From the NCBI GenBank assembly GCA_018433675.1, contig JAHDQS010000011.1, forward strand, positions 1 through 64,000: a stretch of 64,000 bases of DNA, given 5' to 3'. Numbering within the stretch: position 1 is the stretch's first letter; every line of letters starts with the position of its first letter. The translations under genes were made by a program, and so were the position numbers. Positions 1 through 64,000 of this stretch are shown here, in pieces. The notes under the pieces are model-generated. The model did no database searches. It had not been told where the DNA came from and saw only the letters and a program-made list of their open reading frames with translations. The stretch is from Clostridia bacterium (GTDB lineage Bacteria; Bacillota; Peptococcia; DRI-13; SM3-B62).

Positions 1-134
1 CAGGCCAGAGATTTGCCGCCACCTTCCTTCGCACTCCACCTCACGATGGACGCGCTTGGCCTTGGCTATACACTTCCCACTACCGGGCGTGTTCGGGACT
101 TTCACCCGTTAGACTGCGCCCATGCCGGGCGCAC
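1..134 (-). mobile_element. Group II intron, 5' end (runs off the window)
   Basis: Read on the minus strand, the sequence starting at 134 opens with GTGCGCCCGGCATGGGCGC, followed by a domain I-like block (CTAACGGGTGAAAGTCCC, then GAACACGCCCGGTAG). This is the known 5' consensus and early structure of bacterial group II introns. It begins 4 bases after the stem of the sfsA terminator, which is the usual insertion site of class C introns (behind intrinsic terminators). The intron continues below position 1, so its reverse transcriptase is not visible. The small plus-strand open frame here is a by-product of conserved intron RNA. Confidence 0.75.
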
Positions 135-137
135 AAG

Positions 138-178
138 GAAACGACTGACTTGCATTAACCGAGTCAGTCGTTTCTTTT
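138..178 (-). terminator. Intrinsic terminator of sfsA
   Basis: Arms GAAACGACTGACT and AGTCAGTCGTTTC pair perfectly (13 bp) around an 11-base loop. The sfsA stop codon lies inside the stem. On the minus strand the stem is followed by CTTGTGCG, not a long T run, because the group II intron begins there. The T run that remains (TTTCTTTTT) is on the plus strand. Confidence 0.75.
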
Positions 179-865
179 TCCCGGATTCAACCTGACTTCC
201 ACAAGATCGCCGGCAATAATCGTCTCTTCAGTAACCAGACAATCAATCGCCAAAACCCTTGCTCCTTTTGCGGAAAGTTCTCTCAGAGCAACTCCAAATT
301 CAGGATGCATCTTGTCATTGGACGTTACGTAACGCACCCCCTTCATTTGAATAATAAAAACTACCATGGCCGCATATCCTTCTTCGATACATGCGGCCAA
401 TTCTTTAAGGTGCTTCACGCCACGTTCTGTCGGCGCATCCGGGAAAAGTGCCACACCCTCTTCTTCCAGGGTAACGCCCTTGATCTCAATAAAAATATTT
501 CTCTTTGCTGTTTCAAGATAATAATCAAAACGCGAGTTGCCATATTTCTGTTCTGCCTTGATTGTCTTAAGCTCGGGAAAAAATGTTGCCGTGTTCAGCC
601 ATTCCCTGAAAATCACGTTTGGGGCCTGGCTGTCAATGTTTATAAGACGCTTCCCTTTCCAAACCGAGATTAGATCATATTTGGTTTTTCTGCCGGGATT
701 GTCGCTTTCTTGAACCAGGACCTCAACCCCCGGGATAAGCAGTTCCTTACAGCGTCCTGTATTCTTGACGTGACAAATCTCGATTTTACCTTTGATCTCA
801 ACGCGGGCGATAAAACGATTGGGCCGCTCTATAAATATTCCTTTTTTAATGTCATCGTATCTCAT
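164..865 (-). CDS. sfsA: DNA/RNA nuclease SfsA (sugar fermentation stimulation protein family)
   Basis: The 233-residue product matches the SfsA family along its length. It opens MRYDDIKKGIFIERPNRF, has the nucleic-acid binding segment HVKNTGRCKELL, then the PD-(D/E)XK nuclease core with SRFDYYLE, IEIKGVTLEE and FPDAPTERGVKHL. SfsA was described in E. coli as affecting maltose metabolism and has since been characterised as a nuclease. The ATG at 865 is chosen because GGAG lies 6 bases upstream and the family starts here. Two upstream in-frame starts would add five residues. The stop is within the terminator stem, and the gene appears to be monocistronic. Confidence 0.93.
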   Translation of the reverse strand: MRYDDIKKGIFIERPNRFIARVEIKGKIEICHVKNTGRCKELLIPGVEVLVQESDNPGRKTKYDLISVWKGKRLINIDSQAPNVIFREWLNTATFFPELKTIKAEQKYGNSRFDYYLETAKRNIFIEIKGVTLEEEGVALFPDAPTERGVKHLKELAACIEEGYAAMVVFIIQMKGVRYVTSNDKMHPEFGVALRELSAKGARVLAIDCLVTEETIIAGDLVEVRLNPGKRND

Positions 866-1082
866 ATCTTTCTCCATCACTTATTATCAAACGTATTTGC
901 TGAACCTAAAGCATTCTTTTATGAAAAAAACACCATTGGGCATGACTATGATGCGAAGAAACTCGGCGTTCATCTCACGGCACCTGATTACTATTTGTTC
1001 TTCTTCACCGTCCTACGGCCCTTCAATGACAATCCTCAAATCCACTCAACCCTCTGTCTCCCGCCAATACTGCCATAAATCA

Positions 1083-1625
1083 TCACTCATAAAATCTGCT
1101 GACGAAATCTGAATCATGCAGCTTGCTTTGGACTTTTTCATTCCAGGTTTCTTGGTTTAAAAGCGAAGATAAATCATGGTCAAAGAGGTTTTCTATCTCT
1201 TCCCTTGTAAAGATAAATACATCGCCGGAAAACTCGTAGGTAATCTGCTCAAGGTTATCGATCAACGCCATGGCGGACACCGAATTGTATACCAAATCCC
1301 TGTGCACTTTGGCTTCCCCGATATTCCAGAGCGTATCAAGATAATAGATAGTAAGGAAACAGTCATCGGGATCAATCTTGAATTTCCTGTGGACACTGTT
1401 TAACGGCAGACGGTTAAAAAGATTTGCATTATTGCTGGCATCGCCTATATAAGCGCTTTTATATGACAGGATATTTTCAATATCGTGGGTAAGCGAATCG
1501 TTTTGCCTGGCATTGTACTCTTCTTGCATTGCCTTGTTATGAGGAATGATTATAAATTGTACGGCGCAAAATGCTAACACTCCGATTATAAGCAAAATTA
1601 TGATGAGTTTATTTTTTTTATCCAT
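1083..1625 (-). CDS. DUF4825-like membrane-anchored protein
   Basis: A 180-residue protein with one N-terminal membrane segment (about residues 5-27) and an extracytoplasmic remainder. The stretch SYKSAYIGDASNNANLFNRLP resembles DUF4825 domains (a pattern like YKSPYVGDNSN). It is the last gene of a three-gene unit with a PadR regulator and a permease-prefix protein, and overlaps its upstream neighbour by 8 bases, so the genes are probably translationally coupled. The start at 1625 (MDKKNK) has an AAAGGA site upstream. The function is unknown; family assignment is by eye only. Confidence 0.7.
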   Translation of the reverse strand: MDKKNKLIIILLIIGVLAFCAVQFIIIPHNKAMQEEYNARQNDSLTHDIENILSYKSAYIGDASNNANLFNRLPLNSVHRKFKIDPDDCFLTIYYLDTLWNIGEAKVHRDLVYNSVSAMALIDNLEQITYEFSGDVFIFTREEIENLFDHDLSSLLNQETWNEKVQSKLHDSDFVSRFYE

Positions 1626-2283
1626 TATAATCTTTCCTTTCATTGTATGCCAATATTTTAGGAAAACTACCTATAGCAATAGGCAGAAGAACAGTAACGG
1701 CTGGAATATAATATCTGACTGCTACGGAAGCAAACGCATAAGGACCGGTAATCCGAATGGGCCGTACAAACCAAATATTACTGCCAAACATTACGGCAGT
1801 AACTGTTACCGTAGATACAACAAAAAATATACACCAAATAATCCAAACCGTTCTGCTCATTTTTTTATACCGACCTTCGTTAACAAATGCGACCTCATCC
1901 TGATTATTCTTTTTACTGTTCAAATAAGATATCCCAAAGAAAACCACAGTAAAAAATGTGATGATTGAAAAAGGTATCCTGGCCATGATGATCGTTGGGA
2001 TCGACAGTATCCACAGTATACTTCCATACAGTAAAAGTGTCTGCCAACACTCCGTTTTAAAGCGGTTTATATAGGTTAATTGATTGCCTTCAATAATACC
2101 CTCAACTGACAAAATGCTGTCTTTTGTTTTGGCGATGGCCTCGGACTCCGCATAGCCCTGACTGATAAGATCTTGCTTTTTTGCCAATAGATTACCGTAG
2201 ATTTCGTCCTTTAAATCCTGAACCTTTGAGGTTTGTGGCTGACGAGCAAACAAGGCTTCCGTATATTTTTTTAATTCATCCAT
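1618..2283 (-). CDS. Permease-prefix (HAAS) domain membrane protein
   Basis: A 221-residue protein. Residues 1-75 are a charged helical domain (MDELKKYTEALFARQPQTSK, then DLKDEIYGNLLAKKQDLISQG) typical of the domain found in front of many Firmicutes permeases and nearly always encoded next to PadR regulators. About four hydrophobic segments follow (near residues 80-100, 105-120, 145-165 and 185-205). It sits 14 bases behind the PadR gene with a GAGGGG site before its ATG. It probably senses or relays membrane stress together with PadR; this is inferred from gene context. Confidence 0.75.
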   Translation of the reverse strand: MDELKKYTEALFARQPQTSKVQDLKDEIYGNLLAKKQDLISQGYAESEAIAKTKDSILSVEGIIEGNQLTYINRFKTECWQTLLLYGSILWILSIPTIIMARIPFSIITFFTVVFFGISYLNSKKNNQDEVAFVNEGRYKKMSRTVWIIWCIFFVVSTVTVTAVMFGSNIWFVRPIRITGPYAFASVAVRYYIPAVTVLLPIAIGSFPKILAYNERKDYNG

Positions 2284-2297
2284 TTGTTATCCCCTCT

Positions 2298-2630
2298 TTA
2301 CAATAAAATCGCATTAATAATTCTTTGAGCCGCAAGCCATTGCTCAATAGATTTATTTAACTCTGTTTTACCTGCTTCTGTAATGTGATAGTATTTCCGC
2401 CTGGCTCCTTGAGACTCTTCACCCCAGTAACTTTGAATCAAATTTCCTTTTTCAAGCCGTTTTAAGCTTGTATAAAGTGATGGCTCTTTTAGTTCATATT
2501 CTTTACTGCTTTTTTGGGATATCGACTTTATTATCTCGTAGCCGTAACTGTCGCCGTCAAGCAAAACCTTTAAAATGATGGTATCTATATGCCCTCGTAT
2601 TAAATCACTGCTGATGCTGTCATTGGCCAT
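2298..2630 (-). CDS. PadR family transcriptional regulator
   Basis: A 110-residue protein with the PadR winged helix: IRGHIDTIILKVLLDGDSYGY, then EPSLYTSLKRLEKGNLI and RRKYYHITEAGK. The short C-terminal helix fits the PadR-s1 subfamily. It heads an operon with the permease-prefix and DUF4825 genes. ATG at 2630 is preferred to the overlapping GTG. A consensus promoter with a dyad lies directly upstream (2651-2679), consistent with autorepression. Confidence 0.88.
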   Translation of the reverse strand: MANDSISSDLIRGHIDTIILKVLLDGDSYGYEIIKSISQKSSKEYELKEPSLYTSLKRLEKGNLIQSYWGEESQGARRKYYHITEAGKTELNKSIEQWLAAQRIINAILL

Positions 2631-2650
2631 CACGATCCCCCCTCTATTGC

Positions 2651-2679
2651 ATTATATGACATATTACTACGTGTGTCAA
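2651..2679 (-). promoter_or_regulatory. Promoter and probable PadR operator
   Basis: On the minus strand TTGACA (2674-2679) and TATAAT (2651-2656) are separated by exactly 17 bp, a consensus sigma-A promoter. The spacer contains TGACA...TGTCA arms (TGACACACGTAGTAATATGTCA would form a dyad), a plausible PadR site covering the promoter. Confidence 0.7.
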
Positions 2680-2735
2680 TGTAATATTTCATGCGATACT
2701 ATTTATCAGTTCGGCTGATCGGTTCGGCAAAACAA

Positions 2736-2763
2736 AAGGCCCTCCTTTTTGGAGGAGGACCCC
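2736..2763 (-). terminator. Intrinsic terminator of msrAB
   Basis: GGTCCTCCTCC and GGAGGGCC pair across AAAAA and are followed on the minus strand by TTTTGTTTT, just downstream of the msrAB stop. Confidence 0.65.
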
Positions 2764-2790
2764 TTTGTATTATTTTTATTCAAAAATATT

Positions 2791-3741
2791 TCACAACCTA
2801 TCGAGCAAATATCCATAGCCTTTCTCTTCCATCTTCTCTTTGGGGATAAAAACAAGCGCTGCGCTGTTGATACAATACCGCAATCCTCCAAATTCATTGG
2901 GGCCGTCGGTAAAAACATGTCCCAGATGCACATCACCTATTCTGCTCCGTACTTCTACCCTTCCCATGCCATAACTCTCATCTGCCACTTCCTTTAAGGA
3001 TTCAGGGCTTATCGGCTTAGAAAAACTCGGCCACCCGCTACCTGATGCAAATTTGTCCTGCGAGGAAAAAAGTGGCTCTCCTGTAGTTACATCCACATAA
3101 ATGCCTTCCCGATAATTATCATGGAATTCATTTCTAAAAGGCGGTTCCGTAGCATTGTTTTGCGTGACATCATACTGCATATCCGTAAGGATTTCTCTCA
3201 AAACCGCTTTGGGCTTTACTTTGTATCTCGCTGTATAATCTTCTGCTTCTTTTGCTTTCTTGAATTGTTCTTTGTTAATATGACAATAACCAAAAGGTTT
3301 TTTATCTAAATACTTCTGATGATACTCTTCGGCAGGGTAATAATTTTCAAGCGGCATCACTTCGATTGCCAGCGGCCTATCATATCTGCGTTGAAGTTCT
3401 TGCAAGGAGTCCGTAATTATTTCCCTATCCCTTTCGTCTGTGTAGTAAACACCTGTACGATACTGGACGCCAATATCATTGCCCTGACGGTTTTTGGCTA
3501 CAGGATCGATCACATCATAAAAAAGCCTCAAAATGAAACCCAGACTAGCCTCTTTTGGGTCGTACAACACCTTGACCGTTTCCGCATGATGGGTATTCTG
3601 AGTACACACTTCTTCATAACTCGGATTTTCTTTGTTACCATTGGCGTAACCCACCTCTGTGCCAACAACGCCTTTTATGCGCGACAGGTATTTTTCAATA
3701 CCCCAAAAACATCCTCCGGCCAAATAAATTTCTTTTTCCAT
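2791..3741 (-). CDS. msrAB: Bifunctional peptide methionine sulfoxide reductase MsrA/MsrB
   Basis: A 316-residue fusion that repairs both epimers of oxidised methionine. Residues 1-155 are MsrA with the nucleophile in AGGCFWGIE (Cys11) and conserved YHQKYL. Residues about 175-316 are MsrB with [29 protein letters not shown] and the catalytic Cys in RYCINSAAL. The MsrB lacks the zinc CxxC pairs, and the position often held by the resolving Cys (GCGWPSF) is Ser here. ATG at 3741 follows GAGGAG. It is a single-gene unit with its own terminator. Confidence 0.95.
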
Positions 3742-3789
3742 CAATATACTCCTCTGTTTATAATTGCGCAGATCATACCGGCTTATCGT

Positions 3790-4443
3790 TTACCCTTTGC
3801 TCTCCAATTTCTTTAAGTCCCCGTTTTCTCCCATCACAGTAACGATATCTCCTTCGGAAATCACCGTTTTCTCGTCAGGAAGCACCACCGTTTCATCTTC
3901 GGTATTTCTTACCGCTAAAACGTTAAGCCCTCTTTTCGTTATTATTGCCAAATCCCCCAGGGATTTACCAATCCAGTTTTCCGGAGAATGCATGTTCACA
4001 ATACTGTGGTCTTGGGAAATCTCGATCATATCCAAAAATTTATCTGTCACAAGATTATGAGCCACCTTTACGCCCATATCCTTTTCCGGAAGGATTACCG
4101 CATTGGCCCCTATTCTATACAATAATCTTGTATGGAAATCATCTTGAGCTTTGGCTAGAATGTATTCTGTCTCCATATCCTTCAGAATCAGTGTCGTCAT
4201 GATACTGACCTGCAGGTTTGATGAAACGGCAACAATTACCCCATCGAACTTTGTCACATCCAGGGAACGCAAAAATCCCTCGCTGGTGATGTCTGCTTCG
4301 ACGACATGGGTCAGTTCATCCGCGTATTTTTTGACCAACATGCCGTCAATATCGGCACCCAAAACCTCATGACCTAATTCTATCAGGGTCCTGGCTAAAC
4401 TGATACCGAATCTCCCCAGTCCTAAGACGATAAATGACTTCAT
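3790..4443 (-). CDS. ktrA: Ktr/Trk potassium channel regulatory subunit (RCK protein)
   Basis: A 217-residue cytoplasmic gating ring subunit. An N-terminal Rossmann/RCK fold begins with FIVLGLGRFGISLARTL (the nucleotide binding GxGxxG) and ends near ILPEKDMG. A C-terminal TrkA_C domain spans about residues 140-217. In this family ATP/ADP and often c-di-AMP control the channel; that is family knowledge and not visible here. It lies 12 bases behind the membrane subunit gene, so the two form a ktrB-ktrA operon. ATG at 4443 follows TAGGAG. KtrC is an alternative name. Confidence 0.9.
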   Translation of the reverse strand: MKSFIVLGLGRFGISLARTLIELGHEVLGADIDGMLVKKYADELTHVVEADITSEGFLRSLDVTKFDGVIVAVSSNLQVSIMTTLILKDMETEYILAKAQDDFHTRLLYRIGANAVILPEKDMGVKVAHNLVTDKFLDMIEISQDHSIVNMHSPENWIGKSLGDLAIITKRGLNVLAVRNTEDETVVLPDEKTVISEGDIVTVMGENGDLKKLESKG

Positions 4444-4455
4444 AAGAAACAACTC

Positions 4456-5841
4456 CTATCCCACTGTTATCTTGCCTTCTGGATACTGATAGGTCGATTT
4501 CTGATTATCCTGCTTTGCAGTAAAGGCTATAATCGCTGTAAATGGACCGATTCTCCCTATAAGCATCGTTATCATTAGTAGATACTTGCTTAACGTGGAT
4601 AATCCAGAGGTAATCCCGGTGGACAACCCCACATTGGCAAATGCCGAAACCACTTCATAGAGAGACTGCAAAAATGTAATATCATTGAGATAAAGCAAAA
4701 GTGTAGTAACGGTAACTACCGTAAACAGACCCAATACGATAACCATCAGAGATTTTATTATTATCCCTTCCGGCACTCTCCTTTCAAAAGCAAAGACTTC
4801 TTCTCTTCCCTTTATAAATCCCAGCACCGTCAAAATAATTATGCTGAAGGTTGTTACCTTAATCCCTCCGGCTGTCGAGCCGGGAGCTCCTCCAATAAAC
4901 ATCAAAATCATCGCCAGAAAATTCGAGGTCTCATTCATTTCCCCGGTAGGGATTGTATTAAATCCGGCTGTTCTGGTCGTCACCGCTTGAAAAAAGGAAT
5001 TTAAGATTTTGGTCCCAAAGGGCATGTTTCCGATTGTTGCAGGATTATTATATTCAAACAAAAGAAAGCCCAGCGTTCCCATGAGCAAAAGAAAGCACGA
5101 TGTGACAATCACGAGCTTGGAGTGGAGAGTAAGCTTAGAAAACTTCCGTTTGACTGCCAGGTCATTCCAGACAATAAAGCCTAATCCGCCAATGATAATA
5201 AGCAGACCGGTTGTGAGGATTACCAGTGGTCTGTTATTGAACCCAATCAGGCTTGTGAAGGGGTTAGTACCGGTACCAAAGGTATCAAATCCGGCATTGC
5301 AGAAAGAAGAAACGGCATGGAAAACACTCTTTGCCAACCCTTCTTTAAACCCATAAAGCGGAACGAACTCAGTTAAGAATACCAAGGCCCCTAATACCTC
5401 AACAACTATCGTAACGATTAAAATGCCTTGAAATGTTCTGACTATCCCTCCAAGGCTGAAGTTATTGATGGATTCCTGTATTGTCAGTCTATCCCTTAAC
5501 CCCAGTTTTTTACCGGTAAACACGAAAAACAACGTTACTACCGACATAATTCCCAAAGCCCCAATTTGAATCAACAGCAGAATAATAGCTTTACCAAAAG
5601 AGGACCATTGCGTATTAGTATCTGCCACTACAAGCCCGGTGACACAAACAGAAGACACCGAAGTAAAGAGGGAATCGGTAAAACTGGTACTCGTTCCTTC
5701 CTGCGAACTGAAGGGAAGGTAGAGCATAATAGCGCCGATCAGAATCACAAGAGAAAAACCAAGCAAAATGATTCTTGCCGGCGTCAGCTTGAACAACTTT
5801 AACTTTGAGATTTTCGGAAGCAACATCGGAGTATTATTCAT
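4456..5841 (-). CDS. ktrB: Ktr/Trk potassium uptake channel membrane subunit
   Basis: A 461-residue integral membrane protein of the TrkH/KtrB superfamily with four membrane-pore-membrane repeats. Selectivity-filter style segments are visible as SVSSVCVTGL, AVSSFCNAGFDTFG, AVTTRTAGFNTI and SAFANVGLSTGI, and the intramembrane loop GGAPGSTAGGIKVTTF is typical. It pairs with the downstream KtrA-type gene. ATG at 5841 (MNNTP) with AAGGGA upstream is preferred to a start 14 codons earlier that has no ribosome site. Confidence 0.93.
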   Translation of the reverse strand: MNNTPMLLPKISKLKLFKLTPARIILLGFSLVILIGAIMLYLPFSSQEGTSTSFTDSLFTSVSSVCVTGLVVADTNTQWSSFGKAIILLLIQIGALGIMSVVTLFFVFTGKKLGLRDRLTIQESINNFSLGGIVRTFQGILIVTIVVEVLGALVFLTEFVPLYGFKEGLAKSVFHAVSSFCNAGFDTFGTGTNPFTSLIGFNNRPLVILTTGLLIIIGGLGFIVWNDLAVKRKFSKLTLHSKLVIVTSCFLLLMGTLGFLLFEYNNPATIGNMPFGTKILNSFFQAVTTRTAGFNTIPTGEMNETSNFLAMILMFIGGAPGSTAGGIKVTTFSIIILTVLGFIKGREEVFAFERRVPEGIIIKSLMVIVLGLFTVVTVTTLLLYLNDITFLQSLYEVVSAFANVGLSTGITSGLSTLSKYLLMITMLIGRIGPFTAIIAFTAKQDNQKSTYQYPEGKITVG

Positions 5842-5898
5842 ATGAAATGTTCCCTTTCTTGCTACAATTATAACACAAGCCACCGTCCTAGCGACTTT

Positions 5899-6642
5899 TT
5901 ATTCCCATTTGAAAAAGCGAATAGAAATGCTTATACATACTACTGCAAGTACAGTCAACACAGCAACAGGTACCAAAACACTATCGGTTAGCAAGCCAAG
6001 TGAAGCGGACTTCAGCAGCTTAATTCCCTGGGTCAGCGGCAAGATATCGGATACTTTTTGAAGAGCCGCAGGCATAACCTCATAAGGCAAAGTAGCGCCG
6101 GAGAAAATGAGCATTGGGAAATACAGTACGCTGGCCAAGACACTTGCTGTTTTGATATTGGGGGCTACCCCTCCCACCAACAGTCCGATGCTAAACATTG
6201 ATAACATTACAAGGAGGTAAGTACCACAAAAGCAAGGCCACGAACCACTCAATTGATAGCCAAAGAAAAGTGTTGCTGTGGCATAAACAAGTATGAGTGA
6301 AGCAATGGAATAAAGCCCATAGATTGCAACCTGCACAGCTAAAATGAGAGCAGGACTTGTCGGTGTTACCATAAATCTCTTTAGGATTTTTTTGTTTCGA
6401 TAATCGGATATGACCAGCGGAAGCCCCATCACACCTCCGGCACAAATGGCAATCGTCGCTACTGCCCCAAATGATTGTGCTAAAAAAGTGTATTCAGCAC
6501 CATCAAAAGCAGGTTTGTTTGCGTAAATGATGCCGAGAATAACCATTACCACGACAGGCATACAGATTGCAAAAATAAACATGTCCATACCGCGTAGGGA
6601 TAATTTTAATTCTGTTTTAAACATTGTACTAAATGCCCTCAT
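5899..6642 (-). CDS. ABC-2 type transporter permease
   Basis: A 247-residue membrane protein with six predicted hydrophobic spans and the ABC-2 pattern (short cytoplasmic start, DYRNKKILKRFMVTPTSP between spans 2 and 3, and FSGATLPYEVMP before the last spans). The ATG at 6642 follows AAGGAGG and lies inside the 3' end of the ATPase gene (14-base overlap), so the two are coupled. The substrate is unknown; with a tandem-MerR regulator next door, a drug or small toxic compound is likely (inference). Confidence 0.88.
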   Translation of the reverse strand: MRAFSTMFKTELKLSLRGMDMFIFAICMPVVVMVILGIIYANKPAFDGAEYTFLAQSFGAVATIAICAGGVMGLPLVISDYRNKKILKRFMVTPTSPALILAVQVAIYGLYSIASLILVYATATLFFGYQLSGSWPCFCGTYLLVMLSMFSIGLLVGGVAPNIKTASVLASVLYFPMLIFSGATLPYEVMPAALQKVSDILPLTQGIKLLKSASLGLLTDSVLVPVAVLTVLAVVCISISIRFFKWE

Positions 6643-7363
6643 TCTCTTTATCCTCCTTGTCTGTGTACCAAAGATATGCGTCCTCAAACTTTTCATAAGG
6701 ACCGGATGTAATGACTTCCTGGACGGTTCCGCAAAATACGCTTTTCCCATTTTTGAGAATCATGATTTTATCGCACAGTTCTTCCACCTCATCCATAAAA
6801 TGAGAGGTCAAAAGAATAGTCAATCCTTTTGCTTTCAAATCGGAAAGACATTTCCACACATCCCGCCTTGCTCTTGCATCCAGTCCGGTGGTTAGTTCGT
6901 CTAAAAATACAACTTCGGGATCAGGAATTAGGGCAAGGACAATAAACAACCGCTGCTTTTGCCCTCCCGAAAGCTCGCTTACCTGGCTCTTCAATTTGTC
7001 CGCAAGCCCAAATCGTTTTAATAAGTCCGCGTAACACGAAGAAGTCTTGTAAAGAGCTTGTGTAACCTCACACAGCTCCGCTACCGTGATTTTGTCTTGA
7101 TAATTTGCTTCTTGAAATTGAACACCCACTTTCTCAAATAGCTTTTTTCGGTCTGTCCGGGGGTTCATCCCCAAAATAGATACGGTGCCGCTGTCCTGTT
7201 TTTTCGTGCCTAAAATACACTCAATGGCGGTACTTTTCCCCGCACCGTTTGCACCCAACAAGCCAAATACTTCACCACGGCAAATGGAAATATCTAGATT
7301 CTCGACTGCCTGAATGTGAGCGTAAGACTTGCTCAATTTTTCTACCTTGACGGTTATTTCCAC
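6629..7363 (-). CDS. ABC transporter ATP-binding protein
   Basis: A 244-residue ATPase of the DRA/CcmA-like exporter family. Walker A is LLGANGAGKSTAIE, the signature is ELSGGQKQR, Walker B is EVVFLDELTTGLD and the H-loop is LTSHFMDE. The start is GTG at 7363, with AGGAGGG upstream. Transcription probably begins at a promoter overlapping the 3' end of the merR-like gene (7401-7431). Confidence 0.92.
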   Translation of the reverse strand: MEITVKVEKLSKSYAHIQAVENLDISICRGEVFGLLGANGAGKSTAIECILGTKKQDSGTVSILGMNPRTDRKKLFEKVGVQFQEANYQDKITVAELCEVTQALYKTSSCYADLLKRFGLADKLKSQVSELSGGQKQRLFIVLALIPDPEVVFLDELTTGLDARARRDVWKCLSDLKAKGLTILLTSHFMDEVEELCDKIMILKNGKSVFCGTVQEVITSGPYEKFEDAYLWYTDKEDKENEGI

Positions 7364-7400
7364 GCTATCAAATCCCTCCTGATTTTTTCTTTGCAGAAAA

Positions 7401-7431
7401 AGAATAACACCGGAGCAAAGTCTGGTGTCAA
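7401..7431 (-). promoter_or_regulatory. MerR-type promoter of the ABC exporter
   Basis: TTGACA (7426-7431) and TATTCT (7401-7406) are separated by 19 bp, the overlong spacer typical of MerR-activated promoters. The spacer is framed by a dyad (ACACCAGA and TCCGGTGT). The element, including the flanking TGGAGGGTT motif, is repeated before the regulator gene itself. Confidence 0.8.
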
Positions 7432-8189
7432 AATGGAGGGTTAACTTTAAATTGTTTTTTCATCTTTTCTAGCTGAATAAGCATGTTTTGGGCGTTTTCT
7501 TCGGCATATTTCAAAGAGGTAAGTAGTTTATCACATACGGAAATGATGTCGTCATTTTCCTTCGGCGTGTCAATGATCTCGCGAAGATTTACTTTGGGGT
7601 TTTTGGACAGAGCATTCAGCATTCGTAGAATTGCCGCAAGCGAATAATTTGCACAGCGCAGGGAACGAATTATTTTGAGCCGCCTTATATCTTCATCCGT
7701 ATATACACGATAGCCGTTTTGTTTTCGCTTAATCGTCAACAGGCCATTCATTTCCCAATTTCTCAAAGCATCCATTGTGATTTGCAGCAGATCAGCCGTT
7801 TCTTTTCTTGTTAAAAAGTTACTATCCGCTCCTTGCTTACTGCCTGACGATAACTGTTCTGCAAGCACTATGGCTTCTTCGGCGTTTCTTTGCTCTCTTT
7901 TGATTTGCTGTAAATAACTCTCTGTAAGACAAAGCGCTTTGTCAAAATCTCCGGTAGCAGAGGTCTTAATAACATCAATGGCTTTTTTACGTAAGCCGTT
8001 TTGCAAAACCTCTACTTTTAGTGCGGTTCTAGCAAGTATAAATTGCTCCAAATGAATGTCAGTAAACACACGATAACCGTTTGGCTGCCGTACTGGTTTA
8101 GGTATGAGATTAAGTTCCTCATAAAGGCGCACAGTATTGGGGTGGATACCAACTACTTGTGCAACTTCGGATGTTCTATAGGTATTCAT
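7428..8189 (-). CDS. MerR family regulator with two MerR DNA-binding domains
   Basis: A 253-residue protein with an N-terminal MerR helix-turn-helix (YRTSEVAQVVGIHPNTVRLYEE, wing NGYRVFTD) and a second one at about residues 123-190 (FLTRKETADLLQITMDALRNWE, wing NGYRVYTDED). A coiled helical tail follows (residues 200-253). No Cys-rich metal loop is visible, so a metal effector is unlikely. The gene stops inside the promoter of the ABC exporter, which it probably activates, and it has the same 19-bp-spacer promoter itself. The duplicated reading head in one chain is unusual among MerR proteins. Confidence 0.85.
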   Translation of the reverse strand: MNTYRTSEVAQVVGIHPNTVRLYEELNLIPKPVRQPNGYRVFTDIHLEQFILARTALKVEVLQNGLRKKAIDVIKTSATGDFDKALCLTESYLQQIKREQRNAEEAIVLAEQLSSGSKQGADSNFLTRKETADLLQITMDALRNWEMNGLLTIKRKQNGYRVYTDEDIRRLKIIRSLRCANYSLAAILRMLNALSKNPKVNLREIIDTPKENDDIISVCDKLLTSLKYAEENAQNMLIQLEKMKKQFKVNPPF

Positions 8190-8218
8190 TTAGTTGTATC
8201 ACCTCTGTCCCTTCCTGA

Positions 8219-8249
8219 ATCATACCATCATTCAAAAGACTGGTGTTAG
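8219..8249 (-). promoter_or_regulatory. MerR-type promoter of the tandem-MerR gene
   Basis: CTAACA (8244-8249) and TATGAT (8219-8224) with a 19-bp spacer. The ACACCA/TGGTAT arms and the adjacent TGGAGGGTT block match the element at 7401-7440, indicating autoregulation by the same protein. Confidence 0.75.
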
Positions 8250-8296
8250 AGTGGAGGGTTTCATTATATACTCACAAGTATCTTAAATCAATCTAA

Positions 8297-8345
8297 TCAG
8301 TCCGAAGGGAAATCTCCCTAAAACGCTGAAAAGCCCAGTTATACA
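8297..8345. repeat. Imperfect direct repeat, copy 1
   Basis: About 48 bases (from ATCAGTCCGAAGGGAAATC to GCCCAGTTATAC) recur with roughly three quarters identity at 9391-9438. Both copies are soon followed by CGGACTTTTTCGTGCATTA. The two copies flank the decayed kinase/S-layer gene. Confidence 0.55.
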
Positions 8346-8354
8346 AGGGCACTG

Positions 8355-8392
8355 AAAAAGTCCGTTTGCAGCAATGCAGACGGACTTTTTCG
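8355..8392 (-). terminator. Intrinsic terminator
   Basis: AAAAAGTCCGTTTGCA and TGCAGACGGACTTTTT pair almost perfectly around GCAA, with T and A runs on both sides. It lies between the merR-like gene and the 3' end of the decayed S-layer gene and serves the latter on the minus strand. Confidence 0.7.
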
Positions 8393-8417
8393 TGCATTAT
8401 TGTATCGACCTCCACCC

Positions 8418-9149
8418 TTATTTTGCAAACAGATTGTGCAGCACCTGCGCCAGTTCCACACGGGTGGTCGTGTTTGTAGGAATCAGCTTTCCATTGCTAC
8501 CACTAATCGTTCCGGTTTCAACCAGTAGCATCATGGCATCTGCAGACCAAGCGTTTATCTCTCTAACGTCGCTGAAGTTCTCGGATACGTACTCATCGGC
8601 CTTAATTCCGTAGGCGTGCATGAGCATAACGATAAACTGTCCGCGTGTCGCTATATTTTCCGGTCCGAAGAGGTCGTTGCCGATACCAGCAGTTATTCCG
8701 CGCGCTGCACAGAAAGTGACGGCATCATAGCACCAAGCCTTCTCCTCCACGTCGGTAAAGTACGTCATGTTATAACCGATCGCGTACACAGAGAAATGAT
8801 ACGCCGTAAAATCAACTGATCCGGTCTCCTCGTTATATGCTCCCTGAATCGCCTGAAGTTCGCCTGAATCATCTATGTAATAAACCACGACGGCGTTGGG
8901 ATTTTCTTCGCCTTGCTCGAATGCATGTTCAGTTTTATAGATCTCTTTTGAATCGTCATGGAAGGTGGACAGCGACTGAATTTCGGATATATCCCGACCC
9001 AACATATCGGTGCCTTCCAAACCGAGCAAAGCCAGAGCCGACCGGTTTATGTCGATAACGACAACGCTGCTGTTCATGGTTTCAATCAAAAGATCGCGGG
9101 CAATAGGCATAATATTTAAAAATTTATGCTGGCAGATGCTCCATGCCAT
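8418..9149 (-). pseudogene. Decayed fusion: histidine kinase PAS fragment plus S-layer homology protein C-terminus
   Basis: The open frame encodes 243 residues made of two unrelated parts. Residues about 12-65 (IMPIARDLLIETMNSSVVVID, then SALALLGLEGTDMLGRDI) match the linker and PAS start of 7TM histidine kinases, but lack the stretch between VVVID and INRSALAL. Residues about 95-243 match the C-terminal part of clostridial surface proteins: DFTAYHFSVYAIGYN, then two S-layer homology repeats (FTDVEEKAWCYDAVTFCAARGI and FSDVREINAWSADAMMLLVETG). There is no signal peptide, so the S-layer part could not be exported. Upstream to about 9310 the kinase-like sequence is broken by stops. Gene remains are more likely than a functional protein. 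Confidence 0.65.
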
Positions 9150-9390
9150 AGTCTTTATTTATCGTATACGGAATCGCGGACGTATCCAGCGAGATGTTTG
9201 TCCGCATGAGGCCGTGATATGGACTTGATCGGCAGAATCGTTCCCATTAATTCAAACGCCTGGCAGAACACGCCCCCTCTCCTTATCAGCATGTTAAAGC
9301 AGTTATAGCTTAATACCTCACTTGTTTTCATCGCTATTATACTTCATGAACTAAATAATTCCGAGCACCACAACTACAACTACCACAGCT

Positions 9391-9438
9391 GATCAGCCCA
9401 AAGGAACATCGCCTTAAGACGCTAAAAGCCCGGTTATA
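9391..9438. repeat. Imperfect direct repeat, copy 2
   Basis: ATCAGCCCAAAGGAACATC to GCCCGGTTATAC; counterpart of 8297-8345. Its last part forms the left arm of the terminator at 9424-9449. Confidence 0.55.
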
Positions 9439-9449
9439 CCGGACTTTTT
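9424..9449 (-). terminator. Terminator, probably the original tRNA-Ala terminator
   Basis: AAAGTCCGG and CCGGGCTTTT pair around TATAA on the minus strand. It is 36 bases downstream of the tRNA 3'-end duplicate at 9485, the usual distance for a tRNA terminator, and separated from the intact tRNA by the 9.4-kb island. Confidence 0.6.
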
Positions 9450-9484
9450 CGTGCATTAAAAATGTAAATATTGCTGTGATAACT

Positions 9485-9516
9485 TGGTGGAGACGAAGGG
9501 ATTCGAACCCTCGACC
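9485..9516 (-). repeat. Island attachment site: duplicate of the tRNA-Ala 3' end
   Basis: The 32 bases from TGGTGGAGACGAAGGG to CCCTCGACC are identical to 18916-18947, the T arm, acceptor strand and CCA of the tRNA-Ala gene. The remainder of a tRNA is absent here, so this is the distal direct repeat left by tRNA-targeted integration. Confidence 0.8.
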
Positions 9517-9576
9517 GGTGGTTGTTCGTAAGGTAGTATAAATCAAAGTAACTGCCAAGTATTCCTCGGTAGTTAA

Positions 9577-10539
9577 TTACCTGTCAAGCTCTTGCAGCAG
9601 CTTATATAGCTTGGTCATTTGCGTTACAACATCTGTGAAAGGAATGGCATCGACTTCGTTAAAAACGTATACTCTCTGCATGTCAGCAAAAGTTTCACGA
9701 AGCTTGATGCCGGTTTCAAGGGCTTTGAAAAGCAGGAAGTCGGCAAAGGGCTTCTGCGCCAAATCGCTGCCAATTCTGTTTTGTTCCTCGCGCCGTTTAT
9801 ATTCAAGCATTTTCAGCAGTTCATCCTGCTGGGCAAGAAGGGCAGCTATTCTCACCGTTTTCATCATCAAAGTCAGGTCGTATAAATGCTTCGCCACATC
9901 AAACAGCATTTGCCGCTGATAATAAAATTCCGCCGCCAGAATCTTGTCCGCAAAGATGCGCTCCATCTTAATAGTCTTTACTTCAAAAGGAAATACATCA
10001 TAGCTGTCATGGAGGATACTCTGCTGCTCAGAGGTTGCCGACGAATACAGCAAAGGTGAGACCATTAAGGATTCCACCGGTTCGCTAACCGTGAAGGAAG
10101 TCGCTTCAACTTTCACATATCCGAATCTCTGAAGTGCATCGTCAGCATCGATTTTTGTAACCGGCTGATATTCATAAACGCTGGTAATGCTCCCTTTGGC
10201 CTTAATTTCTCTTGTTTTGTCGCTCGTCCTGGGCAAAGAGGTGTAGCCGTTAGCCGCAGTTTCCAGTCTCTTTTTGCCCTGAGATTTCGAGCAGTCCTGC
10301 ACCTCAACCGTCAGATCAATATCTTCAGAAAACCTTTTCAGACTCCCGATTGCCTTGTATAACGCAGTACCGCCCTTGAAGTAAGCCGGCAATTCTTTTT
10401 GCCATGAAGCAAGCTCAGAAAGAAGCCGGGTAAGATAGTAATCCTTTTCGAGGATATCTTCCCTGACTCCTGTCTTTTCTGATATTGCCGTAAGTAACGC
10501 CTGGAAGGCGTCTCTGTCTTTATGCAGCTTCATGTCCAT
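9577..10539 (-). CDS. AbiEii-type nucleotidyltransferase toxin (type IV toxin-antitoxin)
   Basis: A 320-residue protein of the AbiEii/AbiGii family. The nucleotidyltransferase signature is FKGGTALYKAIGSLKRFSEDIDLTV (residues about 54-78; GG plus the DxD pair), preceded by ILEKDYYLTRLL, and KTIKMERIFADKILAAEFYY fits the second conserved region. Family members modify tRNA or other acceptors and stop growth unless the partner antitoxin is present. It is read directly behind its antitoxin gene through a TAATG overlap. Confidence 0.88.
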   Translation of the reverse strand: MDMKLHKDRDAFQALLTAISEKTGVREDILEKDYYLTRLLSELASWQKELPAYFKGGTALYKAIGSLKRFSEDIDLTVEVQDCSKSQGKKRLETAANGYTSLPRTSDKTREIKAKGSITSVYEYQPVTKIDADDALQRFGYVKVEATSFTVSEPVESLMVSPLLYSSATSEQQSILHDSYDVFPFEVKTIKMERIFADKILAAEFYYQRQMLFDVAKHLYDLTLMMKTVRIAALLAQQDELLKMLEYKRREEQNRIGSDLAQKPFADFLLFKALETGIKLRETFADMQRVYVFNEVDAIPFTDVVTQMTKLYKLLQELDR

Positions 10540-11183
10540 TACCTCTCCACCAGCACGTCTACCAAGTTGAGCAGCGTCTTTTGCGGGTAGTGTTGTCTGG
10601 CATATGTCAGAACCTGAACTGTATCCAGACTGTTTTTTTCTGCGAAATTGCGGAGTAACGCTTTAGGATTCTCCGCATCGACAGGCGCATCAGGTAAGTC
10701 TTTGATAACGTCAAGAAGCTGCAGATAACGGAAATTACCGGCGTTAACTGTAACGACCGGCTTTCTAACAATAATGAATCTGTCATCTATATTTTTACGA
10801 TAGGCATTGGTAGCAATTTCGCGCTTCTTAGGAACTTGAGTGGTCAAACCTAATTTATTCATAAGGGAGAATCCCGTTTCATACCCGATTATCTCGTCGC
10901 CGCGGCGGGTAAGCAATTGCGCCTCAATCAGCTCTTCGCTCGGACGAGCCTTGCCGAAGACCGTCTGCTTGGCTCGATAATAAACGCCTTTTTGGAAACG
11001 TTCAATCACGCCCCTGTCAGACAAGCGTTTCAAGGTGACATTGGTAATTGGCTTGGCTTTATGAATAGGGACTTTATATTCCTCAGCCATTGCTTCCGCT
11101 ATGACGTCAGTCTGAAATGCCTGACTATAGGGGATGTCGGCTATTTTATTCGTGATAAATTCACCGTAAGTGCAACGCTCCAT
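10539..11183 (-). CDS. AbiEi-like antitoxin/regulator (DUF6088-type)
   Basis: A 214-residue partner of the AbiEii toxin. Residues 1-75 form a winged helix (AMAEEYKVPIHKAKPITNVTLKRLSDRGVIERFQKGVYYRA), and the rest (IGYETGFSLMNKLGLTTQVP onward) is the AbiEi C-terminal domain. In this family the protein represses the operon by binding inverted repeats at the promoter. Such arms are present at 11202-11253. The ATG at 11183 follows GAAAGGAG. Confidence 0.82.
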   Translation of the reverse strand: MERCTYGEFITNKIADIPYSQAFQTDVIAEAMAEEYKVPIHKAKPITNVTLKRLSDRGVIERFQKGVYYRAKQTVFGKARPSEELIEAQLLTRRGDEIIGYETGFSLMNKLGLTTQVPKKREIATNAYRKNIDDRFIIVRKPVVTVNAGNFRYLQLLDVIKDLPDAPVDAENPKALLRNFAEKNSLDTVQVLTYARQHYPQKTLLNLVDVLVER

Positions 11184-11201
11184 AGAAAGGGCTCCTTTCT
11201 C

Positions 11202-11253
11202 GTGTTATTATCGTGTAATCTTCATGCCAATATTATCGACATTATAATAACAC
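11202..11253 (-). promoter_or_regulatory. Inverted repeat upstream of the AbiE operon
   Basis: GTGTTATTAT (11202-11211) and ATAATAACAC (11244-11253) are perfect 10-bp arms in the AT-rich leader of the antitoxin gene, consistent with an autorepression operator. Confidence 0.6.
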
Positions 11254-11309
11254 ATTATACGCAAAAAAACAATCATGCGATTATAAATCTTCTAAATGAA
11301 GTGTAGGAC

Positions 11310-11640
11310 TACAATACATATTGGACATTGACTAAAAAAATAGTGAGAAATGAAAGCGCTTCGGTTATTGTTAAGTTACCACACAAAACATTAACAAAGG
11401 AGGCAATCATTTCTCATGAATAAGATAACACAAGACATGAAATACCGCCACTCTCTGGTTTGTTTTGTCCTCTTGACATGGAGACCCCTGCACCCTCTGG
11501 GCTCCCTAATGTTAGGCAGAAATAACCTCTATGACTAGGCGAACTTTCCGCCTTCAAAATTGTACCAGAAGGTGCTTCCCCATGTTCAAGAGGCTTTCGC
11601 GGCATAAACGCTGTGTGGTTCTTAGCTGTGTGGTTCTTAA
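11310..11640 (+). mobile_element. Possible insertion-sequence remnant with a transposase N-terminus
   Basis: Most of the 500-base gap 11184-11692 holds no gene. At 11416 an ATG behind AAAGGAGG opens MNKITQDMKYRHSLV, which resembles the start of IS481/IS3-like transposases, but the frame diverges and stops at 11538. A short tandem repeat GCTGTGTGGTTCTTA occurs at about 11609-11640. A truncated element end is the best reading. An open minus-strand frame of 78 codons crosses it but has no recognisable match. Confidence 0.35.
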
Positions 11641-11692
11641 ATGAAAGCAAAGATACGTTTAAATGCTTTCATATGTATATTCCTTTGTTGAG

Positions 11693-11944
11693 TTATTTGC
11701 CTGTTTCTTTTCTATAAAATATATATCCTAATACAACTCCTATAACTATTAAGCATACTGCTACGATATTAATCACTATAAAATCAATATGATATTCATT
11801 GGGAGTATAACTGCCTGCCATTGCACACTGAAAAGCAGCTCTCCCAATTTGGGGCATGACTAAATTGATTATTGTGGTCTTCAGCAATGTAATTATCCCA
11901 GTAATAACGAGTATACCAGAAAAAGTAAATCCAATTTTATTCAT
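11693..11944 (-). CDS. Small two-span membrane protein
   Basis: An 83-residue protein with hydrophobic segments at about residues 8-30 and 54-76 and a charged tail (YRKETGK). A GGAGATAATT site precedes ATG 11944. It is read with the neighbouring small gene and the CPBP gene on the same strand inside the island. No family recognised. Confidence 0.55.
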   Translation of the reverse strand: MNKIGFTFSGILVITGIITLLKTTIINLVMPQIGRAAFQCAMAGSYTPNEYHIDFIVINIVAVCLIVIGVVLGYIFYRKETGK

Positions 11945-11971
11945 AATTATCTCCTTTCCATCATTATTTTT

Positions 11972-12181
11972 TTAATAATTTCCTTTATGTAGGATCAATA
12001 AATTACCTATGAACTTGTGCATTTTTGTAGGATTTTTAACCCAATACTTCTTTTTTATAGAAATCCTTAATTGCTCCTCATTCACTTTTTCAGCTAAACA
12101 GTATTCGTGAACATTGTCATAAATTGTTTTGTTGCACTTTCCCACCTCATAAAGACTCCTTAACATGCTTAACATCTCCAT
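11972..12181 (-). CDS. Hypothetical protein
   Basis: A 69-residue basic protein (MEMLSMLRSLYEVGKCNKTIYD at the start, many Lys near the C-terminus). An internal ATG (MLSML) three codons in is an alternative start. It lies between the two-span membrane gene and the CPBP gene, all in one direction. No family recognised; could be a short regulator. Confidence 0.45.
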   Translation of the reverse strand: MEMLSMLRSLYEVGKCNKTIYDNVHEYCLAEKVNEEQLRISIKKKYWVKNPTKMHKFIGNLLILHKGNY

Positions 12182-12216
12182 TTGCGATTTCTGAGTTTAC
12201 ATACTGTTTTCATCTT

Positions 12217-12957
12217 TTAGGAAAATAATGCAGTAAACACGTACCCTCCACCGACCATTAAGACATTGGTGAAACTATGCATAAGAGCCGGATACAGTAT
12301 GCTTTTGCTTCTTTGGTACACTATTCCTTGAATTGTTCCAAGCACAAACGCATAAATTAACTGAAAATAACTAACTTCGAAGGTTAATGGTGTCAACGAC
12401 CAATTGACATGTGCAAAGGCAAATAATACCGATGCCAGTACAACCTCTAAGGTAAAATTGCCTTTGATTTTTATACTTTCCCCAAATGAGTATGTCAGCA
12501 GAATAATTGGCAGCGCTCGGAATACAACTTCTTCTGCCGACCCGCTTAAGAGCAGCTGGAACCCCAGAGTTCCAATAATATTCCTTTCATCCAGTGGAAA
12601 CGTATAGACAGGAAGTTGGTTGTTCACAGACATATAGGCATGCTGTGCAACTGAAATCACAGCAAAAGCAGCCGTAAACATGGTTAAGTATTTTATTCCC
12701 TTTTTCTTATCCCCGAGTTGAAAATAGAAATTGAGATTCAGCAGTTTGCTCAACACCAGAATAATTGACATTGCAATTATTAATTGAACCGCATGATGTA
12801 TCGAAATATCAGCGAAACTATTAAATGGATCTATTTGCTGATAAGGGATTAAAGCAGCAATTAAATGACCCGTTTTCCCCAGTAATATCTGCATAACAAG
12901 CAACAATATGAAAGCAATTATCCCTAATAGTGTTCTGTTATATTCCGGCCTTTTCAC
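12217..12957 (-). CDS. CPBP family intramembrane metalloprotease
   Basis: A 246-residue membrane protein with about seven spans. The CPBP/Abi motifs are clear: SGSAEEVVFRALPI (EExxxR), LFAFAHVNW (FxxxH) and ALMHSFTN (final His). Bacterial CPBP proteases act in the membrane, often in bacteriocin self-immunity or peptide maturation. The start appears to be GTG at 12957, with a weak AAAGGCAG site. In the island it is downstream of a secreted protein, a membrane protein and a MarR regulator read in the same direction. Confidence 0.85.
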   Translation of the reverse strand: MKRPEYNRTLLGIIAFILLLVMQILLGKTGHLIAALIPYQQIDPFNSFADISIHHAVQLIIAMSIILVLSKLLNLNFYFQLGDKKKGIKYLTMFTAAFAVISVAQHAYMSVNNQLPVYTFPLDERNIIGTLGFQLLLSGSAEEVVFRALPIILLTYSFGESIKIKGNFTLEVVLASVLFAFAHVNWSLTPLTFEVSYFQLIYAFVLGTIQGIVYQRSKSILYPALMHSFTNVLMVGGGYVFTALFS

Positions 12958-13021
12958 GTAATCAACACTGCCTTTTTGAGGATCTAGGCTTCCCGAGATT
13001 TGTCTCTACATACAAGACCAA

Positions 13022-14215
13022 TTATTTATGAGCGAAACGACCTACTACAATTTTAATTTGTCCATCGCTTCCTATAATGAAGTCGTAGTAAAAATCCTTA
13101 TAATTCTCTTGATTTTTTATAAAGTCCTCATCAATTGTTTCGATATCATAAATTCCATAAGTGTTATAGCCTGGTGCAACAAGCGAAGCAATATTTACGC
13201 CAAAATCCAAGGTGTAGGTTTCAATCTTATTTAGATCTACAACACTGAAACCATTAGGATATTCTTCGCCGGAACCATCAGGCAACAACTCCATTTCATT
13301 GATACGAACAGCCATAGGTCTATCCTTACTAAAATCAAAACCTTCAATTGTCCCAAAAACTTTCTTTCCGCCATTTGAAAGATATTGCATTGCATTGGAT
13401 TGTAAATCAATGACATTGAACGGCCCGCTTACAAAATCAAGACTGCTTTTAATTATTTCCATCGCTTCTTGATTAACAATCTCTGAATTGAGCACTATCT
13501 CTATTTCACGAAATCTATCTGCATCATATAAATATTCCCTCACCATGTTCAGACCAATTGTTTTTTCACCATTGAGTTCACTATTGTACGGAATTAATTC
13601 AATTACACCGGCCACATTATTATTCTGATCAAACAAACTCCAACTGAGTGTAGGTTCTTCAAGAGCTTTAAGCTCCCAGTCGTTTGGTATCTCTACGGTA
13701 AAGAAGCTTGATCCCACGACCTTAAACTCTTGATTTTCAGCCTTAGGTGTATTGTCTCCCAAAAGGGAAATCCATTGGGAAACATTGGGAATTTGATCAC
13801 GTAAAGCTATGTATTCATTTGAAACCTCCTGGTCGTTCAGAAGATACTGCATATCGGAAGACTGGCGTGTAAAATAGGTATATCCGTTCCCTTGCAAAAT
13901 AATCTGTTGAGGGACAGGCTCTTGCTGCATATCCTCCTGTGAAATCAATTCACCAATCATTCTTTCTATTGTAAAAAGCAATCCACCTCCTGGATATTTT
14001 TCATATACTTTTTTACTGAAAACCGCAATACTTCCTTCAGACTCTTTTATCACATATTTGTCTTTCCATTCAGATGGAAATCCTATTGACAAACCAAGAG
14101 CTTCGCTTTCATAGATAATAACGTATTCACTTTCGCGCGCCTCATTTTGACTGTAGCTAATTCCTAATGCAATGATGCTAAGTATTAGTGCAGCTATGAT
14201 TATGTATTTTTTCAT
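13022..14215 (-). CDS. Secreted or membrane-anchored protein of unknown function
   Basis: A 397-residue protein with an N-terminal signal or anchor (MKKYIIIAALILSIIALGISYS) and a soluble body. Two stretches resemble PsbP-like folds (LGLSIGFPSEWKDKY and FFTVEIPNDWELKAL), and the C-terminal part (about 265-397) is a separate domain ending VVGRFAHK. The ATG at 14215 has GGGAGGT upstream and overlaps the stop of the preceding membrane gene, indicating coupling. No lipobox Cys is present. No function is assigned. Confidence 0.75.
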   Translation of the reverse strand: MKKYIIIAALILSIIALGISYSQNEARESEYVIIYESEALGLSIGFPSEWKDKYVIKESEGSIAVFSKKVYEKYPGGGLLFTIERMIGELISQEDMQQEPVPQQIILQGNGYTYFTRQSSDMQYLLNDQEVSNEYIALRDQIPNVSQWISLLGDNTPKAENQEFKVVGSSFFTVEIPNDWELKALEEPTLSWSLFDQNNNVAGVIELIPYNSELNGEKTIGLNMVREYLYDADRFREIEIVLNSEIVNQEAMEIIKSSLDFVSGPFNVIDLQSNAMQYLSNGGKKVFGTIEGFDFSKDRPMAVRINEMELLPDGSGEEYPNGFSVVDLNKIETYTLDFGVNIASLVAPGYNTYGIYDIETIDEDFIKNQENYKDFYYDFIIGSDGQIKIVVGRFAHK

Positions 14216-15054
14216 CGGCTTACCTCCCAATCCTTCTTTGAAGGACTCAATCCCGGACTAAATGTTAAATAGTATCCGCTTGTTATAAGCAAGATGTCTA
14301 TAACAATTCTAGATAAAACGTCGACTAAATATCCGGAAAATAATAAAGGCATAAAAACAAGGAACACAGCCCAATTTAAACCAAAAATCAAGAAGCCGAA
14401 TTTCACGGCTCTGTGTTTCAAAGACCTCTCATCTCTGTTGTTATCAAGTAAAACAAACGCTGCTCCGATAGAGATCCCCATCAGGAGTGTCCATACAAGT
14501 GTTTGCAAAGGCCTGGTTTGATTTCCGGATTGGATCACTCCAGAAAAATAAGCGATATATCTACCTGTCAAGAATATCCCCGTAAAAATCGATACTGCCT
14601 TAATTTTTTGTCTGAAAATAAATGTTACTGAGAGATCGCTCTCAACTTTTTCAATTTGTAGCTTGCTCAATAGTATACTTAACACAAAAACAGGAATCGC
14701 ATCACTAAGACCAACTACAAATTCGTTAATGATCGGATTACCAAACAGTGAAACTCCCTCAAGCATTGCAAACATCCAAAGAAGTGCTATTGCTGTCCCA
14801 TAACGCAACCCTTTCTTCACGCCTTTTCCGGGTATCTCATTCCTGATTTTCCAATACACAAAAGCAACACCCGAAAAAGCGAATAAGGCCCAAAGAGAAG
14901 CGGTGATTTCTGTCCCCATAATACTCGCTACTAAGCTAAAGTTTGCATTCTCAGGCATAGTGCTGTATGATGTCGTAACAATATGCAGAACTATATCTAA
15001 TAACACGGAAGCCAATACTATCGCGATGATTTTTATTTTTTGAACTTTTTTCAT
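14212..15054 (-). CDS. Polytopic membrane protein of unknown function
   Basis: A 280-residue protein with about eight hydrophobic spans starting at residues 8-28. There are no recognised catalytic motifs; a charged stretch (NNRDERSLKHRAVK) marks one cytoplasmic loop. The ATG at 15054 follows GAGGAG. It starts 31 bases behind the MarR gene and overlaps the secreted-protein gene, so MarR, membrane protein and secreted protein form one transcript. Confidence 0.75.
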   Translation of the reverse strand: MKKVQKIKIIAIVLASVLLDIVLHIVTTSYSTMPENANFSLVASIMGTEITASLWALFAFSGVAFVYWKIRNEIPGKGVKKGLRYGTAIALLWMFAMLEGVSLFGNPIINEFVVGLSDAIPVFVLSILLSKLQIEKVESDLSVTFIFRQKIKAVSIFTGIFLTGRYIAYFSGVIQSGNQTRPLQTLVWTLLMGISIGAAFVLLDNNRDERSLKHRAVKFGFLIFGLNWAVFLVFMPLLFSGYLVDVLSRIVIDILLITSGYYLTFSPGLSPSKKDWEVSR

Positions 15055-15084
15055 ACCCCTCACTCCTCGTATAAGCATTGAGTA

Positions 15085-15570
15085 TTAAGTATTCTCATCA
15101 TCAGTAACCGCATTCTCAATTTCAGCCAGATTCGAAAACAATTTTTCAAGCAAATGTCTTGTTCTCGCAATATCATTTGCATCCATCTCTTTGAACATTT
15201 TTTCTCTAAATATTGATCCTTTTTGATCTGTTTGCTTCCAGAAATCATAGCTCTGCTCTGTCATTCTCAATCTGGTGACTCTTGCATCCTTCTTGTCTTT
15301 TTCTAGTGTCAGCAGTCCCTTCTCCTGAAGTTTTATAGCCACCTGCTTGACATTTTGGTGAGAACTCCCCATCGCATTGCCAGCCTCCTTAAGGGTTGGG
15401 GGAGAATCGAAGAGGCTGTTGATCGTTTCGGACAAAAACCATTGTTTGGTTGTCACATCAAATTCCTTGAACTCTCTTTCAAGAAGAGTATTCATCTTAT
15501 TTGAAATGATCAACAAAAGTCCAAAAATCATCGCCTCATCAGGAATTTTATTTGTTTTGTCTATATTCAT
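15085..15570 (-). CDS. MarR family transcriptional regulator
   Basis: A 161-residue winged-helix protein: TTKQWFLSETINSL, the recognition region LKEAGNAMGSSHQNVKQVAIKLQEKGLL, and the wing KDKKDARVTRLRMTE. ATG 15570 (MNIDK) is preferred to a start 17 codons upstream that would lie in the operator. It leads the membrane/secreted gene set and probably represses it from the perfect palindrome at 15604-15633. Confidence 0.9.
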   Translation of the reverse strand: MNIDKTNKIPDEAMIFGLLLIISNKMNTLLEREFKEFDVTTKQWFLSETINSLFDSPPTLKEAGNAMGSSHQNVKQVAIKLQEKGLLTLEKDKKDARVTRLRMTEQSYDFWKQTDQKGSIFREKMFKEMDANDIARTRHLLEKLFSNLAEIENAVTDDENT

Positions 15571-15603
15571 GATTACACCGCCACTATTCAATTTGATAAT
15601 GTA

Positions 15604-15641
15604 CCAAACTAGGTAATGCATTACCTAGTTTGGCTTGTCAA
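15604..15641 (-). promoter_or_regulatory. MarR operator: perfect 30-bp palindrome next to a -35 box
   Basis: CCAAACTAGGTAATG and CATTACCTAGTTTGG (15604-15633) are exact reverse complements without a loop. A TTGACA box on the minus strand (15636-15641) abuts it, so a bound dimer would block RNA polymerase for the MarR operon. Confidence 0.85.
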
Positions 15642-15760
15642 TACTTTTTTAATTCTGACAATAATTTTTCTGTACACCTAACTTTACGCCGGCGCCCCCC
15701 AGTGTGTCGGTTTTGCACGGTCGTGTCATTTTATCGGACTTATGCATTTCCTTATTTTCT

Positions 15761-16213
15761 TTATAGTTCTGTGCCGACATTAATAGATACTTTGCAACAG
15801 TCATCGTCCAATAAAGTGCTTTCAACAGTTATTTGTTTGCTATCGATTTTGCTCACGTTGGATAACATAGCAATCATAGGATCAAGGCACCAGCCATTAC
15901 AGGGGTTTGCTCCGCCCATCTTCTTTGACAGCGCACAAAGTTTACACGAAGTCGCTGTGGCAACATAACTGCCCTCAGCTTTCTTTACAGTCCAGTTTGC
16001 GCAGCCATAGATTTCGGAAAGCTTGTAAAAGACGTCTTCAACGCTTTCAATACCCAATTGCTGATTCAAATAGGGGGCTGTCTGTGCCTGCCGTTCTTTT
16101 CTTTTCTCAACGATTGCCTTCAATACCTTTAACTTCTCATAGGTGTTTACGGTTTCCGCGACGGATGCCGCATATGTGTTTTGCAGCATAGCGAGTCTTT
16201 TTTCGATTTCCAT
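15761..16213 (-). CDS. L-2-amino-thiazoline-4-carboxylate hydrolase-like protein
   Basis: A 150-residue cytoplasmic protein with a helical N-terminal half (residues 1-50, rich in Glu and Lys) and a Cys-rich C-terminal half (SCKLCALSK, NPCNGWCLDP, DDDCCKV). This layout resembles the small ATC-hydrolase-like family often found beside TetR regulators; the assignment is by pattern only. ATG 16213 follows AAAGGAGAG. It shares an operator sequence with the TetR gene upstream and is probably the gene that TetR controls. Confidence 0.6.
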   Translation of the reverse strand: MEIEKRLAMLQNTYAASVAETVNTYEKLKVLKAIVEKRKERQAQTAPYLNQQLGIESVEDVFYKLSEIYGCANWTVKKAEGSYVATATSCKLCALSKKMGGANPCNGWCLDPMIAMLSNVSKIDSKQITVESTLLDDDCCKVSINVGTEL

Positions 16214-16243
16214 TGTTGTCTCTCCTTTTTCATAATATTAATA

Positions 16244-16255
16244 TAACGTTCGTTA
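16244..16255. promoter_or_regulatory. TetR operator, copy 1
   Basis: TAACGTTCGTTA, a 5-2-5 dyad (TAACG/CGTTA), lies 31 bases before the ATC-hydrolase-like gene. The identical 12-mer precedes the TetR gene at 16899-16910. Confidence 0.75.
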
Positions 16256-16320
16256 GCTTACTGGGAAATATAAACGGCATTTTTACGTGCCGAATTATAT
16301 TAATCTAATATTTTCGCGAA

Positions 16321-16881
16321 TTATCCGCAGCTTTGTAGAACAATGGATATCTCTTCCCTGATTTCATCCTCAGGTAGATATCGGTTTTTTACGACAATGT
16401 TTTCGATCATCGTCTCTAGTAAATGCACCAATGTTCTCACTACCGCTTTTTCGTTATTAACATTCTTCATGTGGGGTTTTAGAATCTCGCGGTGCCTGGG
16501 CAGTATACTCTTTTCCCACTCATCCATAAGGTTCATCAGTTCCTCGTCTCCATCGAATGATAGGTACACCTTGATGCCAAGCCGATAAACTTGTTTATCG
16601 TAGTTGCTCAAGGAGTTCAAATCGTAAATAAACTTTGTATAAAAATCAATGACATTATCGATTTTCAAGAGTGATGCCTGCTTTTCTAAAAGATTAAAAT
16701 ATTCCTTTTTAATAATTTCATCGAACAACTCTTTTTTATTTTTATAATAATAATAGATCATAGGCAGAGAGCAATTCACGTCTTTGGCGATATTACGTAT
16801 CGTTGTTCCATGATAACCGTTGGTATTGAAATGCTCAACTGCCACTTCCTTAATTCGCTCTCGCAAATCCTTATCTGCCAT
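16321..16881 (-). CDS. TetR family transcriptional regulator
   Basis: A 186-residue protein with the TetR helix-turn-helix at residues about 6-52 (RIKEVAVEHFNTNGYHGTTIRNIAKDVNCSLPMIYYYYKNKKELFDEI) and a ligand domain after it. ATG 16881 (MADKD) follows AAGGAAG; upstream in-frame starts lie within the operator. Its operator occurs before this gene and before the ATC-hydrolase-like gene, so it probably controls both. Confidence 0.9.
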   Translation of the reverse strand: MADKDLRERIKEVAVEHFNTNGYHGTTIRNIAKDVNCSLPMIYYYYKNKKELFDEIIKKEYFNLLEKQASLLKIDNVIDFYTKFIYDLNSLSNYDKQVYRLGIKVYLSFDGDEELMNLMDEWEKSILPRHREILKPHMKNVNNEKAVVRTLVHLLETMIENIVVKNRYLPEDEIREEISIVLQSCG

Positions 16882-16898
16882 AACACACTTCCTTAATT

Positions 16899-16910
16899 TA
16901 ACGTTCGTTA
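16899..16910. promoter_or_regulatory. TetR operator, copy 2
   Basis: TAACGTTCGTTA, identical to 16244-16255, 17 bases before the TetR start codon. Confidence 0.75.
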
Positions 16911-17047
16911 GAATTATAGTATGCTGCATTTCGCCTGTCAATAGTTTTTGTAAAAATATTATGGATTAAATTATTTATTTGATCGTTCCGCACCTAGACA
17001 AATAGAGCTGCCACTTAAGCATTCCTCTTTTAGTGACAGCCCATTTT

Positions 17048-17248
17048 CTAGACTCTGCGAAAGTTAATCATTCGCTCATCTTCTGTCAAAGTATTGCCTT
17101 CATCAATTCTATCGCTGTATTTGTTTCGTACCTGAGCAGGGTTTTTAGAGCAAACCCAAGCCGGCTGTTTTTTTATGGAATATTCCTTGTATTCCGCATG
17201 TGAGATACCCGAAATCTTTTCAAATAACCCTTGCTTTCTATTACTCAC
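17048..17248 (-). CDS. Hypothetical small protein behind the helicase remnant
   Basis: A 66-residue basic protein (MSNRKQGLFEKISGISHAEYKEY at the start). Its ATG overlaps the stop of the helicase remnant in the ATGA fashion, so it was probably the next gene of that operon. No family recognised. It may no longer be expressed given the state of the upstream gene. Confidence 0.45.
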   Translation of the reverse strand: MSNRKQGLFEKISGISHAEYKEYSIKKQPAWVCSKNPAQVRNKYSDRIDEGNTLTEDERMINFRRV

Positions 17249-18915
17249 ATAAAGAAGCCGTCAGCATCAAAAATATGGCCAGGCTCATCATCATTCATTA
17301 CGTGAGCAACTTTATCTCGGACAGCATTATGCGACATATCAAGGCGCTTAAACCTCGATCTACCAGTTGCGTCTTGCCCCATCCTGATAAGCTGAATGCT
17401 GCCTACGCCGGGATTTTGACGAGCATATTCTGCAGAGCCCTTGGCCTTTCCGAGGTTGTCTGTTCTTGTAGGATCGTGCAGCTCAAGGATATCAATGATG
17501 TACCCGCCGTTCTCGTCTTTCCTGATGATAATAAAATCTGGGTAAGTAGGCTTCTTAATTCCGTCTTTTTTATAAGGGATGCAAAGAGACCAAGATTTTT
17601 TAGGAGGATTGCGAAGCCAGCAAACGAAGTCCTGCTGGGCGGCTTCCTCATTCAGCACGCCTTCTTCCCGAGAATTTAGTGCTATAGTTGCGCTATCGGT
17701 ATTATCTACGAATAGGTGATTTGAATAGATACGTCCGGCAGCATTGTGCTCGCAGGTTATTGTTTCGGGTAATGTGAAGTTGTGTTCGCTGACAAGGTCT
17801 CCGTCAGAGACAATATCGCTATATTTTTTCTAAAGCGAGTAGAAAGAGCCGTTGTGCGTCGGCGGTATACATCACTCATCTGGTAAAAATGATATTTTGC
17901 ATAAGCGTTTAGTGTAGCAATGTACTCGCTATCCGCGGTATAAAAATAATGACATCAATTTTGTATGCGTTAGGTTTCTCTTCGTCCGCATACTGACGGC
18001 TATACTGAATTCCGACTCCTTCATTACCGAGCTTCGTTTCGGCAAGTCTGAACTACCTATCCAAATCGGTATCTGTGGCAGAGAAAAGGTCATGAATAGC
18101 GTTATTATCAACGCTTTCACCAAAAATGACAAACACCTGCGTATTCAGCTTGAACTGCATCACTTTAGCAGCCAACTCGGAGTAGTTGCCGGTTGCTTTC
18201 AGTGTCTCAATGTGGTCATGAATCATACCAACAATGTCAGACACGACTTCATCGTAAGCACCAGCATATCAATATGCTTTTCAGCATTATTCTTTCCCCA
18301 TGCTGGTATGCCCTCACTAGAAGGCTGCTGAACATCTGTAACGGTAACCTGTTCTTCTACTTGCTGTGTCTGGCGCGGCGCGAAAATAACTTGCGTATCT
18401 CGCCTCAGTCTCACGGAGAGAGTATTAAAAATTCTCTCACCGAAAGGCTCACCATATATCTCTGTCGAAATGTTGCCGCCCTCGGTACTTTGGAGAACTT
18501 CAGCAACATCATTAACGATATCGGCATTGAAGTACGACAAAAACAGATGTACATCGTTCAAAACATCATCCACCATGATATGCATCTACATGGGCGTCCT
18601 CACCATACGTCCTAATAGCTGCGCGATAAAAATGGGATTCCCATAGGCGTAGTGCTGCTCATAACAATACTGAGACCAGCGCTCCCATTTCTGTTTCCAG
18701 TCGTCAGCAGCGGCCTGAAGCACAGCCATATCGTTATTGATGGTATCCGGGTATGTGATGACGATTCTGTCCTTCAAAAGGCCGGATGCACGGACTTCGT
18801 CTGCAGTCGTTACAACATAATGAGTAGTATACATGATACCAGCAACAAGATTATTAAAGCGCTCCGGTGTCGCGGTCATGCCGATCACAACTGGCATAAC
18901 GGGAAGGCCGTCCTC
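17245..18915 (-). pseudogene. Broken DEAD/DEAH helicase (restriction-type), N-terminus missing
   Basis: Pieces of one large helicase are visible in order. 18586-18915: MPVVIGMTATPERFNNL (motif III) and FIAQLLGRMVRTPM (motif VI). 18223-18585 is in the same frame after an in-frame TAG. 18053-18244 is in another frame (KLNTQVFVIFGESVDNNA). About 17660-18050 is in shifted frames. 17245-17658 is the C-terminus (YPDFIIIRKDENGGYIIDILE, SHNAVRDKVAHVM). The Walker A part is absent because the fragment starts immediately at the CCA of the tRNA gene. Several frameshifts and at least one nonsense codon make it a pseudogene. Confidence 0.8.
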
Positions 18916-18947
18916 TGGTGGAGACGAAGGGATTCGAACCCTCGACC
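18916..18947 (-). repeat. Island attachment site inside tRNA-Ala
   Basis: The 3' 32 bases of the tRNA gene (TGGTGGAGACGAAGGG to CCCTCGACC on the plus strand), identical to 9485-9516. Confidence 0.8.
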
Positions 18948-18991
18948 TCCGCGTTGCGAACGCGGCGCTCTCCCAACTGAGCTACGTCCCC
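18916..18991 (-). tRNA. tRNA-Ala (anticodon CGC)
   Basis: Seventy-six bases including an encoded CCA fold into a full cloverleaf. The acceptor arm GGGGACG pairs with CGTCTCC and carries the G3-U70 wobble that identifies alanine tRNAs. The D arm contains AGCTCAGTTGGGAGAGC, the anticodon stem is CCGCG/CGCGG with loop TTCGCAA (anticodon CGC), and the T arm GAGGGTTCGAATCCCTT is normal. Its 3' end is the target of the island. Confidence 0.95.
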
Positions 18992-19078
18992 GACACACGT
19001 AACGAACCCGAACTCTATTATAGCCGAAAACTGTGCTTTGGGAAAGAGTTATCCTACTCGTTATTTTTGTTCAAATAA

Positions 19079-19320
19079 CTATTCCGGGCTCTGAATATTT
19101 ACCGTGTACTGTTTTGTCGTAGTACCATCCTCTGCTGTAACAGTAATTGTCAAAACTTCTCCATAATAATCATTTACAATATTAATATTGCCGTCATTAT
19201 AGGTTTGCTCCCCGATTACTGTAGATATTGTAGCATTATCATAAATAGCTTGTGCTGTTATGGTAATTTCATCGGCGTTCGTCGTTCTGACTGAGTAATT
19301 TGTAGTATTTGGGGTGAATT
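19079..19320 (-). pseudogene. Fragment of a cadherin-like beta-sandwich surface protein
   Basis: Minus-strand translation gives NYSVRTTNADEITITAQAI, then GEVLTITVTAEDGTTTKQYTV and a stop at 19079. This is the pattern of one cadherin-like or Ig-like repeat (Pfam PF12733 type) as seen in clostridial surface proteins. A stop codon precedes it (about 19310) and no start or signal peptide exists, so it is a gene end left behind. Confidence 0.6.
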
Positions 19321-19420
19321 ATCCAGGACCGGGAGCCGGAGCCGATTTGAGCATCAAATCTAATCTTCTTCTCCTCCGGCATATAAACTTGGGATTTTTT
19401 ATCCTCCCCCAGATGGGGTA

Positions 19421-19492
19421 ATCGAGTAGGAGGCGGTGACTAGCCGCCGTCCTCCCACACCACCGTGCATACCGTTCGGTACACGGCGGTTC
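19421..19492 (-). mobile_element. Group II intron 3' end (domains V and VI) fragment
   Basis: On the minus strand GAACCGCCGTGTACCG and CGGTATGCACGGTGG form a domain V-like hairpin. It is followed by GGGAGGACGGCGG...CCGCCTCCTACTCGAT, typical of domain VI and the 3' boundary of bacterial class C introns. The sequence upstream is an unrelated protein fragment, so the rest of the intron is missing. The remaining bases of 18992-19540 hold the cadherin-like fragment and nothing else I can name. Confidence 0.65.
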
Positions 19493-19540
19493 AGTTGAAT
19501 ATAGGATGTGCCTGTGCCTTGTATTGCTTATCCATTCCCA

Positions 19541-19924
19541 CTAAGCATTCTTACTATCTATCTTCGGTTTCCAACCTATTTTCAAGTAAGCAACCTCTTT
19601 CGAGCAACTGCCATTTACATGGTTCAGGTAAGATTTATACTGTAAATAATGGCAAGTTAGTTTGTTTTTCCAATATTCATTTTCCGCCGGTATGGTATTT
19701 TCTATTTGCTCTATACACTCTTCAATATCCTTATCGCCGCTTCCAATAACTATATCCCCGCATTGCAGCATCTCGGTCTTTTTAACACATATCAGCTCTC
19801 CGTCGATCCAACGAAGGGGTAAATCAATCGAATTTTCCTGTTCAGACAAGGCGATGGTTGTGTGAGCATCATTCAGCGCACATAGTATTGGACTCAAGAC
19901 GAAATAGAATTCGCTTATTGTCAT
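19541..19924 (-). pseudogene. Fragment resembling the N-terminal part of an S41-type peptidase
   Basis: A 127-residue open frame. ISEFYFVLSPILCALNDAHTTI matches the pre-protease helical domain of S41 family proteins (ALNDAHT is characteristic), and GDIVIGSGDKDIEECIEQIENTI followed by AENEYWK fits the PDZ-like segment. The Ser/Lys catalytic region is absent, and there is no signal peptide or N-terminal start. It ends next to a group II intron fragment, which suggests truncation by rearrangement. A short functional protein cannot be excluded. Confidence 0.5.
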
Positions 19925-19937
19925 CGGTTTTTCTGCC

Positions 19938-20441
19938 TCAATATGTTAACCCCCTTACTACCGTAAGTGCGGCAACAATCCCACTGTATATAACCGAAAG
20001 GATAAATCCCTTAAACGCTGCCTTAAGGTGAAAAACATAATCCCCATACTCTTTCATTCCATGTGTCCCTTCTAATTCCAGATATTTTGGTTTAATCGTA
20101 CAGAATATAAGCCAATCCAGTATGAATAAGTCAAAAAGATTAAATGCGTTTTGTATAACAATGAGATTGATAAAACCTATCCAAAAATTATATCCGATAC
20201 CCACAGTGTTCTTCAGTACTAAGGTTGAATAAGCGGGATATCCCAACATAACGAGCATAAACGGGATGCCTATAAGCAGTTTTATCTTGATTTCTTTTTT
20301 TGTTCTTTGTGGAACAACTTCTTGAATTGCTTTCGGATAGCAATTAAGCCATAATCTCGCATTGAATAATTGTGATACCGTTACGATTGCTCCGAGTATA
20401 ACAGCATATATGAATCCTTCGATTAAAATTTTTATCCCCAT
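19938..20441 (-). CDS. Four-span membrane protein of unknown function
   Basis: A 167-residue protein with hydrophobic spans at about residues 5-25, 53-75, 85-105 and 140-162. The connecting segment YPKAIQEVVPQRTKKEIKIK is basic. AAGGGGGAA precedes ATG 20441. It is the last intact gene of a set with two CPBP proteases, an alpha/beta hydrolase and TetR. No family recognised with certainty. Confidence 0.7.
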   Translation of the reverse strand: MGIKILIEGFIYAVILGAIVTVSQLFNARLWLNCYPKAIQEVVPQRTKKEIKIKLLIGIPFMLVMLGYPAYSTLVLKNTVGIGYNFWIGFINLIVIQNAFNLFDLFILDWLIFCTIKPKYLELEGTHGMKEYGDYVFHLKAAFKGFILSVIYSGIVAALTVVRGLTY

Positions 20442-20462
20442 GAAATTGGTTCCCCCTTATAT

Positions 20463-21254
20463 TCAACGCTTGCAATAGTTATCTTTTGACTTTTGTGAAA
20501 GCGTTTGTTCGCAGAGTAAATAAATTGCAACAGCAGCAGTCAATATCGTTTCAATTATTTCTCCCTGCTGTGTCAGATAAAACATTTCCCCTGATAAATT
20601 AAGAATATAATGAAACAGAATGGCAACCAGAATACTGCGGTTACTTTTAATATACAGCCAGCCTACGATAAACGACGGGAAGATAACATTTATTAAAAAA
20701 AGCCAAAATCCAAGTGTAAAAACGCCTAATTCGAACTGGTAGCTTCCCTGTATAAAAAACAGGGGAATATGCCAAAGCGCCCACATTAAGGCAACAATAA
20801 ACTGTGCTTTTACAACACTTTTTTCCGAAAGAGCATCAAGGGCAATACCTCTCCAGGCCATTTCCTCCGGAAGCGGCCCGAAAAACAACAAGAAGAAAGG
20901 GTACATCCACCCGGCTTCAATAAACTCAGTATTGAGCAGTATTGCAGCAGTGCGCGCAGCTACTAAAGTTTCGGCTAGTTTTGAAATGAAAATAATTAAT
21001 ATTGGGATAATGATTGCAAGGATCCAATATACATGAGGGACCTCTTTTTCCGAAATCAGCCTTTTTAGATAGCTTTTTCGTTCAGGCTTTGTATAGGAAA
21101 AAAGCCAATAGGTTATGACACCAACTATTGTACCGATACCTCCAACACTGACCAGAAGCGAAGGCGCAACAGCCCCTTTGAACAAATAAATCCCCAAGAT
21201 CCAAATCGTCCATGAATAACCGAAAGTAACAGCATAAAATCGAAATACTTTCAT
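20463..21254 (-). CDS. CPBP family intramembrane metalloprotease
   Basis: A 263-residue protein with about eight spans. CPBP motifs: FGPLPEEMAWRGIALDAL (EExxxR), ALMWALWHIPLFF (His in span 6) and LFHYILNLSG (final His). ATG 21254 follows GGGGGGTGG. It is the second of three CPBP genes in this part of the window and sits between another CPBP gene and the four-span protein. Acting on a peptide or on lipid-linked signals is possible; no substrate can be read from the sequence. Confidence 0.87.
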   Translation of the reverse strand: MKVFRFYAVTFGYSWTIWILGIYLFKGAVAPSLLVSVGGIGTIVGVITYWLFSYTKPERKSYLKRLISEKEVPHVYWILAIIIPILIIFISKLAETLVAARTAAILLNTEFIEAGWMYPFFLLFFGPLPEEMAWRGIALDALSEKSVVKAQFIVALMWALWHIPLFFIQGSYQFELGVFTLGFWLFLINVIFPSFIVGWLYIKSNRSILVAILFHYILNLSGEMFYLTQQGEIIETILTAAVAIYLLCEQTLSQKSKDNYCKR

Positions 21255-21331
21255 AATCCACCCCCCTGCTTTATTCAAACACCCCAAGCCCAGCCTTCCA
21301 TGTTTCGTCGCTTTTTAAAATGCTTAGTTAA

Positions 21332-22075
21332 TTAAGACTGTTTAATACAGAAGCTGATAAGGATATATAATACGGAGAGCCATCCATCGGCAATGTTGTG
21401 TCCAAGTATAGGGCCTAGAAGACTACCGGTTTTTTCATACATTACTGCATAGAAAATACTTAATGAAAAAGCAACGATTATTTGCATGGGATCAAAATAT
21501 GTAATACGAAGCGGAGATAATGAGAATCCAATATGCGCTGCGGCGAATAAACCGGCTGTTATCAAGCCGGCGACAGAAATTGAGACCTGCAGAATTTTTA
21601 TTCTTTTTTTGAAGGTTTTACCCAATATACCCAATACAAGGCCACGAAATACAAGCTCTTCGGATATGCCAACAATAATAAACTCAAAAAACAAATTATA
21701 AAAAATATTAATTGGGGTCAATTCGTAATTAACCAGCGGGGCCCAGCCTGATAACATTTGACTTATCAAAATAAATACTGTGGTACAAACAATCCATCCT
21801 ATTGTAAATGAACGTACAAGACGAAAAGTTTCTAAGTGATTATCACAATTAAGCCCCCATTGCTTAAGAGTTCTCTTCCATACGGGAAGCAACATAATTC
21901 CGAGTACTAAAATTAATTGAGTCGCATGATGTAAAATGAGCCAGCCGTCACCGAAGCAGGAAATAAAATGATCTGTTAAGTAGCAGCTGAAACGGTCTAA
22001 AGATATAAAAAGTACGATTGCCAAGGCAATATTTTTAGATCTTATAAGCATTCTACCATTAATTTGACCGATCAA
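21332..22075 (-). CDS. CPBP family intramembrane metalloprotease
   Basis: About 247 residues with six to eight spans and CPBP motifs VGISEELVFRGLVLG, LFAAAHIGFS and LGHNIADGW. The start is uncertain: a TTG at 22075 has AGGAG 8 bases upstream, an ATG at 22051 is just behind the hydrolase stop but has no good site, and the longest frame starts at 22114. With the TTG start it overlaps the hydrolase gene by 17 bases, suggesting coupling. Confidence 0.82.
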   Translation of the reverse strand: MIGQINGRMLIRSKNIALAIVLFISLDRFSCYLTDHFISCFGDGWLILHHATQLILVLGIMLLPVWKRTLKQWGLNCDNHLETFRLVRSFTIGWIVCTTVFILISQMLSGWAPLVNYELTPINIFYNLFFEFIIVGISEELVFRGLVLGILGKTFKKRIKILQVSISVAGLITAGLFAAAHIGFSLSPLRITYFDPMQIIVAFSLSIFYAVMYEKTGSLLGPILGHNIADGWLSVLYILISFCIKQS

Positions 22076-22997
22076 TTTCTTGACTCCTGTCATCATTCTT
22101 AGCGCTATCTTCAAATTCTAACAAAAGCATTTCTAAAGCTTCATAGAATTCCGAAGCCCTGAAAAACAGGTCTTTATGTTTAGCATTATCAATAAATTTG
22201 TTGCGCAAATTGGGAATTTGAGATTTATATTTTTCCCGCAAATCAATTTCCCAGGTCTCATCCTTCGTTCCTATCACGCGATATACCGGCACATTTATCA
22301 CAAGGTTTTTGTCAATAGCGGCATTCTTCAAATCACATGTTGAGGAGCTTTCAAATAATAACGAATCAAGCCGATTTTTGTTCATGTGCTTTATGACATC
22401 CAAAAACAGCTTATTGAGCTGTGATGTATTTGATGTTTCATAAGCTTTGTTGAAATCAGGATATTTTTCTTCCAGTTTACCAATATTTCTACTGTAAAAT
22501 GTTTTCGAGAGTTTTTCCAGCAGGCCTTTGCGATATAAAAATCCCATAAGGCCTTTCGCTTCTTTAAGCGAGGGAGAAGAGGCAATCAATATCACTTCAT
22601 CAATCCGCTTATCAAGAGCGGCAAGTGTCAGGGCTATGGGACCTCCATAAGATACGCCTATCACAGTGATTTTTTCAACTTCCCCCATGCTGTCTAATAA
22701 ATATTTCATGTCCAAGGCATTGTCCTTATAAGACATAATAGATGTCATTGGGGAACTGTAACCAGCCCCTCTCCTGTCCGGCAAAATTATTTTTGAAAAA
22801 AGTTCCCTATTCAATAGCCAGCAGGAAGGCCTGTATACAATTGTGTGGTTGCCGCCGGATCCCCCTCCATGGATGAAGAGTGCCGTTTTTCCGTTGTTTT
22901 TTTCCGATGTCATTACTTTGGCATATAGATCAATGCCGTTTTCCAGGTGATACATAGATTCATGCTCTTTAATGTTAACCTTATTAATTTCTAACAT
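22059..22997 (-). CDS. Alpha/beta hydrolase
   Basis: A 312-residue cytoplasmic hydrolase. The oxyanion region is LFIHGGGSGGNHT, the nucleophile elbow is VIGVSYGGPIA (Ser), the acid is probably the Asp in VIGTKDETWE and the His is in NAKHKDLFF. A cap domain lies at about residues 150-225. The substrate is unknown. The ATG at 22997 follows AGGAGG. A TetR-like operator (23032-23045) precedes the gene, so the hydrolase and the two CPBP genes are probably one TetR-controlled unit. Confidence 0.88.
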   Translation of the reverse strand: MLEINKVNIKEHESMYHLENGIDLYAKVMTSEKNNGKTALFIHGGGSGGNHTIVYRPSCWLLNRELFSKIILPDRRGAGYSSPMTSIMSYKDNALDMKYLLDSMGEVEKITVIGVSYGGPIALTLAALDKRIDEVILIASSPSLKEAKGLMGFLYRKGLLEKLSKTFYSRNIGKLEEKYPDFNKAYETSNTSQLNKLFLDVIKHMNKNRLDSLLFESSSTCDLKNAAIDKNLVINVPVYRVIGTKDETWEIDLREKYKSQIPNLRNKFIDNAKHKDLFFRASEFYEALEMLLLEFEDSAKNDDRSQEIDRSN

Positions 22998-23031
22998 TCT
23001 CCACTCCTCCTGCCATGACTACGCAATCATA

Positions 23032-23045
23032 TGACCACTCAGTCA
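23032..23045. promoter_or_regulatory. TetR operator, hydrolase side
   Basis: TGACCACTCAGTCA followed by CA; matches 23763-23776 (TGACTGATTAGTCA, also followed by CA) at 10 of 14 positions and is partly dyadic (TGAC/GTCA). Confidence 0.6.
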
Positions 23046-23092
23046 CATTATTGCAAAAAAATTATTGAATGTCAATAGACTCAATATGATCT

Positions 23093-23743
23093 TTATATAT
23101 TAGCAATACCCCGTTTAAAAAAGTCAATCAGTTCATCAAGTATATCCTCTAACTGCTTATCCGTCACAGGCATCTGCCCGGTTTGTGACTGTAACACTGA
23201 ATGATATGAATATCCATATTTGTTACCAATGTATTCACCAATATCAACTGATAAATAACTGATAATAAACGATGCTAAATCGACATTAACATCCTTCCTG
23301 ATTTGTCCTTTTTCATATGCTTCTACGAGCAGACTTTTTATAAATTGGGTTGAATCAGACATAATATTTTTGGACAAGTCAGGGTTGTTTGTATCTTTTC
23401 CTACATTATACAGGAATGAACTATATAGGGGATGGTTTATATCAAATCTAGCTGCTGCAAAAATAATATCCTTATAAAGCAGAAAGAAATCTTCTTGATC
23501 CTCCGGTAATGAAGAATTAATATATAATAATTTCTTCTCCGAAACATATTTTACCAAGTATTTATATAATTCTTTTTTGCTTTCAAAATACTGATACATG
23601 CTACCCTTTGCTATTTTTGCTTTTTCAACAATTTTACTTAAGGAAGCAACATCGAAAAATTTAGTCGAAAATTCTTCAAGAGAAATCTCGATAATTCTCT
23701 CTCTTTTCTCCGCTGGAAGATTAAAAAAAGTTTGTTTGGGCAT
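23093..23743 (-). CDS. TetR family transcriptional regulator
   Basis: A 216-residue regulator. The helix-turn-helix is at residues about 11-58 (EKRERIIEISLEEFSTKFFDVASLSKIVEKAKIAKGSMYQYFESKKELYKYL). The rest is a helical ligand domain. ATG 23743 follows AAGAGGAG. The same dyad lies before this gene and before the alpha/beta hydrolase gene, which marks the hydrolase/CPBP set as its target. Confidence 0.92.
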   Translation of the reverse strand: MPKQTFFNLPAEKRERIIEISLEEFSTKFFDVASLSKIVEKAKIAKGSMYQYFESKKELYKYLVKYVSEKKLLYINSSLPEDQEDFFLLYKDIIFAAARFDINHPLYSSFLYNVGKDTNNPDLSKNIMSDSTQFIKSLLVEAYEKGQIRKDVNVDLASFIISYLSVDIGEYIGNKYGYSYHSVLQSQTGQMPVTDKQLEDILDELIDFFKRGIANI

Positions 23744-23762
23744 AAGAAAACTCCTCTTTATA

Positions 23763-23776
23763 TGACTGATTAGTCA
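23763..23776. promoter_or_regulatory. TetR operator, autoregulatory side
   Basis: TGACTGATTAGTCA, arms TGACT and AGTCA with a 4-base centre, 20 bases before the TetR start. Confidence 0.65.
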
Positions 23777-23918
23777 CACATTAACTTATAAAAACACTTG
23801 TGTCAATACTCTATCAGTATATTTGTGAAAGCCCCTAATTAAGCAATTCGCACACGCCCATTCACTCAATACCATTACATTTTCTTGTAATGACGATCTC
23901 CCCTGTACCCTCAATATT

Positions 23919-24101
23919 TCACTGACAAACCTTACCGGTACCATCACATATTTTCTGGCTGTTCCGGCAGGCAGCTGTATTCAGATTCTTACAGCCATAA
24001 CCATTCTTATCCTTTATCCACGTATCGAGCACAAAACGATTGAAGCCTTCAGTCTCAGTGCGATAGGTATTAGCATCACATTTTTTGCACTTGGTCACCA
24101 A
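23919..24101 (-). CDS. Small Cys-rich protein, hypothetical
   Basis: A 60-residue frame starting with GTG behind GGGGGA. It has Cys at positions 5, 8, 37, 45, 52 and 59 (TKCKKCDAN, GYGCKNLNTAACRNS), suggesting a metal-binding knuckle. It lies alone in the 860-base stretch 23744-24607 that otherwise holds only remnants. No family recognised; it may itself be a remnant. Confidence 0.35.
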   Translation of the reverse strand: MVTKCKKCDANTYRTETEGFNRFVLDTWIKDKNGYGCKNLNTAACRNSQKICDGTGKVCQ

Positions 24102-24115
24102 TAAGTCCCCCTAAT

Positions 24116-24545
24116 TTGGGAACTTACCTTCTGCTTATGTTAGTAGATTCCAGCACAGAAATATATTACTGGCTATGCCTCTACTCTTTAAGCCGATCCT
24201 ATAAACCCTTCAGTACGATTTCTTTCGGCCTAGCCGCATATTTTTCTGCCTTTTCTATAACTAACATAACCGTGATCCACGGTTTCGTCACCAATCTTCA
24301 AAACAATCCCTCCATAGCATTCGTTGTAATATCTTCTCTGTTTCTGCTTATTCCCGGAGACCGAAAATAGCACCCCTTTAAAATGCTTCCATGAAGATTT
24401 GACCAAAACCGAAATTCTGGTTTTCGAGCTTCTCTGTCTGGGTCACAGTAACCTCGAAATTGCTGATAAGCTTTACATTTCAATAAATACGGTAAAATTC
24501 CATGTGCGAAACATCCTACGAAAAGCAAATGTAAACAACAGGTAG
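24116..24545 (+). pseudogene. Truncated LuxR-type membrane regulator
   Basis: The plus strand first reads hydrophobic spans (MLVDSSTEIYYWLCLYS, FGLAAYFSAFSITN, IAFVVISSLFLLIP). After a frameshift near 24350-24365 it reads a complete LuxR helix-turn-helix (LTKTEILVFELLCLGHSNLEIADKLYISINTVKFHVRNIL), ending at a stop at 24543-24545. The order membrane spans plus LuxR domain is known from clostridial membrane LuxR proteins. The N-terminus appears missing. It is a pseudogene because of the shift. Confidence 0.7.
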
Positions 24546-24607
24546 CAACTACTGTCAAAAATCAAATCTGACGTCCAAGTCTTTGAATCAAATTAAGATC
24601 GACAGGG

Positions 24608-27148
24608 CTACTCCGCCTCCCGGAGACGCTCGACAATACTCTGTTTATCAGTCACCGCATATAATGCCAAAGGAATGGTCCCGCCCAGTACAAACAAAAA
24701 CGGCCATGTGAGCAAAAGCGGCTGGAGAGTGAACCGGAAGCTCAAGAACCACAGTAATTCACAAAAGGATTTAACAACCAACAGTGAAAACACCGTGCCC
24801 AAAACAAGAGAAAACACGCAAGTGCCTAAAACATAGTAAAATCCTTCAAACATCAGCATTTTACGCAGTTGTTGGCGTGTCATGCCAATACTTTGCAGCA
24901 TGGCGAATTCTTTTTGACGGGTCAAAATGCCGGTAAGGATGGCGTTGATAAAGTTGAGAATACCTATCAAACCGATGACAAAACTGAGTGCGCCGCCAAT
25001 AATGATAACCATATTGCGCATACCTGAGAACTCGTTGAAAGAGGTAAATTTCGAGGAATAATGCATGACAGGTTCTACTGTATCGGTATACTTTTGTAAA
25101 AAGCTTTCCATCTCTGCTTCCTGATTTTTGAAAACATTGAAGGCATAGCTCATCACCGCCGGCTGATCCACTAATGTTTTGTAAACCTCTGCCGGAAGAT
25201 AGAAGTTATAGTCCCATCCACAGCGATCGGAATTGGCATAATACTTGATGGCCACATGACCCAACACTGTAAATTCCCGCGTAGTATACTCCCTTTCGGC
25301 TAATGTCTCCGCTGTACCTTGATAGTTATAGAGTGTAACCTTTTCACCTACTGCGAAATGAATTTTATCCATTTTAGGCACGCTGTTGTCATCCAACTGA
25401 ACACCTTCCAGAATGTAGTTACCGCTAGCCAGCTTCTCAAAATCAAGCTCACCGTCAATAAGCTCCAAGCGCTTAAGCGGCAATCCTTCAAGGCCGTAGA
25501 CCGCCGCTATGAAATCACCGTGGACATTGATGTTATACTTTTGAGTCGTGTTCTTTTCATCTTCAACCGCAAACATTTTTTCTCTGCCGCCATATAAACA
25601 CCCCCCTTCCTCAAAACCGGGCTGCGCTTGCACAGCTTGAATAAAGGTCTCGGTGGTTTGGTTTTCAAGACCGTAAAAGTCGTTCTGAAAGTAATCTGCA
25701 TGGGCCAGCAGAAAATCGGTGTCAACAATCTTGGAGAGGAACTTATCCATATCGATACTTTGAGACAATGTAAAAACAGTGTTCAACAGTACAAGGCTCA
25801 GGGACAAGCTGATGAGCACAAGCACCGTTCTTTTCTTGTTGCGCCCCAAATTAGCAAGTGCCATTTGAGGCATTTTAGCCCCACGGGTGGATTTTTTTAA
25901 TTTTTCTGTCCTCTTCACACTCACATCCGTATACCGCACAGCTTCTACCGGCGATACGGCGGCGGCTATTCGGCCCGGTTTAAACGTACTGATCAGCACA
26001 GTAACCAGAGCAAACAGAGCAGAACCTATAAATATCAAAGCATCAGGTGATACTGATACCGCACTCCCCGCATATGTGGAATTGTTCATAATAAGAGGAA
26101 CAAGGGCTTTGCCTGAGAAGAATCCAATAATCAATCCGCCGGGAATCCCTATCGCGGAAAGGACCAAGGCTTGCCTGCGGATGATTTGACGAATCTGCTT
26201 CCCGGTCGTGCCGATGGTTTTTAAGAGTCCGTAGAAGCGAGTATCCCGCATGACGGAAATCTGAAAAATGTTATATATGATGAGATACCCGGTAAAAACA
26301 ATCAATAACAAGCCGGAAACAAAAGCAATTAAAGTGCCGCCATCCAGGCTAAAGTTTGTTGAAAGGTAGGACCAGTTCACATTATGCTCCAGATAATCAG
26401 ACGCATTTTCGTCGAGGGAATAACCGCTTTCTGTGATGACTCTTTTAAGTTTCCCCTCCAAATCATTACTGTTTTTGAACATGATATACGCTTTGATGAC
26501 ACCGGTTGTAGAATTATCCTCTTGATAGGTATTACACAACTCATCCCCATGGGCCTCGACATAAGCCCGGGAAGCAACGATTTTTCCAATGTTGAAAGCC
26601 GGATCGCTTTCCCACCAGCCGGCCAGGACAAAGTCACGCTTTACTTCCTCGCCCCTGATGTCAAGCGTCAGCGTAAGCGGGGCACCGACCTTAAGGGGAA
26701 CACCCAGCAGCTGCAAGGTCTTGGTATCCGCTATTACTTCGTTTTCGGCTGCAGGCTTGTGCCCGCTAGTGGGTTCAGAAAACGCCAGCTTCAGTCCAAC
26801 ATCATCCAGATACCAAAATTCAGCGCGCCGTTTTAAAAACTCTGAGTTTTTTACCTCATCCGCCAGCACACGGTCATAGGCGATTTCTTTGATAAGCGGA
26901 TGGTCTTTGACAGCTTCAAATTCCTCAGCGGTGATATATTTCAGCACTGCATGCCCGTCACCCCCGGCTTGCCGCATACTGGCCTGTTGTATGCTCTCCA
27001 CCGCACCGCTACCCATCGTAAAAAGCGTGGTAAAAAGCACGGCAGTGAGCGCAATGGCGATAATTGCTATCAAATTGCGGGCCTTGTTGGCCTGAAAACT
27101 CTTCTCCGCTAATTTTCGAACCACCTTTTTATTCTTAACCTTAATCAT
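24608..27148 (-). CDS. FtsX-family ABC transporter permease (two FtsX domains)
   Basis: An 846-residue permease. The first span is at about residues 22-45, followed by a large extracellular domain to about 265. Three spans form the first FtsX core (about 268-400, including RDTRFYGLLKTIGTTGKQIRQI), then a second span-plus-domain unit (about 440-705) and a final FtsX core (GILTRQKEFAMLQSIGMTRQQLRKML). This is the layout of peptide exporters and resistance modules. The ATG overlaps the ATPase stop. A dedicated sensor kinase and regulator are upstream on the same strand. Confidence 0.92.
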   Translation of the reverse strand: MIKVKNKKVVRKLAEKSFQANKARNLIAIIAIALTAVLFTTLFTMGSGAVESIQQASMRQAGGDGHAVLKYITAEEFEAVKDHPLIKEIAYDRVLADEVKNSEFLKRRAEFWYLDDVGLKLAFSEPTSGHKPAAENEVIADTKTLQLLGVPLKVGAPLTLTLDIRGEEVKRDFVLAGWWESDPAFNIGKIVASRAYVEAHGDELCNTYQEDNSTTGVIKAYIMFKNSNDLEGKLKRVITESGYSLDENASDYLEHNVNWSYLSTNFSLDGGTLIAFVSGLLLIVFTGYLIIYNIFQISVMRDTRFYGLLKTIGTTGKQIRQIIRRQALVLSAIGIPGGLIIGFFSGKALVPLIMNNSTYAGSAVSVSPDALIFIGSALFALVTVLISTFKPGRIAAAVSPVEAVRYTDVSVKRTEKLKKSTRGAKMPQMALANLGRNKKRTVLVLISLSLSLVLLNTVFTLSQSIDMDKFLSKIVDTDFLLAHADYFQNDFYGLENQTTETFIQAVQAQPGFEEGGCLYGGREKMFAVEDEKNTTQKYNINVHGDFIAAVYGLEGLPLKRLELIDGELDFEKLASGNYILEGVQLDDNSVPKMDKIHFAVGEKVTLYNYQGTAETLAEREYTTREFTVLGHVAIKYYANSDRCGWDYNFYLPAEVYKTLVDQPAVMSYAFNVFKNQEAEMESFLQKYTDTVEPVMHYSSKFTSFNEFSGMRNMVIIIGGALSFVIGLIGILNFINAILTGILTRQKEFAMLQSIGMTRQQLRKMLMFEGFYYVLGTCVFSLVLGTVFSLLVVKSFCELLWFLSFRFTLQPLLLTWPFLFVLGGTIPLALYAVTDKQSIVERLREAE

Positions 27149-27822
27149 TTGCTTTCACCACCCACGATTTTCCCGTCCTCAATGTGGATGATGCGATCCG
27201 CCATTTGGGCTATTTCCTCATTATGGGTAATCATCACGATGGTTTGTTTAAACTGCCGGCTCGTCACTTTGAGTAAACCTATGACCTCAAGGCTCGTTTT
27301 GCTGTCCAGATTTCCCGTGGGTTCATCGGCCAAAATAATAGCGGGTTTCGCCGCCAAAGCCCTGGCAATTGCCACACGTTGCTGCTGACCGCCGGAAAGA
27401 TTATTAGGCAGATTGTTCAGCTTGCTCTCAAGCCCTAACATTCCTATGATTTTGTCCACATATGGTTTGTCCGGCTCACTCCCGTCAAGCTGAATCGGGA
27501 GAACGATATTCTCGTAAACGTTTAGAACAGGTACAAGATTATAGTTTTGAAATACAAAACCTATTTTTCGTCTGCGGAAAATCGTCAGTTCCTCTTCTTT
27601 GAGCGCAAAAATCTCCCTTCCATCCACCACCACTCTTCCGCCGGTAGGCCGGTCAAGCCCTCCCAGCAGATGCAAGAGGGTGGATTTACCACTGCCGGAT
27701 GTACCGACGATCGCCACATACTCGGCTTCTTCTATGGCAAGATCGACTCCGTCCAAAGCTTTGACCATCGCATCTCCGCTTCCGTAGTATTTTTTCAAAT
27801 TTATCGTTTCGAGTATGCTCAT
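27145..27822 (-). CDS. ABC transporter ATP-binding protein (MacB/LolD type)
   Basis: A 225-residue ATPase. Walker A is IVGTSGSGKSTLLHLLGG, the signature is NLSGGQQQRVAIARALA, Walker B is PAIILADEPTGNLD and the H-loop is IVMITHNEEIA. ATG 27822 (MSILE) with CGGAGGAAA is preferred to a start 25 codons upstream. It forms an exporter with the FtsX permease downstream (4-base overlap). Confidence 0.94.
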   Translation of the reverse strand: MSILETINLKKYYGSGDAMVKALDGVDLAIEEAEYVAIVGTSGSGKSTLLHLLGGLDRPTGGRVVVDGREIFALKEEELTIFRRRKIGFVFQNYNLVPVLNVYENIVLPIQLDGSEPDKPYVDKIIGMLGLESKLNNLPNNLSGGQQQRVAIARALAAKPAIILADEPTGNLDSKTSLEVIGLLKVTSRQFKQTIVMITHNEEIAQMADRIIHIEDGKIVGGESK

Positions 27823-27950
27823 TTTACTTTCCTCCGAAAAAAATAGTCTGTAGCGCAGTTTCCCACGATACAGACTATAACATAATAATCTTTCCACAAT
27901 CTTTCCGAATTCTAACGTTTTTGTAAGATTTCTCTTTAAACACGTAGCTG

Positions 27951-28889
27951 CTATTCTTTTTTATTTGTTTTGGGCAAAAATACCGCAAAGACAGAACCCC
28001 TCCCCGGGGTTGATGACACTTTAATGTAACCGCCTTCAGCGGCTACGATTTCTCTTGCCAAAAACAGTCCCAGACCGACACCTTCCTGTTTGCTGACAGC
28101 CCCCGAGCGGTAAAAACGGGTAAAGATCTTGCTTAGTTCTTCTTCTGCGATACCAAGCCCTTGATCAGAAATTTCAATACAGCAAAACAACTCATAGGAT
28201 ATGGCTCTTATCGTGATTTTTTTGCCGCTCTCACTGTATTTCACAGCGTTATCAAGGATATTATATATTGCTTCGGTCGTCCATTTAAGATCGAAGCAAG
28301 CGTAGATATCAGTGTCTTCTTCAGTATTTTCTTTAGCAATAAAAATGCCTTTAGCCTCCGCCTGGGGCAAGATTTGTTCAAGCGCCTCATCCAACAACTT
28401 TTGTACCGCTTCCGGTTTTGGCAAGACGGTAATAATGCCCGTTTCGAGCCGCGATGCTTTTACCAGGGCACTGATAAGAAAATTCAACTTCTCCGCCTGT
28501 GCAGATAATGCCTTCACACAAACGGCACAGTCTTGGGACAATTCGTATTCACTGAGTAGTTGTGAATAGAGCAAAATATTGGCGAGGGGCGTTTTTGTTT
28601 GATGCGAAATGTCGGAAATCAATCCCTTGATTTTTTCCTCTTCCTCCAGTAGATTTTTTGAAGACAGCGCACAGATGGAAAGATACCTGGCAAGCTTTGC
28701 TTCTACAGCGGATAAGAGGGATTCGTCAAAGACCTCCTGAGTAAAACTGCCGTCTATGGCCATATCCAGCATGTCAACGATTCTTTCAAGCGTTTTCTTT
28801 GTCTTGCGGCGGTACAACCAAACGATCATCACGGCTGAAAGTACAAAAGCAGCGGCAATTACGCCGCAGACCCAGACAGGAACGTTCAT
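27951..28889 (-). CDS. Sensor histidine kinase
   Basis: A 312-residue kinase with a single N-terminal membrane span (residues 5-27) and almost no extracellular part, so it probably senses through the partner transporter. The H box is DISHQTKTPLANI, the N box is NILDNAVKYSES, and the G boxes are DQGLGIAEEE and GVGLGLFLAREI. The gene starts one base after the regulator gene ends. In such modules the kinase controls expression of the neighbouring FtsX exporter (family knowledge). Confidence 0.92.
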   Translation of the reverse strand: MNVPVWVCGVIAAAFVLSAVMIVWLYRRKTKKTLERIVDMLDMAIDGSFTQEVFDESLLSAVEAKLARYLSICALSSKNLLEEEEKIKGLISDISHQTKTPLANILLYSQLLSEYELSQDCAVCVKALSAQAEKLNFLISALVKASRLETGIITVLPKPEAVQKLLDEALEQILPQAEAKGIFIAKENTEEDTDIYACFDLKWTTEAIYNILDNAVKYSESGKKITIRAISYELFCCIEISDQGLGIAEEELSKIFTRFYRSGAVSKQEGVGLGLFLAREIVAAEGGYIKVSSTPGRGSVFAVFLPKTNKKE

Positions 28890-28890
28890 C

Positions 28891-29568
28891 TCACTTCACC
28901 GCCCATGTATAACCGAGGCCATAGACCGTCTTGATATACTGGGGCAAAGAGGGGTTGTCCTCCAATTTGTCACGCAGTCTTTTTATCGTAACGGATAGTG
29001 CGTTTTCATCCACATATTCCGCTTGATTGGTCCACAGCCGGTCGACCAAAACCGCACGGGAAACAGCTTTTCCTCTGTTCTCCACTAGGATCCGCAACAA
29101 TTTCTGCTCTGTTTTGCTCAGTTCGAGGGGCTTTTTATCTTTGTAGAATTCCATCTTTGCAAAGGAAAAGGAAAAACCGTTGATCTGTATGGTATCGCAC
29201 CGCCGCTGCCGGCCTTTTCGCAGCTGGACATCCACTCTGGCCCGCAGTACCATGAGGCTGAACGGTTTTGTGATGTAGTCGTCAGCCCCCAGCTCAAGTC
29301 CTGTGACGATATCAGTTTCCATGTCGTTAGCGGTCAGGACAATAACCGGCAGCTCCAAGCTCTTGCGAATATCGGCTAAAAGCTCCAAGCCGTTTCCGTC
29401 CGGCAGATTGAGATCTAATATCACCAAATCAAAAGAATTGTGCAACATCTGGTCTTTGGCGGCAGCAATATCATACGCCTGAGCAAAGGCACAATTATCA
29501 CCTTTGAGAGCCAGGACAATACCGTTGCTTAAGGCAATATCATCCTCAATAATTAAAATGTGCTTCAT
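28891..29568 (-). CDS. OmpR-family response regulator
   Basis: A 225-residue regulator. The receiver domain (residues 1-115) has the acidic pocket IIEDD, the phosphoacceptor Asp in DLVILDLNLPDGNG and the Lys in DYITKPF. The C-terminal winged helix (about 128-225) ends AEYVDENALSVTIKRLRDKLE and IKTVYGLGYTW. ATG 29568 follows AAGGAGAG. It leads the two-component pair for the ABC exporter downstream. Confidence 0.94.
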   Translation of the reverse strand: MKHILIIEDDIALSNGIVLALKGDNCAFAQAYDIAAAKDQMLHNSFDLVILDLNLPDGNGLELLADIRKSLELPVIVLTANDMETDIVTGLELGADDYITKPFSLMVLRARVDVQLRKGRQRRCDTIQINGFSFSFAKMEFYKDKKPLELSKTEQKLLRILVENRGKAVSRAVLVDRLWTNQAEYVDENALSVTIKRLRDKLEDNPSLPQYIKTVYGLGYTWAVK

Positions 29569-29611
29569 AGCCCTCTCCTTTTCGACATCGCAGTACAATA
29601 TGTCTTTATAA

Positions 29612-30337
29612 TTATTGTTTGCTTAACATTATAAATAAAGACAATACAATACCGGACAAAAAAGCTAAATAGGAATGTTCCTTCTCATGTTCCCGTGCCT
29701 CCGGCAAAAGATGAGATGCCGAAATATAAATCAAAACTCCTACCACAAATCCAAGGGCAAGCCCCAAAGCAGAATTATTTAGTTTTTTTACTAACGGATA
29801 AGCTATAAACGCCCCTAATGGTGTTGTTAAAGCCGCAACAAGAAAGGCATAAAATATGGCTTTCTTTTCGCTTAAGCCTCCCTTTATCAAAACGGAAAAA
29901 GTAATCACTCCTTCGGCAAACTCATGCACTACTAAACCAATTCCGGCCAGCACTCCTGTAAATATGCTGACGCTAAAAGTCACACAATAGATAGCGCCAT
30001 CTATAAAAGAGTGTATTCCTATTCCTTCAAGAGCGGTAATCCCAAAAGCTAATTCAGTTTGTTTAGTTTTGTATTTTATCAGCTTATTGCTAAAAAACAT
30101 GAAGATGAATCCTGTTAAAGCAGCTAAACCGGCATTAGAATTATGCCCTATTGCTTGCGGAAAGGCCATTATTAAGGGTGAAGAAATCAAGACTCCGGCC
30201 GCAAAACAAATGGAATACTCTTTGTTTTTTTCTGCCCAGGCTTTATTTTTATAAATGACCCAAATACCTATACTATTTACCACCATTGCCCCTATCGCAA
30301 AAATTGCGATCCAAGTAAAAGTATTAATTCCTGACAT
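29612..30337 (-). CDS. ZIP family metal transporter
   Basis: A 241-residue membrane protein with eight spans. The ZIP metal-site helices are visible as EGIGIHSFIDGAIY (span 4) and VVHEFAEGVITF (span 5), and a His-containing C-terminal loop reads EAREHEKEHSY. Transport of zinc, iron or manganese into the cytoplasm is expected. ATG 30337 follows GAGGGGTG; the in-frame start 28 codons upstream is unlikely. Confidence 0.88.
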   Translation of the reverse strand: MSGINTFTWIAIFAIGAMVVNSIGIWVIYKNKAWAEKNKEYSICFAAGVLISSPLIMAFPQAIGHNSNAGLAALTGFIFMFFSNKLIKYKTKQTELAFGITALEGIGIHSFIDGAIYCVTFSVSIFTGVLAGIGLVVHEFAEGVITFSVLIKGGLSEKKAIFYAFLVAALTTPLGAFIAYPLVKKLNNSALGLALGFVVGVLIYISASHLLPEAREHEKEHSYLAFLSGIVLSLFIMLSKQ

Positions 30338-30528
30338 ACTATTCACCCCTCGTAAACATAACAGACAGTGATAAATAATAGGGCATAACCTATTACTTAT
30401 CACTATCCAAAAAGTTATCATACTGCTTATTAATTATATACAGTTTTTTCTCAAGTATTCCTTCTTTTCTATCGATGATTCTTCGTCTGTCGGCCATAAA
30501 AAGTCCTGAAAATAGACTTGCAAGTTGA

Positions 30529-30756
30529 TTATGCTCTGGTCATAGTTGACCCACATTGCGGGCATTTAATGGTGTTGCAAGGATTTGCTCGATTATGATT
30601 CACTCTAGTTCCACACTTAGGACATTCACAATACCCTACAGGGCCTGCACTTGCAGGGCCTCCCATTCTTCCCCTTCCGCTTCCTGTTACACCTTGTCTG
30701 CCTTGACCGCCGCCTCCGCCGGTACCCATAGGTCCGGTTCCGTCTCCTCTTGGCAT
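30529..30756 (-). CDS. Glycine-rich small protein with a C-terminal zinc ribbon
   Basis: A 75-residue protein. The first half, MPRGDGTGPMGTGGGGGQG, is the start typical of DUF5320-like small proteins found with dinitrogenase iron-molybdenum cofactor family and metal proteins. The second half has two CxxC pairs (CECPKCGTR and IKCPQCGST) forming a rubredoxin/zinc-ribbon knuckle. ATG 30756 follows AGAGGTG. A 15-bp direct repeat frames its promoter. Confidence 0.7.
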   Translation of the reverse strand: MPRGDGTGPMGTGGGGGQGRQGVTGSGRGRMGGPASAGPVGYCECPKCGTRVNHNRANPCNTIKCPQCGSTMTRA

Positions 30757-30773
30757 TTTTATCACCTCTAATA

Positions 30774-30829
30774 GTTTTTGGCATATGTTCTTTATAATTC
30801 TACTATACAAGGTTTTTGGCATATGTCAA
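30774..30829 (-). promoter_or_regulatory. Promoter framed by a 15-bp direct repeat
   Basis: TTGACA (30824-30829) and TATAGT (30802-30807) are 16 bp apart on the minus strand. The sequence ACATATGCCAAAAAC occurs overlapping the -35 box (30812-30826) and again downstream of the expected start site (30774-30788). Two tandem sites suggest a dedicated operator. Confidence 0.6.
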
Positions 30830-30878
30830 TAACTATTCTCGACATAACTATTCTCCAGATGTTGTAAAATCCGTTTGT

Positions 30879-33485
30879 TTAGTTGTTTACAATCTTTTTG
30901 TATGTTTCAAGAACCGCAATGGGCAACAAGGCCAGTCCCAGAGCACCCAGATACATCTGATTAGATAACTGGGTCAAACCAAAAGCAGCAGCTATAGGAG
31001 GAATAAAGGCAACCACTGCCATCATGGCCAGCGAAACCAACGCGGCACCATTCAAAGATTTATTAGTGAAGAAACCGAGCTTGAATAACGAATGCTCTGA
31101 TCGCATATTGAAAGCATGAAATATTTGTGAACCACCCAGGATCAAAAAAGCCATAGTACGAGCCGTCACCATATCCCCGGTGCTTTTCCAGACACTTACA
31201 AATCCGATCAGTGTCAGTGTGGCAAACATGACTCCCTGAAAGATAATACGCACCCCGAAACCATCCGCAAAAATACCTTCCTCTTTAGGTTTGGGCTTAC
31301 GCTGCATAACATCATCATCCACCGGTTCCATTCCCAGAGCAATCGCAGGCAAACTGTCTGTCACCAGGTTAATCAATAATAACTGCACAGCCGAAAAAGG
31401 CGAAATGCGCCACAACAGCATAGCCACAAAGACGGTCAATACTTCCCCGATATTAGTACCCAACAGGAAGCCTACCGTATGTTTGATATTGGTGTATATT
31501 CCACGGCCTTCTTTGACGGCATCCACGATAGTAGCAAAGTTGTCGTCGGTCAGGACCATATCCGCAGCGCCTTTGGCCACGTCTGTACCCGTGATCCCCA
31601 TGGCACAGCCGATATCGGCTGCCTTTAAGGCCGGAGCATCGTTAACACCGTCACCGGTCATGGAAACGACTGCACCCTTTCTCTGCCAGGCTTGTACGAT
31701 ACGAATCTTATCTTCGGGAGAGACCCGGGCATAGACAGAAATCTTGTCAACGCGAGCCTCAAGCTCTTCTGCAGTCATCAGAGCTAATTCGCTGCCGGTG
31801 ATTGCCTCATCCCCTGCCTGCAGGAGGCCTAATTCCCTGGCAATAGCCGCCGCAGTGGTCACATGATCGCCGGTTATCATCACCGGCTTGATACCTGCAT
31901 CACGACAAAGGGCTACGGCAGTTCGGGCTTCCGGGCGGGGCGGATCGATCATGCCCAAAAGGCCCATAAAGGTCAACTCATTTTCCAGGGTTTGCTCTGT
32001 TATCTGTGCGGGCAGCTCTTCAATTTCTTTATACGCCACTGCCAGTATCCGCAGTGCCTGGCTGCTCAAGTCCTCGACCGTTTGCCGTCCTGCCTCCAAA
32101 TCACCGTCAACGCACCTGTTGGCCAAAACATCGAAAGCTCCCTTTACTATCACGACGTTTCTGCCTTCAATTTGATTAACTGTGGTCATCATTTTGCGGT
32201 CAGAGTCAAAAGGCAGGGTCGCCAAACGCGGATAGATACTGTTTAACTCGTTTTTAAAGAGGCCATTTTTATAAGCTGCCAGCACAATTGATGTCTCCGT
32301 GGGGTCGCCGATATGACGTTCTTTGCCGTCTTCGTCGATTTCCACACTGCCTTCGGAACAGAGGGTGGCATATTGTAAGAGCTTCCTAATTGCAGCGGAA
32401 TTATTCTCGCTGATATCTTCCAGGAGAGAACCTCCGGCATGAAAAGCCTTGACCAGTGTCATTTGGTTCTGGGTCAAGGTACCGGTCTTATCCGAACAAA
32501 TGACCGAAGCACTGCCTAAGGTCTCTACTGCCGGTAATTTTCTGATGATGGCATTTTTCTTGACCATACGCTGCACCCCGATAGCCAAGACAACTGTCAC
32601 AATAGCCGGTAATCCTTCGGGGATGGCCGAAACAGCCAAAGCAATCGCTATCATGAAAATATCAATAACACTCATACCAGCGAGGATACCAATAACAAAA
32701 ATCACTGCACAAATTCCCAGGGCAATAAAACCGATGTATTTACCGAGCTCAGCCAATTTATGCTGCAGCGGTGTCTGGGTTTCGGTTTCGGTATTGAGCA
32801 AATCGGCAATCCGGCCCATCTCGGTTTTCATTCCGGTAGAGGTAACAACCGCCCGGGCTGACCCATAAGTGATACTGCACCCGGAGTAAAGCATGTTTGA
32901 ACGATCGCCCAAGGATGCTTTTCCTGCCACCACCGCTGAGGCATCTTTTTCGGCGGCCACCGATTCTCCGGTCAAAGCAGATTCCTCCGCTTGCAGACTG
33001 TTCGATTCAATAAGGCGAGCATCAGCCGGCACATAGTCTCCCGCCTCCAGCTTGATGATATCCCCCGGTACCAAAGTCACTGCATCGACGATCATCTCCT
33101 GGCCGGCACGAATGACCCGGGCATGGGGAGCGGAAAGATCCTGCAATGCTTCCAGGGCCTTTTCTGCCTTCCCTTCTTGCACTACACCAATAACCGCATT
33201 CAGCACTACTATCAAAAAGATCAAAAGCGGCTCAAAAAAACCTTCTCCTTCATGCCAGGCCACAACAAAAGAGACCACTGCGGCAATGAGCAGTATGATG
33301 ATCATCACATCTTTGAGATTTTCCATGAATAATTGGAAAAAGCTTTTTTTCTTGCCCTGGGCAAGTCTGTTTTCCCTATATTCGGACAATCTTCTTAAAC
33401 CTTCCTCAATGGTTAAACCGCTATCCGAATCAACCTGCAGATGAGCAAGAACTTCCTTTGTATCCATGCTGTGTGGTAAAAACAA
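30879..33485 (-). CDS. Calcium-transporting P-type ATPase (P2A)
   Basis: An 868-residue pump with a cation-ATPase N-terminal domain, ten membrane spans, TGES (LTGESVAAEKD), the phosphorylation loop SDKTGTLTQNQMTLV and the hinge MTGDGVNDAPALKAADIG. The ion-binding spans read AVSAIPEGLPAIVT (span 4) and LLLINLVTDSLPAIALGMEP (span 6), as in SERCA-like calcium pumps. TTG at 33485 with GGGGGG 8 bases upstream is the likely start; an ATG six codons later has no site. Confidence 0.93.
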   Translation of the reverse strand: MFLPHSMDTKEVLAHLQVDSDSGLTIEEGLRRLSEYRENRLAQGKKKSFFQLFMENLKDVMIIILLIAAVVSFVVAWHEGEGFFEPLLIFLIVVLNAVIGVVQEGKAEKALEALQDLSAPHARVIRAGQEMIVDAVTLVPGDIIKLEAGDYVPADARLIESNSLQAEESALTGESVAAEKDASAVVAGKASLGDRSNMLYSGCSITYGSARAVVTSTGMKTEMGRIADLLNTETETQTPLQHKLAELGKYIGFIALGICAVIFVIGILAGMSVIDIFMIAIALAVSAIPEGLPAIVTVVLAIGVQRMVKKNAIIRKLPAVETLGSASVICSDKTGTLTQNQMTLVKAFHAGGSLLEDISENNSAAIRKLLQYATLCSEGSVEIDEDGKERHIGDPTETSIVLAAYKNGLFKNELNSIYPRLATLPFDSDRKMMTTVNQIEGRNVVIVKGAFDVLANRCVDGDLEAGRQTVEDLSSQALRILAVAYKEIEELPAQITEQTLENELTFMGLLGMIDPPRPEARTAVALCRDAGIKPVMITGDHVTTAAAIARELGLLQAGDEAITGSELALMTAEELEARVDKISVYARVSPEDKIRIVQAWQRKGAVVSMTGDGVNDAPALKAADIGCAMGITGTDVAKGAADMVLTDDNFATIVDAVKEGRGIYTNIKHTVGFLLGTNIGEVLTVFVAMLLWRISPFSAVQLLLINLVTDSLPAIALGMEPVDDDVMQRKPKPKEEGIFADGFGVRIIFQGVMFATLTLIGFVSVWKSTGDMVTARTMAFLILGGSQIFHAFNMRSEHSLFKLGFFTNKSLNGAALVSLAMMAVVAFIPPIAAAFGLTQLSNQMYLGALGLALLPIAVLETYKKIVNN

Positions 33486-33577
33486 TCGATTTTCCCCCCA
33501 ACTGGCTAAGCTGCTCTAATTCTAACGCAATTTCTGGAAAAAAGCTATTGAAACCACCTCAGAAAGGGGCTGTGGTA

Positions 33578-33622
33578 GAAAGGGGCTGTAACGAAAAGTT
33601 GAATTTCGTTGCAGCCCCTTTC
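33578..33622 (-). terminator. Intrinsic terminator of the hydantoinase operon
   Basis: AAAGGGGCTGCAACGAAA and TTTCGTTACAGCCCCTTT pair on the minus strand around a 7-base loop, 34 bases behind the hydantoinase stop. An extra AGAAAGGGGCTG copy lies next to it. Confidence 0.75.
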
Positions 33623-33655
33623 ATAATGTATTCTCTCTATTCTTTTACCGCAGGT

Positions 33656-35209
33656 TCAGCTTCCCAAATCTCCCGCTGCCTTAATCTTGACTCGATTGGT
33701 TTTGCCGGGATAGTATGCCAAGGGTACATCCTCGACATCAATTATCTCTACTGTTTCACGGACAGCTCCTGCTTCAACTGCTATTTCAACTGCCTCCTTC
33801 TTGGCTTGTACCAAAGCTTCCTCCCGGGAAATCTTTTCATAATCGATAAGCTTTTCGTAAGTACCGCTGACCTTGGATATGGCTGAACCGATGGCGTTGG
33901 CCGTGCCAAAATGCTCCGGCTTAGTAACCGACTTTGCACCCGCCAGCTTTTCCGGTAAGATTATGGAACCACCACCGACCAGAATTACGTCCACATCAGA
34001 ATTAGATACCTTCATCGCATCCAAAGCGTCCTCAACCAGCCGGCTAATAACTCCCATGGCCTTTAATGCAAAACCCTCATCGATTCCGGCAACCTTAGCC
34101 TTATCACCCAACTCGTACATGCCAAGCCGCACCGCAATGTCTGTAGCGGTAACAGTGTCCCCACCAAAAATGAGCGCTTTTTCCGTAATACGGTATCCTA
34201 CACTATCCGGGCCTACCGTGACTGTTCCGTCCTCGCGCTGCCTAACTATTGAACCACCGCCAAGGCCAATGGTCAGAACATCGGGCATCCGAAAGTTTGT
34301 ACGAACACCACCGATGGTAGCCGCTACACTAGATTCCCTTGGAAAACCATTCCGGATGACACCAAGATCGGTTGTAGTACCTCCGACGTCAATAACTAAC
34401 GCGTTTTCCAGCCTTGACAAATAACTAGCCCCCCGAATGGAGTTTGTCGGTCCGCAGGCGATTGTAAGTATTGGGTAGCGAAGCGCCTGTTCCATCGTCA
34501 TCAAAGTCCCGTCATTCTGAGACAAGTAGATGGCGGCATTGGTCACACCAAGCTCCGCCAGAGAACGGGCAAAACCTGCGGTAAAGCGTTGAGCCACCTT
34601 ACAAAGGGTGGAATTTAAAATTGTGGCATTCTCACGCTCAACAAGACCCATGGAACCGATTTCACCGGAAACGGAGATATGAATATCTTCTCCCATGATT
34701 TCCCTGCACAATTCCGCGGCTCTAAGCTCATGCTCATTCCTGACGGTAGAAAATACGCAAGAAATGGCTACAGACTCAACCTTACCCTTAACCTCTTGAA
34801 AAAACGCCCGAGCAGTCTCCTCATCCAGTGGGGCCAATTCCTTCCCATCATGCTCGAAGCCGCCGCCGATTATCCTTTCGGCTACAACAATCTTTTTCAA
34901 ATCTTCAGCCCAGTCTGTCATTGGCGGAATCCCCACCGTAGCAGGCGCACCAATCCGCAGTACAGCTATAGGGGCCAGATTTTTGCGCTCTACAATCGCA
35001 TTCGTACACTGGGTCGTACCCAACATGGCTTTTCCTATTTCCCCACGGTCTATGCCGGACAATTCAAGAACATTTTTTACCGCACCCATGATACCGTCGT
35101 AAATATCTCCGGAAGTAGGATGCTTGACCTCAGCCACCACCTTGAGGTTCTCATCTATCAGCACGGCATCGGTGTTGGTTCCGCCTACGTCAATACCAAG
35201 CTTATACAT
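33656..35209 (-). CDS. Hydantoinase/oxoprolinase family protein (HyuA-type subunit)
   Basis: A 517-residue ATP-dependent ring-opening enzyme subunit. It has the N-terminal Hydant_A_N domain with the phosphate loop GIDVGGTNTDAVLID and the catalytic core with ENALVIDVGGTTTDLGVI and LGGGSIVR. At 517 residues it corresponds to the short HyuA-like form without the ~200-residue C-terminal extension of oxoprolinases. It overlaps the DUF917 gene (TGATG). With a DUF917 partner and NCS1 permease it likely acts on a hydantoin-like or thiohydantoin-like compound (inference from context). Confidence 0.88.
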   Translation of the reverse strand: MYKLGIDVGGTNTDAVLIDENLKVVAEVKHPTSGDIYDGIMGAVKNVLELSGIDRGEIGKAMLGTTQCTNAIVERKNLAPIAVLRIGAPATVGIPPMTDWAEDLKKIVVAERIIGGGFEHDGKELAPLDEETARAFFQEVKGKVESVAISCVFSTVRNEHELRAAELCREIMGEDIHISVSGEIGSMGLVERENATILNSTLCKVAQRFTAGFARSLAELGVTNAAIYLSQNDGTLMTMEQALRYPILTIACGPTNSIRGASYLSRLENALVIDVGGTTTDLGVIRNGFPRESSVAATIGGVRTNFRMPDVLTIGLGGGSIVRQREDGTVTVGPDSVGYRITEKALIFGGDTVTATDIAVRLGMYELGDKAKVAGIDEGFALKAMGVISRLVEDALDAMKVSNSDVDVILVGGGSIILPEKLAGAKSVTKPEHFGTANAIGSAISKVSGTYEKLIDYEKISREEALVQAKKEAVEIAVEAGAVRETVEIIDVEDVPLAYYPGKTNRVKIKAAGDLGS

Positions 35210-36303
35210 CAGACCCTACCTCCTTTCACGCGCTTCTCAATGGGTATATAGTCAGTATCACAGCCAAAGTAGCGCGGTCCGACAAGCTCAAGGCCTTGCG
35301 CGGTACGCCACATTTCAAAACATTTGAGGCCAACCACAAAAACACGTTTGCCGTATTTGAGCGCATCAGTAGTTATGGGGGTAAACGTCTCGGTATCCAC
35401 CAAACAAATAAGGTCGGGCACCGTTGTTACTATCTCCCCGTCCACACAGGCCACCAAGTTCTCGTTTTGAAACTCGACATAGGCCTCCCGCCCTTTATAT
35501 TCTCCAATCCCTTCCAGAACAACCTTACCGAAGTTAAACGCCCCCCGAGTCTCACGCAACACATCCTCAATCTTGCCCTTGAAAAGTTTGAAGCCTTCGG
35601 TGGCCTTAAAAAACATTTCCTCCGGCGTGCCCGTTGAGTTGTTTCTCAAGTTATGCATGGCCCTTCCCAGCATCTCGCTGCGGGTAATGATATCTTTGAC
35701 GGCATATTGTTTGAGCATCTTGCCTTCCATAACATACAGGCAAACAGAAACGCTGCCTCCGCAGCTCATCGTTACGGCACGGGCAAGCTCTTCAGTCCAC
35801 TTGTTTGTTATCGTATCAAAGATGACACAGTTACCTTTTTCATCAGTCAGAGCCATTGGTGTGGCACTTAAGCCCCCGATTGTGAAAGTAACCATCTGGA
35901 GTTCCGGGAAAGCACGACCCATCCCATCCGCATCTACCAGCGGCAAACCCATTCGCGCCGCTGCAGCTATTGGAAGCATACTGTTAACACCGCCCGCCTC
36001 GATAGGCATAAAGGCATAAATCTTTTTGCCATAAAACTGCGATACCATATCATACAAGGTCTGATACTCGTTGCCGCCAATCGCCTTTTCTCCTAAAACC
36101 GTTGGTGCCCCCATCATCGCGATAGGCACCACCAGTGCGTCGTCCGGAACTTCTTCCGGGTTCAACAGCGTAACCGGGCCGCATTCACGCACTGCACTGA
36201 TAGCCACAAGCTTTCCGATATAGGGGTCTCCTCCCCCGCCGGCTCCCAACAGGGCAGCACCGAGGGCTATGTCTTCGATTTCAGAAATTCCAATTTTTCG
36301 CAA
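35209..36303 (-). CDS. DUF917 (S-methyl-thiohydantoin desulfurase family) protein
   Basis: A 364-residue protein. The N-terminal half has ALLGAGGGGDPYIGKL and MPIEAGGVNSMLPIAAAARMGLPLVDADGMGRAFPELQM, the hallmark of DUF917. The C-terminal half contains a beta-rich domain with GIGEYKGREAYVEFQNENL and PDLICLVDTETFTPI. Family members remove methanethiol from S-methyl-thiohydantoins or work with hydantoinases. The start is TTG at 36303 behind GAGGAG, directly after the permease stop. Confidence 0.87.
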   Translation of the reverse strand: MRKIGISEIEDIALGAALLGAGGGGDPYIGKLVAISAVRECGPVTLLNPEEVPDDALVVPIAMMGAPTVLGEKAIGGNEYQTLYDMVSQFYGKKIYAFMPIEAGGVNSMLPIAAAARMGLPLVDADGMGRAFPELQMVTFTIGGLSATPMALTDEKGNCVIFDTITNKWTEELARAVTMSCGGSVSVCLYVMEGKMLKQYAVKDIITRSEMLGRAMHNLRNNSTGTPEEMFFKATEGFKLFKGKIEDVLRETRGAFNFGKVVLEGIGEYKGREAYVEFQNENLVACVDGEIVTTVPDLICLVDTETFTPITTDALKYGKRVFVVGLKCFEMWRTAQGLELVGPRYFGCDTDYIPIEKRVKGGRV

Positions 36304-37671
36304 CTAGATCGACTCCTCTTTCAATTTTGTTTCTTCGGATTTTGTACCAGCAATTACATTGCCGAGTATTGCATAAGTGATCAAGGATACGATGATGCCG
36401 TTAATGGGTCCTACAAAGAACGGAACATTGAGAAAAGGCATCTTTTCCACCAAAGTGGGAAAATAACCGGCGAAGGTTCCGCCGGTTATGCCGGCTGTAA
36501 CGACACCAAAAATGAAAGCTATCAGTCCGGGGGCATGGAATCCCTCTTTGATTCTAAAGTTCTCCTTTTTCCCTTTCCCTACTATCCAATAATCCGCAAT
36601 CATCGTACCTGCCAGGGGCGGAATAACAGCACACAACAAACTTAGGAAGCTCTGGAACAGTGCATAAAAACCTGCGGCTGCTAAGGCACCGACCAAAGCG
36701 ACGATGATACCTACGCCTCCCGCTATGCCGGTGGCTATTTTGCTTTTGGACTCATCAATACCGAGCAGAACGGAAAGTGAAATCCCGCCGGTGTAACCGT
36801 TAGTGACGTTGGTAGTCCAGGTCCCGCTTATCAGGGCCAGAAGCCCGAGTATGCCCAGTGTTACAGAACCGAAGGAAATAAATAATTCACTGATATCATA
36901 CGTGCCTGTAACAATAGTAAGTATCGATCCAATCATCATAATAGCAAACCCTGCAGGAATAACCCCCAGCACCGAGCTTTTAACCACGTCTGCCCGACTT
37001 TTTGCAAAGCGGCAATAATCCCCGGAAATAACACCGCCCAGGGCAAAGGTCGCAATGGTGTAGTTTATCCCGAACACGAGCCCCATGTTAACTGCCGGTT
37101 CATAACCGGACATAACGCTCAAACCATCATACTTGGACAAGGCCAGGATAAGCCCGTATATGCAGACGATGCCAAGCAGGGGAACGGCTATAGTATTAAG
37201 GATCTTCAGTCCCTTAAAGCCGAAACAAGCCGTCAGCAACATAACGGTGCCCCAGAAAATAATACTGAACCAGGTAGGGATGTTGACACCGAAAATACTA
37301 GCAAACATAGCGCTAAAGGACAGTCCGCAGACGGCTGACTGGACCCCGAACCAACCGATACAGGCAATAGCCAAAAGCAGGCTTATGATATACTTGGCGC
37401 CTTTCTCTCCCAATGATGATCCTGCCATAACGGCTGTCGGCAATCCCAAATCACAGCCTTGCATGCCAATAAAGCTCATGTACAATGCAATAATCGTGTA
37501 ACCTATAATGACGGATAAAACGCATTGTCCCAAAGTCAAAAAAGAGCCTAAAACCCCTCCCACCATGAGACAGGAAACACAAATCATCGCACCTGCCCAA
37601 ACCATGGTTATTGACCACCAGTTCTCCCTTTGCTCTGAACCTACTTCAAAACCAGTATTCTTCTTTTCCAA
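36304..37671 (-). CDS. NCS1-type permease (cytosine/purine/hydantoin family)
   Basis: A 455-residue permease with about twelve spans. EQRENWWSITMVWAGAMICV is the NCS1 start, GSSLGEKGAKYIISLLL and ISGDYCRFAKSRADVVKSS match the NCS1 family, and AGTMIADYWIVGKGK is typical of CodB-like members. TTG 37671 (MEKKN) has GAGAGG about 9 bases upstream; an ATG six codons earlier lacks a site. It heads the permease-DUF917-hydantoinase operon. Confidence 0.88.
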   Translation of the reverse strand: MEKKNTGFEVGSEQRENWWSITMVWAGAMICVSCLMVGGVLGSFLTLGQCVLSVIIGYTIIALYMSFIGMQGCDLGLPTAVMAGSSLGEKGAKYIISLLLAIACIGWFGVQSAVCGLSFSAMFASIFGVNIPTWFSIIFWGTVMLLTACFGFKGLKILNTIAVPLLGIVCIYGLILALSKYDGLSVMSGYEPAVNMGLVFGINYTIATFALGGVISGDYCRFAKSRADVVKSSVLGVIPAGFAIMMIGSILTIVTGTYDISELFISFGSVTLGILGLLALISGTWTTNVTNGYTGGISLSVLLGIDESKSKIATGIAGGVGIIVALVGALAAAGFYALFQSFLSLLCAVIPPLAGTMIADYWIVGKGKKENFRIKEGFHAPGLIAFIFGVVTAGITGGTFAGYFPTLVEKMPFLNVPFFVGPINGIIVSLITYAILGNVIAGTKSEETKLKEESI

Positions 37672-37762
37672 AGTACCAACCCCTCTCATTTGTGAATAAG
37701 TGAATAATATTAATAGTATATACAAAGCATTTAGTTTTGTAATTATCCCGGTGGCAAAAAAT

Positions 37763-37802
37763 CAGCCCGTATATTTGTCCTTAAGGACAAATATACGGGC
37801 TG
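37763..37802 (-). terminator. Perfect 18-bp stem hairpin between regulator and permease
   Basis: CAGCCCGTATATTTGTCC and GGACAAATATACGGGCTG pair exactly around TTAA. On the minus strand ATTTTTTG follows, which fits an intrinsic terminator of the PucR gene; its central TTTGTCCTTAAGGACAAA could also be a regulator site in front of the permease operon. Confidence 0.75.
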
Positions 37803-37828
37803 TAATAGGTTTGAACCTTTGGTAATTA

Positions 37829-39439
37829 TTAATCCTCTGATTTTTTCTTTCTTTTATTGGAACCCAATATCCTTTCTAACGCCACCGCTTCATACAAACC
37901 CGTCGATGCAGGCATCGTCCCTACGCGGTAACCGAAGCGGTCAGACATACATTTCAATCTGTATTTGATAGTATTCTTATGCAGATAGAGCCTTTGGGCT
38001 GTTTCCGCTAAACCGCATCCGGTATCGAGCAAATATACCGCTAACGTACGCTTCAACTCCTCGGCCTCCCTCTCGCCCTTCAGCAAAGACAGTTGGGACA
38101 AAACCTCAGCCACCGCGGCCTCGCCCTGGGCTATCCGTTTGCGACAGTCTTTGGTAAAAAATATCTCCGCTCCGCTAAAGCAGATACGACCGGGAAATAT
38201 CTTTTTAATATCGCCAGCATAATCTCGGTTAGACAGATATGCCTCGCGCACGGCTGTAGTATCCTTTAAATTGCGGAACATTGTAAGGATATTGCTACCG
38301 GGAAGTTGGGCCAGAAGAACTTCCCGCAGGACATCCGCATCCCGCAAAAGTCGCGGACCATCCATAAAAATCACTAAACAGTCTTCATATACATCCGCAA
38401 AAGAGGTCTTACAGTATTGCTTAGCCAGCTGGCGCACCATATCGGCAGATTCGGAAGAAAACACCTGATTTTCGTTATCCGGTGTAACTATCCACATAGC
38501 ATGTATTGAAGCAACATCGATTTGGAACAAGTCGGCCAATCGCCGCATTTTCATAGGCTCATCCTTCATGATGGCCTTAACGAGTTCAGAGATAACAATC
38601 CTATCATGCTGTTGGCTCCAAAGACTGACCGCGAGTTGAACGATTTCAACTGCCTGCTGATACATCGCGCCTATGAGGGGCTTATTCTCACGAACAATAA
38701 ACAGCTCCATCCCCTGACCGCTCTCTGAATTGATCTGGGCCTTGTAAAACATACCTCCGGGAAGATAGGGAAAAGCCTCCGGCTTTCCCTGAATTTTCGG
38801 CGGGGGCAGCCCTTTTAAATAAACGTGCAGACCGGAGAGAGCGCGCGGCCAGGCGGCTTCGTTAAGCACATTACCTTCCGCATCTGTAAGTATAACAGTA
38901 GCACGGATACGGTCGGAAAGCATCTTGAGCACAGTATCGACGGTGCGCTGATGCTGCGGCAAGCGAGAAACCCGTTCCAGCAGTTCAACAACCATAGAAA
39001 CCCCGGAAGCCTGATCCTTATAAATTGCCTCCACAACCTCACAAATCACTTCACTGTACCGCAGGTCTATTCGATTTCTAGGCATGCAAATCAAGGTAAA
39101 ATCCAAACTGTCAGCCAAGGCTATCAACTGTGGATCTATGTCCTTCATGAACACACCCACGTAATACAAAATAAGGCCGACCTCACCGCCTTCCGCAAGA
39201 CGCTGGATATTGCGGCATTGGAGTTTTACGTCGTCTTTGATATTGATGAAAGAGGTTATAACTATTTCACTGCCGTTGAACTCGTCATTGTGAAAAAGCT
39301 TATCATTCAACGCTTCCGGGTCAACACTTTCCAGCACAGAAATGCATGAAACGATCTTCTGCAAACCGCCCTTGCCCGCCACCACTTCGGCATTACGCAG
39401 GGATGGCAGCTTCAATAAATCCGCCACAGTTACAGCCAT
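37829..39439 (-). CDS. PucR family transcriptional regulator
   Basis: A 536-residue activator. The N-terminal PucR domain (residues about 1-125) begins MAVTVADLLKLPSLRNAEVVAG and includes EIVITSF and LILYYVG. A central GGDEF-like region follows (residues 260-440). The C-terminal PucR helix-turn-helix reads GCGLAETAQRLYLHKNTIKYRLKCM. Members respond to purine, allantoin or related nitrogen compounds. ATG 39439 with GGGAGAGG upstream is chosen. It is next to the permease/DUF917/hydantoinase operon and is its likely controller. Confidence 0.9.
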   Translation of the reverse strand: MAVTVADLLKLPSLRNAEVVAGKGGLQKIVSCISVLESVDPEALNDKLFHNDEFNGSEIVITSFINIKDDVKLQCRNIQRLAEGGEVGLILYYVGVFMKDIDPQLIALADSLDFTLICMPRNRIDLRYSEVICEVVEAIYKDQASGVSMVVELLERVSRLPQHQRTVDTVLKMLSDRIRATVILTDAEGNVLNEAAWPRALSGLHVYLKGLPPPKIQGKPEAFPYLPGGMFYKAQINSESGQGMELFIVRENKPLIGAMYQQAVEIVQLAVSLWSQQHDRIVISELVKAIMKDEPMKMRRLADLFQIDVASIHAMWIVTPDNENQVFSSESADMVRQLAKQYCKTSFADVYEDCLVIFMDGPRLLRDADVLREVLLAQLPGSNILTMFRNLKDTTAVREAYLSNRDYAGDIKKIFPGRICFSGAEIFFTKDCRKRIAQGEAAVAEVLSQLSLLKGEREAEELKRTLAVYLLDTGCGLAETAQRLYLHKNTIKYRLKCMSDRFGYRVGTMPASTGLYEAVALERILGSNKRKKKSED

Positions 39440-39576
39440 TACGTCATCCTCTCCCAGTTTTATTTTGTCCATTATAACAAAAACACCTCGAAAAATATAG
39501 TCATCGCTTGTATTTTGTATACATTTGAATTAATATTAGCTAATAGAACAAAAAATTGAGATAGGAGGCTAAGTGT

Positions 39577-40563
39577 TTGAGTAAAACAAGAATAGGAATC
39601 ATCGGCTACGGTAATATTGGCAGAGGTGTAGAAGCAGCGGTCAAACAAAATTCTGACATAGAACTGGTCGCAATTTTTACACGAAGACCTCCGGAAACCC
39701 TGCAAACAAATTCCCCGGCAAAGGTGATAATGATTTCGGATGCTGAAAGATATACCGACAGTATTGATGTCATGCTTCTTTGCGGCGGATCCGCAACAGA
39801 CCTTCCGGAACAAGGCCCGCAATTTGCCAGAATGTTTAATACAGTTGACACCTTCGACACCCATGCCAGAATTCCCGAGTATTTTGACAAAGTCAACGCC
39901 AGCGCCTTAGCCGGAGGTAAAACCGGCATAATCTCCGTAGGTTGGGATCCGGGACTATTTTCGATGCTTCGAATGATCTCCGGAGCCATTCTGCCGAAAG
40001 GTATGGATTATACTTTTTGGGGGAAAGGCGTAAGCCAAGGACACTCGGATGCCATCAGAAGAGTCCCGGGCGTAAAAAACGGCATTCAATACACCGTACC
40101 TTTCAAAACTGCTATTGAGCGTGTAAGAACCGGCTCTAACCCTGAATTATCCACCAGAGAAAAGCACTTCAGGGAATGCTATGTAGTTGCTGAAGAAGAC
40201 GCTGACAAAACTCGGATCGAAGCAGAAATCAAGAATATGCCAAATTATTTTGCAGATTACAACACCACCGTCAACTTCATCACAGAAGAAGATCTGAAGA
40301 AAAATCATTCAAAAATGCCACACGGGGGATTCGTATTCAGAAGCGGCTTTACCGGTGAGTCGAAAGCCAATAATCACATCATCGAATTCTCATTAAAACT
40401 TGACAGCAATCCGGAGTTCACGTCTAATGTATTGCTGGCCTACGCTAGGGCTGCACATAGAATGAATAGGGAAGGCCTTACGGGAGGCAAAACCGTCTTT
40501 GATGTGCCGCTATCCTACCTGTCTCCGCAAAGCAACAGCGAACTTAGAAGAAAACTCCTGTGA
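39577..40563 (+). CDS. ddh: meso-Diaminopimelate dehydrogenase
   Basis: A 328-residue NADPH-dependent enzyme that aminates tetrahydrodipicolinate to meso-diaminopimelate in one step (lysine and peptidoglycan supply). The Rossmann start is RIGIIGYGNIGRGVEAAV. Family segments VMLLCGGSATDLPEQGP, VGWDPGLFSMLRM and GKGVSQGHSDAIRRVPGVK are present. The start is TTG at 39577 behind ATAGGAGGC. It is a single plus-strand gene between minus-strand neighbours. Confidence 0.96.
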   Translation: MSKTRIGIIGYGNIGRGVEAAVKQNSDIELVAIFTRRPPETLQTNSPAKVIMISDAERYTDSIDVMLLCGGSATDLPEQGPQFARMFNTVDTFDTHARIPEYFDKVNASALAGGKTGIISVGWDPGLFSMLRMISGAILPKGMDYTFWGKGVSQGHSDAIRRVPGVKNGIQYTVPFKTAIERVRTGSNPELSTREKHFRECYVVAEEDADKTRIEAEIKNMPNYFADYNTTVNFITEEDLKKNHSKMPHGGFVFRSGFTGESKANNHIIEFSLKLDSNPEFTSNVLLAYARAAHRMNREGLTGGKTVFDVPLSYLSPQSNSELRRKLL

Positions 40564-40583
40564 CGTACTCCGCGCTCGAAAAA

Positions 40584-40610
40584 ACAACCAGGCCCCTAAG
40601 GCCTGGTTGT
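40584..40610 (-). terminator. Terminator between ddh and the MFS gene
   Basis: ACAACCAGGCC and GGCCTGGTTGT pair around CCTAA, with a T run on the minus strand. It contains the end of the MFS gene and lies 21 bases after the ddh stop, so it probably serves both. Confidence 0.65.
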
Positions 40611-42035
40611 TGTGATAGGCACTGCTTTTTTGTCTTCGGCTTTCCGAATATTAGGTCCATCAGGAACATCCTTCAACAAAATCATGGCTAAACCCAATAG
40701 AACACTCATCCCGATAAATACGACGCTAAAACCTACCTCCTTATCCGGGAAACGCGACAACGCAAGTACTGTCAAGGAGGTCCCGAATACTCCTCCCAAA
40801 CTGCGGAACATACCCCGCAATCCTGAAATTGCACTGATTTTTTCCGGCATCAATTCAATAGCGGCATTATTAGATGAGGGGCTCACCATTCCTACACCCA
40901 CTCCGGCCAGAAAGACAACTATTGCCAATCGCCAGTAATCCGAAATCTCCATACCCGGTATTTGAACTGCTCCCAGTAAAGGCACCATTCCCAAGGTACT
41001 GACGATCAAAACCACAAAACCTATCCCCATAGGCAATCTGTAACCGCTGCGTTCTATTAACATGCTGGTTACCGTAGCTGTTATCATCACACCGACAGCC
41101 CTGATAGAAAGCAAAGTACCGCTGGTTAAATCGGACATCCCATATATAGTTTGAGCATAATAGGGAATAAAAGAGGACATGCCAAAGATACAAGCACCGT
41201 GTATTATATTAATGGCATTCATTACCGCAAAGGGCCTGCTGCGAAACAGGGTCAGATCCAAAATCGGTGTCGACGTCATCTTTTCTCTGCGGATAAATAT
41301 ATACATAAACAGAAAGGACAGCAAGGGCAATAAATAATTGACCGGCTTCGCGGCGATCTCCGGGCTTTCTCCAAGCCTGTTCAGAAAATACATCATGCTC
41401 AATATAGCACCGGCAAAAAGTCCCGCACCAACGAAATCAATCTTAGTGCGGGTTTTTACCTGATCCGTATCCAACAAGAATAAGGCCATAATAACAAGGA
41501 CTACGCCAACGGGAACATTCACCAAAAAAATGGCCTGCCAACTGTAGAAGTTGAGCATTACGCCACCTAAAGCAGGACCGATGATTCCACCCAAAGGAAA
41601 AATGGTTGTAAACAAGCCTATAGCACGGGCCCGATGCTCTTGAAAGCTATCTCCTACAATACCTATAGCTGAAGGCATTATACTTCCTCCCCCTATGGCT
41701 TGAAGAAAGCGGAAAACAATCAGCGCAAAAATATTGGTGGCCTGTGCACACAGAAAAGAACTGACTGTAAAAATAGCGATGCAGGCGATAAAGACCTTTT
41801 TTCTGCCCCATTCATCACTGATGCGCCCCATTAAAGGCATCATAATCATCATTGTCAACTGGTAAACTGTAATAACCCAGCCTGTCCAGTTTATCCCGGC
41901 ACCAAAGCTTCTTTGAATTGCTGGAAGAGCTGTCGCCACAATAGTCGCATCTATCGATGCCATTAACAAGGCCAGAGAAGCGACAACAAATATAAGGTAT
42001 TTGCGGTATCCGTTACTTATTGTTGTTGATGTCAT
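40596..42035 (-). CDS. MFS multidrug transporter, DHA2 (EmrB/QacA) family
   Basis: A 479-residue drug:H+ antiporter with about fourteen spans. Motif A after span 2 is GRISDEWGRKKVFI, the span 1 motif is LALLMASIDATIVATALPAI, motif C in span 5 is GGIIGPALGGVM, and FRFLQAIGGGSIMP is typical of DHA2. ATG 42035 follows GAGGTAGT. The stop lies in the terminator shared with ddh. Confidence 0.92.
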   Translation of the reverse strand: MTSTTISNGYRKYLIFVVASLALLMASIDATIVATALPAIQRSFGAGINWTGWVITVYQLTMMIMMPLMGRISDEWGRKKVFIACIAIFTVSSFLCAQATNIFALIVFRFLQAIGGGSIMPSAIGIVGDSFQEHRARAIGLFTTIFPLGGIIGPALGGVMLNFYSWQAIFLVNVPVGVVLVIMALFLLDTDQVKTRTKIDFVGAGLFAGAILSMMYFLNRLGESPEIAAKPVNYLLPLLSFLFMYIFIRREKMTSTPILDLTLFRSRPFAVMNAINIIHGACIFGMSSFIPYYAQTIYGMSDLTSGTLLSIRAVGVMITATVTSMLIERSGYRLPMGIGFVVLIVSTLGMVPLLGAVQIPGMEISDYWRLAIVVFLAGVGVGMVSPSSNNAAIELMPEKISAISGLRGMFRSLGGVFGTSLTVLALSRFPDKEVGFSVVFIGMSVLLGLAMILLKDVPDGPNIRKAEDKKAVPITTTRP

Positions 42036-42169
42036 TGGGACTACCTCTTTAATGTGCGATTATGTGAGTTTACATGCTGTTAATATACCATCAAACATTA
42101 TATCACACTACCAAAGAATTCTCTGAACCATCTTTACATTTTCATAGATATAATGAACAATTGCTTATG

Positions 42170-42829
42170 CTAGCTTTTTTTCCCTGACACACGAAGGCCA
42201 AAAAACTCTTTATGAACCATATATTCATTAACCCTTGACTGCTTTAGCAATTCTCTCAGTTCTTCAATAGTATACGATGCATTCAGGGATGAGAGAAATC
42301 CCGGACGTATTTTCTTAGGCTTTGTTGAAAAATAGATCATCCATTTCAGAATCCCACTTACATCACGCCTCATATCAGTAATACAGAAAATACCATTCGG
42401 CTTTAAAACCCTGTTGATTTCATTAAAAACTTTCAGCGGGTCCTCCCATTCATGAAGTGAGCCATTTGAGAGAACACCATCAAAAGAATTTTCATCAAAT
42501 GGCATCTGTAAACAATTCCCCTGAACATAATCCACCTTACTCTGCAAACCATATTCCTTTGCATTTTGATTTGCTATTTTAATCATATTTTCACTGATTT
42601 CAAGTCCGGTTAATTTGGCATTTTCCGATTCTTTAAGCCATTCCAAGCCAACATAACCGGGTCCGGGACCGATTTCAAGAACATTACCCTTTGTTATTCC
42701 CGCTTTTAAAAAGCTGTCAACATTATTCCAGCCCTTATCACGCATAGTTTTTGCGAATTGATTAAAAATATCTACGGTCACTTCATTCTGGATTCCTTCA
42801 TTTGTTTCAATAATTCTTTTTCTAACCAT
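42170..42829 (-). CDS. Class I SAM-dependent methyltransferase
   Basis: A 219-residue enzyme with a Rossmann-like fold: motif I NVLEIGPGPGYVGLEWL, motif II LTGLEISENMIKIA, then DYVQGNCLQMPFDENSFDGVLSNGSLHEW and the late motif VLKPNGIFCITDMRR. The substrate is unknown. It is coupled to the upstream PadR gene (adjacent ends) and has its own RBS AGGTAGAATAA. Confidence 0.88.
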   Translation of the reverse strand: MVRKRIIETNEGIQNEVTVDIFNQFAKTMRDKGWNNVDSFLKAGITKGNVLEIGPGPGYVGLEWLKESENAKLTGLEISENMIKIANQNAKEYGLQSKVDYVQGNCLQMPFDENSFDGVLSNGSLHEWEDPLKVFNEINRVLKPNGIFCITDMRRDVSGILKWMIYFSTKPKKIRPGFLSSLNASYTIEELRELLKQSRVNEYMVHKEFFGLRVSGKKS

Positions 42830-43372
42830 TTATTCTACCTCCTTGATTTGTAAACATTTTAAGGATTTTTCGGCCCACTCAAGCTCTGCCTGATAATGTA
42901 AGAGATGATGACTGAAAACGATATCGACCATCGTTTGCATTTCATCCGGCACATGTTGAATAGTGTCATCCCGATGGTCTTCAATATGCCTGATAGTTCC
43001 TTTCAGCTTTTCGAGATAGGTTACTAAGCTTTCAACGATTGTACTTGTTTCGAGATACTCGGAAAAATAAAAGACGCTGTCTGCCGGAAATGTCGGGCGA
43101 TAGTCGTATTCAAGCATATTTGCAAGCATTATTTGAAAAGCCTTCCTGCCTTTATCGGTGACTGAATACACCGTTTTTTCAGGTCTATTTCCCGGTTTTT
43201 CGCTACCGGCGGCTAGCAATCCCTCCTTTTGCATTTTCTCAAGATGATAGTAAATCGTCGGCAGTTTGATCCGTGTAAAATCAGATAATTGTTCGGCTAC
43301 TATTTTCTTGATTTGATAGCCATGCTGTGGCCCATACCTTTGCAATAATCCAAGTATATAAAGCGGTATCAT
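42830..43372 (-). CDS. PadR family transcriptional regulator
   Basis: A 180-residue PadR-s2 type protein: winged helix IPLYILGLLQRYGPQHGYQIK and LPTIYYHLEKMQKEGLLA, wing PEKTVYSVTDKGR, and a helical C-terminal dimerisation domain (residues 90-178). It is transcribed with a methyltransferase. A promoter embedded in an imperfect palindrome is directly upstream. Confidence 0.9.
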   Translation of the reverse strand: MIPLYILGLLQRYGPQHGYQIKKIVAEQLSDFTRIKLPTIYYHLEKMQKEGLLAAGSEKPGNRPEKTVYSVTDKGRKAFQIMLANMLEYDYRPTFPADSVFYFSEYLETSTIVESLVTYLEKLKGTIRHIEDHRDDTIQHVPDEMQTMVDIVFSHHLLHYQAELEWAEKSLKCLQIKEVE

Positions 43373-43403
43373 GCAAAAACTCCTTTCATCTTATCTTGTA
43401 AAG

Positions 43404-43452
43404 CAAATAGTCAGTACTGATTATATTATACTCAGCACTGACTATTTGTCAA
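43404..43452 (-). promoter_or_regulatory. Promoter with PadR palindromic operator
   Basis: CAAATAGTCAGTACTGA and TCAGCACTGACTATTTG (43404-43448) pair with one mismatch. TTGACA (43447-43452) and TATAAT (43425-43430) on the minus strand are 16 bp apart, so the operator covers the promoter. Confidence 0.8.
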
Positions 43453-43507
43453 CCATACATTGCTTTAAAAATCATCTAAGAATACATGCCACTTTTTTTA
43501 TACTTGA

Positions 43508-45163
43508 TCACCGTACCCCGCCACCGGAACCTCCGCCGGAGAACCCTCCTCCGCCGCGCCGCGAGCTATGTCCACCTCTGCCGGCACTGCGTGCGGCTTC
43601 ATATTGCCGCTGCCTCCTTCTCATGGCGCTGTACATAAGGGTGTTGTAGCTATAAGCGCGATAAGCGTATTCTTGATAGCGTTCAATCTCCGGAACTTGC
43701 TGCGGATAAACCTGTCGCATCTGTTCCCCAACCTTATCGGCGATTCCGAGTAGAGTGGCATAAACCAGATAATCCTGCCAAATCACAGTTTCTTTCACAC
43801 CGCGCTCTGCAATCAGGGAGAAATCCAACAAAAACTTTTTGAGACCCAGAACCTCTGCCAGTTGTTTTAAGCCCTCCCCCGTCAGATTTTTGACGCTTTT
43901 TAACTTCGCTCCCTTCAGGCAGTTTCGTTTGATCAGCCAGCCGTTTCCGGTCAATGTACATTTATCAAGAAAACTGCGCAGGGTCATCCACTCAGCTTCA
44001 CAGAACTTTTCTAATTCCCCAGGTTGCAGAATGCCATCGCTGCCAGCCGAGCTTTCTAAAATGGTGTAAAGCTGCTGGTCGTACTCATCGCCATCCTTAT
44101 GCGGCTGCCGGACAAGGTGCATATTCACATTTTCCTTTGTTTTGCCCATACTGCCCACCGATTCCGTGGTTTCCGGCTCCAGACATCCCATATTAATGAG
44201 TTTCAGGATACGCGTTCCGATAATCGCACCTTCCTCACATTGCTCGGTGACATTGGATAGTACATAGGTCGCGTTCAGATCGCCGCCGTTGGGAAGATCA
44301 CGGAAATAATCGGCTGCGTTCATCAGCTTCTTTATCTTGCGTTTCTTGAGCCTGACAGAAACCACACCGCAGATCGCAAGCAAAGAGACAATGGCGATAA
44401 TACCGAAAATAACAGACATGATGCCCTGATCAGATGCATAGTCACTGCCTTTAAAAGCCTGTTCCTTGACCGTTTCAAAGCTGGTATTTTCCGCACGCAG
44501 CGGACTGACAACACCTTTATCCAGCTCTACCATGATGGTCAGATGGTTACTTTTCCTGATCGGACGCTCCGTCCAGGCCAGGATCATACCATCTCTAAAC
44601 CGGATCTGTCCCTCGTAACCAAAGGCCCAGATACTGCAGTTGTCGTCTGTCAGAGGAGTACCGTCTTCCAGATAGATGCCCAACATCACATCGGTCGGTG
44701 TAAAGTTCAGCTTATCGTTGATAAAGCGAAAGTTAAAGCCGTCGCTGTCGGAGTAAGCGCCCACAATGTCATGAACGACGTACCCAATGGTATAACGTTG
44801 TTTTCCGTACTCTGAAATACCCCAGCACAGTTCATATCCCTCGTCTGTCTCGACCAGACCACAGCGATACGCCTTTTCAGCAAAGGAGGCGTCGATGTCC
44901 CATTCTTTTGTATACTCGTATTTGCGGCCCTCATCCGCCACGGAAAAATCCGTAATGGTGAGATAGCCGGAGCTGCGAATCGGCAGATAAATCTCCGTGC
45001 CTTCGTCAATGTCTGCATCCCAAATCTGCGTAATATATGCAGAACCGTCTGAACGCAACGCCACATCCACTTGAATCTCCGGCACCCGATAATGCGCCAG
45101 GGCGGAGGATGTCAACGTTACAGTCAACAGCAGTGCCAAGAGCAGTGCAACTGCCTTTTTCAT
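43508..45163 (-). CDS. DUF2207 domain membrane protein
   Basis: A 551-residue protein with a signal peptide (MKKAVALLLALLLTVTLTS), an extracytoplasmic DUF2207 domain (residues about 25-240), a span at about 248-270 and a cytoplasmic part. It ends in the Gly/Ser tail RRGGGGFSGGGSGGG typical of this family. It is co-transcribed behind lemA, which is the usual pairing. A role in envelope stress or surface assembly is inferred only from this pairing. Confidence 0.87.
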   Translation of the reverse strand: MKKAVALLLALLLTVTLTSSALAHYRVPEIQVDVALRSDGSAYITQIWDADIDEGTEIYLPIRSSGYLTITDFSVADEGRKYEYTKEWDIDASFAEKAYRCGLVETDEGYELCWGISEYGKQRYTIGYVVHDIVGAYSDSDGFNFRFINDKLNFTPTDVMLGIYLEDGTPLTDDNCSIWAFGYEGQIRFRDGMILAWTERPIRKSNHLTIMVELDKGVVSPLRAENTSFETVKEQAFKGSDYASDQGIMSVIFGIIAIVSLLAICGVVSVRLKKRKIKKLMNAADYFRDLPNGGDLNATYVLSNVTEQCEEGAIIGTRILKLINMGCLEPETTESVGSMGKTKENVNMHLVRQPHKDGDEYDQQLYTILESSAGSDGILQPGELEKFCEAEWMTLRSFLDKCTLTGNGWLIKRNCLKGAKLKSVKNLTGEGLKQLAEVLGLKKFLLDFSLIAERGVKETVIWQDYLVYATLLGIADKVGEQMRQVYPQQVPEIERYQEYAYRAYSYNTLMYSAMRRRQRQYEAARSAGRGGHSSRRGGGGFSGGGSGGGVR

Positions 45164-45176
45164 GTGTCACCACTCC

Positions 45177-45725
45177 CTACTTCATGCTGGGCATATCTGA
45201 CTTTTCCTCTTTGACCTCCAGGTAATCCCTCTGCTTGAAACCGAGCATATTTCCAATCAGATTAGTAGGGAACATGCGCAGGATACGATTAATCTTGGTA
45301 ACGTTGTCGTTATAAATGAGGCGACTGGAACGAACCATCTTCTCGTAGCTTTGTACGGAATTCATCGTATACAGATAGTTCTCGTTAGCTTTCAACTCAG
45401 GATAGGCTTCCGCAACGGCAGCGATACGGCCTAAAGCCTCAGAAAGGATGCCCTCCTGCTTCAGCACTTCGTCAGGAGTTGATTTCGCAGTAATAACACT
45501 GCGGCGGGACTTGATGGTTTCGATAAGGGTTTGAGATTCGTGGACAGCATAGCCTTTGGCCAGATCCAGCAGGGCCGTCAACGCATCAAAGCGGCTGGAA
45601 AGCTGTACGCCGATCTGCTGCATGGCGTTGTTGATGTTTTCGTCCATTACCACCAGCTTACGCTGGGTAGAGATAATCCAGATGCCGATGATAGCAGCCA
45701 GAAGCACGATAATAATGATAGCCAT
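45177..45725 (-). CDS. lemA: LemA family protein
   Basis: A 182-residue protein with one N-terminal span (MAIIIIVLLAAIIGIWI) and long helices. LemA features are the NAMQQIGVQLSSRFDALTAL block, then KANENYLYTMNSVQSYEKMVRSSRLIYNDNVTKINRILRMFPTNLIG. LemA proteins are membrane-anchored helical bundles of uncertain role. It is first in the operon with the DUF2207 gene. Confidence 0.9.
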   Translation of the reverse strand: MAIIIIVLLAAIIGIWIISTQRKLVVMDENINNAMQQIGVQLSSRFDALTALLDLAKGYAVHESQTLIETIKSRRSVITAKSTPDEVLKQEGILSEALGRIAAVAEAYPELKANENYLYTMNSVQSYEKMVRSSRLIYNDNVTKINRILRMFPTNLIGNMLGFKQRDYLEVKEEKSDMPSMK

Positions 45726-46048
45726 AATAATTCTCCTCTTTTCTCTCTTTTTATGGGATTTTTAATCCTGTGCTTTTTATCATTGTTTAATAATATAATA
45801 CTCATATTTGTCTTGAGAAATCTGTCGTATATTGTCGAATGTCGCCAGCTTTTTATTATTAATGATAAAAAAACAACCGCCCCAGCAGGGCGGTCAGCTA
45901 TTTTTTTAATCGCAGTTTGCTATAATCGTATTCCATACAAGTTATCGTATTTTGTGTGCTTAGGCATGTCAATATATACCTATGAGATTTACTCCGATAA
46001 TGCTATAATCTTGTGCAGTGGACTAAATCCTTAGGAGGACAAAATAAA
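45726..46048. other. Intergenic region between lemA and guaA
   Basis: No gene. It contains the promoter regions of the two divergent genes and the hairpin at 45876-45908. I looked for a purine riboswitch before guaA and saw none. Confidence 0.5.
45876..45908 (+). terminator. Intergenic hairpin with T run
   Basis: ACCGCCC and GGGCGGT pair around CAGCA, followed by CAGCTATTTTTTT on the plus strand and by TTGTTTTTTT on the minus strand. It lies between divergent genes (lemA and guaA), so it is either a block to antisense transcription or an attenuator ahead of guaA. Confidence 0.5.
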
Positions 46049-47356
46049 ATGAAACAGGATATGATCGTCATTTTGGATCTGGGGGGACAAAACAATACGG
46101 CTATCGCCAGGGCAGTTCGCAGCCTTGGTGTATATAGTGAAATCCACCCCCATGATATCTCACGGGATAAGCTCTCCCAATTGCCAAACGTCAAGGGTAT
46201 TATCATCAACGGCGGGAAAAACAATATAGTCAATGGAACAGCAATTGACGTCGACCATAGCATCTATGAGGCAGGCTACCCTATCCTGGCGGTGGACCAC
46301 GAGTCGGCCAAATGTGAAAACAAAAGAAAAAACTGGCCGGAAACAGAAGAAGAAACCGCAAGACTCTTAAAGGATTTCATCTTCCATACCTGCCAAGCGA
46401 AACCTAATTGGAATATGAAAAACTTTGTTGAAGATCAAGTAGAAATGATCAAAAAACAGGTGGGTGACAAGAAGGTCTTGCTCGCCTTATCCGGCGGGGT
46501 AGACAGCTCAGTAGTAGCCGCTTTACTCATCAAGGCTATCGGCAAGCAGCTGGTCTGCGTGCACGTCAATCATGGTCTCATGCGCAAAGGCGAATCAGAA
46601 ACCGTTATCGAAGTATTCAAGAATCAGCTGGATGCCAACCTGATCTACGTTGATGCCAGCGAGCGGTTCCTGAAAAAGCTGGAAAATATCTCGGACCCCG
46701 AGCAAAAGAGAAAAATAATCGGCGCTGAGTTCATTCGCGTCTTTGAAAAAGAAGCACGAAAACTAGACGGTATTGAATTTCTGGCTCAGGGCACCATCTA
46801 TCCTGATATCGTGGAAAGTGGTACCAAGACGGCCAGCGCTGTGAAGGCTCATCATAATGTAGGCGGTTTGCCTGAAGACCTTAACTTCTCCCTGGTGGAG
46901 CCCCTTTATCATCTGTTTAAGGACGAAGTCAGGGCCTGCGGTCTTGAACTTGGCCTGCCGGATACAATGGTTTATAGACAACCCTTCCCCGGTCCCGGTC
47001 TTGGGGTACGCTGCCTCGGAGCCATCACTAAGGAACGTCTGGAAGCAGTGCGGGAATCTGATGCTATTTTACGGGAAGAGTTTGCAAAGGCCGGTTTAGA
47101 TAAAAAAGTATGGCAATATTTTACCGTTGTCCCTGACTTTAAATCTGTCGGCGTGAAAAACCATGCCCGCAGCTACGAATACCCTGTTATCATTCGGGCT
47201 ATTAACACTATCGATGCCATGACTGCCAGTATCGAACAAATCGATTGGCCTGTTCTTTTAAAAATTACAGATCGCATACTCAAAGAAGTCCCCCATGTGA
47301 ACCGGGTCTGCTATGATTTAAGTCCCAAACCCTGCGCCACCATCGAGTGGGAATGA
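46049..47356 (+). CDS. guaA: GMP synthase with degenerate glutaminase domain
   Basis: A 435-residue enzyme that aminates XMP to GMP. The ATP-pyrophosphatase part (from about residue 122) is intact: LALSGGVDSSVVAALL, VHVNHGLMRKGE, and QPFPGPGLGVRC to the family C-terminus CATIEWE. The N-terminal class I glutaminase part is only about 115 residues. Where family members have GICYGMQ with the nucleophile Cys, this one reads AVDHESAKCENKRK, and no HxE pair is visible. It probably uses free ammonia or another ammonia source. ATG 46049 follows TAGGAGG. Confidence 0.9.
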   Translation: MKQDMIVILDLGGQNNTAIARAVRSLGVYSEIHPHDISRDKLSQLPNVKGIIINGGKNNIVNGTAIDVDHSIYEAGYPILAVDHESAKCENKRKNWPETEEETARLLKDFIFHTCQAKPNWNMKNFVEDQVEMIKKQVGDKKVLLALSGGVDSSVVAALLIKAIGKQLVCVHVNHGLMRKGESETVIEVFKNQLDANLIYVDASERFLKKLENISDPEQKRKIIGAEFIRVFEKEARKLDGIEFLAQGTIYPDIVESGTKTASAVKAHHNVGGLPEDLNFSLVEPLYHLFKDEVRACGLELGLPDTMVYRQPFPGPGLGVRCLGAITKERLEAVRESDAILREEFAKAGLDKKVWQYFTVVPDFKSVGVKNHARSYEYPVIIRAINTIDAMTASIEQIDWPVLLKITDRILKEVPHVNRVCYDLSPKPCATIEWE

Positions 47357-47391
47357 TAATACATATAATACGAATAATATGGATAAATAAT

Positions 47392-47422
47392 AAAAACGCT
47401 GCAAATATTTGTGGCGTTTTTT
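47392..47422 (+). terminator. Intrinsic terminator of guaA
   Basis: AAAAACGC and GCGTTTTT plus CAAATATTTG form a stem 36 bases after the guaA stop, ending in a T run. Confidence 0.7.
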
Positions 47423-47495
47423 ATGGGTGCTCAAATGGAGGTTAGCCAAATGTATACACAAAGTTTAGCATACAGTAAGTGGAAGAGGTGTAAAT

Positions 47496-48347
47496 TCAAA
47501 ACTTGCTTGGAATGGCGATCTCGCACAATTTCCTAACCGACTTCATCACATCATCCCAACTTATATCGGCGGCGTAATCAAACTTGCTCTGATAGTTCTT
47601 CCATAGGGTAGCTACTTCCGGACTCGACTCTATCTCGTACAGAATCAGAGCAGAGCCGCTGACCACTGCTGTTGAATTGCGCTTCTTGCAGGTGGCCAAA
47701 AAAGCGTCATGAAGAACGGAAGGATTAATATTGTGTGATTGCGTGGTCTCTAGGGCGTAGATGTCATAGAAATCTCTCATGCGGGTGTTCGCTGTGCCAC
47801 GGGCTATAAGTGTTTCTAGCTTCTCTGCCAGCACTGTCTCTAAGTTGTATGCCAGGATGGAGATGGTCCGGTCTTCGAACAACAGCTGAAAAGAGTATGC
47901 GACTTCCCTTGGTGTAATCACATCTCCGGTCGAGAAGTCGATTTTAAGCGGAGTTCGCATAGTTTCCAGCGTTGTATTCAGCATGACCCGTACCCCGGAG
48001 TAGTCCGCTTCGTCCATGATAATGACAGCACTCTTTATCTCGAATGCCATCCCATCCTCAATTTGGATAGAAGTAATCTCTTCCACAATCTTCCGGGCAC
48101 TCTCCACCGACAGCGGTAGATTCCTGATGGTTGTGTCCACGTCCATCGTGGAACGATTGTCCAACCCGACCATTGCGGAAACCAGGGTGCCCCCCTTGAG
48201 TATAAGGTTATCGCGGTATGGAGAAAGGGAGAGCCTTTCAAGGAATCGCTCCATGACATAGTTACGGATGATTATCTGCGCCTTGTTGCTGTTACCTTTT
48301 GACATGTTGCGTACAAGGGCTTTTAATTGTCTCGACGTATGTATCAT
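47496..48347 (-). CDS. abiEii: AbiEii-type nucleotidyltransferase toxin (second copy)
   Basis: A 283-residue AbiEii family member. The signature is NLILKGGTLVSAMVGLDNRSTMDVDTTIRNL (GG and DxD), with EVAYSFQLLFEDRTISILAYNLETVLAEKLETLIARGTANTRMRDFYDIY, the classic AbiEii core. It overlaps its antitoxin gene by one base. It is a different subtype from the island copy at 9577 (little similarity outside the motifs). Confidence 0.9.
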   Translation of the reverse strand: MIHTSRQLKALVRNMSKGNSNKAQIIIRNYVMERFLERLSLSPYRDNLILKGGTLVSAMVGLDNRSTMDVDTTIRNLPLSVESARKIVEEITSIQIEDGMAFEIKSAVIIMDEADYSGVRVMLNTTLETMRTPLKIDFSTGDVITPREVAYSFQLLFEDRTISILAYNLETVLAEKLETLIARGTANTRMRDFYDIYALETTQSHNINPSVLHDAFLATCKKRNSTAVVSGSALILYEIESSPEVATLWKNYQSKFDYAADISWDDVMKSVRKLCEIAIPSKF

Positions 48348-48940
48348 TACAGCAGCACCTCCGTATATTGGCGGATGATTTTCTCAACGGAGAAAGTCTT
48401 CGCATAGCGCATGAGTAGTGGAAGGTTTTTCTCCTTGCTCCGAATATATCCCTTGATAGCTGCCTGTAAGTCCTGGATTTCGATGTTCTTACGGCTTCGT
48501 ACCAAGTCGCAGATTGTCCGTTCCGAGTTGTAAACTCTGATGGTATGACCGGCGTGAGAACTCGCTTCCATGACACCCTCATCGAACAACTCTGCCTTGA
48601 CCTTATAAACCTTAATGCCTTGCTTGGTCAACCCTGCTGTATTCGCACCTGCTTTCAACGTGACTGAATATCTGACCGGCTCGCGCTCCGCAAGATTCAG
48701 CAGGTAGAGAGCAGTTTCGTGAGAGAACACTGCCAGAGGGTATCTTGTTTGAATGACATACATTCCATCCTCCCAGGCGTCCTGGGACATATATAGTCCG
48801 TGAGCAACACGCTCCAAGTTTCGATCTCGCACATATTCACCAAGGTAAGTCCTTGAAATCCCGGCCTGGATAGCGTCAGATGTTTTTAAAAAGCCGTTGT
48901 TCTTCTGAAGAAGCGCATCCAGCATTTTATATTTGTTCAT
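48347..48940 (-). CDS. abiEi: AbiEi antitoxin (type IV toxin-antitoxin)
   Basis: A 197-residue protein with the AbiEi N-terminal winged helix (LLQKNNGFLKTSDAIQAGISRTYLGEYVRDRNLERVAHGLYM) and the AbiEi C-terminal domain (YPLAVFSHETALYLLNL, VYNSERTICDLVRSR). It neutralises and represses the toxin operon. The inverted repeat at 48952-48991 over its promoter is the expected binding site. Confidence 0.9.
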   Translation of the reverse strand: MNKYKMLDALLQKNNGFLKTSDAIQAGISRTYLGEYVRDRNLERVAHGLYMSQDAWEDGMYVIQTRYPLAVFSHETALYLLNLAEREPVRYSVTLKAGANTAGLTKQGIKVYKVKAELFDEGVMEASSHAGHTIRVYNSERTICDLVRSRKNIEIQDLQAAIKGYIRSKEKNLPLLMRYAKTFSVEKIIRQYTEVLL

Positions 48941-48951
48941 TGTATCACCTA

Positions 48952-48996
48952 ACTTTCATGCTCTTATTATAAACAAAAAGAGCATGAAAGTAAACA
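48952..48996 (-). promoter_or_regulatory. AbiE operon promoter with 14-bp inverted repeat
   Basis: ACTTTCATGCTCTT (48952-48965) and AAGAGCATGAAAGT (48978-48991) are exact inverted copies. On the minus strand TTTACT and TATAAT are 17 bp apart inside and beside the repeat, so AbiEi binding would cover the promoter. Confidence 0.82.
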
Positions 48997-49267
48997 ATGA
49001 ATTTAAAATTCTCGTGTGATTTAAGAAAATCATTATGCTGAAGCTTGTTGCTGAACTTTTACGTTCTTTCAAAAATAAAGTGAGCACGAAGGTAAATAGT
49101 TTACCATTGGCTAAATCTGAAAGAGAACCTGGCAACACAATGGCAACAAAAAATCAGAGAACCCATAATATATGGATAATTGATATAACCAGAATAGTAG
49201 AAACCATGAAAGCTAAACGGAATTGTTTAGGAAACGCTTTTCAGGATCGAGTGGGAATAATATAGTA
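48992..49267. other. Intergenic region without a recognised gene
   Basis: About 275 bases between the divergent AbiE and YefM promoters. A plus-strand frame of 76 codons from 49035 has no recognisable similarity. Nothing else is visible. Confidence 0.4.
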
Positions 49268-49284
49268 GTACAATATATTGTACA
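49268..49284 (+). promoter_or_regulatory. YefM operator
   Basis: GTACAATATATTGTAC is a perfect 16-bp palindrome containing TGTACA, the core hexamer of known YefM-YoeB operators, 36 bases before the antitoxin start. Confidence 0.72.
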
Positions 49285-49319
49285 GGATATTGTATAGCCG
49301 CACTGGAAGGAGTGATATT

Positions 49320-49583
49320 ATGTTAGCTGTAAACTATTCAACGATTGGTAGTAAGCTGAAAGATTATTGTGATAAAGCGACGGATGAAAACGAGACGGTA
49401 ATTGTTACCCGCAAAGACGAAAAAAATGTTGTAATCATGAGCCTTGATAAATACAATGATATAATGAGAGCTGCCCGTAATGCAGAATATCTGGATATGA
49501 TTGATAGAAGTATGGAACAGATTAAGCAGGGCAAAGTTGTGCTGAAAACCATGGAAGAATTAGAGGAAATGGCTAATGAGTGA
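49320..49583 (+). CDS. yefM: YefM/Phd family antitoxin
   Basis: An 87-residue antitoxin: DNA-binding part MLAVNYSTIGSKLKDYCDKA, TVIVTRKDEKNVVIMSLDKYN, and an acidic toxin-binding tail (EELEEMANE). ATG 49320 follows GGAAGGAG. Only a fragment of its YoeB partner remains downstream, so it is an orphan and may still protect the cell or act only as a DNA-binding protein. Confidence 0.9.
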   Translation: MLAVNYSTIGSKLKDYCDKATDENETVIVTRKDEKNVVIMSLDKYNDIMRAARNAEYLDMIDRSMEQIKQGKVVLKTMEELEEMANE

Positions 49584-49638
49584 TCTCACCTTCTCTGATA
49601 ACATTTGGAATAAACTAACACCCCTTGAAAAGCTATAA
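49576..49638 (+). pseudogene. YoeB/Txe toxin remnant
   Basis: An ATG overlapping the antitoxin stop opens MSDLTFSDNIWNKL, the start of YoeB-type toxins, but the frame runs into TPLEKL and a stop after 20 residues. The catalytic Glu, Arg and His region is missing. The transition looks like an internal deletion. Confidence 0.75.
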
Positions 49639-49655
49639 ACACTATGACCTGATGT

Positions 49656-51251
49656 TTATGACGGACTGGTTTCAAACCGGAAAGAAGGATTTTTATCCTG
49701 TAACCAGCGGAGATTAAAGTCATTCTCAAACAGAACTACTAAGCGGTCGTTCTGGTCTTTGACACAAAGACTTCTCATGCTATGAAGTTTGGCAACATCG
49801 ATAGGTTTATCACTCTCAATCCAACGTGCAAACTGGTAAGACATGTGGTAAAGCTGAATTTTGACACCATATTCCGATATAAACCGATGCTCGAAAACTT
49901 CAAACTGCAGTTTCCCCACAACTCCCAGGATAATATCTTCCGTCCGCTCGACAAAAGTACGATAAATCTGGATTGCTCCTTCTTCAGCAAGCTGATTAAT
50001 ACCCTTCTGAAACTGCTTATATTTTGCCGTATCAAGATTCGTTACACGCGCAAAATGCTCCGGCGGAAACTGAGGGAGCTTCTCGAATTCAAACGCACCT
50101 TCTTCGCATAAAGTATCACCTATGCGATAGATACCGGGATCGAATAAGCCTACAATATCTCCGGGAAAGGCTTCTTCGGCTATATTCCGGTCCTGGGCCA
50201 AAAACTGCTGGGGTTGGGGCAACTTGATTCTTTTCCCTGTTCTAACATGATTTACAGCCATTCCCCGCTCAAACCGGCCGGAACAGACCCTCAGAAAAGC
50301 AATCCTGTCCCGGTGAGCAGGGTTCATATTAGCTTGAATCTTAAAGATAAACCCCGAGAAGCTGTTAGTAACAGGATCAATCGGACCTATACTGCTCTTT
50401 TGGGTTTGGGGTGCCGGCGCTAGATTGATGTACTGTTCTAAAAAGGTCTGAACCCCGAAATTATTTATGGCACTGCCAAAAAAGACAGGGGTAAGCTTAC
50501 CCTGTAATATTTTTTCTTCATCATAAGGATCGCCCGCAATATCCAAAAGAAGGATTTCTTCCCTGAGCTTTTCAATGAGACCCGGCTCAGGGATTTCTTT
50601 TTTTATCTTTTCGTCTTCTAAGCCATTTTCAGCTGTCTCGAATAGTTTCCGTTCGCTGTCCCTTTTATATAGCTCTATCCGGTTATTCTGCCTATCGTAA
50701 ACCCCTTTAAAATCCATACCCATCCCTATCGGCCAGTTCATCGGACAAGACCGGATCCCCAGAACATCTTCCAGCTCCTGAAGAAGTTCCAACGGCTCCT
50801 TAGAATAACGGTCCATTTTATTAATGAAAGTAAAAATCGGAACTCCCCGCAGACGACAGACTTTAAATAATTTGATAGTTTGGGCTTCCACCCCTTTGGC
50901 GGCATCAAGAAGCATGACCACACTGTCTGCAGCCGTGAGTGTCCGATAGGTATCCTCACTAAAATCATGGTGACCGGGGGTATCCAGGATATTGATCTGA
51001 TGACCCCGATAACTAAATTGCATGGCACTGGACGTAACGGAGATGCCCCTCTCTTTTTCAATCTGCATCCAATCCGAAGTAGCATGTTTTTGAGCTTTTC
51101 TCCCCTTTACAGCACCAGCCAAACGAATGGCTCCGCCAAAGAGCAAGAGTTTTTCCGTTAATGTAGTTTTTCCGGCATCAGGATGAGAGATTATCGCAAA
51201 GGTGCGCCTGTTTTTTACTTCCCTTGCTATGTGTTCTTGCAAATTGTCCAT
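49656..51251 (-). CDS. prfC: Peptide chain release factor 3
   Basis: A 531-residue translational GTPase that recycles RF1/RF2 from terminating ribosomes. The G1 loop is SHPDAGKTTLTEKLLLFGG, G2/G3 GISVTSSAMQF and DTPGHHDFSEDT, G4 NKMDR. The RF3 C-terminal part includes GVVGKLQFEVFEHR. ATG 51251 follows AGAGGAAC. It is a single gene. Confidence 0.96.
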   Translation of the reverse strand: MDNLQEHIAREVKNRRTFAIISHPDAGKTTLTEKLLLFGGAIRLAGAVKGRKAQKHATSDWMQIEKERGISVTSSAMQFSYRGHQINILDTPGHHDFSEDTYRTLTAADSVVMLLDAAKGVEAQTIKLFKVCRLRGVPIFTFINKMDRYSKEPLELLQELEDVLGIRSCPMNWPIGMGMDFKGVYDRQNNRIELYKRDSERKLFETAENGLEDEKIKKEIPEPGLIEKLREEILLLDIAGDPYDEEKILQGKLTPVFFGSAINNFGVQTFLEQYINLAPAPQTQKSSIGPIDPVTNSFSGFIFKIQANMNPAHRDRIAFLRVCSGRFERGMAVNHVRTGKRIKLPQPQQFLAQDRNIAEEAFPGDIVGLFDPGIYRIGDTLCEEGAFEFEKLPQFPPEHFARVTNLDTAKYKQFQKGINQLAEEGAIQIYRTFVERTEDIILGVVGKLQFEVFEHRFISEYGVKIQLYHMSYQFARWIESDKPIDVAKLHSMRSLCVKDQNDRLVVLFENDFNLRWLQDKNPSFRFETSPS

Positions 51252-51416
51252 ATAAGAGTTCCTCTCTGTTGCAATGATTAAATCTAAGAAAAATCAAGTA
51301 CTAATATATCACACCTATTAAATAACGGGCAATAATATAACAACATTTAATTAAATGCTACAAAAGCAGTTAAAATATGTTTATAATGTGATACACGGTT
51401 TTAAGGAGTGGAACTC

Positions 51417-53090
51417 ATGAGTAAAAAAGATTTGGGATTAAGCATTATCCCCCTGGGAGGGGTAGGCGAAATAGGTAAAAACATGATGGCTTTTGAATAT
51501 GGCGAAGATATCATAGTTGTGGATGCGGGGGTCGCTTTTCCCGGTGATGATTTAATGGGAATCGATCTGATAATCCCTGATATTACCTATCTTATAGATA
51601 ATAAGGATAAGGTGCGCGGTTTTTTTATTACCCACGGACATGAAGATCATATCGGAGCCCTGCCATATGTGCTTAAAGAATTAAATGTCCCTGTTTATGG
51701 AACCAGGTTAACAATCGGTCTTATTAAAAAGAAACTGGAAGAACACGGCTTAGCCAATAAAGTTAACCTGACAGAAATTAATCCCGATTCTGTAATAAAC
51801 ACAGGTGTATTCCAGGTAGGTTTTTTCAGGATCAACCATAGCATTCCCGACGGCGTTGGGCTTGCTATCAGCACGCCTGAAGGATTAATCGTTCATTCCG
51901 GAGATTTCAAGCTGGACCAAACACCTATCGATGGCCTTGCAACAGAATTCCATAAACTCACTAAATATGGAGAAAAAGGCGTCTTGGCTTTGATTTGCGA
52001 CAGTACAGGTGCTGAAAAAGAAGGATATACGCCCTCGGAAAAAGTAGTTGGAGAAACTTTTACAAAAGAATTCGACAAGGCTAAAGGAAGAATAATTGTC
52101 GCCACCTTTGCTTCCAACGTTCATCGGATCCAACAGGTTATTAATGCCGCTGTTGAACATGACCGCAAAGTGGCTGTAGTGGGCAGGAGTATGGTAAAGG
52201 TGGTGGAAGCGGCAGTTGAACTGGGCTATCTGCATTGCCCCCAGTCTGTGTTGATTGAATTAGGAGAGGTTTCCAGGTACCCCTCTGATCAGATAGTCAT
52301 TATAACTACCGGAAGCCAGGGAGAACCACTGGCCGCTCTTACCAGGATTTCAAACGGCAGCCACAGGCAGATAACACTGGAACCTGACGATACTGTGATC
52401 ATTTCGGCCACACCCATCCCCGGAAATGCCAAACAGGTATATAGAACAATCAATAATCTTTACAAAAGCGGAGCGGAAGTTATTTACAAGGATGTTGCGC
52501 CGGTACACGTCTCAGGCCATGCTTCACAGGAAGAAATAAAGATCATGATCAACATGGTGAAGCCAAAATTCGCTATCCCTTTTCATGGTGAATACCGTCA
52601 CCTGGTTAAATTCAAAACAACTGCAGTTGAGTTGGGAATTCCGGAAGATAACGTTATAATCCCTGACATCGGCAACAGATATTTTTTCCACAACAACACA
52701 TTTGAAATACAAGGCAAAGTACCTTCCGGCAGTGTAATGATTGACGGCCTGGGTATAGGAGATGTGGGTAATATCGTTATGCGGGACAGAAACGTGCTAT
52801 CTGAAAACGGAGTAGTTATAGTAGCCCTTGTACTAGATAAAGAGTCCGGCGTTGTACTGAGCGGGCCGGATATCATCTCGAGAGGATTTGTCTATATCCG
52901 TGAATCCGACGAATTGTTGTCCAAAATGAAGCACGAATTAAAAGATGTTCTCCACTTATGTCAATCTAAGCAAATTAAGGACTGGGCAACTATAAAAAAC
53001 CGGATATCTAAGACATTAGATAATTTAATATACAACGAGCTAAAGCGAAAACCAATGGTCCTTACGGTTATTCAAGAGGTGCAAGCCTAA
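51417..53090 (+). CDS. rnj: Ribonuclease J
   Basis: A 557-residue metallo-beta-lactamase/beta-CASP RNase for mRNA decay and processing. The metal motif is FFITHGHEDHIGALP, the beta-CASP region includes TFASNVHRIQQVINAA and TTGSQGEPLAAL, the C-terminal metal His is in PVHVSGHASQEE and the RNA-binding end follows. ATG 51417 has AAGGAG 8 bases upstream; the GTG three codons earlier is part of that leader. A -10-like TATAAT is at about 51381. Confidence 0.95.
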   Translation: MSKKDLGLSIIPLGGVGEIGKNMMAFEYGEDIIVVDAGVAFPGDDLMGIDLIIPDITYLIDNKDKVRGFFITHGHEDHIGALPYVLKELNVPVYGTRLTIGLIKKKLEEHGLANKVNLTEINPDSVINTGVFQVGFFRINHSIPDGVGLAISTPEGLIVHSGDFKLDQTPIDGLATEFHKLTKYGEKGVLALICDSTGAEKEGYTPSEKVVGETFTKEFDKAKGRIIVATFASNVHRIQQVINAAVEHDRKVAVVGRSMVKVVEAAVELGYLHCPQSVLIELGEVSRYPSDQIVIITTGSQGEPLAALTRISNGSHRQITLEPDDTVIISATPIPGNAKQVYRTINNLYKSGAEVIYKDVAPVHVSGHASQEEIKIMINMVKPKFAIPFHGEYRHLVKFKTTAVELGIPEDNVIIPDIGNRYFFHNNTFEIQGKVPSGSVMIDGLGIGDVGNIVMRDRNVLSENGVVIVALVLDKESGVVLSGPDIISRGFVYIRESDELLSKMKHELKDVLHLCQSKQIKDWATIKNRISKTLDNLIYNELKRKPMVLTVIQEVQA

Positions 53091-53107
53091 CACTAGTAAG
53101 AGTTGCC

Positions 53108-53140
53108 GAAAGCCCTGCTATCAGGGCTTTCGCATTGTTT
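53108..53140 (+). terminator. Terminator of the RNase J gene
   Basis: GAAAGCCCT and AGGGCTTTC pair around GCTATC; GCATTGTTTTTT follows. The stop of the convergent regulator gene lies in it. Confidence 0.8.
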
Positions 53141-54233
53141 TTTCGATTTTGTCTAATTCATACTTAATTTTTTCTTGGACATATTGATGATACTCAAGGT
53201 GCTTGTCACGCTGCAATCTGCCAATCAAAATGTATGGGGGAATACCCTGTCCGGAGCAGAAATGCTGGATTCGTGGCAGTGAATAGTCGCCGATTTTTAC
53301 AAAAGCATCATACATTTCTTGAGCGATTAGAGTGTTGGCTGCGAATTCATTTGCTCGATCTTCCAATTCATTTTTTGTATCCTCATAGTCAATTAGTCGA
53401 TCCTCTATATCGCCATTAATAATGTGCCCAATTTCATGAAAAAGCGTAAACCAAAAGACATCCGCAAACTTGCGCCTTAATGTCATAATCAAATTGAGGG
53501 TACCATCACGATTTTTCTTAATGACACCTTGAACAGGTGCCCCGGTAAAATGTTTGACTATGGCGAATTTTATCCCGCACTCGGCAAAAAACCCCTTCAA
53601 CTTTTGATAGATACTATCCACATCCTCAAAAGTAAGCCCTCGTATTAATTGCAGTTTGGTCTTAAGTCGGTCAATATCAAGCTTTTGGTTAACTTGCTGA
53701 CTATTTGTAATAAGGTCGCAAAGCCTAAGCCAAGTAAACAGAACATATGGATCTACATTATCCGCTACCGCCAATCGATAAGCCCCGATCTGTGATATTT
53801 CCGGAATTCGTACCAGGCTACTGACATTTAATAGCTTTCGCCACTCTATCACAAGCATCGAACCCTGGACATCAGGGTTAAGCAGAAGAATATCCTTAGC
53901 ATATTTCATAATTCTTTTTAGTTTATGCAAAATCTCTAATTCTTCGCTTGATATCCGGTTAATCTCTTCAAAATCAGCTAGTTCTTTTTCATAGTTTGCC
54001 TGAAGGTTAATCCAAAAGCTTGCATCAATTCCCAAGGCATACTCAAGCTTTTTAGCAAAAGAAACAGAGATTGGTTTTTGACAATTAACGATGCCACTAA
54101 CATGTGGTTCTTTAACATCGGTTCTTATTGCTAATTCGCGTTGTGTCATGCCCCTATCTTCCAGCATTTCTTTCAAAGTTTCTCCCGGATGAATAATATA
54201 CTCACGGGATAAGCCATTCGTTCTTTGTGCCAT
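53121..54233 (-). CDS. HigA-type regulator fused to an ImmA/IrrE metallopeptidase domain
   Basis: A 370-residue protein. Residues 10-95 are an HigA/XRE helix-turn-helix (REYIIHPGETLKEMLEDRGMTQRELAIRTDVKEPHVSGIVN). Residues about 225-330 are an ImmA/IrrE peptidase with the zinc motif TLFHEIGHIIN. The HigA family fusion is known as an addiction-module antidote type; a toxin gene is not next to it. The operator pair 54283-54315 is upstream. Confidence 0.88.
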   Translation of the reverse strand: MAQRTNGLSREYIIHPGETLKEMLEDRGMTQRELAIRTDVKEPHVSGIVNCQKPISVSFAKKLEYALGIDASFWINLQANYEKELADFEEINRISSEELEILHKLKRIMKYAKDILLLNPDVQGSMLVIEWRKLLNVSSLVRIPEISQIGAYRLAVADNVDPYVLFTWLRLCDLITNSQQVNQKLDIDRLKTKLQLIRGLTFEDVDSIYQKLKGFFAECGIKFAIVKHFTGAPVQGVIKKNRDGTLNLIMTLRRKFADVFWFTLFHEIGHIINGDIEDRLIDYEDTKNELEDRANEFAANTLIAQEMYDAFVKIGDYSLPRIQHFCSGQGIPPYILIGRLQRDKHLEYHQYVQEKIKYELDKIEKTMRKP

Positions 54234-54282
54234 GATAATCCATCACCCCCTTAATAAGCACCTGTTATGACCACCGCCAAAC

Positions 54283-54315
54283 TTAACCCCATGGTTAACT
54301 TAACTATTCGGTTAA
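54283..54315 (-). promoter_or_regulatory. Tandem operator dyads before the HigA-ImmA gene
   Basis: TTAACCCCATGGTTAA (54283-54298) and TTAACTATTCGGTTAA (54300-54315) share the pattern TTAACNNNNNGGTTAA and follow each other with one base between. They are likely binding sites for the HigA-type domain. The rest of 54234-54566 shows no gene. Confidence 0.65.
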
Positions 54316-54566
54316 TGTTATTATATACTATTCGTTGCACACATGCAAGGCATATATGTCCCCGATAAATCTTTTGTTGACAAATCTTTGAATAACCTAC
54401 GTTTTCTTTTACATAATAATGAGGCGTCCACTCTGTTTACAAGCCCAATAACCTGCAGTCATACCATGTCATGAGAAAATAAGTCATATCCTTATAAACA
54501 AACGGGGGATACTGGTGGATGAATGTACACCGCTTCTTATGAAAGCTCTAACCTTAAACAAAAAAA

Positions 54567-54586
54567 AGAGGGGCCGCAGCCCCTCT
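54567..54586 (-). terminator. Terminator of the phage tail and lysis operon
   Basis: GAGGGGC and GCCCCTC pair around four bases; the minus strand continues with a T run longer than 8. It closes the long minus-strand operon that enters the window at its right edge. Confidence 0.85.
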
Positions 54587-55133
54587 AACCTATTGCACGT
54601 CTGATCATTGCCCAGACCTCTTTTCTCGTTGCCGGCCGATCCGGGTCTGAGCCGTCGCTAATACCTTGGGCAACAGCCCAGGCCCTGTCCTCAGCAAAAA
54701 TATCCACCTCCGTCACAGGCCCCACTTCATTTTTGATTCCAAGATAACGGGCGATATCAACATGACTGAATGGATCGTAATATTCTTTTTCAAGCTCAAT
54801 ATGTAAATGGCTATCAGTAACATTCCCGGAGCGACCTTCCACGCCGATGCCCTGACCTTCTTCCACCGCGTCTCCTACGCCGACAAACCTTTTTGATAAA
54901 TGAGCATAAATACAATATAGGCCATCTTCTTGTTCAATTACAATATATTCACCCCAGTTTCCATATGACTTGCTGCGGATCACTCTGCCCCTTCGGATGG
55001 CCACAACTGTTTTATCTCCATCCGAAACGATATCAAGACCGGAATGCACCCCAGCTACATAACTTTGCTTAGAATTCTTCACGCCATAGACTTGAGTTAT
55101 GCGAAGTCTCGTTGTATCAGCGTAAGGGAGCAT
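54585..55133 (-). CDS. M23 family peptidoglycan endopeptidase (endolysin)
   Basis: A 182-residue protein with no signal peptide. The M23 motifs are HSGLDIVSDGDKTV (H and D ligands), GEYIVIEQEDGLYCIYAHLSK and SHLHIELEKEY. The C-terminus (about 135-182: FAEDRAWAVAQGISDGSDPDRPATRKEVWAMI) resembles a repeat used for wall binding in phage lysins. It is released through the holin encoded just upstream. Confidence 0.87.
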   Translation of the reverse strand: MLPYADTTRLRITQVYGVKNSKQSYVAGVHSGLDIVSDGDKTVVAIRRGRVIRSKSYGNWGEYIVIEQEDGLYCIYAHLSKRFVGVGDAVEEGQGIGVEGRSGNVTDSHLHIELEKEYYDPFSHVDIARYLGIKNEVGPVTEVDIFAEDRAWAVAQGISDGSDPDRPATRKEVWAMIRRAIG

Positions 55134-55136
55134 AGC

Positions 55137-55439
55137 CTACGCCTCCTTCTGTCGTTCTTTCTCTAAGATAGCTTTGTCAGACATTTTCCCACTAGTAGCC
55201 GCCACAAGGAAACCATTAAACAAAGCCAACACAACAGCTGACCACGTCAGAGCTTGTCCTTGCGCAGCAGTGGTAGCCAAAAGCACTATAAAGCCGATCA
55301 ATACCGCATATATATCTGTGCCCAGCACCTGAGGCCAAAATGACTCAACGAGCCGCTTAGTATAAGCTACGATTAGATAAGTGAGAGCTGCAGCTCCGGC
55401 TAATGTCCCCAACCCGTCCCATGTAAACAGATTATCCAT
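55137..55439 (-). CDS. Phage holin-like protein
   Basis: A 100-residue protein with three hydrophobic segments (about residues 9-25, 42-60, 64-83) and a charged C-terminus (EKERQKEA). Its position between the XhlA-like gene and the endolysin gene supports a holin role. The family is not certain by eye. Confidence 0.7.
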   Translation of the reverse strand: MDNLFTWDGLGTLAGAAALTYLIVAYTKRLVESFWPQVLGTDIYAVLIGFIVLLATTAAQGQALTWSAVVLALFNGFLVAATSGKMSDKAILEKERQKEA

Positions 55440-55706
55440 TTATAACACCCCCAATTTAACCAAACTGAACAAGCAGCTGAAAATAGCAATTAACCATCCT
55501 CCCCACTCTCTGATGGCTCTGCCGACAGAACTTCTACCCATTGCTTTCAATTCGATGGCATCCAGTCTTTTTCGCAAGCTGTTATATTTCGAGACGATTT
55601 CCCGGGTCTGTTTTAGTTCTTGAGACATTGTTTGAATGTCTATTCTTAATTCTTGAAACATCTCGAATAGATCTTTATTTGTGTACCATTGTTCTTTTTC
55701 AGTCAA
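55440..55706 (-). CDS. XhlA-like lysis accessory protein
   Basis: An 88-residue protein: a coiled-coil-like start (DLFEMFQELRIDIQTMSQEL and LRKRLDAIELKA) and one C-terminal span (WGGWLIAIFSCLFSLVKLGVL). This is the layout of haemolysin XhlA. The start is TTG at 55706 behind AGGTGGG. The stop is next to the holin start. Confidence 0.75.
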   Translation of the reverse strand: MTEKEQWYTNKDLFEMFQELRIDIQTMSQELKQTREIVSKYNSLRKRLDAIELKAMGRSSVGRAIREWGGWLIAIFSCLFSLVKLGVL

Positions 55707-55797
55707 ATGTTATCCCACCTTTTTGGCCTATTCCGCAGAACCGGAAATGAATGAATCATAACAAGTATAAAGGACTCCACGCTTTCTCTTCCGGGCG

Positions 55798-55833
55798 TAA
55801 CAAAACCGCCTCCCATGGCGGTTTTGTTACGCA
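55798..55833. terminator. Hairpin behind fibre cassette B
   Basis: GTAACAAAACCGCC and GGCGGTTTTGTTAC pair perfectly around TCCCAT. A related but decayed hairpin (ACCGCC/GGCGGT with GTTACACATTATTATCC) lies at 57846-57880, behind cassette A. Confidence 0.6.
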
Positions 55834-55841
55834 TTTTTATC

Positions 55842-55949
55842 CTATTGCGCAACTAAGTTAGCTTGAACTTCTGCCTGTATCGCTGAGTCCTTTATACTGT
55901 CAATGGTAATAACTCCCAACTCTATCAACCTGATTAAATCATCAATCAT
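55842..55949 (-). CDS. Small XkdX-type phage protein
   Basis: A 35-residue frame (MIDDLIRLIELGVITIDS then IKDSAIQAEVQ). Very short XkdX-like proteins with this start are common between fibre and lysis genes in PBSX-like clusters. Too short for confident assignment, but its position, start and clean stop support it. Confidence 0.6.
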   Translation of the reverse strand: MIDDLIRLIELGVITIDSIKDSAIQAEVQANLVAQ

Positions 55950-55950
55950 G

Positions 55951-56172
55951 CTAAATAATCCCCCTGTTCTTATAATATATATAGTTAATCTTGTCCGCTA
56001 TTGTCGGTTCAGTCGGTAAAGCAGGTTCTGGAGTAATAAATATTCCATCAGTTTGCCTTATTTGCCCACATTCTCCCGTTGTGCTTTCAATCTCTCCTTC
56101 CAATATTTCGGCACCTAGACGTACAGATATAACTTTAGCATCTTCATCTAAACAGATAAATCTTTTTACCAT
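55951..56172 (-). CDS. Small phage tail-region protein
   Basis: A 73-residue protein (MVKRFICLDEDAKVISVRLG at the start) with a beta-rich pattern and a Pro-rich middle (TPEPALPTEPT). GGGGGGTG precedes the ATG. It lies in cassette B between the fibre-tip gene and the XkdX-type gene. The family is not recognised. Confidence 0.65.
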   Translation of the reverse strand: MVKRFICLDEDAKVISVRLGAEILEGEIESTTGECGQIRQTDGIFITPEPALPTEPTIADKINYIYYKNRGII

Positions 56173-56196
56173 ATTAACACCCCCCTCTATATTGTT

Positions 56197-56742
56197 TTAT
56201 GGTAATTCAATAACGGTATAGCCTAGGACGCTAGTATGTCCATTATTATTATCCGAAATCATTGCCACTATTTCCGAACTGCTGTTAAATTTTAAATACG
56301 GGTTTCCCGCCACCCATGCCGCGGCAGACGCCCACGGTGGAACTGACTTCCATCCAGAAAAGAATAGAAATGATTTGTCTAAATCAACAGGCTGTATGTT
56401 TACGGTTGCACCAGCTATACCAGCTGTTATTGTTCCTTCTTGGCGACTTTTGACTTGTGCAAATTCAATCACCGCTAATGAAATAGACCCACCTAATGCT
56501 CGATAATCAAGTGCAATATGCGTGGAGTCTTGGAGATAGGCTCGTTTAAATTGTGCGTCAATATCTCCACTTGAACCAGGTACGGTTTGACCAAGATACA
56601 CCAATGCTGTTTTGCTTATATCAACTGTATCAATCTCAGTTGATGCAGAGCCAGTAAACACATATTGAATCGATTTTATTATATCGCTTGTGCCAAATAT
56701 ACTTGCTTTACTAAGATAATTCTGACTTAGCAATCCTTCCAT
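56197..56742 (-). CDS. Phage tail-fibre region protein
   Basis: A 181-residue protein of cassette B (MEGLLSQNYLSKASIFGTSD at the start), beta-rich with VIEFAQVKSRQEGTITAGIAG and ending GHTSVLGYTVIELP. It may form the fibre tip or receptor-binding part; this is inferred from position. ATG 56742 follows CGAGGTGA. The longer frame from 56769 would overlap the upstream gene. Confidence 0.65.
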   Translation of the reverse strand: MEGLLSQNYLSKASIFGTSDIIKSIQYVFTGSASTEIDTVDISKTALVYLGQTVPGSSGDIDAQFKRAYLQDSTHIALDYRALGGSISLAVIEFAQVKSRQEGTITAGIAGATVNIQPVDLDKSFLFFSGWKSVPPWASAAAWVAGNPYLKFNSSSEIVAMISDNNNGHTSVLGYTVIELP

Positions 56743-57062
56743 TACGAAGTCACCTCGTTTACTCCCCATATATAGTAATCCATATCGGATGCGACCTCGC
56801 CTTTAACCTTAATTGTTTTGCCTGTAGTGACGGGTACATTGAGGTCAGAACGAATAAGCGAATCACCAGTCGGAATCGCCTTTGAATAGGGTAAAATACG
56901 CTTATCATCAATCAGTAATTCGGCTTTTTTATCGGCGGCGTTTGCGTTAGATATACAAAAACCCCTCATTATAAAGGTTGTTGAGGCTGCTACCGTTGCC
57001 GCCATTGCACTAGAGGTTGTCAATGTACCGCTGTAAACCTGATCTGAATATGTTTTAGCCAT
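56742..57062 (-). CDS. Phage tail-region protein
   Basis: A 106-residue protein (MAKTYSDQVYSGTLTTSSAM at the start; RSDLNVPVTTGKTIKVKG later) with a beta-sandwich pattern. GGGGGGTGAGA precedes the ATG, and its end overlaps the start of the next gene (56742). Function unknown; cassette B. Confidence 0.65.
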   Translation of the reverse strand: MAKTYSDQVYSGTLTTSSAMAATVAASTTFIMRGFCISNANAADKKAELLIDDKRILPYSKAIPTGDSLIRSDLNVPVTTGKTIKVKGEVASDMDYYIWGVNEVTS

Positions 57063-57549
57063 AGTATCTCACCCCCCGTAAATCACAAAATAGCTTATTC
57101 GCATAATCGGTCAAATGTGTAGCAACCGTATCATATTCCGCGACCCCGCCTACTGCACCTTTTTGGCTTGATGGAATAGCGACATCCGCCTTTGCCCCTT
57201 GAGCAGCGGTTGCATAAGCTGAACTATTCGTGTAGGCCGCACTTCCTAAGCCAAGGGTTGCTTTTACTTCTGCCAAGGTTTTCTTGACGAATGTTCCGGC
57301 ACCTGAAGCTACTATGAAATCATTTACTGCTGTTGCTAATGTGTGAGATACGCTGGTGTTTTTTGCTGCCGCTTCAGCCGCATCGGCTTTGGCTTGCGCC
57401 CCCGTCGGTGTTTCTTTTGTGGCAATCGCATCGGCATTATTCTTTAAAGCTTGATCTATCAGATCCATATTCCCGTTTTGATCATCTTTGGTAAAATTCT
57501 CATTGCCTAAAGGTTTCTTCAGGCTATAGTTTGTTGTGTAATCAGGCAT
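57055..57549 (-). CDS. Tail fibre protein, cassette B copy
   Basis: A 164-residue fibre. The start MPDYTTNYSLKKPLGNENFT is shared with the cassette A fibre, and both continue nearly identically to AEYDTVATHL (about residue 148). The last residues (TDYANKLFCDLRGVRYYG) differ. ATG 57549 follows AGGAGGAG. The shared region includes an Ala-rich helical stalk (KADAAEAAAKN). Confidence 0.85.
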   Translation of the reverse strand: MPDYTTNYSLKKPLGNENFTKDDQNGNMDLIDQALKNNADAIATKETPTGAQAKADAAEAAAKNTSVSHTLATAVNDFIVASGAGTFVKKTLAEVKATLGLGSAAYTNSSAYATAAQGAKADVAIPSSQKGAVGGVAEYDTVATHLTDYANKLFCDLRGVRYYG

Positions 57550-58194
57550 TGAACTCCTCCTCTCTGAATTGGTCATAAGTAAAATGTTGCTAAGCAAACG
57601 TATCATCATTTGTCATCCTCAACGTCATCAATAATGGTAAAATGTTCTTGATACGTTCAGATTGTCGTCGGTGATGTTTGTCTATTAAGGCTTATATCTT
57701 CGTCCTTGTTATTTTGGAATAAAACTTGAAAGTACTATCCTCATATCTTATACAGATCTAATTCGAAGAAAATCACTTAGTCAAGCTGTAATAGCATTTG
57801 TCTGTGTTATGTCTCAATAAAATTCTCCTTTCAGGCATGAAAATACCGCCTCACATGGCGGTTTGTTACACATTATTATCCTATTACGAACTAATCTCTG
57901 TTTTATATGGCTCAGGCACATCGGCAATTAACCTAAGCCCCTTATTACCATATACCTATACAGTCGCAATTTCCTTTCGTCCATCTACAGCACCTCCGCT
58001 TCTTCGAGTAGCGACAAAGCATCGTCCAATAGCCCTTGCAATTCTATTGCTTCGGGATTGTCTATATACTCATAATAGACATTTTCCGTTGCTTTATCTG
58101 CTCTGATTTGTGCATACTTACCGCTTGAGCTTTTTGAGCTTCGGTAATGGTGCTGCCGTCATAAACAATATTGCCTTGTGCAAATATATAATCA
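57550..58194 (-). pseudogene. Gap between fibre cassettes with decayed tail accessory genes
   Basis: No intact gene. Just upstream of the cassette B fibre (57550-57600) is a copy of the 3' end of the YmfQ-type gene (LSNILL then TNSERRSS in a shifted frame). At about 58000-58190 a minus-strand frame reads DYIFAQGNIVYDGSTITEAQKAQA and, after a shift, ATENVYYEYIDNPEAIELQGLLDD. At about 57895-57998 MDERKLRLYRYMVIRG with a shift to RLIADVPEPYKTEI is a decayed CD1375-like gene. The hairpin near 57846-57880 corresponds to the one after cassette B. Confidence 0.65.
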
Positions 58195-59163
58195 TTATTC
58201 TATCCTCCTGTATGCGCTTAGACTATATACTTGTTTTTGCAGTTTTTTAATAAGGTGAGTCGTTTGCAATCCTATATAAATATAATCATTATCTACTTCA
58301 ATTCCAACTGGATTTCCTTCTAAAAATGTAGATTTTGCTGTATTTACAAAAATACTTTTTAGTATTTCGAACGTAATGTAAGAAGTTGATGAAAGAGTAG
58401 CATAAAGATAATTATCATCCTGCTTTATATCCATCACATTAGATGGACACTCTATTTCTCTGTATTTAAGCATACTGTCCGTATGAATATCATAAATTTT
58501 AGCAGATATTCCTCCATAAAGATGTGTTCCATCAATAACCATTGAACTAACAACCGCATCATATTTGATTGTTTCAGCCTTCTTAGATAAATTTGATTTA
58601 TTAAGTTGAAATACTTTTAAAATAGTATTTCCTGATACATAAACATAATCTGTATCTTGGGCTATGGATATAATATACCCACCATACGCGGCTGATTCAG
58701 CCACCTTAGATAAATCTGTTTTATCAAGTTTGACTATTTTTTCAGTTGCAGGTATTGCCGCATAAATGTAATTAGTATCTTGTACTAATTTACTAACATA
58801 TCCGCCCAAGTCAGGTGATTCAGTCACCTTAGATAAATCTGTTTTATCAAGTTTAAATACTTTATAAGTACCAGCCAATCCTATATACATATAATTTTCA
58901 TCAATTACCCCTGCTTGTATATTTCCACCAAAATCAGGTGATTCAGTCACCTTAGATAAATCTGTTTTATCAAGTTTAAATACTTTGTGAATAGGATTTC
59001 CTCCTACATAAAGATAATAATCATCAACATTTATTACCCGAGGGTCTCCATCATAGACTTCTGATGTCATTATACTAGGAATAATAGATGACTTTTCAAA
59101 AATACCTTTATAATAATAATCATCAATCCCCAAAGTCGTTCCCAAATATATCTTATCACTCAC
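58195..59163 (-). CDS. Beta-propeller tail protein with repeats
   Basis: A 322-residue protein with about six repeats of roughly 44 residues. The core KVFKLDKTDLSKVTESPD recurs nearly unchanged at about residues 58, 102 and 146, with looser copies later; each repeat also has a DxNYxYxG-type strand. This fits a six-bladed propeller with possible receptor or glycan binding. The start is GTG 59163, directly behind the stop of fibre A. It is in cassette A only. Confidence 0.75.
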   Translation of the reverse strand: MSDKIYLGTTLGIDDYYYKGIFEKSSIIPSIMTSEVYDGDPRVINVDDYYLYVGGNPIHKVFKLDKTDLSKVTESPDFGGNIQAGVIDENYMYIGLAGTYKVFKLDKTDLSKVTESPDLGGYVSKLVQDTNYIYAAIPATEKIVKLDKTDLSKVAESAAYGGYIISIAQDTDYVYVSGNTILKVFQLNKSNLSKKAETIKYDAVVSSMVIDGTHLYGGISAKIYDIHTDSMLKYREIECPSNVMDIKQDDNYLYATLSSTSYITFEILKSIFVNTAKSTFLEGNPVGIEVDNDYIYIGLQTTHLIKKLQKQVYSLSAYRRIE

Positions 59164-59775
59164 CTATACCACCACCCTTTCCAAAAATACGATACCGTCT
59201 TCCATGCCCCATTCCCATTTATCCGCTGTGACGGTATCTACGATTTGAGTTTGTGCAGATATTACGCCGCCAGTTGCGGTAATGGTTTCACCATCAACTT
59301 TGACGTGTCCAAATTGGGACGAGGACGTTTTTTCTAACAAATGTGCCGCAACCGTATCATATTCCGCCACCCCGCCTACTGCACCTTTCTCACTTGATAG
59401 AATAGCAGCATCCGCCTTTGCCCCTTGGGCGGCGGTTGCATAAGCTGAACTATTCGTGTAGGCCGCACTTCCTAAGCCAAGGGTTGATTTTACTTCTGCC
59501 AAGGTTTTCTTGACGAATGTTCCGGCACCTGAAGCTACTATGAAATCATTTACTGCTGTTGCTAATGTGTGAGATATGCTGGCGTTTTTTGCGGCCGCTT
59601 CAGCCGCATCGGCCTTGGCCTGCGCCCCTGCCGGAGTTTCCTTTGTGACAATCGCATCGGCATTATTCTTTAAAGCTTGATCGATCAGATCCATATTCCC
59701 GTTTTGATCATCTTTGGTAAAATTCTCATTGCCTAAAGGTTTCTTCAGGCTATAGTTTGTTGTGTAATTAGGCAT
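59164..59775 (-). CDS. Tail fibre protein, cassette A copy
   Basis: A 203-residue fibre. Residues 1-148 are nearly identical to the cassette B fibre. The remaining 55 residues (LLEKTSSSQFGHVKVDGETIT, ending EDGIVFLERVVV) are unique. TSSSQFGHVKVD is a motif seen at the ends of many phage tail-fibre stalks. It starts inside the 3' end of the YmfQ-type gene (8-base overlap). Confidence 0.85.
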   Translation of the reverse strand: MPNYTTNYSLKKPLGNENFTKDDQNGNMDLIDQALKNNADAIVTKETPAGAQAKADAAEAAAKNASISHTLATAVNDFIVASGAGTFVKKTLAEVKSTLGLGSAAYTNSSAYATAAQGAKADAAILSSEKGAVGGVAEYDTVAAHLLEKTSSSQFGHVKVDGETITATGGVISAQTQIVDTVTADKWEWGMEDGIVFLERVVV

Positions 59776-60307
59776 CTAGCTCCTCCTCCCTGAGCTGGTT
59801 ATAAGTAAAATTTGCTAAGTAATCATATGTGTAAGCGCTTAAATCGTTATAGGTGTTAAAGGTATACTCAAAAGTGTATTGCAGGTGTGCAGGCTTGATC
59901 TCTTCTATCGTCAAGGTCAAATCTGCCATATTCGCCGGTATACCTAAGGTTCCAATAAATCTTATTTTAAAGCTATAGTTAGCCGGGTCTTCAATGACTT
60001 CTACATCGCCGTTACTGTATGACTTGGCGGTGTCTACAATCATCTGTTTTGTAACTGTACCGATTCCTCTTATCTTTGCTCGAATGCGCTCACGCCTAAA
60101 TTCGGTTGACTTGGTTACATCCACTTCAAGCCCATATATCTCTTCATACCGGCTTAATATGTCTGTGGCCGTGTTCACAAAACATTGATCGATGGTTTCA
60201 TTGGAAGCTGTTGCAAGATCATTAATCTCTGTTGACAATATTTCCTGCAATTCCTCCATGGTGATATTACCTTTGTAATACAGAGGCAATATATCTATCA
60301 GGTTCAT
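59768..60307 (-). CDS. YmfQ/DUF2313-type phage tail protein
   Basis: A 179-residue protein. SRYEEIYGLEVDVTKSTEFRRERIRAKIRGIGTVTKQMI is the conserved start of the DUF2313 family. It acts between the baseplate J protein and fibres. Its 3' end is partly duplicated before the cassette B fibre. Confidence 0.85.
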   Translation of the reverse strand: MNLIDILPLYYKGNITMEELQEILSTEINDLATASNETIDQCFVNTATDILSRYEEIYGLEVDVTKSTEFRRERIRAKIRGIGTVTKQMIVDTAKSYSNGDVEVIEDPANYSFKIRFIGTLGIPANMADLTLTIEEIKPAHLQYTFEYTFNTYNDLSAYTYDYLANFTYNQLREEELDA

Positions 60308-60308
60308 C

Positions 60309-61328
60309 TTACGACACCTCCGTCAATGTAACCGTACCAATAATCGGCATCTCTTCAGCACCGATCACAATATTTGCAACATCACCGTTCACCAGCAGAG
60401 TATCGTAGTCTTGTATGCCTTCTGTCGCCAATAAAAGACTGCCGATTTGGGCATAACTGACGCTATACACATCAAAGACCGTATTTTTAAGGTATTCGGT
60501 TACCGCCGCTACAAAAGAGGTCTGTACATCCGCAAGCAATCGTGTCCCATCAAGTGTCACATTTGCAGTAATGTTTATCGTTACGCCGGTTGGACTGTCT
60601 ACCGTTACAGACGCACCGATGGGGCGCACTGTTTCGATATAATCATATACTGTTGCCTCCAATGTTTCATCGATGGCCATCTCGCTGTCTACTATTAGCA
60701 CTTTGACAGTCCCCGCACCATCCCAGAGAGGAAACACCTTGGCATTCCCAACACCGGCCACTTCAAGGGCCCATTCTTTGTAATTACCGGCATTCCCGCT
60801 TGTGGAAACCGTTTGTATCTGGGAATAGAAACGAGCCCTTAAATTATCGTCTGTTTCCTCATCTTCCCCGCTGGTTATTATGTCAGTTAATGTAGCTGTA
60901 ACGCCGCTGACATTACTTATGTTTTCAAGAGCCCCGTTGTAGGTGTTCCCTATGCTGCCGATTTGTTCACATGTTGCGCTATAGACATTCTCAGACAATA
61001 GTTCAGTGATTTCATATGTTACACCGGATATCCCCCATCTGGTACCAATATCAACAGCTCCGGTCGTTTCTATTTTCCTGACGGCATAAGTAGCTTCTTT
61101 CCTTGTGATACCGTAATCACCTACAACCCTGTCAAGATATTCACCTACGGCAGTATCACCAAATACCAGGTCCAGAAAATTGTTAAGTTGAAAGTAGGTT
61201 TCGGCCAAATAATAGGCACAGGGCGCAAGGGCATCGTAAATCACACTGCCTTCGCGCTTGTCTACATCATTTGTTACTCTAATGAGCATGTCTGTAAGAA
61301 TATTATTGTATGTCATGTTTTCGAACAT
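60309..61328 (-). CDS. Baseplate J/gp47 family protein (XkdT-type)
   Basis: A 339-residue protein of contractile-tail baseplates. GEYLDRVVGDYGITRKEATYAVRKIE, SGEDEETDDNLRARFYSQIQTVSTSGNAGNYKEWALEVAGVGNAKVFPLWDGAGTVKVLIV and RPIGASVTVDSPT are typical. RBS AAGGAGG. It follows the XkdS-type gene and precedes the YmfQ-type gene. Confidence 0.93.
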   Translation of the reverse strand: MFENMTYNNILTDMLIRVTNDVDKREGSVIYDALAPCAYYLAETYFQLNNFLDLVFGDTAVGEYLDRVVGDYGITRKEATYAVRKIETTGAVDIGTRWGISGVTYEITELLSENVYSATCEQIGSIGNTYNGALENISNVSGVTATLTDIITSGEDEETDDNLRARFYSQIQTVSTSGNAGNYKEWALEVAGVGNAKVFPLWDGAGTVKVLIVDSEMAIDETLEATVYDYIETVRPIGASVTVDSPTGVTINITANVTLDGTRLLADVQTSFVAAVTEYLKNTVFDVYSVSYAQIGSLLLATEGIQDYDTLLVNGDVANIVIGAEEMPIIGTVTLTEVS

Positions 61329-61724
61329 CTAAACATTCACCTCCTTGCTGATTGTGGTTTCTCCGTAAATGCTGGTAACATCAAAGACACAAGACAAATT
61401 ATCTCCGGATACGTCAAATATAAAATTATCCACGCTTTTTATTCTGCTGTCTTGTAACAAGCATTCCCGGATCCGCCTTTTCAGCTCTACTTTTACATAG
61501 GCTATTTCTTTGCCAATCAAACTTTCAAGCTCAATGCCATAAGAAAAGCTATATACCGGATACTCATACTTTTCAGTATTAAGCACTTTGTATATAGCCT
61601 GTTGCAAGGCCTCAAGCCCATCCACTTTACCTTGTATCTTGTTATCTGCTATTTTATACGTCGTGTTGGTTTCTTCCCTCTCCAAGATTATTAAATCCGC
61701 AGGTATAGATGCAATTGGATTCAT
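61329..61724 (-). CDS. DUF2634 phage protein (XkdS-type)
   Basis: A 131-residue baseplate-associated protein: VDGLEALQQAIYKVLNTEKYEYPVYSFSYGIELESLIGKE is the DUF2634 signature. It corresponds to gp25-like sheath initiators in position. It directly precedes the baseplate J gene. Confidence 0.88.
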   Translation of the reverse strand: MNPIASIPADLIILEREETNTTYKIADNKIQGKVDGLEALQQAIYKVLNTEKYEYPVYSFSYGIELESLIGKEIAYVKVELKRRIRECLLQDSRIKSVDNFIFDVSGDNLSCVFDVTSIYGETTISKEVNV

Positions 61725-62035
61725 GAGCTCACATCCTCTACAATGTATTCGTTCGATATGCCGTTAAGGGATAAGGTTACTGTGCTTCCTTTCGCTATGA
61801 ATTGCCTGTCGATTATCTCAACGATATAAAACTCTTGACCGCCTAGATTACGGAACAACCTCACCTTATCACCCGCAACGATATGATCCTTCATATTTCC
61901 CTTAACAAGCTCATTGGGAACGGTTAACCTATCGGATATTTTTATCCCGCTGCTTTCCACCGTACCAATCATCAGACAGGAAAGCTTGAGGTTGTCTAAA
62001 TAGTTTTGAACGATTTTCTTAATCTCGCTTATCAT
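61721..62035 (-). CDS. DUF2577 phage protein (XkdR-type)
   Basis: A 104-residue protein: GTVESSGIKISDRLTVPNELV and GDKVRLFRNLGGQEFYIVEIID match the DUF2577 pattern. It overlaps its neighbours by 4 bases on both sides. Confidence 0.87.
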   Translation of the reverse strand: MISEIKKIVQNYLDNLKLSCLMIGTVESSGIKISDRLTVPNELVKGNMKDHIVAGDKVRLFRNLGGQEFYIVEIIDRQFIAKGSTVTLSLNGISNEYIVEDVSS

Positions 62036-62976
62036 ACAAACACCTCTAAGCTCATCGTATGAACCGGCAGGTATTTATGGGTAACAGATTTAACAATCAG
62101 CTTTTTATTCAAACTAATATCTGCTATCGAACCATAAAAACTATTACCGGCCCTAATTCTTACATCTCCCAGACATTCCAGGGTCAAGGTTTCTGTTTCA
62201 TTGTGATACTTATTCAACAAATCATCAGCTCTGGTCTTGGCCTGCGTAGCATTAGCTTTTTTATCCAATACTTCAAAGTGCTGTAACAATCCATATGTTT
62301 TGATAGAAGCATCATCCTTTGCGATATAGCTTTCTCTTTTCCCGGTTTTCTCGTTATCAACGGCAATTTTGATATGATTGTAAAAATCCTCATCAATTGA
62401 TTTCTCGTGCTCATAGCCATAGCATAGGCTCTTATCCCCCAAGACAAGGTCAAGTTGTAGCTCCTCGATATCCCTTAAGGTTATAGCCCCAAACTCATCC
62501 CGCAAGGCGTATTTCTTTTTTTTGGCAACCAATGTATCGACTATTGCGGCATAGATGATATCCAACCAAGTTTTATCATCATGGATAGACACGGGCAGCA
62601 CATAGCCTGTATCTGCAACCGCCCCTCGATTTAGGTTAAAATAGTTACACATCTTATTGACTAGAGTCGTGACGGTATCTCCATCGGCAACAATTGTATC
62701 CTTAGCCTTGCAATACCGGAGCTGATCGTAAGCTACTACAGAGGATTCTTTCCCCTTTCCGGTATTAAACTTAAACACATGCCCGTCAAAAGTTTTATCA
62801 TCATCATATTTGAACTTTACGTTACTGCCGTTTTTAAGCTCCAGGTCCTTCTTGATATATGAAAACTCCAGTTTACTGCAACCTTCATTAAGAGCATCCT
62901 TATAAGATACATTAGTAACCAGTTCACTGATTTCATAGACCTTCCCATCCACTTGTACTGTAAATTCCATGTTCAT
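62032..62976 (-). CDS. XkdQ-type tail hub protein
   Basis: A 314-residue protein similar to XkdQ/late control D hub proteins: KLEFSYIKKDLELKNGSNV, GHVFKFNTGKGKESSVVAYDQLRYCKAKDT, and ATQAKTRADDLLNKYHNETETLTLECLGD near the end. It forms the spike-binding hub below the tail tube. RBS AGGAGAG. Confidence 0.9.
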   Translation of the reverse strand: MNMEFTVQVDGKVYEISELVTNVSYKDALNEGCSKLEFSYIKKDLELKNGSNVKFKYDDDKTFDGHVFKFNTGKGKESSVVAYDQLRYCKAKDTIVADGDTVTTLVNKMCNYFNLNRGAVADTGYVLPVSIHDDKTWLDIIYAAIVDTLVAKKKKYALRDEFGAITLRDIEELQLDLVLGDKSLCYGYEHEKSIDEDFYNHIKIAVDNEKTGKRESYIAKDDASIKTYGLLQHFEVLDKKANATQAKTRADDLLNKYHNETETLTLECLGDVRIRAGNSFYGSIADISLNKKLIVKSVTHKYLPVHTMSLEVFV

Positions 62977-62987
62977 ACCAATCTCTC

Positions 62988-63665
62988 CTATACCGGAATT
63001 GTTAAGACCTGTCCGGGAAAAATCAAAGACGGGTTTTTTATTTTGTCTTTATTGGCGTTGAATATCTTGGTATATTTCGAACCGTCTCCATAGTGAGCTT
63101 TTGCTATCTTCCACAGACTGTCCCCGGAAACCACCGTGTACGTCCCTGTGGCTTTGGGATTGACCGCAGCACTATCAGTAACCTTGGAGACTGTGGCTGT
63201 TACGGATGTTGCTGTTTTCGTAATATCTAAATCCCGTCCAACACCATACTCTTTATATTCGACCAGTTTGAAAGAAACATACTTATCCCCTTCTTCGCCG
63301 GCCCTCTCGGTAATACCAAGGTCCTCAATCAGCACTAGCGTATTGATTTCATCGCTAATACCATTATTTGTGGCAATAAAGCGAACCGGTGTTAAATCTT
63401 CCCGCCATTTTTGAAACAAATTGAGATAATAATCTGCATTTCGGAAACCCCCGGGGGTTTCCACATAATGCAAAATCTTGTGGGGGAACTCGCATTCAAA
63501 GCTATATTCTCTTAATTCCAGACGTGTTGGTATAGCTACCTGTCCTGATTTCAAGACTTCATATTTTTCCACGGCTAAGGGAGAAGATATCTCAACTTGT
63601 TCCGGGTTAGTAGGAAGCCGATACGTTTTATTATCATAGTCAAAAAATATCGCATAACTGTTCAT
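62988..63665 (-). CDS. XkdP-type protein with LysM domain
   Basis: A 225-residue protein. Residues about 1-140 are the XkdP N-terminal part (EYSFECEFPHKILHYVETPGGF). Residues about 175-225 are a LysM domain (TYTVVSGDSLWKIAKAHYGDGSKY, ending PGQVLTIPV). It is thought to connect tape measure and hub. ATG 63665 follows GGGAG. Confidence 0.93.
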   Translation of the reverse strand: MNSYAIFFDYDNKTYRLPTNPEQVEISSPLAVEKYEVLKSGQVAIPTRLELREYSFECEFPHKILHYVETPGGFRNADYYLNLFQKWREDLTPVRFIATNNGISDEINTLVLIEDLGITERAGEEGDKYVSFKLVEYKEYGVGRDLDITKTATSVTATVSKVTDSAAVNPKATGTYTVVSGDSLWKIAKAHYGDGSKYTKIFNANKDKIKNPSLIFPGQVLTIPV

Positions 63666-63667
63666 TT

Positions 63668-64000
63668 TTAATCATAACTCCCTTCCGCGGCCACAGCGAT
63701 TTCCTCTTGAAGTATCCTCTGGATCCTGCCCGCAACCTTATCGGCATCAGCTTCTTTATGTACATCACCAAAAGATACCGATATGTTGGGGGATAAAGTA
63801 GCAGTACTAAATTTATTAACATAGTCTCTTTCCGCAACATCTCGAAGATATTGCAAATCCTCATCCGGCATTGCTACATCAAGCGATCCGTTGTTTCCTG
63901 TTCCTTGTACAGCCATCGGATTGCCGGTCGTACCTAGTCCGTCATCGGGAAACTGTTCCACCAAAGAACCTGATGCACCGGCTATAGAGTTGTATGCTTT
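63668..64000 (-). CDS. Phage tape measure protein, C-terminal end (partial)
   Basis: The frame stays open to the window edge. The visible part reads IAGASGSLVEQFPDDGLG, then AERDYVNKFSTATLSPNISVSF and ends AVAAEGSYD, as in the C-terminus of tape measure proteins of PBSX-like phages, whose gene always precedes the XkdP gene. Most of the protein is beyond the right edge. Confidence 0.75.
   Translation of the reverse strand, partial: KAYNSIAGASGSLVEQFPDDGLGTTGNPMAVQGTGNNGSLDVAMPDEDLQYLRDVAERDYVNKFSTATLSPNISVSFGDVHKEADADKVAGRIQRILQEEIAVAAEGSYD

Follow-up and report, generated by a model that had tools for sequence, protein, structure and literature searches.

Two whole tail-fibre modules in direct tandem at a headless contractile-tail locus of a Clostridia bacterium

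Introduction

Headless contractile phage-like tails normally serve to kill rival bacteria. According to a 2024 review, the gene clusters encoding such tailocins usually carry a single fibre gene; the review ascribes multi-fibre clusters to Gram-negative rhizosphere bacteria and counts among its open questions what keeps bacteria from targeting further rivals (PMC12090994). In Pseudomonas chlororaphis the R-tailocin cluster has three tail-fibre genes, whose products are described as being built into distinct particles with a wider spectrum (Dorosky et al. 2018, summarised in PMC12090994). In carotovoricin Er and in Mu-type loci, parts of the tail fibre are inverted by an invertase (Nguyen et al. 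2001, as cited in PMC12090994 and PMC13195805). Diffocin, the R-type bacteriocin of Clostridioides difficile, carries one very large receptor-binding protein (~1,700 residues), and addition of two small genes behind it gave higher activity (PMC4453579).

Here we analysed a stretch of 64,000 nucleotides from a Clostridia bacterium (the window), in which one contractile-tail cluster would, as in P. chlororaphis, serve several fibre genes (two fibre starts, known from the genes). Unlike that Gram-negative rhizosphere system, the tail is of the Xkd type, the layout is unrelated, and the sets are whole modules in direct tandem with a common fibre start; LpxC was not found here. The locus resembles diffocin in having the genes of a headless-type contractile particle in a Bacillota bacterium and in placing the receptor-binding gene behind a baseplate attachment gene and ahead of two short chaperone-like genes, but it has two short multi-protein fibre cassettes in place of the single large protein. 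As in carotovoricin Er and Mu-type loci, two alternative distal fibre parts share a constant start; here, however, the repeats are direct and there is no invertase. The only inverted pairs found are 20 nt long at 80% identity, and no unassigned ORF in the island has the size of a DNA invertase gene. The XkdN-, YqbQ-, XkdP-, XkdX- and YmfQ-type genes stand in the same order as in PBSX and other Xkd-type contractile tails of Bacillus and Clostridium relatives, yet without any head genes.

Multi-fibre tailocins are thus already known, and what is new here is the presence of two whole modules in tandem. Together with the dispersed, box-sharing modules of relatives described below, two whole modules at a locus without LpxC make the question of rival targeting testable: which fibres load, whether jointly or separately, and how far each extends the killing range.

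Results

The tail genes form an island of 17.9 kb between the genes for RNase J and a radical-SAM protein. In a congener (G001) the site is empty, and the two flanking genes are adjacent, 134 bp apart. The parts of the island that bear on the fibres are:

53092–64000, strand not assigned: part of the headless contractile-tail island inside the window; the island runs on to 70982 on the contig
60309–64000, minus strand: baseplate genes (Baseplate_J, GpW-type wedge subunit, a small ORF, YqbQ-like, LysM-bearing XkdP-like) and the start of the tape-measure gene, from family searches
59768–60307, minus strand: YmfQ-type baseplate gene (Phage_Mu_Gp48, tail protein; PF10076, E 2e-30; phrog_521, E 4e-52)
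54585–55706, minus strand: lysis block of an 88-aa XhlA-type ORF (55440–55706), a holin-like gene (55137–55439) and an M23 peptidase (54585–55133)

The peptidase matched PF01551 (E 3.5e-21), and the XhlA-type and holin-like genes were named by eye from position and sequence. The island as a whole encodes sheath, tube, tail assembly chaperone, tape measure, baseplate, fibre, lysin and late regulator, with the sheath (PF04984/PF17482), tube (PF09393), tape measure (phrog_1068) and baseplate (PF04865) in one cluster. Its regulators are an HTH repressor and a late regulator (phrog_36, E 2e-26). The same baseplate genes also occur in full prophages (G002).

Among the island ORFs between the RNase J and radical-SAM genes there is no head, capsid, portal, terminase or integrase gene, and the larger ORFs of 53.1–71.0 kb are all tail, lysis or regulatory. 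Terminase_6N, the one head-related family searched genome-wide, is missing from the whole 3.0-Mb genome. Clustered contractile-tail genes, the lack of head and integrase genes, and the island's own regulators and lysis genes (the holin by eye only) are the marks of an R-type tailocin, and the two fibre starts make the cluster one with more than one tail-fibre gene. On its gene content, we read the locus as an R-type tailocin island with a contractile tail and no head. The earlier note had proposed that the fibres widen or switch host range; since head, terminase and integrase genes are lacking, the relevant property would instead be the killing spectrum of a tailocin-type particle.

Downstream of the YmfQ-type gene lie two fibre cassettes, A and B, whose starts share a direct repeat of 492 nt at 93% identity, spanning the end of that gene (its last ~55 nt) together with fibre codons 1–146:

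59338–59828, minus strand: direct repeat copy A (fibre codons 1–146 and YmfQ 3' end; 93% over 492 nt to copy B)
57113–57604, minus strand: direct repeat copy B, its YmfQ remnant with a 1-nt indel

The repeat has only these two matching places in the entire genome, and a fibre-start profile likewise found only fibres A and B. Over its coding part of 438 nt there are 24 mismatches, and 136 of 146 residues are identical, in good agreement with the ~148 nearly identical residues claimed before; the reported extension of the duplication into the 3' end of the YmfQ-type gene holds as well. The shared part has dS 0.15, dN 0.03 and dN/dS 0.20, which is purifying selection, although the ratio is blind to whether selection on both copies followed their joining. 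The spread of mismatches is weakly uneven (P 0.02 in six bins; P 0.09 when the longest run of identity is tested), so we do not claim gene conversion between the copies.

Cassette A comprises the following features:

59164–59775, minus strand: fibre A, 203 aa (phrog_28171, E 1e-6, and tail-protein PHROGs; fibre-start profile, E 3.5e-25)
58195–59163, minus strand: distal protein, 322 aa, with a GTG start right after the fibre A stop and 123-nt repeats
57985–58193, minus strand: small gene 1, ~70 aa, frameshifted (the reading changes frame)
57884–57984, minus strand: small gene 2, ~32 aa, frameshifted, matching the cassette B XkdX-like gene in position
57845–57862, minus strand: weak terminator-like hairpin with a 6-bp stem and ATTTTC (z -0.8)

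The gene for the 322-aa protein has a G+C content of 30.5%, against 41% for the locus, and contains a repeat family (D2) with 123-nt spacing, that is, 41-aa repeats. Family and PHROG searches gave no match for the protein, and AlphaFold2 run without an alignment returned a model too poor to judge the fold (pLDDT 35); the protein may be propeller-like, as judged from its repeats. The 3' end of the cassette looks decayed, with both chaperone-like small genes frameshifted and a weak terminator. These two small genes (57884–58193) had been overlooked in the earlier note.

Cassette B is intact:

57055–57549, minus strand: fibre B, 164 aa (phrog_28171, E 2e-7; fibre-start profile, E 2.9e-25)
56742–57062, minus strand: protein 2, 106 aa (ORF only; phrog_1276, E 0.04)
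56197–56769, minus strand: protein 3, 190 aa (32% relative in G420)
55951–56172, minus strand: small gene 1, 73 aa, chaperone-like by position (place and C-terminus like the 63-aa gene of locus L116, by eye)
55842–55949, minus strand: small gene 2, 35 aa, XkdX-like (56% over 32 aa to the L116 gene, E 8e-6)
55795–55832, minus strand: strong terminator with a perfect 16-bp stem (-28.7 kcal/mol, z -5.6)

The distant relative of the 190-aa protein in G420 lies directly behind a fibre-start gene and ahead of lysis genes, and the protein is likely the distal receptor-binding part. Its AlphaFold2 model without an alignment (pLDDT 31) is too poor for a fold or beta-rich call. The 35-aa ORF is a further gene that had gone unnoticed. 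The canonical order in L116 is fibre, small gene, XkdX-like gene and XhlA, which makes each cassette a full module. The terminators ending the two cassettes share a 74-nt repeat at 82%, as expected from the similar hairpins described before; outside the 492-nt and 74-nt repeats the cassettes have nothing in common, and the distal genes, correctly called fully different, are unrelated at the DNA level.

Between the cassettes lies a spacer, also absent from the previous description, with a candidate promoter element at its edge:

57605–57822, strand not assigned: inter-cassette spacer, 218 bp, unique in the genome
57600–57616, minus strand: candidate late-activator box ATGACAAATGATGATAC, agreeing with the tail-operon box at 12 of 14 positions, with no good -10 behind

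The spacer matched neither the YmfQ gene, nor the sequence downstream of terminator B, nor any other place in the genome. In the 80.7-kb contig only the tail-operon site (68266–68282) matches better. The box was first spotted through 11 nt that it shares with the tail-operon region, which makes its significance partly post hoc, and at two mismatches or fewer the genome holds 25 sites against 16 control sites, which is not significant; the match is only suggestive. A general sigma-70 scan gave no more promoter-like sites than shuffled sequences (18 vs 16.4).

All 50 related viral contigs with a detectable fibre start carried exactly one, and the tandem pair is exceptional. Pairs of paralogous ORFs downstream of YmfQ occur in 6 of 50 relatives, and no pair includes a second fibre start. 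Scans of viral contigs with the 322-aa and 190-aa proteins gave no matches. A scan of genome contigs gave only short matches, to a low-complexity fibre stretch. Two genomes of the same order, G013 and G011, lack a fibre gene in the tail operon; their fibre modules are dispersed around the genome (at least five in G013, at least three in G011), each preceded by the tail operon's 17-bp box and a -10. In G013 there are also fibre modules in tandem whose starts are repeated, and a fibre without the common start. A kelch gene behind a box in G013 (contig C12) was not counted as a fibre; its neighbours are a MerR gene and a MucBP domain.

Discussion

We favour, with a probability of roughly 0.58, the reading that the locus encodes a two-cassette R-type tailocin in which both fibres are usable on a common baseplate and widen the killing spectrum, the second cassette having arrived as another allele by recombination. 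Upon induction, the RinA-type late regulator would switch on the tail operon. The common start of ~146 residues would most likely dock both fibres at the same baseplate site (YmfQ/gp48 level), with distal proteins that differ, repeat-rich and of 322 aa in A, of 106 and 190 aa in B. Loading of both would yield particles with A, B or mixed fibres and thereby a broader killing spectrum. Transcription might reach cassette B by read-through of A's weak terminator, or B might use a late promoter of its own, placed behind the candidate box. A wider target range is the likeliest use of two cassettes: compared with the single set of relatives it would, if used, enable the particle to strike a greater variety of targets.

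The proposal of two receptor-binding sets on one tail stands in so far as two complete fibre cassettes are present, but the sets are not equally intact, given A's broken end genes. Considering the effect of the small genes in diffocin (PMC4453579), cassette A may work poorly; having lost its two small chaperone-like genes, it may depend on those of B, or may be disappearing. One cassette could accordingly be a decaying relic left after insertion of a new fibre module, with a single set in use; of the two, A, whose end genes and terminator are degraded, would be the likelier candidate. The two frameshifts and weak terminator, the indel in the YmfQ remnant before B and the foreign G+C of A's distal gene speak for such decay, whereas the reading frames of fibre A and of the 322-aa gene are uninterrupted, A follows YmfQ immediately in the operon, and dN/dS over the shared part is low, as given above. 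On balance we regard a relic as somewhat unlikely.

The arrangement had been explained as a tandem duplication that then diverged, and repetition of the module at both ends (YmfQ end and fibre start; terminator) would suit a plain copy of one fibre module whose distal part was later replaced. The junction does not read as such, because the 218-bp stretch separating terminator A from the YmfQ remnant has no match in either flank; moreover, all distal and small genes differ and no remnant of a copied module lies between the ends, which leaves this origin improbable. The second allele was most likely gained by recombination at the conserved fibre start or YmfQ end, as opposed to being a local copy that diverged later, and the divergence of the fibres fits two alleles brought together. 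A direct repeat of this length and identity is sufficient for RecA recombination, and the tandem modules of G013 with their repeated starts add some plausibility to a stored variant, in which recombination swaps or removes a distal set and so turns specificity off or on. Recombination between direct repeats, however, would delete one set, here A's distal part, and not switch it reversibly, and the island has no invertase gene; both such a store and the exchange envisaged earlier seem improbable. A live prophage whose tail bears two receptor-binding sets to serve host range would suit the phage-type tail genes of the locus and the full prophages sharing its baseplate genes, but as the flanking host genes enclose no gene for head, portal, terminase or integrase, this reading is refuted unless head genes elsewhere act in trans, and we give it almost no weight.

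The preferred two-cassette tailocin could also be part of a wider pattern. It is conceivable, though we hold it at slightly less than even odds, that bacteria of this order have a distributed tailocin in which fibre modules are separate transcription units linked to a headless tail operon through one late-activator box. The pair in the window would then be a compact two-module form, with cassette B keeping its own partly decayed box.

A headless contractile-tail island

The genes between 54585 and 70898 comprise a lysis block, the fibre cassettes and genes for YmfQ, Baseplate_J, wedge, YqbQ-like, LysM-bearing XkdP-like, tape-measure, XkdN-like chaperone, tube, sheath and tail terminator proteins, followed by the late-regulator gene and HTH genes of repressor type. 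None of them codes for a head, portal, terminase or integrase protein, and Terminase_6N is absent genome-wide. At the counterpart site of the congener genome G001, only 134 bp separate RNase J from a radical-SAM gene; here the interval between these host genes is 17.9 kb (53092-70982). On the strength of the missing gene classes and this empty site, the locus is a headless contractile-tail island of the R-type tailocin kind and not a phage; the earlier note had taken the two sets as a way to widen or switch host range. The genome gave no hit for LpxC, suggesting a cell without LPS.

Both island ends carry, by eye, HTH and IrrE/ImmA-type proteins (53121-54233 and 70177-70898). By sequence, a RelBE-like toxin-antitoxin pair lies between the late regulator and repressor genes (68778-69396; 14779-15397 of stretch L012). 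The empty site (L262, G001 C18:15584-15717) holds a short piece resembling the guaA 3' end (RAINTIDAMTAS..), possibly the scar of another insertion.

Two whole fibre modules

The features concerned are:

59768-60307, minus strand, YmfQ-type baseplate gene
59164-59775, minus strand, fibre A (203 aa), first gene of cassette A
57055-57549, minus strand, fibre B, first gene of cassette B
57113-57604 and 59338-59828, direct repeat common to both fibre genes

DNA comparison showed that the repeat spans 492 nt at 93% identity. Within its coding part, 24 of 438 nt are mismatched and the encoded residues agree at 136/146 positions, with 14 silent-site differences (dS 0.15, dN 0.03, ratio 0.20). The repeat crosses the fibre start codon and takes in the terminal ~55 nt of the YmfQ-type gene; the remnant preceding fibre B carries a 1-nt indel. 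Hairpin regions at the opposite cassette ends have 74 nt in common at 82%. These data bear out two proposals made from sequence reading, namely fibre starts nearly identical over about 148 residues and a repetition that reaches the YmfQ-type 3' end and the hairpins. No third copy was detected elsewhere in the 3.0-Mb genome by DNA match or fibre-start profile.

In the related contig L116, which shows the usual gene order, YmfQ is followed by a single long fibre, genes of 63 aa and 39 aa (the latter XkdX-like), an XhlA-type gene and lysin. Cassette B consists of fibre B, genes of 106, 190 and 73 aa, a 35-aa XkdX-like gene matching that of L116 (E 8e-6) and a strong terminator with a perfect 16-bp stem. 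Cassette A opens with fibre A and continues with a 322-aa protein containing 41-aa repeats, two small genes and a weak hairpin. Since this order corresponds to the usual one, each cassette is a whole module. The 322-aa gene has four 123-nt repeats (58552-59027), for which no relatives were found in viral contigs.

The small genes of cassette A correspond in position to the two of cassette B, and each is frameshifted. In C. difficile, two short genes added behind the receptor-binding gene gave higher activity of a modified diffocin (PMC4453579); cassette A may therefore work less well, or lean on the small genes of cassette B.

Origin and rarity of the two-cassette state

A plain tandem copy, which the earlier note had proposed with subsequent divergence, would be expected to put the YmfQ end right next to the sequence that follows terminator B. 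What lies between the cassettes, however, is a 218-bp spacer unrelated to either and unique in the genome. The distal and small genes all differ between cassettes, and the G+C content of the cassette A distal gene is 30.5% vs 41%. From these features and the 14 silent differences we infer, short of proof, that a second allele was added via recombination at the conserved fibre start.

YmfQ proteins at 46-73% identity are encoded on 52 viral contigs that continue for at least 2.5 kb downstream; a fibre start was detectable in 50 of these, exactly one in each. Within the order, the fibre-start profile showed that single-fibre genomes are usual (G002, G005), while G013 has six starts and G011 three. 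Stretch L016 (G004 C81) has Baseplate_J and YmfQ-type genes twice over, the fibres differing between the two sets, which lie within ~9 kb of one another.

A probable common late promoter

In G013 and G011, YmfQ is followed directly by holin and lysin, and the headless tail operon lacks a fibre gene. Fibre modules lie on G013 contigs C30 (two), C4, C13 and C37, and on G011 contigs C64, C1 and C11.

Tail operon and fibre stretches

G013: C30:3593-13505; C30:23893-32907; C4:97180; C13:834-1670; C37:75220 (L225, L218, L014, L263, L264, L015)
G011: C53, C64, C1, C11 (L226, L219, L019, L265, L266)

The 17-bp box ATGTCAACCAATGTCAC or a near match precedes every dispersed module, and the tail operon is likewise preceded by this box, which there lies at the 3' end of the late-regulator gene. 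Over the whole genomes, G013 has 9 sites (control 1) and G011 has 3 (control 0), and a TA...T hexamer, of background frequency 1.5%, follows exactly 12 nt after the box in 12/12 distinct sites. This excess and fixed spacing give strong grounds for regarding box and -10 as a common late promoter of tail operon and fibre modules, an arrangement that looks like a distributed tailocin regulon. The late regulator matches phrog_36 strongly; its likeness to the RinA family is weak (TIGR01636 E 2e-4, below cut-off).

In the window genome, the counterpart, ATGATACGAAATGATAC, 12 nt, TATTAT (68266-68282), occupies the equivalent position at the end of the late-regulator gene (3' side). On the 80.7-kb contig, the next-best site (57600-57616, 12/14) lies directly before fibre B on the correct strand. 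It has a poor -10, and at this match quality the genome shows no significant excess of sites over control (25 vs 16), so we retain it only as a candidate box.

Both fibres most likely attach through their common first 146 residues to one shared baseplate site; target binding would fall to the distal proteins. The late promoter of the tail operon would reach cassette A, and cassette B would be transcribed either by polymerase reading past the weak hairpin or by initiation at its own box. If both were expressed, particles could carry either fibre set or both, and the killing spectrum would widen.

Relation to known fibre loci

Multi-fibre tailocins are already known: that of P. chlororaphis, which like the window locus has several fibre genes, has three, reportedly assembled into distinct particles (PMC12090994; also cited in PMC13195805). 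New here is the tandem whole-module form in an Xkd-type tail. Unlike invertible fibre loci, the window locus has direct repeats and no invertase, and we rejected that reading on these grounds. The dispersed modules under one box are a more novel lead than the tandem pair; no description was found in the literature searched, which does not in itself prove that none exists.

In the G013 C30 pair, the repeated fibre starts are 92% identical over 241 nt, and one additional fibre lacks the common start (C30:28376-29794; L014 13377-14795). Over 329 nt, the middle of this fibre gene matches the adjoining complete fibre at 90% identity, and the gene is possibly a silent reservoir of distal fibre parts. 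In both genomes, fibre modules are followed by a 294-aa protein (MPIVNGLFYSG...; L263 3785-4669, L265 124-1008); its gene has its own box in G013, and its PHROG matches are phage proteins of no known function.
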